DNA of 41,045 nucleotides, from positions 1 through 41,045 of the IMG/VR virus record IMGVR_UViG_3300037223_000017; one strand, 5' to 3'. A program made the translations under genes and the position numbers. This document shows, one piece after another, positions 1 to 41,045 of this stretch; positions within the stretch are counted from its first letter, which is position 1; each line of letters begins with the position of its first letter. This stretch comes from a virus. The notes beneath the pieces are model-generated. The model was not told the DNA's origin. It ran no database searches and was given only the letters and a program-made list of their open reading frames with translations.

Positions 1-1208
1 TTACTGGCGGCGCGGCCGGTGCTGTCAATTCGGTTACGGGCGGCAAAGCCGGTCAAGCTCTCTCCAATGTCGATCCTACGAACCCCGCCAAATCAAATAA
101 TGCCATCAATTCGGCTCAAGCATCGGTTGGGCAACAAAACACGGCAAATCAGGGCGTCATCAGTGGCATGGGGCAAAACACCAATCAATATATTGGTGGT
201 CTTCAGAATGCGACGAATCTGTATACCAAGAGCGCCACGGATTCAACCGATCAGAATGTCGCTGGTTTGCAAAACACCTTTGATCAGCTCAATCCGCAAT
301 ATCAAACGTTAACTCAGCAAGCCATGGGTAACGCCGGTCAAGCGATGACGTTGGGCCAAGCTCAAACCGCAAATAACGCGGTGGAGCAAGGCATACAGGG
401 TATGTATAACCAGCAAGCTCAGGGTATTACGAATCAAGGCTTGGCCGATTATGGAGAACTCGCCGCACTTGGAGGACAAGCCACGGCGAATACCATTGGT
501 GGCGCTGGCCAGCCCATTACAGGCGGCCAAATGGCGGCTCTGCAAAATCAGAACATGAGCCAAGCTAGCGGCGAATTTGGCCAGGCGCAGAATTATGCTA
601 ATCAGCTAAAAAATGCGGGATTGCAAGCCGGGATTAATCAATCAAATACGATGTATCAAGCTGGCCAGCAAGCCGAGAATACCGCGCAAGGCGCCCTCGC
701 TAATCAAGGGAACTTTGCAAACAATACCTATAATACCATCGGCGGCCTTCAGAACCAGGAAGCCAGTAACATCTATGGGGCGCAAACTGGGCTCGCCGCC
801 GGCACCTATGGCGCGCAAACCGGCCAAGCCGAGGCGCAGCTAGGGCAGAACAACCAATATTATGGCGCGGTGCAAGGCTTGGACATTGGCCAGGCGCAAG
901 CGGCCTCGGCGGCAAACGCGTCGCATCTTGGTGTTCTCGGTTCTATTGGTGGAACTGCGGCTGGTGCGATAATGGGCGGCGGCGGCGGTGGTGGTGGTGG
1001 CGGTGGCGGCGCCGGGACGACGAATAACATCAGCTATGGTGCGCCACAAACGGCGGCAACTCAACCGAATCAGCAAACCGGCTTGGATTTGACCGCTCCC
1101 ACAACAACGCAGGTGGCCGGTGGTTATGGCCAAGGAGGATATCAACCTGGCGCCAGCTTCGGCCAGCAAAACCCATATCAATACAATCCCTATGGCCAGG
1201 GGGGCTAA
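1..1208 (+). CDS. Gln/Asn/Ala/Gly-rich virion protein, 3' part (5' part at 40955-41045)
   Basis: The frame is open from position 3 with no start codon upstream. If the window is circular, the ORF that starts at 40955 enters here in frame (the junction codon is ATT), giving about 432 residues. The protein is rich in Q, N, A and G, has repeated GQA-type segments and a run of about 11 glycines near the C-terminus (encoded at 975-1010), and lacks cysteine-rich or enzymatic motifs. It directly follows the tail-hub-like gene and precedes other virion-like genes. An internal virion, ejection or tail protein is inferred from position and composition only; no family is recognised. Confidence 0.7.
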   Translation, partial: TGGAAGAVNSVTGGKAGQALSNVDPTNPAKSNNAINSAQASVGQQNTANQGVISGMGQNTNQYIGGLQNATNLYTKSATDSTDQNVAGLQNTFDQLNPQYQTLTQQAMGNAGQAMTLGQAQTANNAVEQGIQGMYNQQAQGITNQGLADYGELAALGGQATANTIGGAGQPITGGQMAALQNQNMSQASGEFGQAQNYANQLKNAGLQAGINQSNTMYQAGQQAENTAQGALANQGNFANNTYNTIGGLQNQEASNIYGAQTGLAAGTYGAQTGQAEAQLGQNNQYYGAVQGLDIGQAQAASAANASHLGVLGSIGGTAAGAIMGGGGGGGGGGGGAGTTNNISYGAPQTAATQPNQQTGLDLTAPTTTQVAGGYGQGGYQPGASFGQQNPYQYNPYGQGG

Positions 1209-1687
1209 TGTACGTTCTTCGCCAACTTGGCTCGACAATACTTGAAGGCGTGGAAACGTCTATAGCGGCATCGACCGATGTGCGTCATCAAATCAGCGAC
1301 GTAAACCCGCGCTACATTCAACAGCTCGCGGCGCCCGGCAAGGTCATATGGGGGCAGGCGACGGTGGCGGCGGCGGGAACGCTAGCCCTTCCTTTGCCGC
1401 AAGCCTATGTCAACACCAACCCTCTGCATATCGTCTTTACCTGCGATTTTACCGCCGGGCTCGTCATAGTCGCGAATGGGATCACAAGCAATGTCACGGT
1501 GCGCGCGGGACTAAATCAATTGGGTGTTTTCACCCAGTGCGGCGCTGGCGTGACGGCCATCTCAATTGTTGTGGCAACTGGCGCAACTGCGGCCGATTGC
1601 GAGTTCTTCATGTATGAATTGCCGGCCATCCTCACGGTAGCCGGCTGGCGCGACGGTAGCCTGGCGACGGGGACACAACAGCCATGA
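1208..1687 (+). CDS. Small virion-like protein, unknown function
   Basis: This 159-residue ORF starts at an ATG that overlaps the previous stop as TAATG, and its own stop overlaps the next gene by 4 bases. It has alternating hydrophobic and small residues suggesting beta structure, and no signal peptide or catalytic motif. Its place inside the late operon suggests a virion component. No family is recognised. Confidence 0.75.
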   Translation: MYVLRQLGSTILEGVETSIAASTDVRHQISDVNPRYIQQLAAPGKVIWGQATVAAAGTLALPLPQAYVNTNPLHIVFTCDFTAGLVIVANGITSNVTVRAGLNQLGVFTQCGAGVTAISIVVATGATAADCEFFMYELPAILTVAGWRDGSLATGTQQP

Positions 1688-2190
1688 CCACCAATTATTC
1701 GATGTTCGTCAATGTACTCATGCAATCCTTTCCGGATTACGTGACCGATATCGACACGTCTACCTTCGCGGCGCAGATTGACGACCAAATCCGGTACAAC
1801 ATCGACCAAATCCTTGTGGCCCAGGAGATTCAGCTCAATTCTGGCGCCAATTATACAATCTCTATCCCCGGGATATCCACAAGTCAGTGGTACTTAATTA
1901 TCGTGACCTGCACGGGCGCGCCGCCGATTACAGTTCCCAACACCATTGTTAGCACCGGCATTGCCGGCCAGGGATATTTGAGCCTACCCAATGAGACAAT
2001 AAACGGGGGAGCTCCGGCGAACCCCGCGCAGCTCCCAATATATGGTGTCACGCTAGCCTCCGGCATCAACTGGCTTGGAATGATCTACCATTCGACACAA
2101 GGCTTGACGGCCAATCCAACGCTCTATAGCCTAGCTAATAATTCAATTTTCCAAGTATTCGTAGCAACTTGCGTGGAGGATGGCGGGTGA
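1684..2190 (+). CDS. Small virion-like protein, unknown function
   Basis: 168 residues. The ATGA overlap with the preceding stop fixes the start. The sequence is polar and predicted beta-rich (many T, S, N, G and I), as is common in phage decoration or tail-accessory proteins. It shares length class and context with the gene before it, but no clear repeat between the two is visible. No enzymatic motif and no family recognised. Confidence 0.75.
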   Translation: MTTNYSMFVNVLMQSFPDYVTDIDTSTFAAQIDDQIRYNIDQILVAQEIQLNSGANYTISIPGISTSQWYLIIVTCTGAPPITVPNTIVSTGIAGQGYLSLPNETINGGAPANPAQLPIYGVTLASGINWLGMIYHSTQGLTANPTLYSLANNSIFQVFVATCVEDGG

Positions 2191-2516
2191 CTTATTACAC
2201 GGTAGGGATTCAGCGTTGGCGTTTACCGATTATCAGGAAATATCGCGTAGTCGATCACTTTTGGAGTGACGACGAGACGAAACTGACAATTGTGGACATC
2301 AGTGGCGCGGCTCACTCGTTTCCGCATATGGACAAAAGGCATGTTATTATATTCGGAGACTATATTGGATTCAAGAAGTTGAAAGAGGCGATTCCCGCGC
2401 CGGCACTACCTGCGCCAGAAGCCGCACAGGCGCCCGCGCCCGTTCAGGATGTTCCACGTGAAACAACTGAACAAGTTGTGGAAACTACGCAAAAGGTAGA
2501 AACGCTAAATGGCTGA
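2187..2516 (+). CDS. Small protein with Pro/Ala-rich C-terminus
   Basis: I choose the GTG at 2187 because it overlaps the previous stop as GTGA and has GGAGG at 2176-2180 with 6 bases of spacing. This gives 109 residues. The first ~65 look like a small folded domain (WSDDETKLTIVDISG, then HVIIFGDYIG). The rest is a flexible P/A/Q/E-rich tail. It overlaps the next gene by 8 bases. Function unknown; probably a late structural accessory protein. Confidence 0.7.
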   Translation: MTYYTVGIQRWRLPIIRKYRVVDHFWSDDETKLTIVDISGAAHSFPHMDKRHVIIFGDYIGFKKLKEAIPAPALPAPEAAQAPAPVQDVPRETTEQVVETTQKVETLNG

Positions 2517-3903
2517 TTCACTGGCGCAGATACAGCAAGCGGCGGAAAAAGCTCAGCAAGAGCGCATAAGGCAGCTTGGAGCAATTCGCACACAAAACGC
2601 TGTGGCGCCGGGTGATGCATTACAAAACGCGCTAAATCAATATATGGGGGCGCGTAAGTATTTCTCGGAAGAGAATGCGGCGAAGTCGAAGCAAGCCCTT
2701 GAAGGCGCGCAAACTAATTTACTTGGGATTCAAGGACGCACCGCCGAGGCGGAAGAGAATGCAAACAATGCCCTAGATACTAATAGCGGCTTATCTAATC
2801 GTTTGGCCGAAAAGTCGATGCATCTCAAAGGTGAACAATCCGATATCAATGTTGCGCAACAAAGTGCTGACACCCAAAAGCTTCAAGTCAAGAATCAATA
2901 TGCCGCAGAAATGGCGAAGTATGGTCTTGAGAGCAAGCAATTCATGGATGCTCATACCAGCACATTGCATGATGAAATGATGCGCGATATCGACGGCGCA
3001 ACGAATATACCTGACCCGCAAGCGCGCGCTAAGCGCTTCCAAGAGATTTCAAATCAATACACACAGCAAGGACTTTCTCCTCAAACGGTAAGCAGCGCCG
3101 TTACCTTCGGCGCAGCGTCAAAGGCAAAGCTAGACGCGCAAACAAAGAAGGCAAACGACCAGCTATTCTATCTTTCCGACCCAACGGGTGTTGCTCTGCA
3201 AAACTCGGTTAAAGATACCGTTGGGGACAACACCTATCTCAACGGGCTCAAATCCGCGCAAGATAAGTTCAAGCAAAACGTCTATGTGCCAGGCGTAGGT
3301 ATCGGAACGAATCTAAATGAGAACACGGCCGCCATGGCCGCGCGCAAAGCCGCCGCTAATCTTATGATTCAAAGCGGAGACGCCAAAGACGCGGCCGCAG
3401 GACGCATGCTTCTCGATGATGGGACATCATGGGAGGATGCCAATAAGATTATCCAAGACACCTTGGATTCTGGAACATCAAGGCTTGCAAATTCTTGGCA
3501 GACTATAAAGAGCGGCATCCCGCCTAAATACACCGATCCCAACAGTCCTGATTACAAAGAAACCGTAGGCTCCACTGAAAATATGGTTCAGCAAACGCTG
3601 AAAAAGCTTAGTAACAAGCCGGTTCCGGCGAACACGCCAGATCAAGCCGGCACCGTTGATTTGACGAGGCGAGGCGGAGCCGCGCCGCCATCGGGAGCCG
3701 CCGGCGGCCCACCGCCCGCAGGTGCGCAAGCTCAGGCGCCCGCACTACCGCCGGCAACTGCGCAGGCACTTCAGCAAAAGAAAGCCGCCGCCGCCGCCGC
3801 GCAAGACGCCGCCGCGCCCGGAACCGCCACGGCTGAACCAAGCGAGCAAGAGACGCCGCCGATTCAGCCTGAACCATCCGACCTTATGGGCGGTGAAGAA
3901 TAA
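2509..3903 (+). CDS. Coiled-coil internal virion/ejection-like protein
   Basis: 464 residues. Residues ~1-140 are highly polar and helical (Q, E, K, A repeats), consistent with coiled coil. The middle is mixed, and from ~370 the chain is low-complexity P/A/G/Q with an acidic C-terminus. Large helical, low-complexity proteins between the tail hub and portal of podoviruses are often DNA-ejection or internal virion proteins, and that role is inferred here. The stop overlaps the next start as TAATG. No catalytic motif is visible. Confidence 0.7.
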   Translation: MADSLAQIQQAAEKAQQERIRQLGAIRTQNAVAPGDALQNALNQYMGARKYFSEENAAKSKQALEGAQTNLLGIQGRTAEAEENANNALDTNSGLSNRLAEKSMHLKGEQSDINVAQQSADTQKLQVKNQYAAEMAKYGLESKQFMDAHTSTLHDEMMRDIDGATNIPDPQARAKRFQEISNQYTQQGLSPQTVSSAVTFGAASKAKLDAQTKKANDQLFYLSDPTGVALQNSVKDTVGDNTYLNGLKSAQDKFKQNVYVPGVGIGTNLNENTAAMAARKAAANLMIQSGDAKDAAAGRMLLDDGTSWEDANKIIQDTLDSGTSRLANSWQTIKSGIPPKYTDPNSPDYKETVGSTENMVQQTLKKLSNKPVPANTPDQAGTVDLTRRGGAAPPSGAAGGPPPAGAQAQAPALPPATAQALQQKKAAAAAAQDAAAPGTATAEPSEQETPPIQPEPSDLMGGEE

Positions 3904-5672
3904 TGGGACCGGATGACCAAGTACAAGAGCCTATAGACTTATCAAAAGCTCAGGCACCCGCTGCGCCAGCTCAAGAGCAACTTCCACCGGCGCCGCCGCC
4001 GCAAATGACGATGCTCGTGCAGCAAGGAACCGATTCGCCTCAATGGATCAATAATGATGACCTTGCTCGCGCTGCGTCGCGGCCTCGTGGCGCCGGCGGC
4101 CTGGGCGTCAAAGTCAATGGCTTCTCTGAAGATGGAAGCCGGATGAATGTTGAGACGCCAGGACTTCCAGATCCTCAGACCGGCGCGGAAACTGTGAAGC
4201 GCTGGGATTTGCATGTCCAAGACGCGGCAAAGAAACTTGGTTATGACGTTAAAGAGGTTCATCCCCCGGGAGCTATTGCCGATCCTAACTTCATCGACAA
4301 TCACGCTACTGGCGTTTTGGGGGAAACCCCTGCGCCCGGTAAGTACGTCTATAACCGCGTCAAAAATACCACTGGTGATGATGACCCAAAAATCGCCGGT
4401 GTCGCGCCAAACTTCTATCATTACGAGCCTGACACCAAGCAATGGTATCAGGTTACAACCGACACCAAAGACCCGGCTTATACGGGAACAACCGACAAGC
4501 TCATATCGGCGGCGAAAATGGCCGGCGAGGGCATTCCGGCGGCAATTGGCGCTGGAACGCTGGGCGGCCTAGGTATGTTCTCTCCAGTTCCTGGCGGCGC
4601 GCTCATGGGGGCGGCGGCGGGCGGCGCGGCGGGCGGCCTCTTGGGAGGCGAGGCAACTTCCGGACTGGTTAAAGGCGTCATCAGCGCTGACGACCCGGCC
4701 TTTAAGAAGTCTCTTGAGGGAAATATCGGTTCTCTTGGCGAGATGATGGCCGAGGAATCTGGAAAGTCTATGGCGAGCGGTGCGATTGCTGGGCCAGCCG
4801 GCGAGGCTTTACAGGCTGGCGCCGGCCTTGTTGGCTCTGGGCTCTCTGGCGCCGGGAAGTTGATGAAGGGCATCGGCAATAAGATTGCTTATGGTGGCGC
4901 CGGAGGGGAAGGACTATCCGGTGTTGCTGCGGATTTTCTGCCATATGCTGGGAATGCCAAGATGGCCGCCGATATGGCGCAAGCTCCCGAGGCGGCCATG
5001 AAAGTAGCTCCTAAAGTTACTCAATGGCTTGCCGACACACCATTAGCGAAGTTTTTTCTCTCCGAAGAACAACGCGCGGCTCTCAGCGGCGCGGCTCAAG
5101 GAAATACCGCCTCCGAGATTGGCCGCTCACTCGATGAAATGGGCGTCAATCGCGCAATGGGGCGCCTTCAATCATCCGAGGAATCCGCTTTGTCTTCTGG
5201 GAACGCCTCGCGCTTACCATTGACGCCTGAGGGTAGAGACGCTGCTCAAGCGGTTGATCAGGTTATGTCGGGTGAAGACCCTGGACGCATTGCTCAGGTA
5301 AAAAACTCGGTTTTATCGAAGATGGAGGGCGAGATTCCTGGGAACGAGGAAGCTTGGTCAGGCGTTCGCGCCTCTATGATTGGTCCAAAAGAAGGGCCTG
5401 GGATCGGTGAGCAAATCGGCCAAGCCGCTGAAACGGCCGGCGAGGTAGGAAGGAACGTTAGCAACGCCATTAAGCGACCTGTTCGCGCCGCCGGCGCAGT
5501 GGGTTCCAATCTTGGCGGCGCTATCCAAAATATCGGGGAAACCACGGTCCCAGCTCTAACCGCCGCCGCCCGCGCTTCCGTTGTGCCGGGCATGGCGGAC
5601 CGCGTTCGAGACTATCTTGTCAATAAGATTAAAGATGAAGTCCAGCAAAGAATGATGGTACCATCTAGGTAA
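3903..5672 (+). CDS. Gly/Ala-rich membrane-active virion (ejection-like) protein
   Basis: 589 residues. The N-terminus is P/A/Q-rich and disordered. A folded-looking segment at ~60-200 is rich in D, Y and W. Then come Gly/Ala-rich hydrophobic stretches at ~205-260 and ~290-330 with GG spacing, like membrane-inserting or glycine-zipper segments. The C-terminus returns to amphipathic helices ending RVRDYLVNKIKDEVQQ. Context and composition fit an internal virion protein that enters the host envelope during DNA delivery. This is inference; no named family is recognised. Confidence 0.7.
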   Translation: MGPDDQVQEPIDLSKAQAPAAPAQEQLPPAPPPQMTMLVQQGTDSPQWINNDDLARAASRPRGAGGLGVKVNGFSEDGSRMNVETPGLPDPQTGAETVKRWDLHVQDAAKKLGYDVKEVHPPGAIADPNFIDNHATGVLGETPAPGKYVYNRVKNTTGDDDPKIAGVAPNFYHYEPDTKQWYQVTTDTKDPAYTGTTDKLISAAKMAGEGIPAAIGAGTLGGLGMFSPVPGGALMGAAAGGAAGGLLGGEATSGLVKGVISADDPAFKKSLEGNIGSLGEMMAEESGKSMASGAIAGPAGEALQAGAGLVGSGLSGAGKLMKGIGNKIAYGGAGGEGLSGVAADFLPYAGNAKMAADMAQAPEAAMKVAPKVTQWLADTPLAKFFLSEEQRAALSGAAQGNTASEIGRSLDEMGVNRAMGRLQSSEESALSSGNASRLPLTPEGRDAAQAVDQVMSGEDPGRIAQVKNSVLSKMEGEIPGNEEAWSGVRASMIGPKEGPGIGEQIGQAAETAGEVGRNVSNAIKRPVRAAGAVGSNLGGAIQNIGETTVPALTAAARASVVPGMADRVRDYLVNKIKDEVQQRMMVPSR

Positions 5673-5714
5673 CAAAATTCGCAAATAGTATGACATGCGC
5701 CCAAGGAGGGGCTA

Positions 5715-6164
5715 ATGGCATTCCAACTGCAAAAGTTCAAAGCTTATGGTGTGCGCACCGAAGGCGAAGTACGTAAGCACGTTGTTCAAAAAGTGCTCAT
5801 GTATATCGTAGCGGCCAACACCGATGTTGCACTTGATATCGGAACGCTTACTACTGGCAGTCTTGGGACATTCTGGACGGCGGTAACGGGCGATGCCACA
5901 TATGGCTCACTTGGTTCCTCGGCATTAGCTGTAATGCAACAAGTTGCGGCGATTGCCATCAATGGTCATACCCCGGAACTTGAGGGATATACGCCAGTGT
6001 CGGCAACTAGCACCGGCAAGACATACGTTACTACTTACACATCTCATGTTCCTATTGTCGCGCTTGTCTCTGGCAGCGCGCCAACGGGTTATTATGTGAC
6101 AATGGAATTTGACATTCCAGATGGCCAAGAAGCGGTTCGCTCCGATCTTGGCGCGGCTTCCTAA
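5715..6164 (+). CDS. Decoration/virion-like protein, paralogue A
   Basis: 149 residues. The start is supported by a strong AAGGAGG ending 6 bases before the ATG. It shares the block TGSLGTFWTA and the general layout (N-terminal helix-like KxxAYxVR segment, then beta-rich body) with the gene at 6192, so the two look like tandem duplicates. The strong ribosome binding sites and the terminator after the pair suggest abundant products such as head-decoration proteins, which is inference. Confidence 0.8.
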   Translation: MAFQLQKFKAYGVRTEGEVRKHVVQKVLMYIVAANTDVALDIGTLTTGSLGTFWTAVTGDATYGSLGSSALAVMQQVAAIAINGHTPELEGYTPVSATSTGKTYVTTYTSHVPIVALVSGSAPTGYYVTMEFDIPDGQEAVRSDLGAAS

Positions 6165-6191
6165 TAACTTTCACGAACCAAGGAGGTTCTT

Positions 6192-6716
6192 GTGGCTTCG
6201 ACCTATCAGGTTACTAATTACGCGGCTTGGGTTCGGGAAGTGGATGAAGCGCTGACTGAGAAGTTCACGCAATACATTGCGATCTGGGCTTATTCTGCGG
6301 CGAATACTGAGGCGACTTATGACCTTGGCCTTTATGTGACCGGTTCGCTCGGTACGTTTTGGACGGCAGCCATTGCCGACACAACGCCGATTACCGTCAA
6401 CGTCAACGGCGTGCCGACCGCGACGACACAAGGAGCGCTTGCAACTGCGGCGCTGCAACTCTTCCAGGTTACAGGGCCGTTGGCAAACTCAACCTGGCTC
6501 TCCATCGAGAACCAAACGCTCGCCAGTTATCAAAAACTGGCACCGGGCGCCACTCTGGCGGCAGATCAGTATACGCTGACTGTCTCCAACAATGCTCCGG
6601 TCATTACGTTCTATAGTGGTTCCGGCGGGGCGCCGACGGCGACCGGATTATTTCTCTTGAGCTGGGACCTGCCTCCTGGCAATCATGGCGTGAAAACGCC
6701 TGTTACCTATTTCTAA
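6192..6716 (+). CDS. Decoration/virion-like protein, paralogue B
   Basis: 174 residues. The GTG start is chosen because AGGAGG at 6181-6186 sits 5 bases upstream. TGSLGTFWTA is shared with the upstream gene, and the two C-terminal thirds have a similar hydrophobic pattern (VPIVALVSGSAPTGYYV against APVITFYSGSGGAPTATG). It is followed by a rho-independent terminator. Probably an abundant structural protein; function inferred from context. Confidence 0.8.
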   Translation: MASTYQVTNYAAWVREVDEALTEKFTQYIAIWAYSAANTEATYDLGLYVTGSLGTFWTAAIADTTPITVNVNGVPTATTQGALATAALQLFQVTGPLANSTWLSIENQTLASYQKLAPGATLAADQYTLTVSNNAPVITFYSGSGGAPTATGLFLLSWDLPPGNHGVKTPVTYF

Positions 6717-6738
6717 TAGGTAAGCTACGGTTATCAAG

Positions 6739-6769
6739 ACCCCGCTTCGCGATTTGCGGGCGGGGTTTT
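6739..6769 (+). terminator. Rho-independent terminator after paralogue pair
   Basis: ACCCCGC (6739-6745) and GCGGGGT (6760-6766) form a perfect 7-bp GC-rich stem, followed by a short T-run (TTTT). It lies between the paralogue pair and the next gene. Confidence 0.75.
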
Positions 6770-6783
6770 CATCTTGGAGAATT

Positions 6784-7071
6784 ATGGACCCGTCTCAAAA
6801 GCAAGTTTGCCTTATCATGGTTCAATCAATTCAAGCGCAGCTTGTCGGATTGATGAACGTCATTGGCGTCAATGCCGCGCCTCATGCGCCGGCGCCAAAT
6901 GCTTTTCCATCTCAACCGCAAGCCCCTGAACATCTCACAGACGAGGAAGAAGAGACGGTTGAGCGCGAACTAGAACAGGTTCGTATAGAAGCGTCTCGTG
7001 AATCAGATAGCATCCAAGCTCGCTGGAAGGCTCAACGCGAAGCAATGGAAGAAGCGGGGACTTTCGCTTGA
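6784..7071 (+). CDS. Small acidic protein upstream of portal
   Basis: I choose ATG 6784, with TTGGAG about 6 bases upstream, over an in-frame TTG at 6754 that lies inside the terminator. The product is 95 residues: an N-terminal helix, a P/A-rich linker, then a strongly acidic helical segment (LTDEEEETVERELEQVRIEA). Its stop overlaps the portal start (TTGA). Function unknown; a portal-associated assembly factor is possible from the coupling. Confidence 0.7.
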   Translation: MDPSQKQVCLIMVQSIQAQLVGLMNVIGVNAAPHAPAPNAFPSQPQAPEHLTDEEEETVERELEQVRIEASRESDSIQARWKAQREAMEEAGTFA

Positions 7072-9560
7072 GCAATGCGCCAAATATCGGACCAAATGCG
7101 CAACAAGCCGCAGATCGGGCTAAACAATTCGCTAGTGAATTGCCGTGGAATCAGACCGATGTAGAAAAACTTGGCCCCTGTATCATGAAATGGCAAGAGG
7201 ACCATGAACCTTTCTACAAGCGGTGGTCTGAGACTTGGTATAATAATTTCCAGTTTATTTATGGTAATCAGTCTGTACGTTGGTCAAGACGCTACGGCTA
7301 CGCTGTTGACATCGACTTTCTTCAACGTCTTCCTGCTCTTAATCAGCGCGCTCAGACCAACATCGCGCGAATAGTCGTCGAAGCATTGTCGGCGATGATA
7401 TACGCCAACCTCCCAGAATGGGATGTTGAAGCATCCGACGAATCAAGCATCAAGGGTAAGCGCATGAAGCGCATTATCCAAAAGATACTTGATGCCTATA
7501 TGATTCGCCTATGCGGTGATGATGTCATCAGCAACGCGGCTCGCATTTATACGACGTTCGGCCAATTTGCGTTGAAGCTCGATTGGAACCAAATGGGTGG
7601 CCATCAAATCGAGGTTCCCAAGTGGCAGAAAAATCGTGCTCCCGTCATGACCGATTGGATGGCGCCAAACCAAGCAACTTTCGGTCTTTTGGATATCCCT
7701 ACGCAGGCGACGGATGCCCAGGGGCAGCCTCTCTTCGAGGAGCGCTGGGAGCCAGTGCTTGACCAAATGGGCAAGCAAATCATCGACAAGTTTTTTGCTG
7801 GCGATGTGCGTATGCAGGCACTCACGCCATTCCAATACAAGCGCCGAGTTGATTCGACGGGGATGTATGATACAGGTTCCGTTGACGAGATTCGCCTTCT
7901 TGATTACGACAAATATCTAGATGAATATGGCCAAACTCCCGGCCGCACTAAGTTCTATGACCAAGTTCAACCCGTCTATACCAACCCCGCGATATACCGT
8001 CTTGCGGTACGTCATTTCATGCGTATGCAATTTACTACGCCACCGGGGTTAAACGAACTTTATGACAGACCGGAGAATGTTTACAAGAGCGCTTTATTTA
8101 AGAATAAAGTCCTGGTCATTGAACGTTACGACGCACCTCACCCTATCAAGTGGCCGCTTGGGCGCAGGACTATCGTTTGTAATGGTGAGGCTACCCATGT
8201 CACCGTCCCGCAATACAATACGGGTAAATTAGACGGCTGGCACCCTTATGTAGAAGGCCAGTGGCTCGCCATTGCGCCATCTTCTATGTCTATGGGACCG
8301 ATGAATGACGTTGTTCAGAAGAACCGCGAATTGAACATTGCCGATTCGCTTATTGCTACCGCGCTGCGGCGCAACATGGGGAGCCAACTACTTGTCACGC
8401 CCGGTAAAGGTTTTGACCCTCAAAGATTTACAGGAGAGCCAGGGCTCATCCACGAAGTGTTGGACGTTTACGGCGCAAGATGGCTCCACGACGACATGCC
8501 TTTGCCATCGGTGCTCCCAGCTCTCAGACAATCTTACAAGGATGACGTCTATGACGTCAGTGGCGCAGGCGACGCGCTCAGGGGAGAAAGAAGCCCCGGC
8601 GCGCCAAGCGGCTACGCGCAGCGAATCATTGAAGAGCGCGAAGAGCGTCGACTTGCCCCGGCCAGAAAAACCTTCGAGAAAGCCATCGCCGGAGGAGCTG
8701 AAAAACTAATCTGTTGTTTGAAATCAAACGTCGTTCAGCTTGACAAAAATGTCATGGGATATCTCATGCGCGCAGCGGCGGGTGATTTCACACAGAGCGA
8801 CGTTATCGCTTTCCTGTCAACGCCGTTGACATATGGCGTCGAGATCAACATTGAAGCCGATTCGATGCATTTGCGCTCAAAGGCGACGCAGCAAGCTACC
8901 GTAAACGACATGGCGAGCGGCAATCCGGCGGTTCAGCAACGTTTACAGCAAAATCCCAAGGCTCTTGACGAATATCTCAAGTTCTTCGATGCGCAAGTGC
9001 TACGCGATGAATCATCCGGCCACCGCGACCGGGCGCAGCAAGAGAACGAGCAATTCATGGATTTGATGCGCCTTGGTCCACAGGGCGCTCAAGGTGGTAT
9101 GCCTACCGTCATCACGGCGGATATCGACCAAATCCACATCGAAGAACACACGGATTTCCTGATTCAGAATGCTTCCGAGATTATGCGCAATCCGGCATTC
9201 TTCAAGACGGTTCAAGACCATATCAATCACCATGTCCTAGCCATGCAAGAGAAGGCGAAGACATTGCCGCCTGGTACGTCACTAGCTACGCCGCAACTGG
9301 AAGCTCAAAGTGGCGCTCAGCCACCGCCAAATGTTCAAACTATATTTGCTCAAAAGCAGCAAATGAACCAACAAGCCGCTGCTGCGCAGCAACAAGCCGC
9401 TGCTCAACAGCCTGCACGCCAAGGCGCCAGCGGCGCGCCCAAGGCTCCTACTGGACCAGCAAAGCCTGGTATGATGGGAAGTGGGGGACCACCCCAACAA
9501 GGTACACAAACGCCGGCCGCCAATATGCAAGCGGCCAATAAGCCGGGGACACCAAAATGA
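7068..9560 (+). CDS. Portal protein (podovirus type)
   Basis: 830 residues, with a TTG start that overlaps the preceding stop by 4 bases. The N-terminal half has the composition and layout of large podoviral portals: an early helical region (KWQEDHEPFYKRWSETWYNN), LNQRAQTNIARIVVEALSA, then wing-like segments. It later has GYAQRIIEEREERRLAPARKTFEKAI, which resembles the long portal stem helix. The last ~100 residues are a Q/A/P-rich tail with repeated QQAAAQQ. The protein would form the dodecameric DNA entry ring at the head vertex. The call rests on overall resemblance, not on a diagnostic motif. The gene lies far from terminase in linear order, which is unusual. Confidence 0.75.
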   Translation: MSNAPNIGPNAQQAADRAKQFASELPWNQTDVEKLGPCIMKWQEDHEPFYKRWSETWYNNFQFIYGNQSVRWSRRYGYAVDIDFLQRLPALNQRAQTNIARIVVEALSAMIYANLPEWDVEASDESSIKGKRMKRIIQKILDAYMIRLCGDDVISNAARIYTTFGQFALKLDWNQMGGHQIEVPKWQKNRAPVMTDWMAPNQATFGLLDIPTQATDAQGQPLFEERWEPVLDQMGKQIIDKFFAGDVRMQALTPFQYKRRVDSTGMYDTGSVDEIRLLDYDKYLDEYGQTPGRTKFYDQVQPVYTNPAIYRLAVRHFMRMQFTTPPGLNELYDRPENVYKSALFKNKVLVIERYDAPHPIKWPLGRRTIVCNGEATHVTVPQYNTGKLDGWHPYVEGQWLAIAPSSMSMGPMNDVVQKNRELNIADSLIATALRRNMGSQLLVTPGKGFDPQRFTGEPGLIHEVLDVYGARWLHDDMPLPSVLPALRQSYKDDVYDVSGAGDALRGERSPGAPSGYAQRIIEEREERRLAPARKTFEKAIAGGAEKLICCLKSNVVQLDKNVMGYLMRAAAGDFTQSDVIAFLSTPLTYGVEINIEADSMHLRSKATQQATVNDMASGNPAVQQRLQQNPKALDEYLKFFDAQVLRDESSGHRDRAQQENEQFMDLMRLGPQGAQGGMPTVITADIDQIHIEEHTDFLIQNASEIMRNPAFFKTVQDHINHHVLAMQEKAKTLPPGTSLATPQLEAQSGAQPPPNVQTIFAQKQQMNQQAAAAQQQAAAQQPARQGASGAPKAPTGPAKPGMMGSGGPPQQGTQTPAANMQAANKPGTPK

Positions 9561-9862
9561 ACAAGGAAATGATGCTAAAGCTTCTTGGCGCACTCCCCGA
9601 TGAAGCATTGATGAAGTCTTTGGAGATGCATGGCATCCATTTGCAAAACAAAGGGACGGCTGACGACCTTAACGGGTTTGCGCCCGATCCTACGAATAAG
9701 GTCAAGGGGTGGAGTGGCATAAACCTTGTAACCGGCAAGGACAATCGCCCGAAGCTCGCCGACAAAGATTACATCATCAAAAAGCTTGCACTCAATGAAG
9801 GCCAAGACATGCCAGGAGGCTCGATGGGCAACTCTGGCCAGCAATACGCACGGCCATTCTAG
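9557..9862 (+). CDS. Small protein after portal, unknown
   Basis: 101 residues. The ATG overlaps the portal stop (ATGA), so translation is probably coupled. It begins with a helix (MNKEMMLKLLGALPDEALMKSLEMHGI) and continues polar and lysine-rich. No family is recognised. Confidence 0.65.
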   Translation: MNKEMMLKLLGALPDEALMKSLEMHGIHLQNKGTADDLNGFAPDPTNKVKGWSGINLVTGKDNRPKLADKDYIIKKLALNEGQDMPGGSMGNSGQQYARPF

Positions 9863-9871
9863 GGGCAAAAC

Positions 9872-10105
9872 ATGGATAGGCGCGGCGCCAATGAAGACTT
9901 AAAGGATTTATATGGGCCTGGCATTGGCGAGGTTCTATCCGGTATTCAGCGCCAAGAGAATGTCGCCTCTCTTCCAACGCAAGATGAAAGTGAATTTCCA
10001 GAAATGACGATGCGACATCGCAAGCGTTCGGCGATACTCAAAGAAATTCTAAAAGAAGGCGGCTACGGGGACTTGGCTAAACAAGTCTCAATTCGCGGCC
10101 GATAG
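9872..10105 (+). CDS. Small charged protein, unknown
   Basis: 77 residues, with AGGGGC upstream of the ATG. It is highly charged, with DLKDLYGPGIGEVLSGIQRQ near the start and basic helices (MRHRKRSAILKEILKEGG) near the end. It lies between the portal-linked gene and fibre-like genes. No family is recognised. Confidence 0.6.
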   Translation: MDRRGANEDLKDLYGPGIGEVLSGIQRQENVASLPTQDESEFPEMTMRHRKRSAILKEILKEGGYGDLAKQVSIRGR

Positions 10106-10114
10106 GGGTTATAT

Positions 10115-10642
10115 ATGCAGCCATGGGGACCAATATCACTTACCGCAACTGCCGTCGGCTCGCCGCCGACCGGCATCATCACACAACTTTACCCGTCTTG
10201 GGCCTCCCCATATCCTGGCGCCGGTCCGGCCGGTTCGGCGGCGCCCGGCGCGGCTCTACCGGTTCCCGCGCAGACGCTTTACCGGCGCCCGCAAGGCGGT
10301 CAATTTGGGCAGGTAGCCGTTGAAACAGATGCCACCGATGGCGGCGTAATCCAACTCTTCGACGTAAACGGCCTCGACATCCTCGCCGACGTTTCGAGCG
10401 GGACGACCATCACGAACGCGCAAATGAACGCCTTGATTGCCCAGAATATGGCGAAGCTCATTTGGGAACAAAACTTTGCGGCCGCGCCCGGCGCTCCTAT
10501 CGTATGGAACTGGTCGCAAGGGTTCCTTCGCGGCTTGGCGGCTCGCTACATCGGAGCTCCCGCAGCAACATGCAAGCTCAACATCATCGGCGCGGGTGGG
10601 TTTCAATATTTGACGTCCGCCGGCGTTTATTCGGGCGGATAA
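10115..10642 (+). CDS. Virion-associated protein, unknown
   Basis: 175 residues, with AGGGG before the ATG. The N-terminal ~65 residues are P/G/A-rich. The rest looks folded, with DATDGGVIQLFDVNGLDILADV and a C-terminal LNIIGAGGFQYLTSAGVYSGG. It directly precedes the repeat-containing fibre gene, so a tail or fibre-attachment role is possible. No family is recognised. Confidence 0.65.
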   Translation: MQPWGPISLTATAVGSPPTGIITQLYPSWASPYPGAGPAGSAAPGAALPVPAQTLYRRPQGGQFGQVAVETDATDGGVIQLFDVNGLDILADVSSGTTITNAQMNALIAQNMAKLIWEQNFAAAPGAPIVWNWSQGFLRGLAARYIGAPAATCKLNIIGAGGFQYLTSAGVYSGG

Positions 10643-10651
10643 GAGGGAATT

Positions 10652-12031
10652 ATGGCTCTCACACCATGGCAATCTGTAAATCCTCCTGTTCGCGATACCA
10701 TCCCCGGCGAATTGCTCGTCATGAAGGGACAGGGAACCGATAACCTTTATGTCGTCGAAGTCGATCAAACTACCGGAGCGATCCCAGTTGAGGGCGCCGG
10801 TACTCCTGGCACACCAACTGGAGGCGTCCAATCCATCCAAGGCGTTGTCGGCGGAACGCCGGTGGCCGTAACCGGGACATTCACCAATCCAGCGGTGGGG
10901 CCAACCGGATCTCCAGTTCCAGCCGATGCTGATTATGCTGGGATGAATGTTGGCGGAAATCTTGTCGGATTAGTCGGCACGGTTAATGGATTAAAGGTTG
11001 ATGGTAGCGCGGTTACGCAGCCGGTTAGCGCGTCGAGCCTTCCGTTGCCAACGGGCGCTGCTACTAATGCCGAACTTGTAACTATCAATACCACGCTGGG
11101 ATCACCTCTTCAGGCTGGCGGAACAGTATCGGTAAGCAATTTCCCCGCGACGCAACCTGTTAGCGGAACCGTGGCTGTTTCCAACTTCCCCGCGACGCAA
11201 CCTGTTAGCGGGACTGTAGCTGCCACTCAATCAGGAACATGGACGGTTCAGCCAGGGAACACGGCAAATACCACTCCTTGGCTAGCATCTATATCCCAGG
11301 GTGGGAATACCGCAACGGTTTCAGCTGCGAATGCCTTGAAGGTCGATGGTAGTGCGGTTACGCAGCCAGTATCGGGTACGATTACGGCAAACGCCGGCAC
11401 GGGTAACTTTACAGTAACGCAAGCAACCGGAACCAACCTGCACGTTGTTGTAGATTCGGCCCCAACGACTGCGGTTACGGGCACATTCTGGCAGGCCACT
11501 CAACCTGTATCCGGGACATTCTTCCAAGCCACTCAGCCGGTATCTATCGCGGCGACTGTCACGACATCAGATCTCGCCGATGGCTCTGCGTCTGGCGGGA
11601 CGGCTGGCACTAAATCCATGCTCGGCGGCGGCATTTATAATAGCTCATCTCCGACTTTGACTACGGGCCAGCAAGCCAGTCTTCAGCTAAATGCATCGGG
11701 AGCCCTAATTACAAGCTCCGGCGCGCCGACAACATCAGCTGTGACATTCCAAGATGGTAGTCTTGGATTTGTATCTTTGACAACAAGCTTTGTGACAGTC
11801 TTAGCGACAGGAGGCGTCTTAAAGCATGTTGATATGAGAAATAATACTAATGCTGTAATTATTGTTACTCTTAATGGGAGTACAAATAGCTATACGCTAG
11901 ATCCTGGCGATTATGTATCTCTCGATCTTGCCGAGAATGGCGCGAATATCCCCAGCTCGACAAATCTGCAGGCCAAATACAGCGGCACGGCGCCAACATC
12001 TGGCAGCATCCGCATCAATGGGTTCTACTAA
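10652..12031 (+). CDS. Tail-fibre-like protein with ATQPVSGT repeats
   Basis: 459 residues, with GAGGGA before the ATG. The central third contains repeated motifs of the form VSNFPATQPVSGTV and FWQATQPVSGTF, typical of beta-repeat shafts in phage fibres and adsorption appendages. The C-terminal ~120 residues appear more globular (LKHVDMRNNTNAVIIVTLNGS, YTLDPGDYVSLDLAENG). An exact 26-bp repeat underlies two of the units. The stop overlaps the next gene as TAATG. A fibre role is inferred from repeat style and position. Confidence 0.7.
   Translation: MALTPWQSVNPPVRDTIPGELLVMKGQGTDNLYVVEVDQTTGAIPVEGAGTPGTPTGGVQSIQGVVGGTPVAVTGTFTNPAVGPTGSPVPADADYAGMNVGGNLVGLVGTVNGLKVDGSAVTQPVSASSLPLPTGAATNAELVTINTTLGSPLQAGGTVSVSNFPATQPVSGTVAVSNFPATQPVSGTVAATQSGTWTVQPGNTANTTPWLASISQGGNTATVSAANALKVDGSAVTQPVSGTITANAGTGNFTVTQATGTNLHVVVDSAPTTAVTGTFWQATQPVSGTFFQATQPVSIAATVTTSDLADGSASGGTAGTKSMLGGGIYNSSSPTLTTGQQASLQLNASGALITSSGAPTTSAVTFQDGSLGFVSLTTSFVTVLATGGVLKHVDMRNNTNAVIIVTLNGSTNSYTLDPGDYVSLDLAENGANIPSSTNLQAKYSGTAPTSGSIRINGFY
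11141..11211 (+). repeat. Tandem 26-bp exact repeat, 45-bp period, in fibre gene
   Basis: The same 26 bases (beginning TTCCCCGCGACGCAACC) occur at 11141-11166 and 11186-11211, in frame, encoding FPATQPVSG. Shorter related units (GGTTACGCAGCC, encoding VTQPVS) occur at about 11010 and 11355. This is in-gene duplication of fibre shaft units. Confidence 0.85.
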
Positions 12032-12513
12032 TGAGTACGATATTCAACAAGCCGCAAGTGGTAGTTCCAGGCACATCTAACGGGCTTGTGTCACTCAATG
12101 GTGTTCCAGGTAACACGACTGGTAACGCGATTGCGAGCGGGTATGTTGGACAGACACTGACTCAAACATTTGCCAACACGGCGGCGACCTCAAGTGGCGC
12201 ATTCCAAGTAGGATCTACTTACTCACTGCCTTCTGGCGTTTGGCTAGTTATTGGCTGGGCTTTCATCAATCAAGGAACTTCCACAGGAAACAGCTATTTT
12301 ATATTAGATGTAAATACATCAGCAGCGCTTAGATCTGCCGGAGCTTTTGAAGGAGCTACGTCTGGGACACTCAATATATCTGGCCAAACTATGCCTCTTA
12401 TCGTTAATAGCTCAACTGCAACAAATATTTATCTTATGGCGCAGTACAATTACTCCACTCTAGGGTCTTCCAATGTACAGAACGGATACATTCAAGCCGT
12501 AAGGATTGCCTAA
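12031..12513 (+). CDS. Fibre knob-like small protein
   Basis: 160 residues, coupled to the fibre gene by TAATG. The sequence is beta-rich, with STYSLPSGVWLVIGWAFIN in the middle and a C-terminal NGYIQAVRIA. This pattern resembles compact jelly-roll (C1q/TNF-like) tips that follow fibre shafts in phages, a resemblance I recall and have not computed. It is probably a receptor-binding or fibre accessory protein. Confidence 0.6.
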   Translation: MSTIFNKPQVVVPGTSNGLVSLNGVPGNTTGNAIASGYVGQTLTQTFANTAATSSGAFQVGSTYSLPSGVWLVIGWAFINQGTSTGNSYFILDVNTSAALRSAGAFEGATSGTLNISGQTMPLIVNSSTATNIYLMAQYNYSTLGSSNVQNGYIQAVRIA

Positions 12514-12514
12514 C

Positions 12515-13447
12515 ATGCAAATTCAAATACAACATTGCATGAAATACATCCTCATTATCATGATCTCTTTAGGATGTGCTAGGAAGGCTTCTCCTTCGCC
12601 GGTGGCAACATCCGCGACGGATACGCAAGCCATTACCTTTTCCGACGTCGAAGCTCGCCTCCCCTCATTCATTCAACAAGATTTCATTCATTCTATAACC
12701 AACGGAATTCCTACCGCCCAAGGAGACGGGCTATTCTTCACGGGATTAGCGGCATATGGCGCCGATTGCGCTACCGGCGCGCCATTAGTAACCGGCATGG
12801 AAGATATGATTACTTCCATGAATGGCGCGATTTACCGCGATCCCACCCTGACCAATGAATCGATATTGGACGGCGCCCTAGCATTCTATCGCGGCGTAAC
12901 CAAGCGAGTTAACAAGTGCGGAGAACTATCGGTTTGGGCACCATTGATCAAATTGCATCTAGACTATATGGAAACCCATAGCGATGTCTTGAACGTCGAT
13001 GGATCGAAACTATCCGGCGGTTTCGATTACATTCGTAATCTCCTGGCCTACAAGCTTGGCGTAGCTCCAGAACCTTCCTATGTCGATCAGCAGCTTCTTG
13101 AAGATGTTGTGGTAACAACATGGACAAAGGCTGATATCGCAGCTAAGGCGGCATGCTACCGTGCTCACCTAGCCTTGATCAGCCTCCAGACCATTGAAGA
13201 GCTTGGGGGAACAATTACCGCAACGGCGCGGAACAGTTTCTGTTCCTCAACCAACGGCGTTGGAATGATAACCGCAGACAATTGGTGCGGGCGAGGCGGC
13301 GCATCGGATTGGCTGAATTCATTCCAGTACAATGTTTGGCAGTATCAGCCGCAGCGTTGCACTAAATGGGAAACCCCAGACGCTGGCGGCGGTTCGCAAC
13401 CGGCGATTGATTATCTCGTAGTCTATGAGGATATGACACAAACATGA
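12515..13447 (+). CDS. Exported, possibly lipid-anchored protein, unknown
   Basis: I place the start at ATG 12515, 2 bases after the previous stop (AAGGA lies 10-14 bases upstream), giving 310 residues. A second Met at 12539 begins MKYILIIMISLGCARKAS, a short basic-hydrophobic signal with a Cys at the cleavage position. This is a lipobox-like but imperfect match (S-L-G-C). The mature part carries paired cysteines (GADCATG, VNKCGEL, FCSS, NWCG, RCTKWE) consistent with an oxidising compartment. No enzyme family is recognised. An envelope protein made by the phage (receptor masking, exclusion or lysis help) is one reading; a fibre-linked protein is another. Confidence 0.65.
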   Translation: MQIQIQHCMKYILIIMISLGCARKASPSPVATSATDTQAITFSDVEARLPSFIQQDFIHSITNGIPTAQGDGLFFTGLAAYGADCATGAPLVTGMEDMITSMNGAIYRDPTLTNESILDGALAFYRGVTKRVNKCGELSVWAPLIKLHLDYMETHSDVLNVDGSKLSGGFDYIRNLLAYKLGVAPEPSYVDQQLLEDVVVTTWTKADIAAKAACYRAHLALISLQTIEELGGTITATARNSFCSSTNGVGMITADNWCGRGGASDWLNSFQYNVWQYQPQRCTKWETPDAGGGSQPAIDYLVVYEDMTQT

Positions 13448-13839
13448 AAAAGCTACTTTTAATATGCCTCATCATGTTCAGCGGCATCGCCTCTGCGACG
13501 CCCTATCCCATTGGCTCCTCGCCGACCGTTATCGTCAACGCCGCCAGTATGACCTCGACGGTTACGAGCCCGGTGATACAGATTTGGGGCGTCGCGCAGA
13601 TTGATTGCCAAGAGCTATGGACGGGATCGCCAAGCGGCACGTTCGCCTTTTATGTCAGCGAAGACCAAGTAAACTGGGACCCCTTGACGCTATCGACGAC
13701 CATCACGGCTAGCGGCTCCGCCGGCCATGGCACCATGGAACTTATGGGACTTGCCGCGCCATACTTCCAAGTAGTCTATACGCCATCGGCTGGCACCGGA
13801 TCGCTAACCATCACTTGCTACGCGAAGTTTAGAACATGA
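13444..13839 (+). CDS. Secreted small beta-rich protein
   Basis: 131 residues. It begins [20 protein letters not shown], a clear Sec signal peptide with A-S-A cleavage. The mature part is beta-rich with two Cys (IDCQELW, ITCYAKF). The ATG overlaps the previous stop by 4 bases and its own stop overlaps the next start by 4, so the three exported proteins are translationally linked. Function unknown. Confidence 0.7.
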
Positions 13840-15929
13840 AAAAAATCATACTCGCTATTTTCTTGCTAGCAACGGTGGCAGACGCGCAACAATATGCTAC
13901 CTGGCCGGTGGTAAGCGGCGGCGGCGGCGGCTCCGGGACTGTTACTAGCATAACGGCTGGGACTGGGCTAAGCGGCGGCACAATCACAACTAGCGGCACA
14001 ATTAGCCTGGCGATTCCAGTTACCGTACCTGATGGCGGTAGCGGCGATACGTCCATTACTGCAAATGCAGTAATCGTCGGGAATGGCACTAATCCTCTAG
14101 CCATTGTGACAAACAATGCTTCGGCGACCAATGAATTTTTGACGCAATCAAGCTCAGGAGCGCCGGCATGGGCGGCGCTGGTGTCTGGGGACATCCCGAA
14201 CAACGCCGCGAACACGAGCGGATCAGCGGCTTCATTTACCGGGAGCTTATCCGGCGACGTTACCGGAACGCAAAGCGCCACGGCCATTGCGGCCAATGCA
14301 GTTACAAACGCCAAGCTAGCTCAAATGCCATCCAATACGTTTAAGGGGAATAATACCGGATCGACCGCGAATGCTATAGACATGACGGCGGCTCAAGCCG
14401 TGACAATCCTTCCAACGGTTGTTGGGGATAGCGGGAGCGGCGGCGCGCAGGGGGTTATCCCGGCTCCGCCGGCTGGTTCTTATGCGGCCGGTGATTACTT
14501 GCTCGCTAATGGAACTTGGGCATATGTTGACCAATCGAAACCGTATTACCAGCCATTTACGATGATAAGTAAAACGGCTAACCCGACCGCGTTGTCAAAA
14601 ATTAACAATGTCCTGGTTTATACCGGCGTTAATGGGAAAACGTATGCCGTTACAATCGGCGCAGCGTCTTCCACCCTGGCTATCTATGACGCTACCGATC
14701 AAGCCTCCCCTATATTGCTATCGAACATGGCGACACTCCAAGGATCATATAACGCCGTTCATGCTCTAATTTCAGGCGTTGATTACATCATTGTCGCGTC
14801 AAGCGGCGGGTATAACCTATACATTATCAACGTTTCAAATCCGTATTCTCCGACTATAACGACAACGTTCAACTTAACGGCCGCGACGGGCTCGACTTAC
14901 AACATCGCTTATTCAAACGGCATGGTTTATCTAGCTTGCCAAACGGTTGGTTTAAAAGTCGTCGATATCGGCAATGGAATCGGCGGCGGTACGCTAACCG
15001 CTCCAGTTGTTACTTATACCCAAGGTGCTGCAAAATCATTCGGTGTCGTCGTATCTGGAACTAACCTATTTACTACGCAATATTCGACGAGCCCGTACGC
15101 TACGCGCCTGATTAATTCATGGACGCTAACAGGAGCCGGAACCGTTGGTGTACCCTCCTTGGTGCAAAGCCTCACGCTTCCAGGACTAGGCGAAGCTCTT
15201 GCCGTAAGCATAAACGCCAGCGCAACAACGGCATTTGTCTCTATAAATACAGGCGTGCAGCAACTAGATGTAGTGGACATCACTACACCATCGGCGATGA
15301 CAAATATTACTCAAGTTAGTATGCCAACTGGATACACAATTTCCGCCGCAATGGCAGCGGCTCCTTCCGGTAACTACGTTTTTATGCCGGTTGGATCGAA
15401 TGCTACTTACGGCGGCGCGATACTCATGTATGACTTCACCAATCGCAGCGCTCCTTTTCTGATAAATACAGCCTATGAAAATATCGCCACATCGCCATTT
15501 GGCGGTATCGCTATACAAGGAGGCTACATCTTCGCCGGTGATTATGGCGCTGGCGGCGGTAGCGCGGGATCTCTGGATATCTTTACGCTACCATTACTTA
15601 CCCCGACATCTGGAGCTGAGACTGTTTCGACAATATCGGTTAAGGGTTCGATAAACTTTTCAACAGTACAAACTTCCGTAAGCGGTTCAACTTCTGGAAC
15701 CGCTGTTTTCAGCCAGCCATTCCAAGGCTCGTCCTATATGAAGGTAATCGTTTATTGCAACGCATTGCTGGGAACGGCATCCTATACCTTCCCAACAGCT
15801 TTCGCGAATACGCCGGCCATCGTATCGACCAACGGCCCGGCGTCAACGGTGGTCACTTCTCTATCAAATACGGCCGTAACGATTACGGGCGCCACAACTA
15901 CCGGATTCATCATTTTGGAAGGTTACTAA
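13836..15929 (+). CDS. Exported fibre/beta-propeller protein
   Basis: 697 residues. The N-terminus [18 protein letters not shown] is a Sec signal peptide. A glycine run is followed by [19 protein letters not shown] and a second fibre-type segment, motifs common in phage tail fibres. Residues ~240-590 hold repeated blade-like units ([47 protein letters not shown]) resembling LVIVD-type beta-propellers. The C-terminus is a short beta domain ending GFIILEGY. A signal peptide on a fibre-like protein is unusual and suggests export to the host surface or periplasm. Confidence 0.7.
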
Positions 15930-15945
15930 CAATAAAGGGGGTTTC

Positions 15946-16161
15946 ATGTCTTCGACCGTTCTAGAGGTTATCCTCAAAATCGTCGCCTTGGTGTACGCGG
16001 ACGTCTCGCCGCAACTCAAGGCGGCCGCGCTCGCGGAACTTCAAAAGATCGCCGCCACGGAAGCCGGCCATCCGCTCCTATCCTTCGCCATCACGGCGGC
16101 GGAAGCCGTGGTTAATGCCGTGCCGATGACCTTGGACCCGGCGCCAGCCGTGAAAGCTTGA
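15946..16161 (+). CDS. Small hydrophobic helical protein, unknown
   Basis: 71 residues, with AAAGGGGG upstream of the ATG. It consists of amphipathic Ala/Leu-rich helices (VLEVILKIVALVYADV, LLSFAITAAEAVVNAV). It could be a membrane-active protein, but the segments are short and not clearly transmembrane, so holin is not claimed. Confidence 0.6.
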   Translation: MSSTVLEVILKIVALVYADVSPQLKAAALAELQKIAATEAGHPLLSFAITAAEAVVNAVPMTLDPAPAVKA

Positions 16162-16168
16162 CTGAACC

Positions 16169-16753
16169 ATGATGAACCTAAGGGAATTCGTGCTAGTCCC
16201 GACGACGAAGATCGGGAGCGGGAATGTCGTCGGCAACTTGTCCGAAGCGGTAATCATTAGCCGGTACATCAAAGCGCTGGCCGACGAGCTCGACGCTTGC
16301 TCCATCCGTAACCGGATCGGCGACGCACCGCATTCCCATGAGTTCGTTATAAGGTGCGGTCTCGGATGGCACCGTGGCTCGCCTCACAAGCTACCGGCGG
16401 AGAATTCCAGCCGCGTCTACATCGGCCAGCACGACGCCTCGAGCGTCGCAACGCTGATTAGCGAAGCTCTATCCCATTGGGGCAAGGTGTATTGCTCCCA
16501 CGGCCACCGAAGCAGTAAGCCGGTGGTTGACCAGGACGACGAGCAACTGCGCGCCGGCTCCGGCGGAGTGCGTATAGAGCCGTTTGTGCTTAACGGGGCA
16601 AACGCGGCTCTATACGCTCAAAGGCTGGAAAATCTTGGGAGAGATGTAGGTAGGATTGTTGCGGACTATGTGGCCAAGGGAAACCATGGGGCATATGTCA
16701 AATCGACGACGGCGGCGCAACTCATGCCGAGGATGGCGCGGCAACCTTTCTAG
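16169..16753 (+). CDS. Unknown protein, faintly amidase-like
   Basis: 194 residues; ATG at 16169 or 16172. The order of segments (NLSEAVIISRYIKALADEL, HEFVIRCGLGWHRGSPH, then VRIEPFVLNGANAALYAQRL) vaguely recalls zinc amidases of peptidoglycan with a C-terminal Glu. The usual metal ligands are not evident, so I treat this as weak. It is the last gene of the plus-strand late block and its stop meets the converging minus-strand gene. Confidence 0.6.
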   Translation: MMNLREFVLVPTTKIGSGNVVGNLSEAVIISRYIKALADELDACSIRNRIGDAPHSHEFVIRCGLGWHRGSPHKLPAENSSRVYIGQHDASSVATLISEALSHWGKVYCSHGHRSSKPVVDQDDEQLRAGSGGVRIEPFVLNGANAALYAQRLENLGRDVGRIVADYVAKGNHGAYVKSTTAAQLMPRMARQPF

Positions 16754-17064
16754 TTGCGCGCCTTCATCGCCGCCATTCGAGCCGCGTGTGCATCTCGCTG
16801 GTCCGGTGTAATATCCGCTGTACGGCGCGGTGGTTGAGCATTGGCGATGATATCTGCTGTTGATTTCGAGTGCTGAAGCATTTTGAGACACATCGCTTGC
16901 ACAATCTCAAGAACGACCTCACGGATAGGCCACCTTTCCGACCGAGGCAGCGTCTCTTCAAGCTTCCTCATTGCCATGGTCATTTGATTGCGTATTGTCT
17001 GGCGCTCCACCCATCCATCTTCTGGCGATTCATTCAAAGGCCGCGATGGTTTGTTGGTACTCAT
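16750..17064 (-). CDS. Small early protein, unknown (last of minus operon)
   Basis: 104 residues, with GTGGAGA about 8 bases before the ATG. It is charged and helical (QTIRNQMTMAMRKLEETLPRSERWPIREVVLEIVQAM). Its TAG stop overlaps the stop of the converging plus-strand gene within a CTAG palindrome. No family is recognised. Confidence 0.7.
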   Translation of the reverse strand: MSTNKPSRPLNESPEDGWVERQTIRNQMTMAMRKLEETLPRSERWPIREVVLEIVQAMCLKMLQHSKSTADIIANAQPPRRTADITPDQRDAHAARMAAMKARN

Positions 17065-17143
17065 TCAGCTTATTCTCCACGTCGGCGAGCCTGGCGGCCT
17101 GCGCCGCCACCGTGTCACGCAAATCACATAGACACTTTCCCAT
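17030..17143 (-). CDS. Short coiled-coil ORF
   Basis: 37 codons starting ATG 17143, reading MGKCLCDLRDTVAAQAARL and ending in NEYQQTIAAFE, with heptad-like spacing. It overlaps the upstream gene by 20 bases and the downstream gene by 35. GGGG directly adjoins the ATG, a poor spacing. Coding character is plausible but unproven. Confidence 0.4.
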   Translation of the reverse strand: MGKCLCDLRDTVAAQAARLADVENKLNEYQQTIAAFE

Positions 17144-17324
17144 CCCCAAGAGGAAGCCCAGCATTAGCCAAGGAAGCATCTTTTGGAACATGAACGCCTT
17201 TTGGAATATGAACGCTCTTGATGTTGAATTTATCGTGTAAATACAATGCTACACGAGACGCTTCATTCGCGTCAAGATTCGCTAATTCCTTCATGCAACG
17301 CGCCAACGCCTTAAACTCATCCAT
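17124..17324 (-). CDS. Small early protein, unknown
   Basis: 66 residues, overlapping the upstream gene by 8 bases. The N-terminus is helical and acidic (FKALARCMKELANLDANEASRVALYL), followed by the tandem VHIPKGVHVPKD. No family is recognised. Confidence 0.65.
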   Translation of the reverse strand: MDEFKALARCMKELANLDANEASRVALYLHDKFNIKSVHIPKGVHVPKDASLANAGLPLGDGKVSM

Positions 17325-17613
17325 CTTTACCGCCTTTAATCACTGTGGGATTGAACCCGTTATGAAATAACCGCGCCTGTTCCCAATCGGTTGAGCGCAG
17401 AATGTTCGAGAAATGAGTGAGCATCTTATCCGGTGTCGTCGATGTCACGCTAATAAAATATGACAGGTTCGCCACCATGGCGCTGGCGAGCATTGGAGCA
17501 TGACCGACATATCGGTTTAACACCGGCGCCAGCGCACCATTTACCGCGTCGAATATTTCTTCAGCCTTAAGTTGTTCTTCTTCGCTTGGCCCGTCAGAAG
17601 GGGGTTTACTCAT
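17317..17613 (-). CDS. Small early protein, unknown
   Basis: I choose ATG 17613 (MSKPPSDG) because it overlaps the upstream stop as ATGA, over an in-frame upstream extension. This gives 98 residues: an acidic N-terminus, then a helical hydrophobic part (VNGALAPVLNRYVGHAPMLASAMVANL). No family is recognised. Confidence 0.7.
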   Translation of the reverse strand: MSKPPSDGPSEEEQLKAEEIFDAVNGALAPVLNRYVGHAPMLASAMVANLSYFISVTSTTPDKMLTHFSNILRSTDWEQARLFHNGFNPTVIKGGKDG

Positions 17614-17873
17614 CTTAAGTGTTTCCATGTTTCGCGGTTTATCACGGAGATAATGCTTCTCTTGCACACATTTAATCCAAGAATCTCTAATATCGCTGAT
17701 GGTTTTTTTCCTTGGGAACTAAGACGCCTAATGTTTACCACGTCATGGTCATTAAGTTTTGATGTTCCATTTGTTTCTCCGTGCCTTTGCGTTCCATGAG
17801 TTACTTTCCTCATGGCGTTTTCCACTGGTGTTTCCCAATCAAGATTGACAAGCATGTCTTTCCACGTCTCCAT
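17610..17873 (-). CDS. Truncated HNH-family protein: C-terminal HTH only
   Basis: 87 residues. It reads NLDWETPVENAM, HGTQRHGETNG, SKLNDHDVVNIRRL, and ends SVINRETWKHLR. This matches the layout of the part of HNH homing endonucleases after the catalytic core (NLEW-T--EN, then a DNA-binding helix-turn-helix). Compare DNLEWSTNQEN, HGNSILTDEIIFKIREL and IINKKIWAHVR in the intact gene at 28491. The catalytic H-N-H residues are absent, and the ORF starts immediately at the upstream stop (TAATG). It is either a relic kept in frame or a small DNA-binding protein derived from one. Confidence 0.75.
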   Translation of the reverse strand: METWKDMLVNLDWETPVENAMRKVTHGTQRHGETNGTSKLNDHDVVNIRRLSSQGKKPSAILEILGLNVCKRSIISVINRETWKHLR

Positions 17874-18760
17874 TATTTAACCGATCTGTATTCTTCCAAG
17901 ATATCCGTTATGGTTTCACTTGGCTTGCCATCCATGCGTTTAAAAAAACCATCGAAGTCTTTTTCCGGTATGTCATTGGCCTTCAAAAGCTTAATTAAAT
18001 AGGTTCTATGATTATCGTTAGAGCTATCAAATCCTGTTTTAGATTCTTTTCCCATGTTTGCCCAACTTGAAAGCTCTTTTCCGGTATCTTCATCAATCTT
18101 AAATGGCGTCCTATCCATGAACAGTCCGGTTCTGTCCTTACTGGCGCTGGCAAAATGGCTTATGTCGATATCGAAAATAATACCGAATTCAAAATCTGTT
18201 TGGTCTCTTTGCTCACTTTTCAGACCGACCTTGCGCGGCGTGGCCTTTCCTCCCGTTCCAGTTTCCACCACATAATCCTGCTTAGAACGCATAGTGGCCA
18301 AAATATGAAGACGAGAATGACGCATTCGGTCAATAAAGGCTCGATGGAGTGGCGTAACTTTTTTCCACCCATTTGAAAAGGCAGATTTTCCTTGAGAAAG
18401 TGAATCGACGAGTTCAAGGCTACCTCCTACTCCAGACCATTCATGTGTAATGGAATCAAGAACCAAGGCATCAATCGGCAATGTTTCCGCATATTCGATT
18501 AGCTTCACCCAGTTTTCCGGTGAATAGCCGCCTTTCATCTTCTGCCCATCAAACGGAATGTGCTGCCATGGTCCCGTCTTATCGCCGGCGTAATAGAGCG
18601 CCGACGAGTTTTCAGTATCGGCTACCGCGATTCTCTTCCAATCGCCAGTTATGCCGTGCGCCATCTTGAGCGCGGATAGCGTCTTTCCGGCGCCACTGGG
18701 GCCAGTAAGGCCAACCATGAGCTTAAGTTTCTCGCGTTCAGCTACGGATGCTTTAAACAT
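17873..18760 (-). CDS. RecA-like/AAA ATPase, Sak4-type recombination protein
   Basis: 295 residues. Walker A GPSGAGKT is at 20-27 and a Walker B-like segment IDALVLDSITHEW at ~96-108. The sequence between, with NGWKKVTPLHRAFIDRMRHSRLHILATMRSKQDY following, fits the phage Sak4-like (AAA_24) RecA-fold ATPases that act with single-strand-binding proteins in phage recombination. It sits in the early operon with a nuclease, primase and helicase. It overlaps the upstream gene by 8 bases and the downstream relic by one. The catalytic core looks intact. Confidence 0.85.
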   Translation of the reverse strand: MFKASVAEREKLKLMVGLTGPSGAGKTLSALKMAHGITGDWKRIAVADTENSSALYYAGDKTGPWQHIPFDGQKMKGGYSPENWVKLIEYAETLPIDALVLDSITHEWSGVGGSLELVDSLSQGKSAFSNGWKKVTPLHRAFIDRMRHSRLHILATMRSKQDYVVETGTGGKATPRKVGLKSEQRDQTDFEFGIIFDIDISHFASASKDRTGLFMDRTPFKIDEDTGKELSSWANMGKESKTGFDSSNDNHRTYLIKLLKANDIPEKDFDGFFKRMDGKPSETITDILEEYRSVK

Positions 18761-19004
18761 TTTTTCTTCTCGGTGTTTCTGGCGTGTCAGCTAATTCTGG
18801 AGGAAAAATTACCTCATGATTTGGAGTTTCAAATCTCCATTTATTAAGTTTTTTTATCAAGTGCTTTTCACAGTGTCGGCTTGAGAAGTTTCGCAAGTCT
18901 TCAAGCGCTTTGTAATAGCCTTGGCAGTAACCTCGCCGATATTGCGAATCGCCATGTTTTTTAGATATATGTTCGGAAATATCCGAATGCTTATTTTCCA
19001 TCAA
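18753..19004 (-). CDS. Small early protein, unknown
   Basis: 83 residues, with start and stop both in short overlaps with neighbours. It is charged and His-rich at the N-terminus (HSDISEHISKKHGDSQYRRGYCQGYYKALEDLRNF). No family is recognised. It lies just before the recombination ATPase gene. Confidence 0.65.
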   Translation of the reverse strand: MMENKHSDISEHISKKHGDSQYRRGYCQGYYKALEDLRNFSSRHCEKHLIKKLNKWRFETPNHEVIFPPELADTPETPRRKNV

Positions 19005-19153
19005 ATCACCACCGTTTCGTCGATAAGACTTCTTATCACGTGCGCCAAAGACGTTCCACTATCTTTAGCCATCATTTCCAGTTTTTTGAATTGTTTTGGC
19101 GTAAGGTACGCGGTTACCGCTACGCTATAGCACTCCCCCTTAGGCTTCTTCAT
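19001..19153 (-). CDS. Ribbon-helix-helix-like small regulator
   Basis: ATG 19153 overlaps the upstream stop as ATGA, giving 50 residues and making the longer in-frame extension unnecessary. The pattern YSVAVTAYLTPKQFKKLEMMAKDSG, then SLAHVIRSLIDE, fits a strand followed by two helices as in CopG/Arc-type DNA-binding proteins. It could be an autoregulator of the operon. Family assignment is by pattern only. Confidence 0.6.
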   Translation of the reverse strand: MKKPKGECYSVAVTAYLTPKQFKKLEMMAKDSGTSLAHVIRSLIDETVVI

Positions 19154-19434
19154 TTCTTCTCTTTCTTCACGCCTAACACCTTCGCCCATTTATCCTCGTC
19201 GCAATCAATCACCTTAACAATCGAATGCTCCGGGAACGATTGGCGCGTCGTCTTGTCGAGCATGGTTTGAGATTGCGGACCTTCCATAGCAAGTTGTCCG
19301 AGCCCGGCCGTTGTTCCCCAACGGCGGACGACACATGCATTATCGAGACAATGCCATCCGGTGCGGTCTTCTGAGTTAGATAGAACGCCAACAGAAACAA
19401 AACCCTTGTCGAGAACCACGATAGAAATCGTCAT
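19150..19434 (-). CDS. Conserved small phage-type protein (WGTT motif)
   Basis: 94 residues. It contains ACVVRRWGTTAGLGQLAMEGPQ, a block I recall from small phage proteins of unknown function. Basic residues crowd the C-terminus. It is coupled on both sides by 4-base overlaps. Function unknown. Confidence 0.65.
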   Translation of the reverse strand: MTISIVVLDKGFVSVGVLSNSEDRTGWHCLDNACVVRRWGTTAGLGQLAMEGPQSQTMLDKTTRQSFPEHSIVKVIDCDEDKWAKVLGVKKEKK

Positions 19435-20123
19435 GATGATTTCTCCTTTGAAAATTCGATGAAATCAGGAAGTTCATAAACGCCGTTGCCGTTGCCGTAG
19501 CCGGAGCCGTCGCCGTAGCCGTTGCCGTCGCCGTAGCCGTAGCCGGAGCCGTCGCCGTAGCCGTAGCCGGAGCCGGAGCCGTCGCCGTCGCCGGAGCCGT
19601 ATCCGTAGCCGTCGCCGTAGCCGTAGCCGGAGCCGTCGCCGTAGCCGTAGCCGGAGCCGGAGCCGTCGCCGTAGCCGGAGCCGTATCCGTAGCCGTCGCC
19701 GTAGCCGTAGCCGTCGCCGTTGCCGTCGCCGTAGCCGTAGCCGTCGCCGTCGCCGTAGCCGTAGCCGTAGCCGTAGCCGTAGCCGTTGCCGTTGCCGTTG
19801 CCGTAGCCGGAGCCGTCGCCGTAGCCGTCGCCGATTAAACAACATATCTCAAAATACGATAATTCTCGAACTACTTTGATTTTGCGACACACACTCTTGT
19901 CGCCGTCAGTAATAACGTCAAAACCAATAACTTCGCACACACGATGATTTTTTGCGTTTTTGTAGTAATTGAATATCTCCTCCTTCTTCGCGTGAAAGTG
20001 CCAGCCATGTTTACACATGGTTATTTCGCCATCGATCTTGTAAGTCTTTCCTATCTCAAACTTGTGGCCGCGACATGCCAAGTCTGAATCAAAGCACTTC
20101 CAACCATTAACCTTTTTCTCCAT
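19431..20123 (-). CDS. DUF7666-like protein with Gly-X repeat tail
   Basis: 230 residues. The first ~100 read GWKCFDSDLACRGHKFEIGKTY, then EITMCKHGWHFHAKKEEIFNYY, which matches the phage DUF7666-type domain as I recall it (C-GF--YE-GK-Y, LC--GFH-C). From ~100 to ~218 the chain is a pure Gly-X repeat with X = Y, D, S or N. The last residues are VYELPDFIEFSKEKSS. Function unknown; the repeat could be a flexible or phase-separating tail. Confidence 0.75.
   Translation of the reverse strand: MEKKVNGWKCFDSDLACRGHKFEIGKTYKIDGEITMCKHGWHFHAKKEEIFNYYKNAKNHRVCEVIGFDVITDGDKSVCRKIKVVRELSYFEICCLIGDGYGDGSGYGNGNGNGYGYGYGYGYGDGDGYGYGDGNGDGYGYGDGYGYGSGYGDGSGSGYGYGDGSGYGYGDGYGYGSGDGDGSGSGYGYGDGSGYGYGDGNGYGDGSGYGNGNGVYELPDFIEFSKEKSS
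19482..19833 (-). repeat. Gly-X hexanucleotide repeat tract (locus 1)
   Basis: About 350 bases of GGCNNC units on the minus strand, where NNC is TAC, GAC, TCC or AAC (GCCGNN on the plus strand). The third base of each codon is almost always C, and variation is confined to two positions of every six. A second tract of the same kind lies at 25653-25780. Confidence 0.9.
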
Positions 20124-20329
20124 TAACTTTCATCCTTCTTGTAAGCGTGATTCGCCTTGTGCATAAGCGCATTCCAGCACGTACCGCACACGCGGTAAAC
20201 CGCCGGCGAGTTGGTGGACATGTCGAAGAGATCGGACGGCCAGTAGCGCGCGCGGCCTTTGCGCTGGCGGTGTTTGTTGCACCGGGCGCAATGGTAGGTT
20301 TTTACTTCGGGGCGGCGGGGGGCGGTCAT
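20123..20329 (-). CDS. Small zinc-ribbon protein
   Basis: ATG 20329 overlaps the upstream stop as ATGA, giving 68 residues. Two cysteine pairs (HCARCNKH and VCGTCW) are separated by ~30 residues with basic stretches between (RQRKGRARYWPSD), fitting a zinc-ribbon nucleic-acid-binding fold. Role unknown. Confidence 0.7.
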   Translation of the reverse strand: MTAPRRPEVKTYHCARCNKHRQRKGRARYWPSDLFDMSTNSPAVYRVCGTCWNALMHKANHAYKKDES

Positions 20330-20448
20330 ATCTTGTTCTTTAGCGCCATTCGCAATAAACGCGTGCGAATTGATTTTGGCCAATTGCGGTCATACGCAGT
20401 CCAATAAAGATTGGCGATACACTTTGATATTGGTTTGAACTTAGTCAT
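20326..20448 (-). CDS. Very small basic protein
   Basis: 40 residues. I choose the ATG at 20448 because GGAGG sits ~5 bases upstream. The sequence (MTKFKPISKCIANLYWTAYD, ending RTRLLRMALKNKI) is basic. It is the first gene after a terminator, so transcription probably starts just upstream. A TTGACG box lies ~40 bases upstream on this strand, but no good -10 matches it. Function unknown. Confidence 0.6.
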   Translation of the reverse strand: MTKFKPISKCIANLYWTAYDRNWPKSIRTRLLRMALKNKI

Positions 20449-20510
20449 AGATTCCTCCATACCCAGCAACTTACAGTACCGTACCTTGAACGTCAAGCAT
20501 TTTTGAACAT

Positions 20511-20537
20511 AAAAAAAAGGACGCCCGAAGACGTCCA
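20511..20537 (-). terminator. Rho-independent terminator, minus strand
   Basis: On the minus strand GGACG-TCTTCGGG-CGTCC forms a hairpin (20519-20536) followed by eight T's (20518-20511). It ends the transcript coming from the gene at 20562. Confidence 0.75.
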
Positions 20538-20561
20538 AAAAAGCTAACCAGAAAAGGGACT

Positions 20562-20738
20562 TTACTTATTCACCTTTTCCTTTAGATCAGCAAGTTCTTT
20601 CTCAATCGTCCTAAGCTTGCAAAACGCCTGGTTCACATCCTTCGCCAGCCGCAACGCCAAACCGCCGACATACATCACGACGGCGGCGATAACCGATGAA
20701 ACGGCTTCGTGCAACAAAGAATGTAGCGTGTCAATCAT
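20562..20738 (-). CDS. Small membrane protein with helical tail
   Basis: I choose ATG 20738 because GGAGG lies 4 bases upstream and it overlaps the previous stop as ATGA. The product is 58 residues, with one hydrophobic segment (SSVIAAVVMYVGGLALRL) followed by a charged coiled-coil-like tail (LRTIEKELADLKEKVNK). It could be a holin- or spanin-like lysis protein or an unrelated membrane protein; only topology supports this. Confidence 0.65.
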   Translation of the reverse strand: MIDTLHSLLHEAVSSVIAAVVMYVGGLALRLAKDVNQAFCKLRTIEKELADLKEKVNK

Positions 20739-20989
20739 GGCGCCTCCGGGTTCTCGTCTACCCATTGTACCATGATGGATCGCGTTCCACGGTTCACGGA
20801 AACCACGCGCGCCCGCGCCTTGGCGCAATGCGTATCAAGCAAGCTCTCGTATACGAGCTTCCCCAAAACTTGCTCGGCCCAGGCGCGATCCTTTGGCTGC
20901 GAGAAATCAATGAGGGGGCCGAATTTGAACTTGTCATAAACATAGTTCTTGCTTGGGCGCTTCCAATGCGTCTTGGGCTCGTCGGTCAT
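20735..20989 (-). CDS. Small early protein, unknown
   Basis: 84 residues, overlapping its neighbours by 4 bases at each end. It is charged and W-rich, with a C-terminal ARVVSVNRGTRSIMVQWVDE. No family is recognised. Confidence 0.65.
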   Translation of the reverse strand: MTDEPKTHWKRPSKNYVYDKFKFGPLIDFSQPKDRAWAEQVLGKLVYESLLDTHCAKARARVVSVNRGTRSIMVQWVDENPEAP

Positions 20990-21234
20990 TTCTTTTTCTC
21001 GACGAGTTGATGAATCAGAGAAGCTATGCTTTCCGCTTTGGGCGCAATGTATTTCTTCCCCGCGATAGTGACAACATAACCGTTCTCAACCTTGTCGATA
21101 GCGATATCGGAGTGAGCATTTATGTATTGCGTGTGGCAATTTTGATACGGCCAATGATAACTCTGAATAGCGTTTATACAGTTTTGACCTTGTGCGCCGA
21201 TCGACAAACCTACCATTGACCCTAAATCATTCAT
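20986..21234 (-). CDS. Small early protein, unknown
   Basis: 82 residues with 4-base overlaps to both neighbours. The N-terminus is moderately hydrophobic, then IAIDKVENGYVVTIAGKKYIAPKAESIASLIHQLVEKKK follows a strand-strand-helix pattern. No family is recognised. Confidence 0.65.
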   Translation of the reverse strand: MNDLGSMVGLSIGAQGQNCINAIQSYHWPYQNCHTQYINAHSDIAIDKVENGYVVTIAGKKYIAPKAESIASLIHQLVEKKK

Positions 21235-21722
21235 GAAACCTTCCTCCCCTCAATAAGAGCAAGCGACTCGCGCCAACGGCGGCGCGCGGCGATGAAAAGA
21301 AATCGTGCGGTCAACTTCCCGGCGGCGGCGTGGTCGCCGGCGAAAAGCACCGGCAAGCCAGACGCCATCCAACCAAGTAAACTTCCAAGTACAGCGTTGG
21401 GCTTGACCTTGCTCCGGTACGCGCCGGCCTCGATGTCGGCCAGGTGCGCCTCGACGACGAGAGCCTTGACGGGGTAAGCTTGAAGACGAAGTACCTCCCT
21501 ATCAAACCTCTCCCTTTCCCTCCCTACGCACATGACCAAGTCGGCTAGCGACTTGCGCTCTACCGCTATGATGTCCTCAAGACCTTTCACGGAATAATCG
21601 CCGGTCGAGAGCGTCCCTTGGATTACGATCAGCGGGGTTAAGTCCAGGGGGGTCCTCTCCCGCGTGTCTTGTATAACCACGATATCGCTGGCTTTTATTT
21701 CTTTATTTATCTTTGCTATCAA
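21231..21722 (-). CDS. ERCC4-type nuclease
   Basis: 163 residues. It shows the ERCC4/XPF nuclease signature: VIQDTRE at 16-22, GTLSTGDYSV at 36-45 and the catalytic AVERKSLADL at 53-62, then RERERFDREVLRL. These map to the D...GDY...ERKxxxD metal site. The family cuts branched DNA, and phage versions sit in replication or recombination modules. Here it neighbours the primase/helicase and the RecA-like ATPase. A Holliday-junction or flap resolution role is inferred. Confidence 0.85.
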   Translation of the reverse strand: MIAKINKEIKASDIVVIQDTRERTPLDLTPLIVIQGTLSTGDYSVKGLEDIIAVERKSLADLVMCVGRERERFDREVLRLQAYPVKALVVEAHLADIEAGAYRSKVKPNAVLGSLLGWMASGLPVLFAGDHAAAGKLTARFLFIAARRRWRESLALIEGRKVS

Positions 21723-21840
21723 GATCTTCGCCTTTGAGCGCCAGGTAACTCACCACGCCGCTTATGACGATGATGAACAAAATCCATGAGCCGATGATAA
21801 CCAGGAGCGCCTTAATCGCCCAGATTATATGTGCTTCCAT
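21703..21840 (-). CDS. Small single-pass membrane protein
   Basis: 45 residues from ATG 21840, with GAGG 5 bases upstream. One long hydrophobic segment (WAIKALLVIIGSWILFIIVI) is followed by an acidic tail ending DLDSKDK. It overlaps the nuclease start by 20 bases. Its first codons (ATGGAAGCACATATA) lie in another frame over the WKHI end of the upstream gene. Confidence 0.6.
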   Translation of the reverse strand: MEAHIIWAIKALLVIIGSWILFIIVISGVVSYLALKGEDLDSKDK

Positions 21841-21980
21841 GATTGCCTCGTGACGATTTTCCAAATTGTGGCGGTGTGGACGCCATAGGTTGATGCCAGC
21901 CGCGTGACAGACCATGCATCCTTGCCCGATTTCCACGCGCCTGATGGCCGAGGCGTGTAGAGGCGCCGTATCTCCCTCAC
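21825..21980 (-). CDS. Stand-alone HTH module of HNH-endonuclease type
   Basis: 51 residues from GTG 21980, which overlaps the upstream stop as GTGA. It reads REIRRLYTPRPSG, then SVTRLASTYGVHTATIWKIV, then TRQSWKHI. The same pattern (REIRRLY, LASTYGV--ATI, WKHI) closes the HNH endonuclease family, seen in the genes at 17610 and 28491. No catalytic part is present. It is either a decayed endonuclease tail or a small DNA-binding protein. Confidence 0.7.
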   Translation of the reverse strand: MREIRRLYTPRPSGAWKSGKDAWSVTRLASTYGVHTATIWKIVTRQSWKHI

Positions 21981-22426
21981 TTCTCTTTCGCAGAGGCAGG
22001 AGGCGGGGTTTTGTTCGCCTGGATGCGATAGAAGATTTTTTCCCATTTCGTTTGTTGTCTGAGTTTGCTCGCCAACCACATCTCTCTCCCTTGCTCTAAT
22101 GTCACATGACGAGGATTCGCCTGCGCCGCACGTTGATCTAACTTTATTTCCATCTCATATAGTTCTCTCGTTTGCTTCGCCACATAATTGGCATACCATT
22201 CAGGTAAATAGCTATCTTCAGTGTGAAATTTATCAAACGCATCGGCATCTTCGGAAACCTCCCCAATACCCACAAAAGAATCTCCTGATATGGCTACGCG
22301 GCGGCGGCGGCGCGTGGAGCATTCCGCACAGGGGCGCTTGCCGACCACGCGGTGGGGTCGGCGCTCGAGCGCCGGCCAAATATGTTTGCCCAAATGGCAG
22401 AAAAAATACTGTTCGCTCCTGCTCAT
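21977..22426 (-). CDS. Early protein, unknown, Cys pair and basic cluster
   Basis: I choose ATG 22426 (MSRSEQYFFCHLG), with AAGG 9 bases upstream, over an extension into the iteron region. This gives 149 residues. It contains CAECSTRRRRRVAISGDSF near the N-terminus, then acidic and helical regions (TRELYEMEIKLDQRAAQ). No family is recognised. Confidence 0.65.
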   Translation of the reverse strand: MSRSEQYFFCHLGKHIWPALERRPHRVVGKRPCAECSTRRRRRVAISGDSFVGIGEVSEDADAFDKFHTEDSYLPEWYANYVAKQTRELYEMEIKLDQRAAQANPRHVTLEQGREMWLASKLRQQTKWEKIFYRIQANKTPPPASAKEK

Positions 22427-22447
22427 TTTTTGAGCCTTGTAATACAC

Positions 22448-22622
22448 GGTAGACACGGTAGACAGGTAGACATGTCTACCGTGAGTCGTTTTGTATGCGC
22501 GCGCTGTGCGCATATAGCGTGCATATCACATCAAATTAGTGTCTACCTGTCTACTATCAATCATTATAAATACTTGTCCTGTCTACCAAGGTGTCTACCT
22601 TAGTGTCTACCGAGCGTCTACC
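22448..22622. repeat. Iteron-like GTCTACC cluster with palindrome; possible origin
   Basis: Three GGTAGAC copies (22448, 22457, 22465) are followed by GTCTACC at 22474, 22541, 22581, 22593, 22605 and 22616 and a GTCTACT at 22549. The first group makes a perfect 16-bp palindrome GGTAGACATGTCTACC at 22465-22480. The last four copies repeat every 11-12 bases and lie inside the helicase C-terminus (encoding SVDTKVDTLVDR). The spacer has a 7-bp inverted repeat (TATGCGC/GCGCATA) and AT-rich sequence. It lies between two genes of the replication operon. An origin is likely; an operator is the alternative. Confidence 0.65.
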
Positions 22623-23921
22623 TGACCTGTTACCATCAACTACAGAAATATAGTTTTTATGGCATAACCCAATGTAAAGTTTAGCAACTTTGTTATCTGG
22701 AAACTTTACGCTCCGGCGCGTGATGCCTTTTACGCGCTCCATCCATGACAAAAACTCGTGTCGTGATTTCGGGGACTTATATGCTAGTTTTAGTGCTCTT
22801 TGGACCGTTTCTCCGGTCGCCCAAAGCCCTTTTTCGGCATTTGTAGTGTCTACCTCAAAGTAAAAATCGAAGACTTCGGAAAACTCCATCTCCACTGTCT
22901 CGACCCAATCGGCGATCAAAGACGAGTCACACGCGATGGGTTTACCGGCCGTCTTTTGGTACATGGCGAGGCACCGGCCGAGGAAGGCGCCCCCTTCTTC
23001 CCATAACCGCGTTTCAAAACCTTCGTCGTCCATCTCCGCGCCGACGCGCGGCGAGATTTCGCAATAAATGATTCGACGCTTATCGGCCGTCTCCGAGGAG
23101 ATAGAAGGGCGCTCATTAGATATGATAAGATACTTCGCGTTTAGGCGCGTTGTATAAGCCATCTCACCCTTCGCCTCGACCGGGATGGGGTCGCCGCCAG
23201 TCATGCTCTTAAATAGTCCGCTGGCGACTAGAGCTTGGTCATTGCAGTCTGGGAAGACGACCAGGCGCTTTCCCATGAGTTCGTGCGTCCAAAACTTGTC
23301 GCCGCGCTCCTTTGGTTGCTTCGCGCAGTAGGCGGGGCCGAAGACGCGCATGAGGAAGCGGTTGATGCATCCCTTCCCCTCGTTCCCCTTGCCATGTAGC
23401 CATACGTATTGTTGCTGGTAGCTGGTTTCATCGAAGAGGCTTCCAATCCATGTCATGAACGCTTCAGCGTTGCTCATGCGCTCAAAGATACGGTTCCACG
23501 TTGGGGTTTCCCCGTGCGAGGGAAGCCACGGCAACCGCGTAAAGGCTAGGCCGGAATCCCCCGGCCACGCGAAGGGCTTTGGTGCCTTGACAGGCGGCGA
23601 TAAATATGACCAGAACTTGGCGCATGAGTGTGATTCCTCGGCGGTCAACTGAAACTGATCGTCCGCGCCAAGATTATTAACGCAATAGCGCAAGATGTCG
23701 GCCGCCACCGTTGTCATCGGCACATACTCGACGATATCCGCGTCTTGTTCGGATATGACGCGCAGCGGCCGGAAAACGCCGTTTGCAGGTTCAGTTATAA
23801 AATAAGTTGTTCCAATTGGATTTCTCGTCTTAGACGTTCGATTGAGAACCTTCGCGAGAGCCTGATAAATTATGGCCTTGGGAATTTTCGGCGGACCCTC
23901 TTGTTTTTTCGCCAACGCCAT
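22557..23921 (-). CDS. SF3 (D5/P4-type) replicative helicase
   Basis: 454 residues. The layout is N-terminal D5-like, then the SF3 helicase core: P-loop HGKGNEGKGC at 176-185, Walker B GKRLVVFPDCND at 217-228, motif C YLIISNERPS at 264-273, and the basic finger KRR at ~281-283. The P-loop has Gly where SF3 helicases normally have Ser or Thr after GK, an oddity. It follows the primase gene and overlaps it by 92 bases. ATG 23921 has a very close AGGGG; an in-frame TTG two codons later is better spaced. It should unwind DNA at the origin with the primase. Confidence 0.85.
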   Translation of the reverse strand: MALAKKQEGPPKIPKAIIYQALAKVLNRTSKTRNPIGTTYFITEPANGVFRPLRVISEQDADIVEYVPMTTVAADILRYCVNNLGADDQFQLTAEESHSCAKFWSYLSPPVKAPKPFAWPGDSGLAFTRLPWLPSHGETPTWNRIFERMSNAEAFMTWIGSLFDETSYQQQYVWLHGKGNEGKGCINRFLMRVFGPAYCAKQPKERGDKFWTHELMGKRLVVFPDCNDQALVASGLFKSMTGGDPIPVEAKGEMAYTTRLNAKYLIISNERPSISSETADKRRIIYCEISPRVGAEMDDEGFETRLWEEGGAFLGRCLAMYQKTAGKPIACDSSLIADWVETVEMEFSEVFDFYFEVDTTNAEKGLWATGETVQRALKLAYKSPKSRHEFLSWMERVKGITRRSVKFPDNKVAKLYIGLCHKNYISVVDGNRSGRRSVDTKVDTLVDRTSIYND

Positions 23922-24720
23922 TCCCCTTGTTTTTCACGGTTTCTATGGAATGTTGAATAATACGCTCTATTTCGCCATTTCCCCACGGTCTTGTCATCGG
24001 AACCGAATTTAATCGGTTCAAAATATCGGAGCACTCCCAACCGCGCTCAATAAGTTCAACAGCCACACCATGCGCGGTGCGGTGTTGCATGCCAATAGGC
24101 GCGCCTTCGGCAAAAAATCGAGTTATCCATTTTGGGAGTCGTTCTGTCATTTGATACTGCAAAGACTTCGCGGCGACAAGCGCGCGGTAGGCGTCCATGC
24201 TCATTGGCGGCGGCGGCGGATCTAAAATGTCTTGTTTGAAGCCTTCCGGTTGAACCGAGACAATTTGCCGACACGGCCAAAAATAACGTGCTGAATCAAT
24301 GCACGCGGGATCGGCGCCATACATGTCCACATAATGGCGCATGGTCTCCTTGTAATGACGACCGCACGCTATAGGCTTCTCAAATTCGAGCAATACGCGG
24401 AATCGGTCGCATGGCGGCGCGCCATTCTTGAACTTTTGATGGCTTTTGGTTAATCCAATGATGTGCTTAGCGTCACACCAAATATTTAGAGCCTGCGCGA
24501 GCGTCAACTCGCCGCTGTCAAAATCGAGGACGCAAAAAACGGCATGGTGGAATTTTTTCGCCAACCTTACGCCGTCTTCCCAGACACATGGCGACCAAGT
24601 GAATTTGGATATGCATTTTACAAGACGTTCAAAATCGCAGGTATTGACGAATTTAAACCCGTCGCCATAAAATTCCGTCTGGCCGATATGTTTTATATCG
24701 GCATGATACGATATCGCCAT
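23830..24720 (-). CDS. AEP-family DNA primase
   Basis: 296 residues; ATG with AAGG 5 bases upstream. Motif I is FCVLDFDSG at 62-70 (two Asp metal ligands), motif II GLTKSHQK at 89-96, and motif III-like IDSARYFWP at 141-149. These fit archaeo-eukaryotic-type primases of phages and plasmids. A helical C-terminus (RTAHGVAVELIERGW, IERIIQHSIETV) resembles a PriCT domain. The last ~30 residues are polar and lie over the helicase start. Together the two genes encode a primase plus helicase replisome. Confidence 0.85.
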   Translation of the reverse strand: MAISYHADIKHIGQTEFYGDGFKFVNTCDFERLVKCISKFTWSPCVWEDGVRLAKKFHHAVFCVLDFDSGELTLAQALNIWCDAKHIIGLTKSHQKFKNGAPPCDRFRVLLEFEKPIACGRHYKETMRHYVDMYGADPACIDSARYFWPCRQIVSVQPEGFKQDILDPPPPPMSMDAYRALVAAKSLQYQMTERLPKWITRFFAEGAPIGMQHRTAHGVAVELIERGWECSDILNRLNSVPMTRPWGNGEIERIIQHSIETVKNKGNGVGEKTRGSAENSQGHNLSGSREGSQSNV

Positions 24721-24727
24721 TAATGCC

Positions 24728-24756
24728 TTGACCTTTGAATAGGTTAGACAGATAAT
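24728..24756 (+). promoter_or_regulatory. Strong sigma70-like promoter, plus strand
   Basis: TTGACC (24728-24733), a 17-base spacer and GATAAT (24751-24756), five of six matches in each box. It points away from the primase gene. The terminator at 24792 lies only ~30 bases beyond the expected start site (~24763). Confidence 0.65.
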
Positions 24757-24784
24757 GACGACTAAGCCTTAGTCTCTCATTATC
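24751..24784. promoter_or_regulatory. Palindromic operator/dual promoter upstream of primase
   Basis: GATAATGA, C, GACTAA, GCC, TTAGTC, TC, TCATTATC: a 34-bp interrupted palindrome with 8-bp and 6-bp arms. Its left end is the -10 box of the plus-strand promoter. Its right end read on the minus strand is also GATAAT, with TTGCGA 16 bases further up, a candidate promoter for the primase operon. A symmetric regulator could control both. Confidence 0.6.
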
Positions 24785-24823
24785 CGCACTTAACCCGGTC
24801 TCGCAAACCGGGTTTTGTTTTTT
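24763..24823 (+). ncRNA. Candidate ~60-nt small RNA, antisense to primase leader
   Basis: The transcript predicted from the promoter at 24728 would end at a rho-independent terminator within ~60 bases. No ORF fits inside. It would overlap by a few bases the 5' end of a primase mRNA started from the opposite promoter. The candidate rests on promoter-terminator spacing only. Confidence 0.4.
24792..24823 (+). terminator. Rho-independent terminator, plus strand
   Basis: AACCCGGT (24792-24799) pairs with ACCGGGTT (24807-24814) in an 8-bp stem with a 7-base loop, followed by TTGTTTTTT. No plus-strand gene lies directly upstream, so it would terminate the short transcript from 24763. Confidence 0.7.
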
Positions 24824-24905
24824 AGGAACGTATTGGACAGATTGCCACGCCTACGCGCAGATAGTCAAGACGCTACATGTGTAGCCATCTCATTGCAAAT
24901 CACGC

Positions 24906-24973
24906 TATAATCAAATTCTCGCAAGTTCTTTGGATGCTGGGACCGCGCGTTGATTACGTGCGGTTCTTTTTTT
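24906..24973 (+). ncRNA. Second candidate short plus-strand transcript
   Basis: A TATAAT box at 24906-24911 (no good -35) lies ~30 bases before a terminator: ACCGCGCG (24942-24949) pairs with CGTGCGGT (24957-24964), then TCTTTTTTT. A transcript from ~24918 would be ~55 nt. The promoter evidence is weak; the terminator is good. Confidence 0.35.
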
Positions 24974-24984
24974 GCGCTCAAGAA

Positions 24985-25014
24985 ATAAAAAAACCAACCG
25001 AAGAGATGGTTGGT
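24985..25014 (-). terminator. Rho-independent terminator, minus strand
   Basis: On the minus strand ACCAACC-ATCTCTTC-GGTTGGT (25014-24993) is followed by a T-run (24992 down to ~24987). It would end the leftward transcript that begins near 27183, separating it from the primase operon. The rest of 24721-25131 holds no convincing gene, only the regulatory sites listed and possible decayed coding fragments. Confidence 0.7.
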
Positions 25015-25131
25015 CATGGTGTTTTCGCCTCCTGATAGTAGACGTAGCCGTCGGGGCAATGCGCTGGCGGCTATTTCATTTCATCCCCTCTATTTTGGCC
25101 GGCGCCACCTCACAAACCGTTTCTGCCGCCT

Positions 25132-25242
25132 TCAGCTTGGCCTCGGATAATTTAAGTGATTCAAGACGAATGCGTCACACGGTTCAAACCATGCCGGATT
25201 GGGGCATCTATATGTTATTTGCATTTCATCGCAAAAGCTCAT
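25132..25242 (-). CDS. Doubtful 36-residue ORF
   Basis: ATG 25242 overlaps the previous stop as ATGA. The product contains RCPNPAWFEPCDAF and ends YPRPS. The start lies inside a 13-bp tandem duplication (25228-25253), so it may be an accident of that duplication. In another frame a downstream stretch reads SLKLSEAKLKAAETVCEV, which looks like coding sequence without a start. Confidence 0.3.
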   Translation of the reverse strand: MSFCDEMQITYRCPNPAWFEPCDAFVLNHLNYPRPS

Positions 25243-25253
25243 CGCAAAAGCTC
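25228..25253. repeat. 13-bp perfect tandem duplication
   Basis: ATCGCAAAAGCTC occurs at 25228-25240 and again at 25241-25253, at the junction of two small minus-strand ORFs. Confidence 0.9.
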
Positions 25254-25379
25254 ATTGTAAAGCGTGAACAAATCAATAAGCACCCGCTTGCGGTCCTCGC
25301 GATCTAAGCTATCGAGAATCGTTTCCAAGACACCGCAGACGGCTTGCAAGTATTCCTTGGTGTAGTTTTCGGTGGTCAT
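25239..25379 (-). CDS. Small early helical protein
   Basis: 46 residues from ATG 25379, which overlaps the preceding stop as ATGA. It reads MTTENYTKEYLQAVCGVLET and continues ILDSLDREDRKRVLIDLF, an amphipathic helical protein with good coding character. No family is recognised. Confidence 0.65.
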   Translation of the reverse strand: MTTENYTKEYLQAVCGVLETILDSLDREDRKRVLIDLFTLYNELLR

Positions 25380-25594
25380 CGGTGCGTCCTCGCCTTTTCA
25401 AACCACTGCTCAAGACCGCAAGTGCATGGCCCTGTACCATCCACCCGCTTGTCTTTTAGTAGGCAGGTGTCGGCATGTGTCATGTAGTCCTTAGCTTGAT
25501 TAACAAGCTCCTTGGCTTCCACGCAAAATGGGCAATATGCGTATTCTTTGGAAGTCGCCCAGCTATGAATATGGCATTCGCTTCTAGTAGTCAT
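25376..25594 (-). CDS. Small Cys/His-rich protein
   Basis: 72 residues with 4-base overlaps at each end. CHIHSW, YCPFC and ADTCLLKD, then GPCTCG, give several potential metal ligands (CPFC, CTC). It could be a small zinc-binding protein. No family is recognised. Confidence 0.6.
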   Translation of the reverse strand: MTTRSECHIHSWATSKEYAYCPFCVEAKELVNQAKDYMTHADTCLLKDKRVDGTGPCTCGLEQWFEKARTHR

Positions 25595-25815
25595 TTCTCC
25601 CCCACTGCGTCACTGGCGGCCTTGGCGAAGGCGTCGTATGAAACTATATCTTCGCCGTAGCCGTAGCCGGAGCCGGAGCCGTCGCCGTTGCCGTAGCCGT
25701 TGCCGTCGCCGTAGCCGGAGCCGTCGCCGTCGCCGGAGCCGTAGCCGTAGCCGTAGCCGTAGCCGTAGCCGTAGCCGGAGCACCATTCAGGCAATTTGCC
25801 TTTGATTACTGCCAT
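25591..25815 (-). CDS. Small protein with internal Gly-X repeat
   Basis: I choose ATG 25815 (MAVIKGKLPEW), with GGAAG about 9 bases upstream. This gives 74 residues: a short N-terminus ending EWCSG, ~43 residues of Gly-X (X = Y, S, D or N), then EDIVSYDAFAKAASDAVGEK. The repeat has the same codon grammar as the gene at 19431. Function unknown. Confidence 0.65.
   Translation of the reverse strand: MAVIKGKLPEWCSGYGYGYGYGYGYGSGDGDGSGYGDGNGYGNGDGSGSGYGYGEDIVSYDAFAKAASDAVGEK
25653..25780 (-). repeat. Gly-X hexanucleotide repeat tract (locus 2)
   Basis: About 128 bases of GGCNNC units on the minus strand using the same four NNC codons as the tract at 19482. It includes a pure run of GGCTAC at the upstream end. 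Confidence 0.9.
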
Positions 25816-26111
25816 GGGGCATCTTCCCAAGCCTTAACCGCTTCTGGGTTAACTTCCAAGACGGCGGTGATGTTCCGACATTGAATGTCGGCGCGAGGAC
25901 CGATGCGGCATTTACTTGTGGGACCAGTTGACGCAAGACCCATGAAGCCTTTGAGGTCATCGGACCAGTAGACGCATAGGCGTGCATCTTTCAACTTGAT
26001 CGTGTCGCCATCTGTGTTCGTGGCATAGCCGAAGAACACACCACGATGGGCTGTTGTGATGATCACGGGGCGTAATTTCTTCGCGGTCTTGGCTGCTTTC
26101 TTCTTCACCAT
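25806..26111 (-). CDS. Conserved phage protein (HRGVFFGY motif)
   Basis: 101 residues. After a basic N-terminus, RPVIITTAHRGVFFGYATN, DARLCVYWSDDLKGFMGLAS and ITAVLEVNPEAVKAWEDA match a small phage protein family I recall under a DUF name (DUF6948). Function is unknown for the family. Confidence 0.7.
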   Translation of the reverse strand: MVKKKAAKTAKKLRPVIITTAHRGVFFGYATNTDGDTIKLKDARLCVYWSDDLKGFMGLASTGPTSKCRIGPRADIQCRNITAVLEVNPEAVKAWEDAPWQ

Positions 26112-26251
26112 TTCCCTCTCCTCAAATCTTCGTTTGCTTGTGTGTGCTCTGCCGATGTCTTGTATTCGATGCCGGCCTTGGCGCGCCCTAGCCGCTCTAG
26201 GTCCAGTTCAACTCCTGACAGCGGCGTGATATCCCGCAGCTTATCGCCTAT
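26105..26251 (-). CDS. Likely small gene with non-standard ATA start
   Basis: The frame reads GDKLRDITPLSGVELDLERL, then GRAKAGIEYKTSAEHTQANE, which looks like genuine protein. AGGAG lies ~4 bases before an ATA codon at 26251, and a TAG stop precedes it. No ATG, GTG or TTG is available near the beginning. Its stop overlaps the next ATG by 7 bases. It is either an ATA start or a G-to-A change or error in the start codon. Confidence 0.45.
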   Translation of the reverse strand: MGDKLRDITPLSGVELDLERLGRAKAGIEYKTSAEHTQANEDLRRGKW

Positions 26252-26260
26252 CTATCTCCT

Positions 26261-26410
26261 TTAACAGCAGCGATCGGCGCTGCCATCGCCACCCCTCATT
26301 CTCTTCAGGAATGCTACGCATTTCTCATATTTATCGTTTAAATCGTACAATTCAGCGAGAAGTTCAGTATCTCCACAATCCATCAAAACTTCAAAAAGGT
26401 TCAGGCGCAT
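26261..26410 (-). CDS. Small acidic helical protein
   Basis: 49 residues from ATG 26410, which overlaps the previous stop as TAATG. It reads MRLNLFEVLMDCGDTELLAE and LYDLNDKYEKCVAFLKRM, an amphipathic acidic protein. Coupled position and composition support coding. No family is recognised. Confidence 0.65.
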   Translation of the reverse strand: MRLNLFEVLMDCGDTELLAELYDLNDKYEKCVAFLKRMRGGDGSADRCC

Positions 26411-26592
26411 TAATCCCCCTTCGGCCAATACATCGGCTTAATCGGTAACACGTTCTCAGCATCAGTCCCAAGAAACGGGAAATTGCGAATGTCGCGCGCT
26501 AGCTGATATTCGTAGTCATGATAATCTCGCCATTCATCGGTGAGAGGCGTGAGCGTGCGGTTGATGTCGTCATTTGGATTGCAAGTTGTCAT
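26410..26592 (-). CDS. Small early protein, unknown
   Basis: 60 residues; it begins one base after the previous stop. Acidic and aromatic (DEWRDYHDYEYQLARDIRNFPF, ending MYWPKGD). No family is recognised. Confidence 0.6.
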   Translation of the reverse strand: MTTCNPNDDINRTLTPLTDEWRDYHDYEYQLARDIRNFPFLGTDAENVLPIKPMYWPKGD

Positions 26593-26593
26593 C

Positions 26594-26911
26594 TTATCTT
26601 CTCCTCAATCTCGCCATTTGGTCTTTAACCGCCGATTCAAGCGCTTTCTTGTAATTTAGCGCCGGCCCTTCAACGCATGAAGGCAGATACTTAATCGTCT
26701 CCGGGTTTATACCCTCTTTCTCGCGGCGAACATAAAGCAATGCGCCGGTAGCGGTAAGCATCTTAACGCCGGTGAACGCCTTATTGATAAAGATTGCCGT
26801 CTCGCCATCGGCCGGCAAAGGCGATTTTGTTTTCTTGGCGAGCAACGCGCCCAGGCCTACATGATTTTGGCCTAGATAGGTTCCGAAAAAAACATGTGCG
26901 ATTGTGCTCAT
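26594..26911 (-). CDS. Early protein, unknown
   Basis: 105 residues; ATG overlaps the upstream stop as ATGA. It reads IAHVFFGTYLGQNHVGLGALLAKKTKSPLP, then mixed strand/helix, with a basic C-terminus (KDQMARLRRR). No family is recognised. Confidence 0.65.
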   Translation of the reverse strand: MSTIAHVFFGTYLGQNHVGLGALLAKKTKSPLPADGETAIFINKAFTGVKMLTATGALLYVRREKEGINPETIKYLPSCVEGPALNYKKALESAVKDQMARLRRR

Positions 26912-27183
26912 TTCAACGCCTCATTCGCGAATGAAAGAATTTCAGCGGCCGACCCGAATACAGCGAGCATACGGACATCCTTGGATTGCGTCGGCGCGTC
27001 GATGCGCTGATAGCTGGTCTTGACGACGGCCGGCTTTTTCTTCGCAGTTTTCTTTACGCGCCAATAGTAATATGCCGATGAGGTCATCTTCACCGACCTA
27101 CAGGCGGCCTCGACGCTCATCTTTGGATCTTTAGCGCGCATTTCTTGCGCCTTCTCGAATAATGTTAGATTGTCCTTTTTCAT
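26908..27183 (-). CDS. HTH DNA-binding protein, first gene of leftward operon
   Basis: I choose ATG 27183 (MKKDNLTLFEK), with GGAG 5 bases upstream, giving 91 residues. EMRAKDPKMSVEAACRSVKMTSSAYYYWRVKK resembles the helix-turn-helix of small phage regulators and transposase-like HTH domains. A basic linker follows (KKTAKKKPAVVK). As the first gene next to a divergent intergenic region it may regulate one or both transcripts. Confidence 0.65.
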   Translation of the reverse strand: MKKDNLTLFEKAQEMRAKDPKMSVEAACRSVKMTSSAYYYWRVKKTAKKKPAVVKTSYQRIDAPTQSKDVRMLAVFGSAAEILSFANEALK

Positions 27184-27297
27184 GGATGCTCCAAATAGGT
27201 TTGTTGAACCGAAAAAAACAAGGTTGAGTACAGATACTACTTGATTTTTAGGAAAGCAAGATTTAAAAGAACTTGTAACCAACTTTTGGAGTTCATC

Positions 27298-27441
27298 ATG
27301 GGTAGGCGTTCAATCGGTGCTAATGTCGGCTTTTCAGTTCATCTCACCAAGGCGCTCGATGTGCGCCTGCGCAAATACTCGGCAAAGCATAAGCTATCCC
27401 GCGCCGCGGCGCTGCGCCAAATCTTGGATAATTGCATCTAA
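27298..27441 (+). CDS. Ribbon-helix-helix-like small regulator
   Basis: 47 residues from ATG 27298, with TTGGAG ~7 bases upstream. GANVGFSVHLTKALDVRLRKYSAKH, then SRAAALRQILDN, fits the strand-helix-helix pattern of Arc/CopG-type repressors. It faces away from the HTH gene across a 114-base intergenic region, suggesting a regulatory pair. A weak TTGATT/TAAAAG promoter pair lies upstream. Confidence 0.65.
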   Translation: MGRRSIGANVGFSVHLTKALDVRLRKYSAKHKLSRAAALRQILDNCI

Positions 27442-27644
27442 TGGGCGTGAAAAGAGGCGACGAGGCAAAGCCGCGCCGATGCCTCAAGTGTGACAAAGAT
27501 TTCCCTTCCCAGCACGCCGGCAACCGGATCTGCCTACATTGCCGGGAGAGGAACCTGGAAGTTCAACGCGGCATGTCGATAACAGCAAGTGAATTGGGGT
27601 TCGATTTAAGCAATGGTGTCATCAAAACATTTCAAACCCACTGA
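27441..27644 (+). CDS. Small zinc-ribbon protein
   Basis: 67 residues; ATG overlaps the previous stop (TAATG). RRCLKCDKDFPSQHAGNRICLHCRERN contains two CxxC knuckles ~14 residues apart, a zinc-ribbon DNA/RNA-binding pattern. The C-terminus overlaps the endolysin start by 32 bases. Confidence 0.7.
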   Translation: MGVKRGDEAKPRRCLKCDKDFPSQHAGNRICLHCRERNLEVQRGMSITASELGFDLSNGVIKTFQTH

Positions 27645-27972
27645 GTATCGCTGCCATTGTGGCTGCGGTCTTGAGCCAACCCAGGATCTCTTGGATAAGC
27701 TCGACGAGATTCGCGACCTTTATAAATCTCCCATCATCCTAACTTGCGCGGCGAGATGCGCGGCACATAACGTCAAGGTTGGCGGGGCGCATAACTCGAA
27801 CCACATCAAGGGAACGGCGGCGGATTTGGAATACACGCCGCATCTCGCATTGTTCCTCGTCGCCGCGCTCGACAAGTTCAATATCTACATGGAAGACCCG
27901 CAATATACCGTGGGATGGAGACATATTTCCATAACCCCACCGCCAAGCGGAAGAAGGGTTTTCATTCCATGA
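27613..27972 (+). CDS. M15-type peptidase endolysin
   Basis: 119 residues. KHFKPTEYRCHCGCG at the N-terminus and SNHIKGTAAD at 62-71 give the His-x6-Asp zinc motif. GWRHIS near 101-106 supplies the second His, as in the M15_3 (D-Ala-D-Ala carboxypeptidase/endolysin) family. It cleaves peptidoglycan stem or cross-bridge peptides for lysis. Single domain, with no signal peptide, so a holin would be needed for release; none is certain here. Confidence 0.85.
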   Translation: MVSSKHFKPTEYRCHCGCGLEPTQDLLDKLDEIRDLYKSPIILTCAARCAAHNVKVGGAHNSNHIKGTAADLEYTPHLALFLVAALDKFNIYMEDPQYTVGWRHISITPPPSGRRVFIP

Positions 27973-28028
27973 GTAGAGAAATATGGGCGCACATGGAACA
28001 TGGCGCGATATCTAATCCGTCTTCTTAA
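27969..28028 (+). pseudogene. Fragment resembling HNH endonuclease C-terminal end
   Basis: A 19-codon ORF that overlaps the endolysin stop (ATGA) reads MSREIWAHMEHGAISNPSS. Bases 27978-27992 (GAAATATGGGCGCAC) match the end of the HNH gene at 29021-29035 at 14 of 15 positions, in the same reading frame (KKIWAH against REIWAH). It is probably a remnant of an HNH gene tail; too short to be certain. Confidence 0.45.
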
Positions 28029-28440
28029 AAATCCACGCGCTTGTTTGTACTGGGTTTCCCTCTTTATCAAACAAGTCTTCTCCAGGATTGCCGAGGCTCT
28101 TGGCGGTGCGTAGCATCTTCCTCGCCGCCATCCCGGCTTTCAGGAGTTCCGTGGCCGCCTTGATATCGGTCGATTCCCACCGATCAGACCCCATCTCATA
28201 AGTCTCGCCAACCTTGCGCATCTCGGGTTCTAGCGCGGCCTTCTTCAATACCTTGAGGGAAACGCGCATGGCCTCGTCGGCAAATGAACGTAGGCTCTCG
28301 TTATCCTCTTCCTCACGGGAGGTAAGATGTGCGCGGGCCTCGTCTTCGGACATGCCGGCCTCGGCGGCGGCCACCGCCAATGTTTTACCACTGGCGAGCT
28401 TGCGGCGAAGCGCGGCGAAGTCTTTGGACGATTGTTCCAT
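28012..28440 (-). CDS. DNA-binding protein, possible small terminase subunit
   Basis: 142 residues. ALRRKLASGKTLAVAAAEAGMSEDEARAHL is HTH-like. A helical middle and DIKAATELLKAGMAARKM follow, with the C-terminal SAWIFKKTD. This order (HTH, then an oligomerising helical part) is seen in many phage small terminases, and no other candidate is evident. It lies on the strand opposite terL and ~6 kb away, so the call stays tentative. Confidence 0.45.
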   Translation of the reverse strand: MEQSSKDFAALRRKLASGKTLAVAAAEAGMSEDEARAHLTSREEEDNESLRSFADEAMRVSLKVLKKAALEPEMRKVGETYEMGSDRWESTDIKAATELLKAGMAARKMLRTAKSLGNPGEDLFDKEGNPVQTSAWIFKKTD

Positions 28441-28490
28441 ATATCTATGTTATCACGTTGATCGCTTAAATTTAAAAACGGAGTGTTAGT

Positions 28491-29045
28491 ATGAAAGATA
28501 CCCAACCAGGCGAGATTTGGGAAGTTATGATGGAAGGCGAAGGACTTTTTATCAGCAACTTTGGACGAATCTATCGGGAGGCGAAGGTTGTCACCGTTGT
28601 TAGACAGGGAAAAATAGTTGAACGTTCTATGCCAGCAAAGTTTCTCTCAACGGAAGCACGTAATGAAAAAGGCTATGTCATCGTCAAAGTGAGCGGCGAT
28701 GCAAAGACCGCGCGATTGCACCGTCTTGTCGCTAAATACTTCCTTCCTAATCCAGAGAATAAGGCGCAGATCAATCATAAGGACACGAACAAGACGAATA
28801 ACCGTGCCGATAATCTTGAATGGTCTACAAACCAGGAAAACCGTGACCATGCCGTTGTCCATGACCTTCACGCCAAAGGAGAAGGACATGGAAATAGCAT
28901 TCTTACAGATGAAATTATTTTTAAAATTAGAGAGTTATATAAAGATGGACAAATGACGCAAAAGGCCATAGGCGAGATTTTCGGCATCAATGACAGCATA
29001 GTTTCGCGCATCATAAATAAGAAAATATGGGCGCATGTACGCTAA
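28491..29045 (+). CDS. Free-standing NUMOD4-HNH homing endonuclease
   Basis: 184 residues; ATG with GGAG 7 bases upstream. NUMOD4-like N-terminus GEIWEV-GLFISNFGRIYR (7-28). The HNH core is RLHRLVAKYFLPNP (75-88), INHKDTNKTNN (94-104) and DNLEWSTNQEN (107-117), with H77, N95-H96 and N104/N108 in the expected places. The C-terminal HTH is LTDEIIFKIRELY, then KAIGEIFGINDSIVSRII and KKIWAHVR. Such enzymes nick or cut a specific site to spread introns or themselves. The gene ends 122 bases before the intron-split capsid gene, so the intron-lacking capsid gene is its likely target (inference). Confidence 0.9.
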   Translation: MKDTQPGEIWEVMMEGEGLFISNFGRIYREAKVVTVVRQGKIVERSMPAKFLSTEARNEKGYVIVKVSGDAKTARLHRLVAKYFLPNPENKAQINHKDTNKTNNRADNLEWSTNQENRDHAVVHDLHAKGEGHGNSILTDEIIFKIRELYKDGQMTQKAIGEIFGINDSIVSRIINKKIWAHVR

Positions 29046-29120
29046 TCCTCATTCCCAGGGCTGGACTTTTTTCCTCGCGCTCCCTTATGCTGATAATTAA
29101 CTGATTCAGCAAAAAAACAC

Positions 29121-29143
29121 CTAGACATAACGGAAGTGTCTAG
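29121..29143. promoter_or_regulatory. Inverted repeat in capsid leader
   Basis: CTAGACA (29121-29127) and TGTCTAG (29137-29143) form a perfect 7-bp inverted repeat around a 9-base loop, 24 bases before the capsid start. It could be an mRNA hairpin protecting the 5' end or an operator. Its TAGTATAAG shoulder resembles a -10 box but has no clear -35. Confidence 0.55.
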
Positions 29144-29167
29144 TATAAGCTAGGGAGGCTTGAGGAT

Positions 29168-30708
29168 ATGGCGGGAGTCACATTTAGTGATCTTCAATCA
29201 TGGGGTGAATAGCTTGCCCTCTCTTAGAGCAATCTAAGAGTTCACTCTGGGGAAAATCGGTGGACGCTGAAACGCGAATACCGAGGTAAGCCAGGAAACT
29301 AAAATAACCTGGCCACCGTAACGCATACCGGATGAACCTCGAAAGAGAATATAACTCCGGCAAGAGTCCCCGGCATCCCAAGCGGATGAAAATGTATGCT
29401 GAGCTTACGAGAAAAACAATCGTAAGAAGCTAGGGATAAAAAGCCCAAGCGATAACAATACTGAACCTAAAAGAATTATACGACGGCGACCTGACCTTCC
29501 AGGAAAACATCATGAACTCGTATTTCAATACGATTCGTCATGCTGGCAAGGATGAGGTTGAATTCGACGGCGCGGCGTGGAACGTCGGCGTCACATTTCA
29601 GTTGAATGAAAGCTACGGCGCCAAGAACGACGGCGAGCGCTTGCCGGACCCCAACTACCAAAAGGGTGTCTTCGCGCAATACGCCTCGAAACTCATGTAC
29701 TCGCAAATCGAGGCGACGACCTACGCCGCGACTCGCGGTTATAAGAACGGCCGCCCTACCGGGAAATATCTCGACGACCTTATCAAAGGTACGTTGATGA
29801 CTTTCAGCTCGAACTGCGATTCCGATGCCTATGGCAACGGTCGCGGTTTTCGCGCCACCATCGCCACCGCGACGCCGGCCGCGACGAGCTTCACCGTCAC
29901 CTTCTCGACGCGCCTGCGCGCGGGGATGCAGCTTGATTGGTACGATTCGACCCTTACCGTTTACAAGGGTTCCATCGCCATCTCGCTCCAAGGTGTCGAC
30001 CATATCGCCAAAACCGTATACATCGACACGACCTTTGGTACTGCGGCGGTTCCTGCCACGGCAGCTGCTAACGACGTCCTTGTAGTGTACGGCGCGCTGG
30101 CGCCGGGTGAACCGTCCGATGGCCGCCATATGGCCGGTTATACCCGCGTCACGGATAACACCGTATCGCTTGGCGGCCTATCGCCCAGCAACTACGCGCT
30201 GTGGCAAGCCGTCAATATCAACGCCGGCCTCGCCAACCCGAACCAAGAACTCCTGCAACAAGTCCATGACCAGTTGCACATCGTTTCGGGCATGTACCCG
30301 GATAAGTTCGTGTTCAACCCGGCTTGGAAGCGCGGCTACTTGAGCGGCTTCCTTGGCCAACGCCGGTTCACGAGCAACACCTTCGACACTGGCGCCAGCG
30401 AACTCACTTGGTCTGCCGTTAAGATGGGCCAAGACGAGAGCAAGAAAAAGCCGGTTAAGATGGAGATGATCGAAGACAAGAACCAGAACCCGGCCATCAC
30501 GTTCATCTATGCCAATGATGCTTGGTGCTTCGCCAGCGATTACGCCAGCGAGCCGCATTTGGCCGATGAAGACGGCGCCGAATTCCGGTTCCGGATTGGC
30601 TTCGATTCCATGCAAGCGTTTGTGAGGTACTGGGGTAATACAGTGGTCAAACAACGCAATGCCCTCGGAATCATAACCAATTGGCAAACCCCCTCAGGTA
30701 CTGTTTAA
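29168..30708 (+). CDS. Major capsid protein, split by a group I intron
   Basis: Exon 1 is 29168-29206 (13 codons, MAGVTFSDLQSWG, with AGGGAGG 12-18 bases upstream). Exon 2 is 29464-30708 (414 codons plus stop, beginning NLKELYDGDLTFQ). Splicing gives 427 residues. The ATG at 29512 alone would drop the N-terminus. The body has capsid-like features: the N-terminal helical segment, GRPTGKYLDDLIKGTLMTFSSN, a G-rich beta domain and a C-terminal FRFRIGFDSMQAFVRYWGNTVV. It is the head-shell gene by length, context and HK97-fold-like layout; the exact family is not certain. Unspliced RNA meets a stop (GAA TAG) one codon after the exon. Confidence 0.85.
29207..29463 (+). ncRNA. Group I self-splicing intron in capsid gene
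   Basis: 257 nt with a complete fold. P1: exon GGGGT (29202-06) with GCCCT (29216-20), U-G at the 5' splice site. P2: CTCTTAGA-GCAA-TCTAAGAG. P3: CTGGGGA (29247) with TCCCCGG (29367). P4: TCGGT/ACCGA. P5: CGC/GCG. P6: GGT/ACC, extended by GCCAGG/CCTGGC. P7: GCATAC (29323) with GTATGC (29394). P7.1/7.2-like hairpins lie at 29329-29360. P8: CATCC/GGATG. P9: CTTACGA/TCGTAAG. The terminal G is at 29463. Extra hairpins between P7 and P3' suggest an IA-type intron. No ORF inside. Both splice sites fall between codons. Confidence 0.85.
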
Positions 30709-30804
30709 TTTGTCTTTTTCGAGGACTATGTGCTTCCATCTTGTTCCACTAAGGATTGCCGCCACAAGGGCCTCGGAGATCCCAAAGCAAGCGGCGATGG
30801 CCAA
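30694..30804 (-). pseudogene. Opposite-strand relic of HNH C-terminal HTH
   Basis: The minus strand reads AIAACFGISEALVAAILSGT, then RWKHIV, ending at a stop inside the capsid gene end. It matches KAIGEIFGINDSIVSRII and IWAHV of the HNH gene and WKHI of the early-operon modules. There is no catalytic part and only a TTG possible start. It is a decayed endonuclease fragment directly downstream of the capsid gene in the reverse direction. Confidence 0.65.
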
Positions 30805-30811
30805 TACAGGT

Positions 30812-30817
30812 TATAAT
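30812..30817 (+). promoter_or_regulatory. Possible -10 box upstream of post-capsid operon
   Basis: TATAAT at 30812-30817 lies ~33 bases before the next gene start, but there is no recognisable -35 at the right distance. Weak. Confidence 0.3.
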
Positions 30818-30849
30818 AGCCGGAGTATCATGGGGGCAATAGCAAGTCA

Positions 30850-31418
30850 ATGCACGTAGAAGAAGAAGACCCGCTAAGCGACGCCGCCCTAATTCGGGCG
30901 GCTCGCAAGCGCTTGCTTTCCGAACTTGAGCCGGCGATGAAGAAAGCCGAATCCTCCGCGAACCATGCCTCTGTCGTGAACAACGTTTACGGCGGGGGAC
31001 ATGGCGCGGGGGATGGCGGCCTCATGGACCGTATGGGCGGCGGCGGCTCGACGCCGGCTGGCGAGGGTGAAGACCCGTTCAGCTATTTCGTCGATGTCAC
31101 GCGCAAGGATTTGCCGGATATCAACCCCGCCACCGGGAAGCCGATGGGATGGGAAAAGTCCGTGCATCGCTATAAGCAGAAGCGCGGCGAAGAAGAAAAA
31201 AAAAAGTAAAGCCGGGTACTGAGCACCATCAAACCAGCGCCCAGGAATTTTACAACGCCATAACTGGCCAAGTGGACCCCGCCGCGTATGCTGGCGAGGG
31301 TTTCACCTCTACCGAGGAAATCCCGCGCGCCGAGGATATCGATAGCCCTTGGGTACGCGGGAGAATTGGGCATGAGGAAGAATACTGGCCGGGACCTAAA
31401 CCGCGAAGGAAACGCTAA
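30850..31418 (+). CDS. Virion/assembly protein with programmed -1 frameshift
   Basis: The zero frame ends at 31209 (119 residues, ending GEEEKKK). The A10 run at 31196-31205 followed by G sets an in-frame A_AAA_AAG heptamer at 31200-31206, the same type used by E. coli dnaX, immediately before the TAA. A -1 shift enters a frame that is open for 70 codons (VKPGTEHHQTSAQEFYNAIT, then EEYWPGPKPRRKR) and ends as TAATG on the next gene. The extension has good protein character and no start of its own. Product role is unknown; the N-terminus is acidic and helical with a glycine linker. A homopolymer sequencing error is the alternative. Confidence 0.65.
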
Positions 31419-31594
31419 TGGCTAGCTCTCTCGACAAATACCTCTCCCAAAACCCGCAACTCAGCGCGAACCCTGAGCGCAGCAACTTGAATAGCGGCGC
31501 GCGCGGCAAGGCGGATAGCGAAGACGACGACGATGACGACGACGACAAGTTTGAAAGGCCGATAATGCCGGCCAACGTATCGGGGACAAACTAA
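31418..31594 (+). CDS. Small acidic protein with Asp run
   Basis: 58 residues from ATG 31418 (TAATG with the -1 frame stop), ending TAATG on the next gene. It begins MASSLDKYLSQNPQLSANPE and contains a run of eight Asp, then FERPIMPANVSGTN. The N-terminal LDKYLSQ resembles the ATYLAKA and LAKYLSKA starts of the following two genes. Function unknown. Confidence 0.65.
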   Translation: MASSLDKYLSQNPQLSANPERSNLNSGARGKADSEDDDDDDDDKFERPIMPANVSGTN

Positions 31595-32010
31595 TGAGCC
31601 TTGCAACATACCTAGCAAAAGCCGGCGAAGAACTTGGACCGGCGGCGGAATGGGCCAAGCGCAATAAGGTTCTACTTGGCGCCGGCGGCGCGGCGGCGGC
31701 GGGTACTGGCCTTGGCCTCGCGGCTCAACCTATGATTGAGAACTATGCGGCGGATAAAGCCGTTGATAGGCTTAAGAATCAAGGACTTGGCGCTGTTAAT
31801 GACACCTTGGACTTCGCGCAGAAGCATCCATATATTGCAAGTGGAGCTTTGGGGCTTTCTGGGCTCATCGGCGGCGGTCTTGGTGGCGGCGACGAAGAAG
31901 AATCCACAGGTAATCCACAGGAAGCTCAGCCTATGAGCGTTCTGATTAATCATCTATCATCTAAGTTTGGGGAGCGCGCACCGCGCACCAAGCCACGTAG
32001 GAGGAAGTAA
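31594..32010 (+). CDS. Small Gly/Ala-rich protein, unknown
   Basis: 138 residues, TAATG-coupled on both sides. It starts MSLATYLAKAGEELGPAAEW, then a G/A-rich hydrophobic segment (VLLGAGGAAAAGTGLGLAA), a second one (ASGALGLSGLIGGGLGGG), and a basic C-terminus ending RTKPRRRK. The start resembles that of the next gene. A virion or membrane-interacting role is possible. Confidence 0.65.
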   Translation: MSLATYLAKAGEELGPAAEWAKRNKVLLGAGGAAAAGTGLGLAAQPMIENYAADKAVDRLKNQGLGAVNDTLDFAQKHPYIASGALGLSGLIGGGLGGGDEEESTGNPQEAQPMSVLINHLSSKFGERAPRTKPRRRK

Positions 32011-32258
32011 TGGCCGGCGGACAAGCATTAGCTAAATATCTTTCAAAGGCTGAACTTCTTGGACCGGAAGAAGAAGCGGCCGGCGGCCTCGGCGCCTTGG
32101 CCGAGGATTACATCACCGGCAATCCTGGCAAAGCGGCTCTTGGCGCTGGTTTAGGCGCGGCCGGCGCTTATGGCGCACATGAAGCCATGCGCGAAGAAAC
32201 CCCGGAAGAGAAAATAAAGAAAAAACTAGGCGGCCTAGCCTCGATGCTTGGCCTTTAA
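32010..32258 (+). CDS. Small Gly/Ala-rich protein, unknown
   Basis: 82 residues. It begins MAGGQALAKYLSKAELLGPE, similar to the start of the upstream gene (YLAKAGEELGP), followed by a G/A-rich segment (AALGAGLGAAGAYGAHEAM) and a charged helix. It looks like a shortened paralogue of the preceding gene. Confidence 0.65.
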   Translation: MAGGQALAKYLSKAELLGPEEEAAGGLGALAEDYITGNPGKAALGAGLGAAGAYGAHEAMREETPEEKIKKKLGGLASMLGL

Positions 32259-32269
32259 AGGAGAACGAC

Positions 32270-32620
32270 ATGGCTAAGGGTTCACTCGGTAAATGGATGG
32301 CGCAAAAGGGCGCGCGGGAAAATAAAATTCACGATGAAGAATCGGAATATATGGGCGACCATGCCGATGTTCCGGGCGGCGGGAGTTATGGTCCTGAGCA
32401 CGGCTTGAAGCGCGAGCTAAGCGGCAAGAAGCCGTTCGACCTTTTAGAATCAGATGCTAGCTTTGGCAATAACGGGGAGGATTCCCAACTCTCTCGCGGT
32501 CAGCGCCACACCGGCAACGCCAGCGGCAAGCCCGCCAAGAGCAGCATGAGCGCGGAACATTCCAATCTCCTCGGCCTCGGCGACGACGTCGATATGGACG
32601 ACGACGATTGCGGGTATTAA
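32270..32620 (+). CDS. Small disordered acidic protein
   Basis: 116 residues with GGAGA upstream of the ATG. It begins MAKGSLGKWMAQKGARENKI, again like its neighbours, and continues polar and G/S-rich, ending in an acidic run (GDDVDMDDDDCGY). No family is recognised. The shared N-terminal L-K-W/Y pattern with the genes at 31418-32010 suggests a common targeting signal. Confidence 0.6.
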   Translation: MAKGSLGKWMAQKGARENKIHDEESEYMGDHADVPGGGSYGPEHGLKRELSGKKPFDLLESDASFGNNGEDSQLSRGQRHTGNASGKPAKSSMSAEHSNLLGLGDDVDMDDDDCGY

Positions 32621-33241
32621 ATGCAGCAATATTATGACGCCGTGAAACAGAAGAACCGCGAAGACGCTTTGGATGCAGCTAAGCATACCGGCGTCTCAGC
32701 CGGCGAGGTTGGCGGCGTTTATGGAGCGCTAAATAGTCTGCTTTATGGCGCCAAGACCATTCCGCAAGTTCTCGCCAAAGGTGTCGGCGGGGCGCTCAGC
32801 GGCGCGGCCATAGGCGCGGGTTCGTCATATCTTGGCCATAAGTTATTGCCTCGTCAGCCAGGCGCGGATGCTCCCAGTGAAGCTCAGCAAGGGGCACTGG
32901 GCGGCGCGCTGGGCGGCGGGGCACTCGGCGCCGGCGGCGGCTATCTCCTCGGTTCTGGCGCATCAGCGGCGCTTGGTAAGATCCCCGGAGCCGGCATGGC
33001 CAAAAAAGCCGCCGCAGAAGTCTTGCCTCTTGATAATATGATTACGGATTACATCAAAAAGAAGATGGTAAACCCGTCCCATGCCGAAGGTATAAAAACC
33101 GCAGCACTCCTTGGCCTCCTCGGCGCTGGGATTGGTGGTCTTGAAGGTTTAAATACTGGAATGGACCAAGATTTATCACGTTCACTATCCGAAGAAGAAG
33201 GCAATCAAAATGCTTCAGGCGCTCAGCGATCTTTTGCTTAG
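32621..33241 (+). CDS. Gly/Ala-rich membrane-like virion protein
   Basis: 206 residues; ATG directly follows the previous stop. Several Gly/Ala-rich hydrophobic stretches (GGALSGAAIGAGSSYLG, GALGGGALGAGGGYLLGSG, LLGLLGAGIGGLEGL) resemble glycine-zipper segments. It overlaps the next gene by 32 bases. Virion or ejection-related protein by composition; unproven. Confidence 0.65.
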   Translation: MQQYYDAVKQKNREDALDAAKHTGVSAGEVGGVYGALNSLLYGAKTIPQVLAKGVGGALSGAAIGAGSSYLGHKLLPRQPGADAPSEAQQGALGGALGGGALGAGGGYLLGSGASAALGKIPGAGMAKKAAAEVLPLDNMITDYIKKKMVNPSHAEGIKTAALLGLLGAGIGGLEGLNTGMDQDLSRSLSEEEGNQNASGAQRSFA

Positions 33242-33668
33242 TCGGCCGCAAACCGGCGAAGACCGCACAATTCAGAACGCTCTCAAGGATTACTTCGCCT
33301 TAAAGAGCGCGTCTGACTTTGGAGAATCGGCTTTAGGTGGCATTTTTGGCGGCGATAATCTTGGACGCGAAAATCAAAGACTAGACATTGAACTAAAAAA
33401 ACGTCAACTTAACGCTATGGGTCCACAAGATACTCAGACGTTCAATGACACGCCAGCGCCGCGCTTACTTGCGGCATTGGGCATTGAATGGGCGAAAGAC
33501 TTGAAACCCAACAGCAGCGGCATCGGGGCGGCTAAGGATAGCGGCCTCTTTAAACTCGGAAGTGCCTTTGGGCACGAAGCCAAGGAGATAGGCATTGGGA
33601 CCAAATACCTCGGGAGCCTCGGCGCCCCCGGCGGCCCCGCAGGGCTCGCCGCAAAACTCTTCGGGTAA
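33210..33668 (+). CDS. Small protein before scaffold-like gene, unknown
   Basis: 152 residues, overlapping the previous gene by 32 bases and the next by 74. The middle is charged and helical (DNLGRENQRLDIELKKRQLNAM) and the C-terminus is Gly-rich. No family is recognised. Confidence 0.6.
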   Translation: MLQALSDLLLSRPQTGEDRTIQNALKDYFALKSASDFGESALGGIFGGDNLGRENQRLDIELKKRQLNAMGPQDTQTFNDTPAPRLLAALGIEWAKDLKPNSSGIGAAKDSGLFKLGSAFGHEAKEIGIGTKYLGSLGAPGGPAGLAAKLFG

Positions 33669-34524
33669 ACCAGGCGCGGCTGGAGTTGGAGGCACCGCGC
33701 AAGGAGCGGGCGGTGACTTCGACTTTCGCGGCGCCTTCACGAGCCAAAACAAGAAGCTTCAAGAAACCGAGGGGCGTCTTGGCGAACTCTCCCGCGAGGT
33801 AGAAGGCTCTCGCGCGGATCGGGAGATGCTGAAGAAGCTCAAAGGCGTTTTCTCTCCCGAGGAGACTGGTCCTAAGCATGTTGACCCGGTTCCCGGCTGG
33901 GAACAACAGCTTGATTTCTACATCGCGCAAGCCGTGGAAGCCGACAAACGCGGCCAATCCATCCCGCTAACGGCCAATCTCGCCATTAGCCATTTCAAGA
34001 GCTTAATCGAGAATCATCAGGCGCGCACGCAAGAGCAGAAGAAGATCGAAGCGCTTGAGCAACAAGTGCGCAACCTCTCAGATCCAGGCCATTCGATCAA
34101 TCAACGCGCTTTCAGCACGTTTGATACGCAGATCCAAAACGGCCTGGAACGCATTTATGGGAGCAATCCAAATTCATTCCCGCAACGCCAAGCCTTGTTC
34201 AAAGCCGTTGGCGATATCGTCGGTCCAGCCGTCAATTCACTTATGCAGAACGACCCTAAGCGTTGGGATATGATCCGCCGCGATCCCGACAAGCTCCAAG
34301 ACATTGCCAATCGCGCGTTGCGCATGGTTCTCCCGCCGAAAGCGGTTCAAATGATCGAGCAAGAGAATCTGCGCAATACGCCAATGCAAATGAGCGAGCT
34401 TCAACAAGCTTTCCGCGAAGCTAATGAGATTCAAGACCCGCAACAACGCCAGCGCGTCCGCACGGCAATCCGCCAAGACATCTTGGCTATGTCGATGGGC
34501 GGGGACCGGCGCGCTAGGGGATGA
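33595..34524 (+). CDS. Scaffold-like helical protein
   Basis: 309 residues. I choose TTG 33595 because AAGGAG (33582-33587) lies 7 bases upstream, although it overlaps the previous gene by 74 bases. The first ~45 residues are P/G/S-rich. Then a coiled-coil region (SQNKKLQETEGRLGELSREVEGSRADREMLKKL) and long polar helices (EQKKIEALEQQVRNLSD) follow. High Q/E/R, no Cys and helical content resemble internal scaffolding proteins, and it lies between capsid and terminase genes. A scaffold is inferred, not shown. Confidence 0.6.
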   Translation: MGPNTSGASAPPAAPQGSPQNSSGKPGAAGVGGTAQGAGGDFDFRGAFTSQNKKLQETEGRLGELSREVEGSRADREMLKKLKGVFSPEETGPKHVDPVPGWEQQLDFYIAQAVEADKRGQSIPLTANLAISHFKSLIENHQARTQEQKKIEALEQQVRNLSDPGHSINQRAFSTFDTQIQNGLERIYGSNPNSFPQRQALFKAVGDIVGPAVNSLMQNDPKRWDMIRRDPDKLQDIANRALRMVLPPKAVQMIEQENLRNTPMQMSELQQAFREANEIQDPQQRQRVRTAIRQDILAMSMGGDRRARG

Positions 34525-35816
34525 AAGCCCTTCGCGATTTGCGACCAATACAAGCGCTGGCTGCCTCACTGTTTTTCAGGCACCGGCGCTTGCTGGTTAT
34601 TGGTCCTAGGCAATATTTCGGAAAAACTGAGCTTGGCGTGAGGCTCGCGCATGACTTGACGGCACAGCCAGGCGCCTCAACAAGTATGTTCGTCGCAAAG
34701 AACAGTTTGGCGCGTAAGAAGGCCACCCGCGAAAAGTTCATGCGGATATTCGACCCAAAGCTCTTCGCGGTAAATACTGAACTTATCTATAATAAAAAAT
34801 GTCCATCGTCCCAAATCTTTATGGGTTCGATTGACAAAGACCCTGGCTCTCAACGGGGCGGGACGCTTAATTTCCTGCACATGTCGGAAATGGCATTTTG
34901 GAACATCGAGCATGGCGAAACTGTATCCGATATATGGCAGAAGGTACTAAAGCATTTGCTATCTCAGAGTGATGGCTATTGCTACGGCGAATCAACCACC
35001 AATGGCTTTAATGGCTTCAAGGATTTCTGGGACCAAGCTCCAGAATTTGGCTTTCACCGTCTCGCTATCAGCCTCTCTCAAATGCTCGAACTTGGGCTCG
35101 TGAGCCAAGATGTTTACGACAAGGAGCGTCGCGAGGTTCATCCGTTGGTATTCGCTCAGGAGCTTGAATGCGAATGGGTTACATTCCAGGGCTTAGTTTA
35201 TGACGAGTTCCGCGTGGAACATCACGTTGCTGAAATCCCGCCACCGGACGAGTGGCAATCCGTAATCGCCGCCATAGACTGGGGATGGAAGCCCTCGGCG
35301 ACGGCTGTACTCTTCGGTTATGTTAAAGACGATGTTGTCCATATATTCGATGAGATATATGAAATGGAGCAACGGATAGAGGATACGCACAACGCCATCA
35401 AAGATCGGCTCCGATACTGGCAAATCGACAAGTTCGTTTGTGTAGCCGATCACGACCTTGCGCGCAACGCCGAACTTCAGGCGCGCGGCATCGCTACGCA
35501 TCTCGCCGACAAGGTTAACGTCGCGGGTAATAGAATCCAAATCAAGGAAAAGCTTTGGAAGAATCAGCTTGTTATTCACCCGCGCTGTAAGAACCTGCTT
35601 AAAGACATTCAACACGCTACATGGCATCCTAAAAAGGAAGGGGAGTTAGATCCTTCCGTTTGCACATGGGGACATTGGGACATGGAAGCGGCATTGCGTT
35701 ATTTGGTTCGCGGCCTCGACACACACGAAGCGGAAGAACCCGAAAAGAATCCATTTGTTGACATGGACCAGGCATCTGCGCGCGCCTGGCGCCTGCAACG
35801 GGAGCCGAACGAATGA
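34521..35816 (+). CDS. terL: Terminase large subunit
   Basis: 431 residues; ATG overlaps the previous stop. Walker A is GPRQYFGKTE (28-37). The Walker B region LNFLHMSEMAFW (116-127) uses S-E, as in some phage packaging ATPases. The C-terminal RNase H-like nuclease has IAAIDWGWKPSATAVLFG (Asp253), a second acidic site FVCVADHD (Asp310) and a third near WGHWDMEAAL. It powers DNA packaging through the portal and cuts the concatemer. It leads the connector gene cluster. At 431 residues it is at the short end of the family. Confidence 0.9.
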   Translation: MKALRDLRPIQALAASLFFRHRRLLVIGPRQYFGKTELGVRLAHDLTAQPGASTSMFVAKNSLARKKATREKFMRIFDPKLFAVNTELIYNKKCPSSQIFMGSIDKDPGSQRGGTLNFLHMSEMAFWNIEHGETVSDIWQKVLKHLLSQSDGYCYGESTTNGFNGFKDFWDQAPEFGFHRLAISLSQMLELGLVSQDVYDKERREVHPLVFAQELECEWVTFQGLVYDEFRVEHHVAEIPPPDEWQSVIAAIDWGWKPSATAVLFGYVKDDVVHIFDEIYEMEQRIEDTHNAIKDRLRYWQIDKFVCVADHDLARNAELQARGIATHLADKVNVAGNRIQIKEKLWKNQLVIHPRCKNLLKDIQHATWHPKKEGELDPSVCTWGHWDMEAALRYLVRGLDTHEAEEPEKNPFVDMDQASARAWRLQREPNE

Positions 35817-36457
35817 TTACACGCGGTCAGATAATGAACGAGATTTGGACGCGGCTTAGCAAGACGGCAACCACGCCGGGCTTCTATACCGCGTTGAAGG
35901 TTCAAAGCGTTATCCAGGAATCCGTTGATTTCCTCGCCGCTGAGCAAATCCTCGCCGATGAGGGTTATTGCCATAAGCTTGACTATCTCGCGCCGGCGCC
36001 AGGAGCCACGGCTATCGCCATTCCGGCTGACGTTGCGCAAGTCTTGGAGCTTCGCTACCTCGTCGGCAACGTCTATATCCCGATGCGATATGACCAGGCT
36101 TGGCAGGAGGCGCGCTGGGCGGGTTCAAGCGGCGTGGTTCAATCGCCGGACCATTATTCCATCGTCGACAACAACTTCTATTTCTCGCCGCCAATCGGTG
36201 TCGGCGGCCTGAACTACCTACAGCTTGAATATATGGCCTATCCGCGCAGGTTCAGGCTTGATAGCGATGTACTCCCCACGCAATTTGACCGCGCCATGTT
36301 TTGGTTCATCGTGTATAACTCATGTAGCCTTCTCGATACGCAAGTTAGCCAGTCTTTGAACTGGGATAAAACCGCTCAAATGTGGTATCAAAAGGCTATA
36401 AACACGATAAACATGCGGACAAGGCAGAGCATACCGATCAAGAATTTCGAGGGGTAA
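35813..36457 (+). CDS. Head-tail connector-like protein
   Basis: 214 residues; ATG overlaps the terL stop. It begins with amphipathic helices (ITRGQIMNEIWTRLSKTATTPGFYTALKVQSVIQESVDFL), then a beta-containing part (AIAIPADVAQVLELRYLVGNVYIPM) and a helical C-terminus. This resembles adaptor proteins that bind under the portal in podoviruses. Assignment is by order and layout, since it sits between terminase and the tail hub. Confidence 0.6.
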   Translation: MITRGQIMNEIWTRLSKTATTPGFYTALKVQSVIQESVDFLAAEQILADEGYCHKLDYLAPAPGATAIAIPADVAQVLELRYLVGNVYIPMRYDQAWQEARWAGSSGVVQSPDHYSIVDNNFYFSPPIGVGGLNYLQLEYMAYPRRFRLDSDVLPTQFDRAMFWFIVYNSCSLLDTQVSQSLNWDKTAQMWYQKAINTINMRTRQSIPIKNFEG

Positions 36458-36458
36458 T

Positions 36459-36968
36459 GTGTTCACGAGTGCGAAGGTAACGACGAACAATTACGTTAGC
36501 TACATGGTGACACCATATAATGCATGGTTTCGCTCATGGGGATACCCGCGTCTTGATTTGAACATCTATGATGATGGCGAATGGGAGATAATCGAATATC
36601 TCCGCTCTCCAGTTGTGCCGGCGCTTACACCATGGCACCGCGTCTTGATGGATATTCGCAACACGGAAATCAATCCGTGGTTTTGCAAAAAGTACGTGGA
36701 GAATTTAGACGTTGAAAAGCAACATGTCTGGGACGAACTTGACCGAAACGAAGAACGCCACCGCCAAGCCTTGTACGCCGAGGAACTTCACGCTACTGAT
36801 TTCGCTGAACGCGCGTTCAAGGCAATTAAGCAGAATCCAGAGCTTATGGAACGCATTGCTAAAAACGGCTTAGGTGAGATTGATTTGTTCAAGCTCTCTA
36901 AACATATTCCTAATCAGCGGTTCCGTAAGGCGCCAAAGAAAACTACCGGAGGCATCGTTTTGTCATGA
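36459..36968 (+). CDS. Virion protein, unknown
   Basis: 169 residues; GTG start two bases after the previous stop with GAGGGG upstream. It reads MVTPYNAWFRSWGYPRLDLN, then strongly charged helices (NEERHRQALYAEELHATDFAERAFKAIKQNPELMERI). It overlaps the next gene by 4 bases. Possible head-tail joining component by position; no family recognised. Confidence 0.6.
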   Translation: MFTSAKVTTNNYVSYMVTPYNAWFRSWGYPRLDLNIYDDGEWEIIEYLRSPVVPALTPWHRVLMDIRNTEINPWFCKKYVENLDVEKQHVWDELDRNEERHRQALYAEELHATDFAERAFKAIKQNPELMERIAKNGLGEIDLFKLSKHIPNQRFRKAPKKTTGGIVLS

Positions 36969-37735
36969 GTGACCAAAAGATTTATTTTATCGCGCCCTCT
37001 CCATTGGTAAAGATTGCCCTCCCCGAATGGGAGCGCCGGCTTGAGAAGAATCCCGACTTGCTCTTGGATGACAAGACGCCGTTTACCTTCGATATCGAGA
37101 CGGGTACGCGCACGTTCAAGATTAAGTTCAACACGCCAATGGCGGTTGTCTTCTCTGACCCTAAGTATGTAGCGGATCGCAATGAAGTGATGAATGGCGC
37201 GCTCAGCAACCTGAAAGCCGCGCCTCGCGATACGGACAACAATATCTATGTTCGAGATTCGCGCGATTTGATTTCCACGTTCAACTATCTAACCGGCCTC
37301 ACTGGCGGCTTATCGGCGCGCCAGACAGATCCCTATGGGATTGTCCCATTCGACCCACAAAACTCGATTGTGGACAACTTCGCCGAGATGGGACTAATCG
37401 ACGACCTCGTGAGCGGCGATCCCAAGAAAGAGGAAGCGGCGCGCAAGCAACTCATCGAGAATAGGCTTCTCAAGGCAAAACAGGCACGCGGAGCCTATAA
37501 AGACTTGTGCGACCTCGCCGAAGAACGTATCCGCCGTTCCCTTCGCGCCAAACACAACAACCTCATTGCCCAGTGGCAACGTAATGAAGAAAACCAACTT
37601 GGCCGTTATCCGCCCAGCCTCGCCGAACGTCTTGGCTTCAAGATGCTCGAAAAAGAAATCAAGGAACGCGAGAAGGAAAGTGCGGCCTCGGTTGAAATCG
37701 GCAATGAGATGATGAACAAGAAGATGATGGGGTAA
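36965..37735 (+). CDS. Virion protein, unknown, helical C-terminus
   Basis: 256 residues; ATGA overlap with the upstream stop. The first half appears folded (TFDIETGTRTFKIKFNTPMAVVFSD). The second half is charged and helical (AARKQLIENRLLKAKQARGAYKDLCDLAEERIRRSL, EKEIKEREKESAASVEI). It directly precedes the tail-hub gene. No family is recognised. Confidence 0.6.
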   Translation: MSDQKIYFIAPSPLVKIALPEWERRLEKNPDLLLDDKTPFTFDIETGTRTFKIKFNTPMAVVFSDPKYVADRNEVMNGALSNLKAAPRDTDNNIYVRDSRDLISTFNYLTGLTGGLSARQTDPYGIVPFDPQNSIVDNFAEMGLIDDLVSGDPKKEEAARKQLIENRLLKAKQARGAYKDLCDLAEERIRRSLRAKHNNLIAQWQRNEENQLGRYPPSLAERLGFKMLEKEIKEREKESAASVEIGNEMMNKKMMG

Positions 37736-37737
37736 GT

Positions 37738-40700
37738 GTGGGCAATCCGCTCAAGCTAAATCAGGCTGGTTCGATGTCAAAGGGCATCAATGAGAATCAG
37801 CCTGATTTTCAAATGGACCTACAGTTAACCGACAACACTGTAAATGTGACGTCGGGAATTGTCGAAGGCATCGGGCCGCGCTATGGGTTCGCACCTATTC
37901 CTGGGCATATGGACCAGGAAGTACCAACGCCAGTTGGCGAAACTCCCGGCATCATGCGCGCCGAGATAAGCTTTAAACAAACATCCGTTTCCGGCACATG
38001 GCAGCGCACAAACATTTACGGAATTTTCCCGTTCAGTCTGCGCGGCGATAGTGTCAACAATCCGGTTGATGAAGTAGATACCTATTATGCAATTGTTCTT
38101 GGTTACACAACATCCGTTGAATCTGGAACGTTTTTAGACGTTCTTCTGATATCAACGGCAACATCGCAAATCCTAAGCCGTTCATCCAATATCTTTAACG
38201 GCATTGCTTATGCTGGATCGAGCATTTACAACGCCGGAATTAATTCAGGCGGCCTCGCCGTTAGTATGCTCCAGAATGGAAATCAAGCGACATTATTGAA
38301 TCTCACCAACATTGGGCCGGTGAATTTCCTATCATCGACTAGCTTCTCCGTTTCTGGAACAGCCGTACCGATGAATTGGATGGCGGGAAATCCTGGAGGA
38401 ACGGGAACCGCCACCACAATCCCGCCGATTATTCTCAATGGTTTTCTTTCATTTTCAAATGGAAGCGGCACTTTTGATTGTGCCGAGGGTGGTCCGCCGT
38501 CATTTGTCTATGGGAACTTTTCAAGACTTAACCGAACTGTATATGCGTATGGCCTAAATTCGTCGAACAATCTTATTTCTTATTATCAGGCGACTTTTTC
38601 GCCGACGACATCAAACTATCTTCCTCTTCAGTTAGATAACTCAGACGTTGTATCCATCAATCTTTCCGGTGTTACGGCTTCTCTCATAAGCGGCAGCGCG
38701 TTCACTGGCGCGGGGAATATTTTATATAATGACAATTGCCTAACCTGCAATTCCGCATATCAGGGTGTTCTTGTCGCGACGGGCAGCGGTGCTGTATGCA
38801 CCATATTTCAAGATTGGTTCCGTGGTAGGCAGGGGGACAACACTCAATATGTTGACTTGAGCAATATCCCCCTACTTCCGCCAAACATTAACGAGGCGAG
38901 CACGACCTACACACAAGATGGCGCGTCGATCCCTATATCGTTCAATTTCTGGCCGCCATTCACAACCGGAACGCCAATGGGATCGGCCGATGGGGTTTCA
39001 CTTGGCGCGGCCAATAGCGGTCTTTTGCGAGCCAAAACGATATATGAATTTACTTATAGCATCTTTGACAAGCGTCTGAATTACGAAAGCAACGTCGGCG
39101 CGCCGGTGAGATTTCAGACTGGTTCTGATGATTTAGTTTGCTTGAACCTATTTCAAAGCACGTCGAGCGATAACAGTCCATCGTCATATTATGTAACCGG
39201 CGACGGCCAGCCAATTCTCCCATGGCCAGGCGTTCTATTTGGATTCTCCTCGCCGCCACCAAGCACAAATAACTTTTTTCATCTTAATTATCTTGAGTAT
39301 CGTTTTTATTATCGTCAGCTTGGAATGCTGGAATATTCTCCAGCTCTTTTCGTCGATGCGGCGCAGTATTGGTTTTATCCATTCTGGAAGCCTCTGGCAG
39401 CGTGTGTCGGCGGCATCGGCGCATTACCGGCCGGTCGCCCTGGCGGATTCAATGACTACTCAACTCTCCCGGAAGATAACTGGAATTGCGTGGTAATGTA
39501 TAAGAATCGCGCCTTTTGGTTCTCGCCGACCTCGTTTTCTTTTTCACTACAGAACAATATTCTTTCTTATCCGCAAGCCAATAGCGGCGCATGCCCAACC
39601 GGCGCGTTTAAGGGCGCTTTGGTTCAAGCATATTACGGCCAAGCAAACCAAGACGCGCGCATTGTCGTATTTTCCACCAATGGAACTTATGTCGGGAAGT
39701 TTACCGGAAATCTTCAGCAGGTGCCGATTCAGATATCTCCATCGACCGTTGCCAACTTCGGCCTAGATGGATCTGATTTCGTTCTCAATGCATGGACAAG
39801 CGTTACGGCGTTCTCCTATCGCAGCGCTGTAGTTGCTGAAGGTTTGCTCTATTTCTGGGGACCAAACGGAATATTCCTCGATGATGGCGTAAATCCAATT
39901 CAGCGGATATCGGTTCCTCTTGAGCCCGCCATCTTCAATGTTTATGACCCATCGCAAACCGATGCTATTCATTGCGAATACAATGATACGACCAAGGAAA
40001 TATGGTGGTTCTATTATCCTCTTGGCGGCGACGCCACTTATCCAACCCATGGAATTTGCTATAACAAGCTTAAAAACACCTGGCTATTAGGCGGTTTTGA
40101 AGGAGCTATAGACGCTGTTCAAAGTATGCACGTGGAGAATGAGGAGGCTACAGCCGGCGCGCGCTTGGTTGTCTTTTCCCGTCAAAGCCCGTCCTCGACA
40201 ATTCAGCGCGCTTACTATTTCGATCAGAACAACTTGGCCAGCGATATATTCCCTGGCAAGGAGTTAATGGTTAAAGCGATTGCAACGCCGGTTGGGCAAC
40301 CAAATCAGCGCACACTGACATTGGCCGCCGGATATTCTACCGGCGCAATTGTCGCGGGTGATTTAATCGCATTGCAGCAATGTGCGGCTTATGGGACATC
40401 GCTAACCTCGCCATCTGACTTCATCGCTAAAGTTATCGCCTATACAGCCGGATCTGTCACCATTGCTTTGCCGAACGGCGCAACGTTGGACGGCACGGCC
40501 TCGATTTCCACCAATTCGCAATACTTTCCCATATGGCACGCCGCCGGCACTAATGGTGTCATCACTGGACGCGGTATCAACGCCTTTGATTACAACATTG
40601 ACACCAAGTTTTGGATTCCCAATGGTATGAGCTACTGGGCGCTGTGGAATTATTTACATCTTGTCTACAAGCTGTATGACCTGCTACCTATAGACGTACC

Positions 40701-40953
40701 ACTAACACAAACATTGAACTATCAGACGCCGGTAAGCGGGAGCGTGGGTATGGACACGCTCACCCTTATCAACAACTCGGCGAATAATTGTCAAATCTTC
40801 CACCCACTGGCTCCAGGAGATCTATCCTTTGAGGGGCAAGGCATTAAATTGACCTTCTCGGGGATTCAATTGGCAGGCTCTTGGGTGATACAATTCCTAG
40901 AGGCAATGTCAAATATAAAAGATGGCATGAATCTCTTCATCTTCGAGGGATGA
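37738..40953 (+). CDS. Large tail hub/nozzle-like protein
   Basis: 1071 residues; GTG start two bases after the previous stop. The start GIVEGIGPRYGFAPIP is followed by long beta-rich regions with aromatic repeats (YEFTYSIFDKRLNYES, YRFYYRQLGMLEYSP, NRAFWFSPTSFSFS, YFWGPNGIFLDDG, EIWWFYYPLGGD). Large beta-propeller-like tail proteins of this kind form the podovirus tail hub or nozzle, as in the P22 gp10 and T7 gp12 class. Position after the connector-like genes supports this. The family call is by resemblance, not motif. Confidence 0.7.
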   Translation: MGNPLKLNQAGSMSKGINENQPDFQMDLQLTDNTVNVTSGIVEGIGPRYGFAPIPGHMDQEVPTPVGETPGIMRAEISFKQTSVSGTWQRTNIYGIFPFSLRGDSVNNPVDEVDTYYAIVLGYTTSVESGTFLDVLLISTATSQILSRSSNIFNGIAYAGSSIYNAGINSGGLAVSMLQNGNQATLLNLTNIGPVNFLSSTSFSVSGTAVPMNWMAGNPGGTGTATTIPPIILNGFLSFSNGSGTFDCAEGGPPSFVYGNFSRLNRTVYAYGLNSSNNLISYYQATFSPTTSNYLPLQLDNSDVVSINLSGVTASLISGSAFTGAGNILYNDNCLTCNSAYQGVLVATGSGAVCTIFQDWFRGRQGDNTQYVDLSNIPLLPPNINEASTTYTQDGASIPISFNFWPPFTTGTPMGSADGVSLGAANSGLLRAKTIYEFTYSIFDKRLNYESNVGAPVRFQTGSDDLVCLNLFQSTSSDNSPSSYYVTGDGQPILPWPGVLFGFSSPPPSTNNFFHLNYLEYRFYYRQLGMLEYSPALFVDAAQYWFYPFWKPLAACVGGIGALPAGRPGGFNDYSTLPEDNWNCVVMYKNRAFWFSPTSFSFSLQNNILSYPQANSGACPTGAFKGALVQAYYGQANQDARIVVFSTNGTYVGKFTGNLQQVPIQISPSTVANFGLDGSDFVLNAWTSVTAFSYRSAVVAEGLLYFWGPNGIFLDDGVNPIQRISVPLEPAIFNVYDPSQTDAIHCEYNDTTKEIWWFYYPLGGDATYPTHGICYNKLKNTWLLGGFEGAIDAVQSMHVENEEATAGARLVVFSRQSPSSTIQRAYYFDQNNLASDIFPGKELMVKAIATPVGQPNQRTLTLAAGYSTGAIVAGDLIALQQCAAYGTSLTSPSDFIAKVIAYTAGSVTIALPNGATLDGTASISTNSQYFPIWHAAGTNGVITGRGINAFDYNIDTKFWIPNGMSYWALWNYLHLVYKLYDLLPIDVPLTQTLNYQTPVSGSVGMDTLTLINNSANNCQIFHPLAPGDLSFEGQGIKLTFSGIQLAGSWVIQFLEAMSNIKDGMNLFIFEG

Positions 40954-40954
40954 T

Positions 40955-41045
40955 ATGGGCGTCGGATATAAAGGCGGATTAGGTAGCGTCGTTAACAACT
41001 TCACGGGTAACGGCTCGACGGGGATGACGGCTGCCAATGTCCTTA
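40955..41045 (+). CDS. 5' start of the Gln/Asn-rich virion protein (continues at position 1)
   Basis: ATG 40955 opens one base after the tail-hub stop. The 30 codons to the window end begin MGVGYKGGLGSVVNNFTGN and are in phase with the open frame at position 3, so this is the N-terminus of the gene at 1-1208 if the molecule is circular. Confidence 0.7.
   Translation, partial: MGVGYKGGLGSVVNNFTGNGSTGMTAANVL

Follow-up and report, generated by a model that had tools for sequence, protein, structure and literature searches.

Two questions are raised by the major capsid gene of this virus: where its coding sequence begins, and what the 257 nt behind its thirteenth codon are. The window we analyzed is a 41,045-nt stretch of DNA from a metagenomic virus contig of 41 kb. 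A mechanical ORF caller begins the capsid at 29512 in this window, as the sequence-only reading had said gene finders would, while that reading itself placed the start at 29168 and proposed that a group I intron splits the gene after codon 13.

The capsid gene and its intron-less relatives

The segments at issue are as follows.

29168..29206, plus strand: exon 1, codons 1–13 of the major capsid gene (MAGVTFSDLQSWG), aligned codon by codon with two intron-less relatives
29207..29463, plus strand: predicted group I intron, 257 nt, ORF-less, with a terminal omega-G at 29463 (hold-out covariance model, hold-out HMM, covariation and fold)
29464..30708, plus strand: exon 2 of the major capsid gene, NLKELYDG... 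to the stop (phrog_14242 major head protein, E = 3.6e-30)
29512..30708, plus strand: the ORF as a gene finder would call it, 398 aa

When the exon 1 frame is read into the insert, a stop follows after one codon (WGE*), and the exon 2 frame is interrupted by stops upstream of 29464; once joined, the exons are open across 427 aa, in agreement with the earlier claim that stops separate them. A Shine-Dalgarno sequence, AGGGAGG, lies at 29152–29158, 9 nt ahead of the ATG at 29168; a good ribosome site had been assigned to exon 1.

We found two intron-less relatives of this capsid, MW202458 (L001) and IMGVR_UViG_3300044822_000077 (L002), with 57 and 81% protein identity to the window, respectively. 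Their capsids run uninterrupted across the junction as MAGATFSDVESFG-MLKELY and MPGANYAEVQAYG-NLEQLYD, and the window reads MAGVTFSDLQSWG-NLKELYD at the same point, in codon register with both. Since these relatives align over the junction to the codon, its position after codon 13, between codons as originally proposed, is fixed by homology. The same alignment, which had been suggested as a check on the N-terminus, placed exon 1 in register with both proteins, and removing the insert restores the conserved capsid ORF.

It could be argued that a decayed or mobile insertion has truncated the gene and that a shorter capsid is made from 29512 without any need for splicing, given that this ATG has an AGGA 7 nt upstream (29501–29504) and opens a 398-aa ORF. 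However, the Met at 29512 is unconserved, being Lys in L002 and Ala in L001, and both relatives share a conserved exon 1 in matching register. We therefore rejected 29512 as the capsid start on the grounds that its Met is not conserved in the relatives.

Elsewhere in the window, several long plus-strand ORFs between positions 1 and 16000 (e.g., 7068–9560 and 13836–15929) matched no PHROG family at E = 1e-5.

Architecture and covariation of the insert

The following helices were assigned, all on the plus strand.

29202..29220: P1, 29202–29208 with 29214–29220 (fold)
29221..29240: P2, 8 bp (fold; equivalent hairpin in the covariance model alignment)
29247..29373: P3, 29247–29253 with 29367–29373, 7 bp with one G-U (covariation, 47 sequences)
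within 29257..29317: P4, 29257–29261 with 29280–29284, and P5, 29265–29267 with 29274–29276 (covariation, 47 sequences)
within 29257..29317: P6, 29285–29287 with 29315–29317, and P6a, 29290–29295 with 29308–29313 (covariation, 47 sequences)
29321..29400: P7, 29323–29327 with 29395–29399, and 29321 with 29400 across the bulged C29322 (covariation)
29328..29360: P7.1, 29328–29332 with 29356–29360, and P7.2, 29338–29340 with 29345–29347 (IA-type insert between P7 and P3)
29374..29388: P8, 29374–29378 with 29384–29388, 5 bp (covariation)
within 29404..29450: P9, 29404–29410 with 29420–29426, 7 bp (covariation, 100% paired)
within 29404..29450: P9.1, 29429–29435 with 29444–29450, one mismatch (covariation, 99.3% paired)
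29402..29463: P9.0, A29402-G29403 with C29461-U29462, followed by omega-G 29463 as the 3′ splice site (covariation, 112 introns)

Every helix named in the sequence-only reading is present (P1 with its U-G, P2, P3, P7, P8 and P9, and the terminal G at 29463), as are P4, P5, P6, P7.1, P7.2, P9.0 and P9.1, which it had not listed; its description of P10 as weak also held, with 2 bp (AA/UU) at best. In P1, U29206 pairs with a G at the 5′ splice site, and 29214–29220 forms the internal guide strand. The guanosine-binding helix P7 (A[C]GCAUA/UAUGCU), pseudoknotted with P3, comprises 5 bp plus one pair past the bulged C, and its G-C guanosine site is invariant in 47 copies. The presence of P7.1 and P7.2 between P7 and P3 places the intron in subgroup IA. 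The unconstrained minimum free energy (MFE) fold of 29201–29463 had an energy of −81.3 kcal/mol and the group I structure −79.2; on its own, this fold recovered nearly all non-pseudoknotted helices (P1–P6, P7.1, P7.2, P8, P9 and P9.1), and the segment 29190–29480 was more stable than all 200 of its shuffles (z = −4.0).

BLAST relatives of the insert were found in Bacillus, Clostridioides, Staphylococcus and crAss-like phages, a short core pattern occurred in at least 119 stretches of IMG/VR and in 53 genome contigs, and more than 100 contigs of phages and roughly 50 genomes of bacteria have a relative of the intron. Host genes in phages include those for the tape measure, NrdD, terminase and the major head protein; among 30 bacterial loci of the family, 19 have ribonucleotide reductase as the host gene. 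Genes of these types commonly host group I introns, which speaks for the group I assignment. Many genomes of Bacillaceae, Sporosarcina, Lysinibacillus and cyanobacteria have ribonucleotide reductase genes split by the clade (L136–L188).

A covariance model, R1, built from nine relatives with the window copy excluded, detected a single copy in the window at 231.8 bits (E = 1.8e-64) with every modelled pair canonical, a score that reflects shared structure plus sequence rather than blind discovery, as the relatives were gathered partly by similarity to the window. An HMM with the window held out also detected the intron (E = 5e-39). Across 47 diverse copies, 97.5% of cells were paired, compared with 75.4% in shuffles, none of which reached the observed value, and 33–42% in slid controls. 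Both-sided changes occurred in 41 of the 56 pairs, with covariation in each core helix: P3 was 100% paired with two-sided change in six of its seven pairs, P4 was 100% paired, P7 was 100% paired with A-U/G-C exchange at two pairs, and P6, P8 and P9 showed 94–100% pairing with two-sided changes. P7.1 was 98.3% paired with two-sided change in all five pairs; P7.2 was weaker and missing from some copies.

In P9.0, the base before the C of P9 and the base two before the terminal G covaried between G-C and A-U across 112 introns (Fisher P = 6e-17): CTG ends carried G in 17 of 18 copies, and non-CTG ends carried A in 92 of 94. This covariation fixes G29463 as the 3′ splice site. Taken with the intron-less orthologues and the covariation across the wider family, it bears out the earlier claim that a group I intron splits the major capsid gene. 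Core helices that are all intact and covarying are unexpected under decay, and we consider a truncated capsid gene very improbable.

We conclude, with little room for doubt on the modelled structure and the comparisons above, that a small IA-type group I intron without an ORF interrupts this late capsid gene; very probably it splices out to leave an intact capsid protein of 427 aa. In the transcript, with U29206 and G paired in P1, guanosine bound in P7 would attack after U29206, and the 3′ end of exon 1 would then attack after G29463, joining codon 13 to codon 14. The predicted product is the 427-aa major capsid protein including the MAGVTFSDLQSWGNLK peptide, N-terminal processing allowed for. 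The in-frame stop one codon inside the intron may serve to halt ribosomes before they unfold the core.

A clade missed by the standard model

An Rfam Intron_gpI covariance search, which the sequence-only reading had put forward as a check, gave no support: RF00028, whose cut-off is 50 bits, produced no match on the window even at E = 10, and the insert matched no Rfam family of any kind, either at the gathering threshold or at E = 10. RF00028 also missed the sister copies in 13 + 20 further loci, yet it detected other group I introns in those same loci (e.g., L015:2320–2651 at 93.6 bits), and the negative result therefore reflects the model and not the sequence; for the window insert it is a false negative. 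In the reverse direction, R1 detected none of three RF00028-type introns. As neither model detects the introns of the other, the clade is divergent. T4/Twort/SPO1-type group IA2 introns (RF00028) share the P3–P9 plan, P7.1/P7.2, the bulged P7 and the J8/7 layout, but their P7 reads GACUA/UAGUC whereas that of the window clade reads GCAUA/UAUGC. That the Rfam group I model is incomplete has already been published (PMC11878797), and a 2025 intron database takes this model as its starting point (PMC11835236).

The lack of any Rfam match might instead point to a structured RNA of another type, such as a riboswitch, an attenuator or some other cis-acting element where the capsid gene begins. We regard this as exceedingly unlikely, as the P3–P8 and P4–P6 domains, the P3/P7 pseudoknot, the bulged P7, the U-G in P1 and the omega-G with P9.0 are the group I plan, and the family splits many unrelated genes internally, its removal here restoring the orthologous protein. 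An assembly chimera that put a foreign intron into the capsid gene is conceivable for a metagenomic contig but scarcely credible, since a chimera would not be expected to place the insertion in exact codon phase with a working P1 guide, nor to leave an exon 1 matching capsid orthologues on the far side.

Family copies carried by phages of Clostridioides, Staphylococcus and Bacillus, and those within bacterial ribonucleotide reductase genes, match the window intron in core, P7 sequence, P9 and P9.1 but differ in host gene, many having a long P7.2 or ORF insertions. Judged by both profile and alignment, the crAss-like bajarodcaudo virus 1 (PQ006092) and cr128_1 (MT774392) carry introns of this clade near the start of a major capsid gene; their capsid gene and host differ from those of the window, with up to four family copies per locus. 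Four loci of a crAss-like capsid group (L009:1397–2836, annotated as capsid, L024:2715–4711, L097:614–2580 and L109:485–3078) each pack 3–4 copies into roughly 2.6 kb, and HNH or intron-endonuclease ORFs accompany some of them. Another phage contig, L129, contains a HEARO RNA, a Fusobacteriales-1 RNA and a standard RF00028 intron (949–1151, 3129–3247 and 7588–7838), flanked by two copies of the window's intron family.

In phage LL-H, the annotated CDS for the terminase large subunit consists of two joined pieces; there RF00028 scores 22.5 bits (L189:2634–2839), below its cut-off of 50. We tried this gene as a characterized clade member, and R1 did not detect it, so that no member of precisely this clade with experimentally shown splicing was identified.

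The neighbouring HNH gene and known capsid introns

The following two genes precede the capsid gene.

28012..28440, minus strand: flanking syntenic ORF, orthologue of L002:4397–4840 (39% identity, E = 7e-19)
28491..29045, plus strand: HNH homing-type endonuclease gene, 184 aa, I-HmuI-like (PF13392; phrog_59)

The HNH gene, which the sequence-only reading had left out, is intact; it has the minus-strand ORF on one side and the capsid gene on the other, and ends 161 nt before the intron insertion site. In L002, the minus-strand orthologue directly precedes the capsid gene, and both the HNH gene and the intron are absent; this synteny marks the HNH gene of the window as an insertion. L001 likewise lacks both, so that two insertions, 161 nt apart, distinguish the window from the two intron-less relatives. 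A search of IMG/VR for HNH protein orthologues found none, and the best phage matches listed for it were about 40% identical.

The intron encodes no endonuclease of its own, and an ORF-less group I intron beside a free-standing endonuclease gene, the two absent together from both relatives, resembles known collaborative homing systems (PMC3984707, PMC6083498), from which the window differs in that its HNH protein is only a candidate cutter of the intron-less allele. Absence of the HNH gene where the intron is absent suggests, from these two comparisons, an arrangement that fits collaborative homing as described in PMC3984707. It is possible, though we put this forward tentatively, that the HNH protein cuts intron-less capsid alleles and that repair carries both elements over. 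The combined reading, of an HNH–intron collaborative-homing pair at the capsid gene together with a widespread phage and bacterial clade outside Rfam that annotation has largely missed, is one we hold as a speculative proposal.

Capsid-gene introns are already known, and this intron joins a known kind. In the Cluster J mycobacteriophage LittleE, splicing of a capsid intron was proven by RT-PCR and N-terminal sequencing (PMC3706429, which also cites Tuc2009 as a further capsid-gene intron). Like the window intron, that of LittleE is most likely group I, lies in the major capsid gene with U before it and G at its end, and restores the full capsid, but it is 819 bp long with an HNH ORF inside, whereas the window intron is 257 nt, ORF-less and near codon 13, with its HNH gene outside and its splicing predicted rather than proven. 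The less ordinary features here are the clade missed by RF00028 and the HNH endonuclease gene just upstream.

The locus is a further case of a phage tolerating an intron in its most highly expressed gene, which demands very efficient splicing, and the adjoining HNH gene is a candidate for collaborative homing that is open to testing. Since the standard model overlooks this clade, annotation is likely to give a false start or mere fragments wherever the clade interrupts a capsid, tape-measure, terminase or reductase gene, and an HMM or covariance model of the sort made here would recover such genes.
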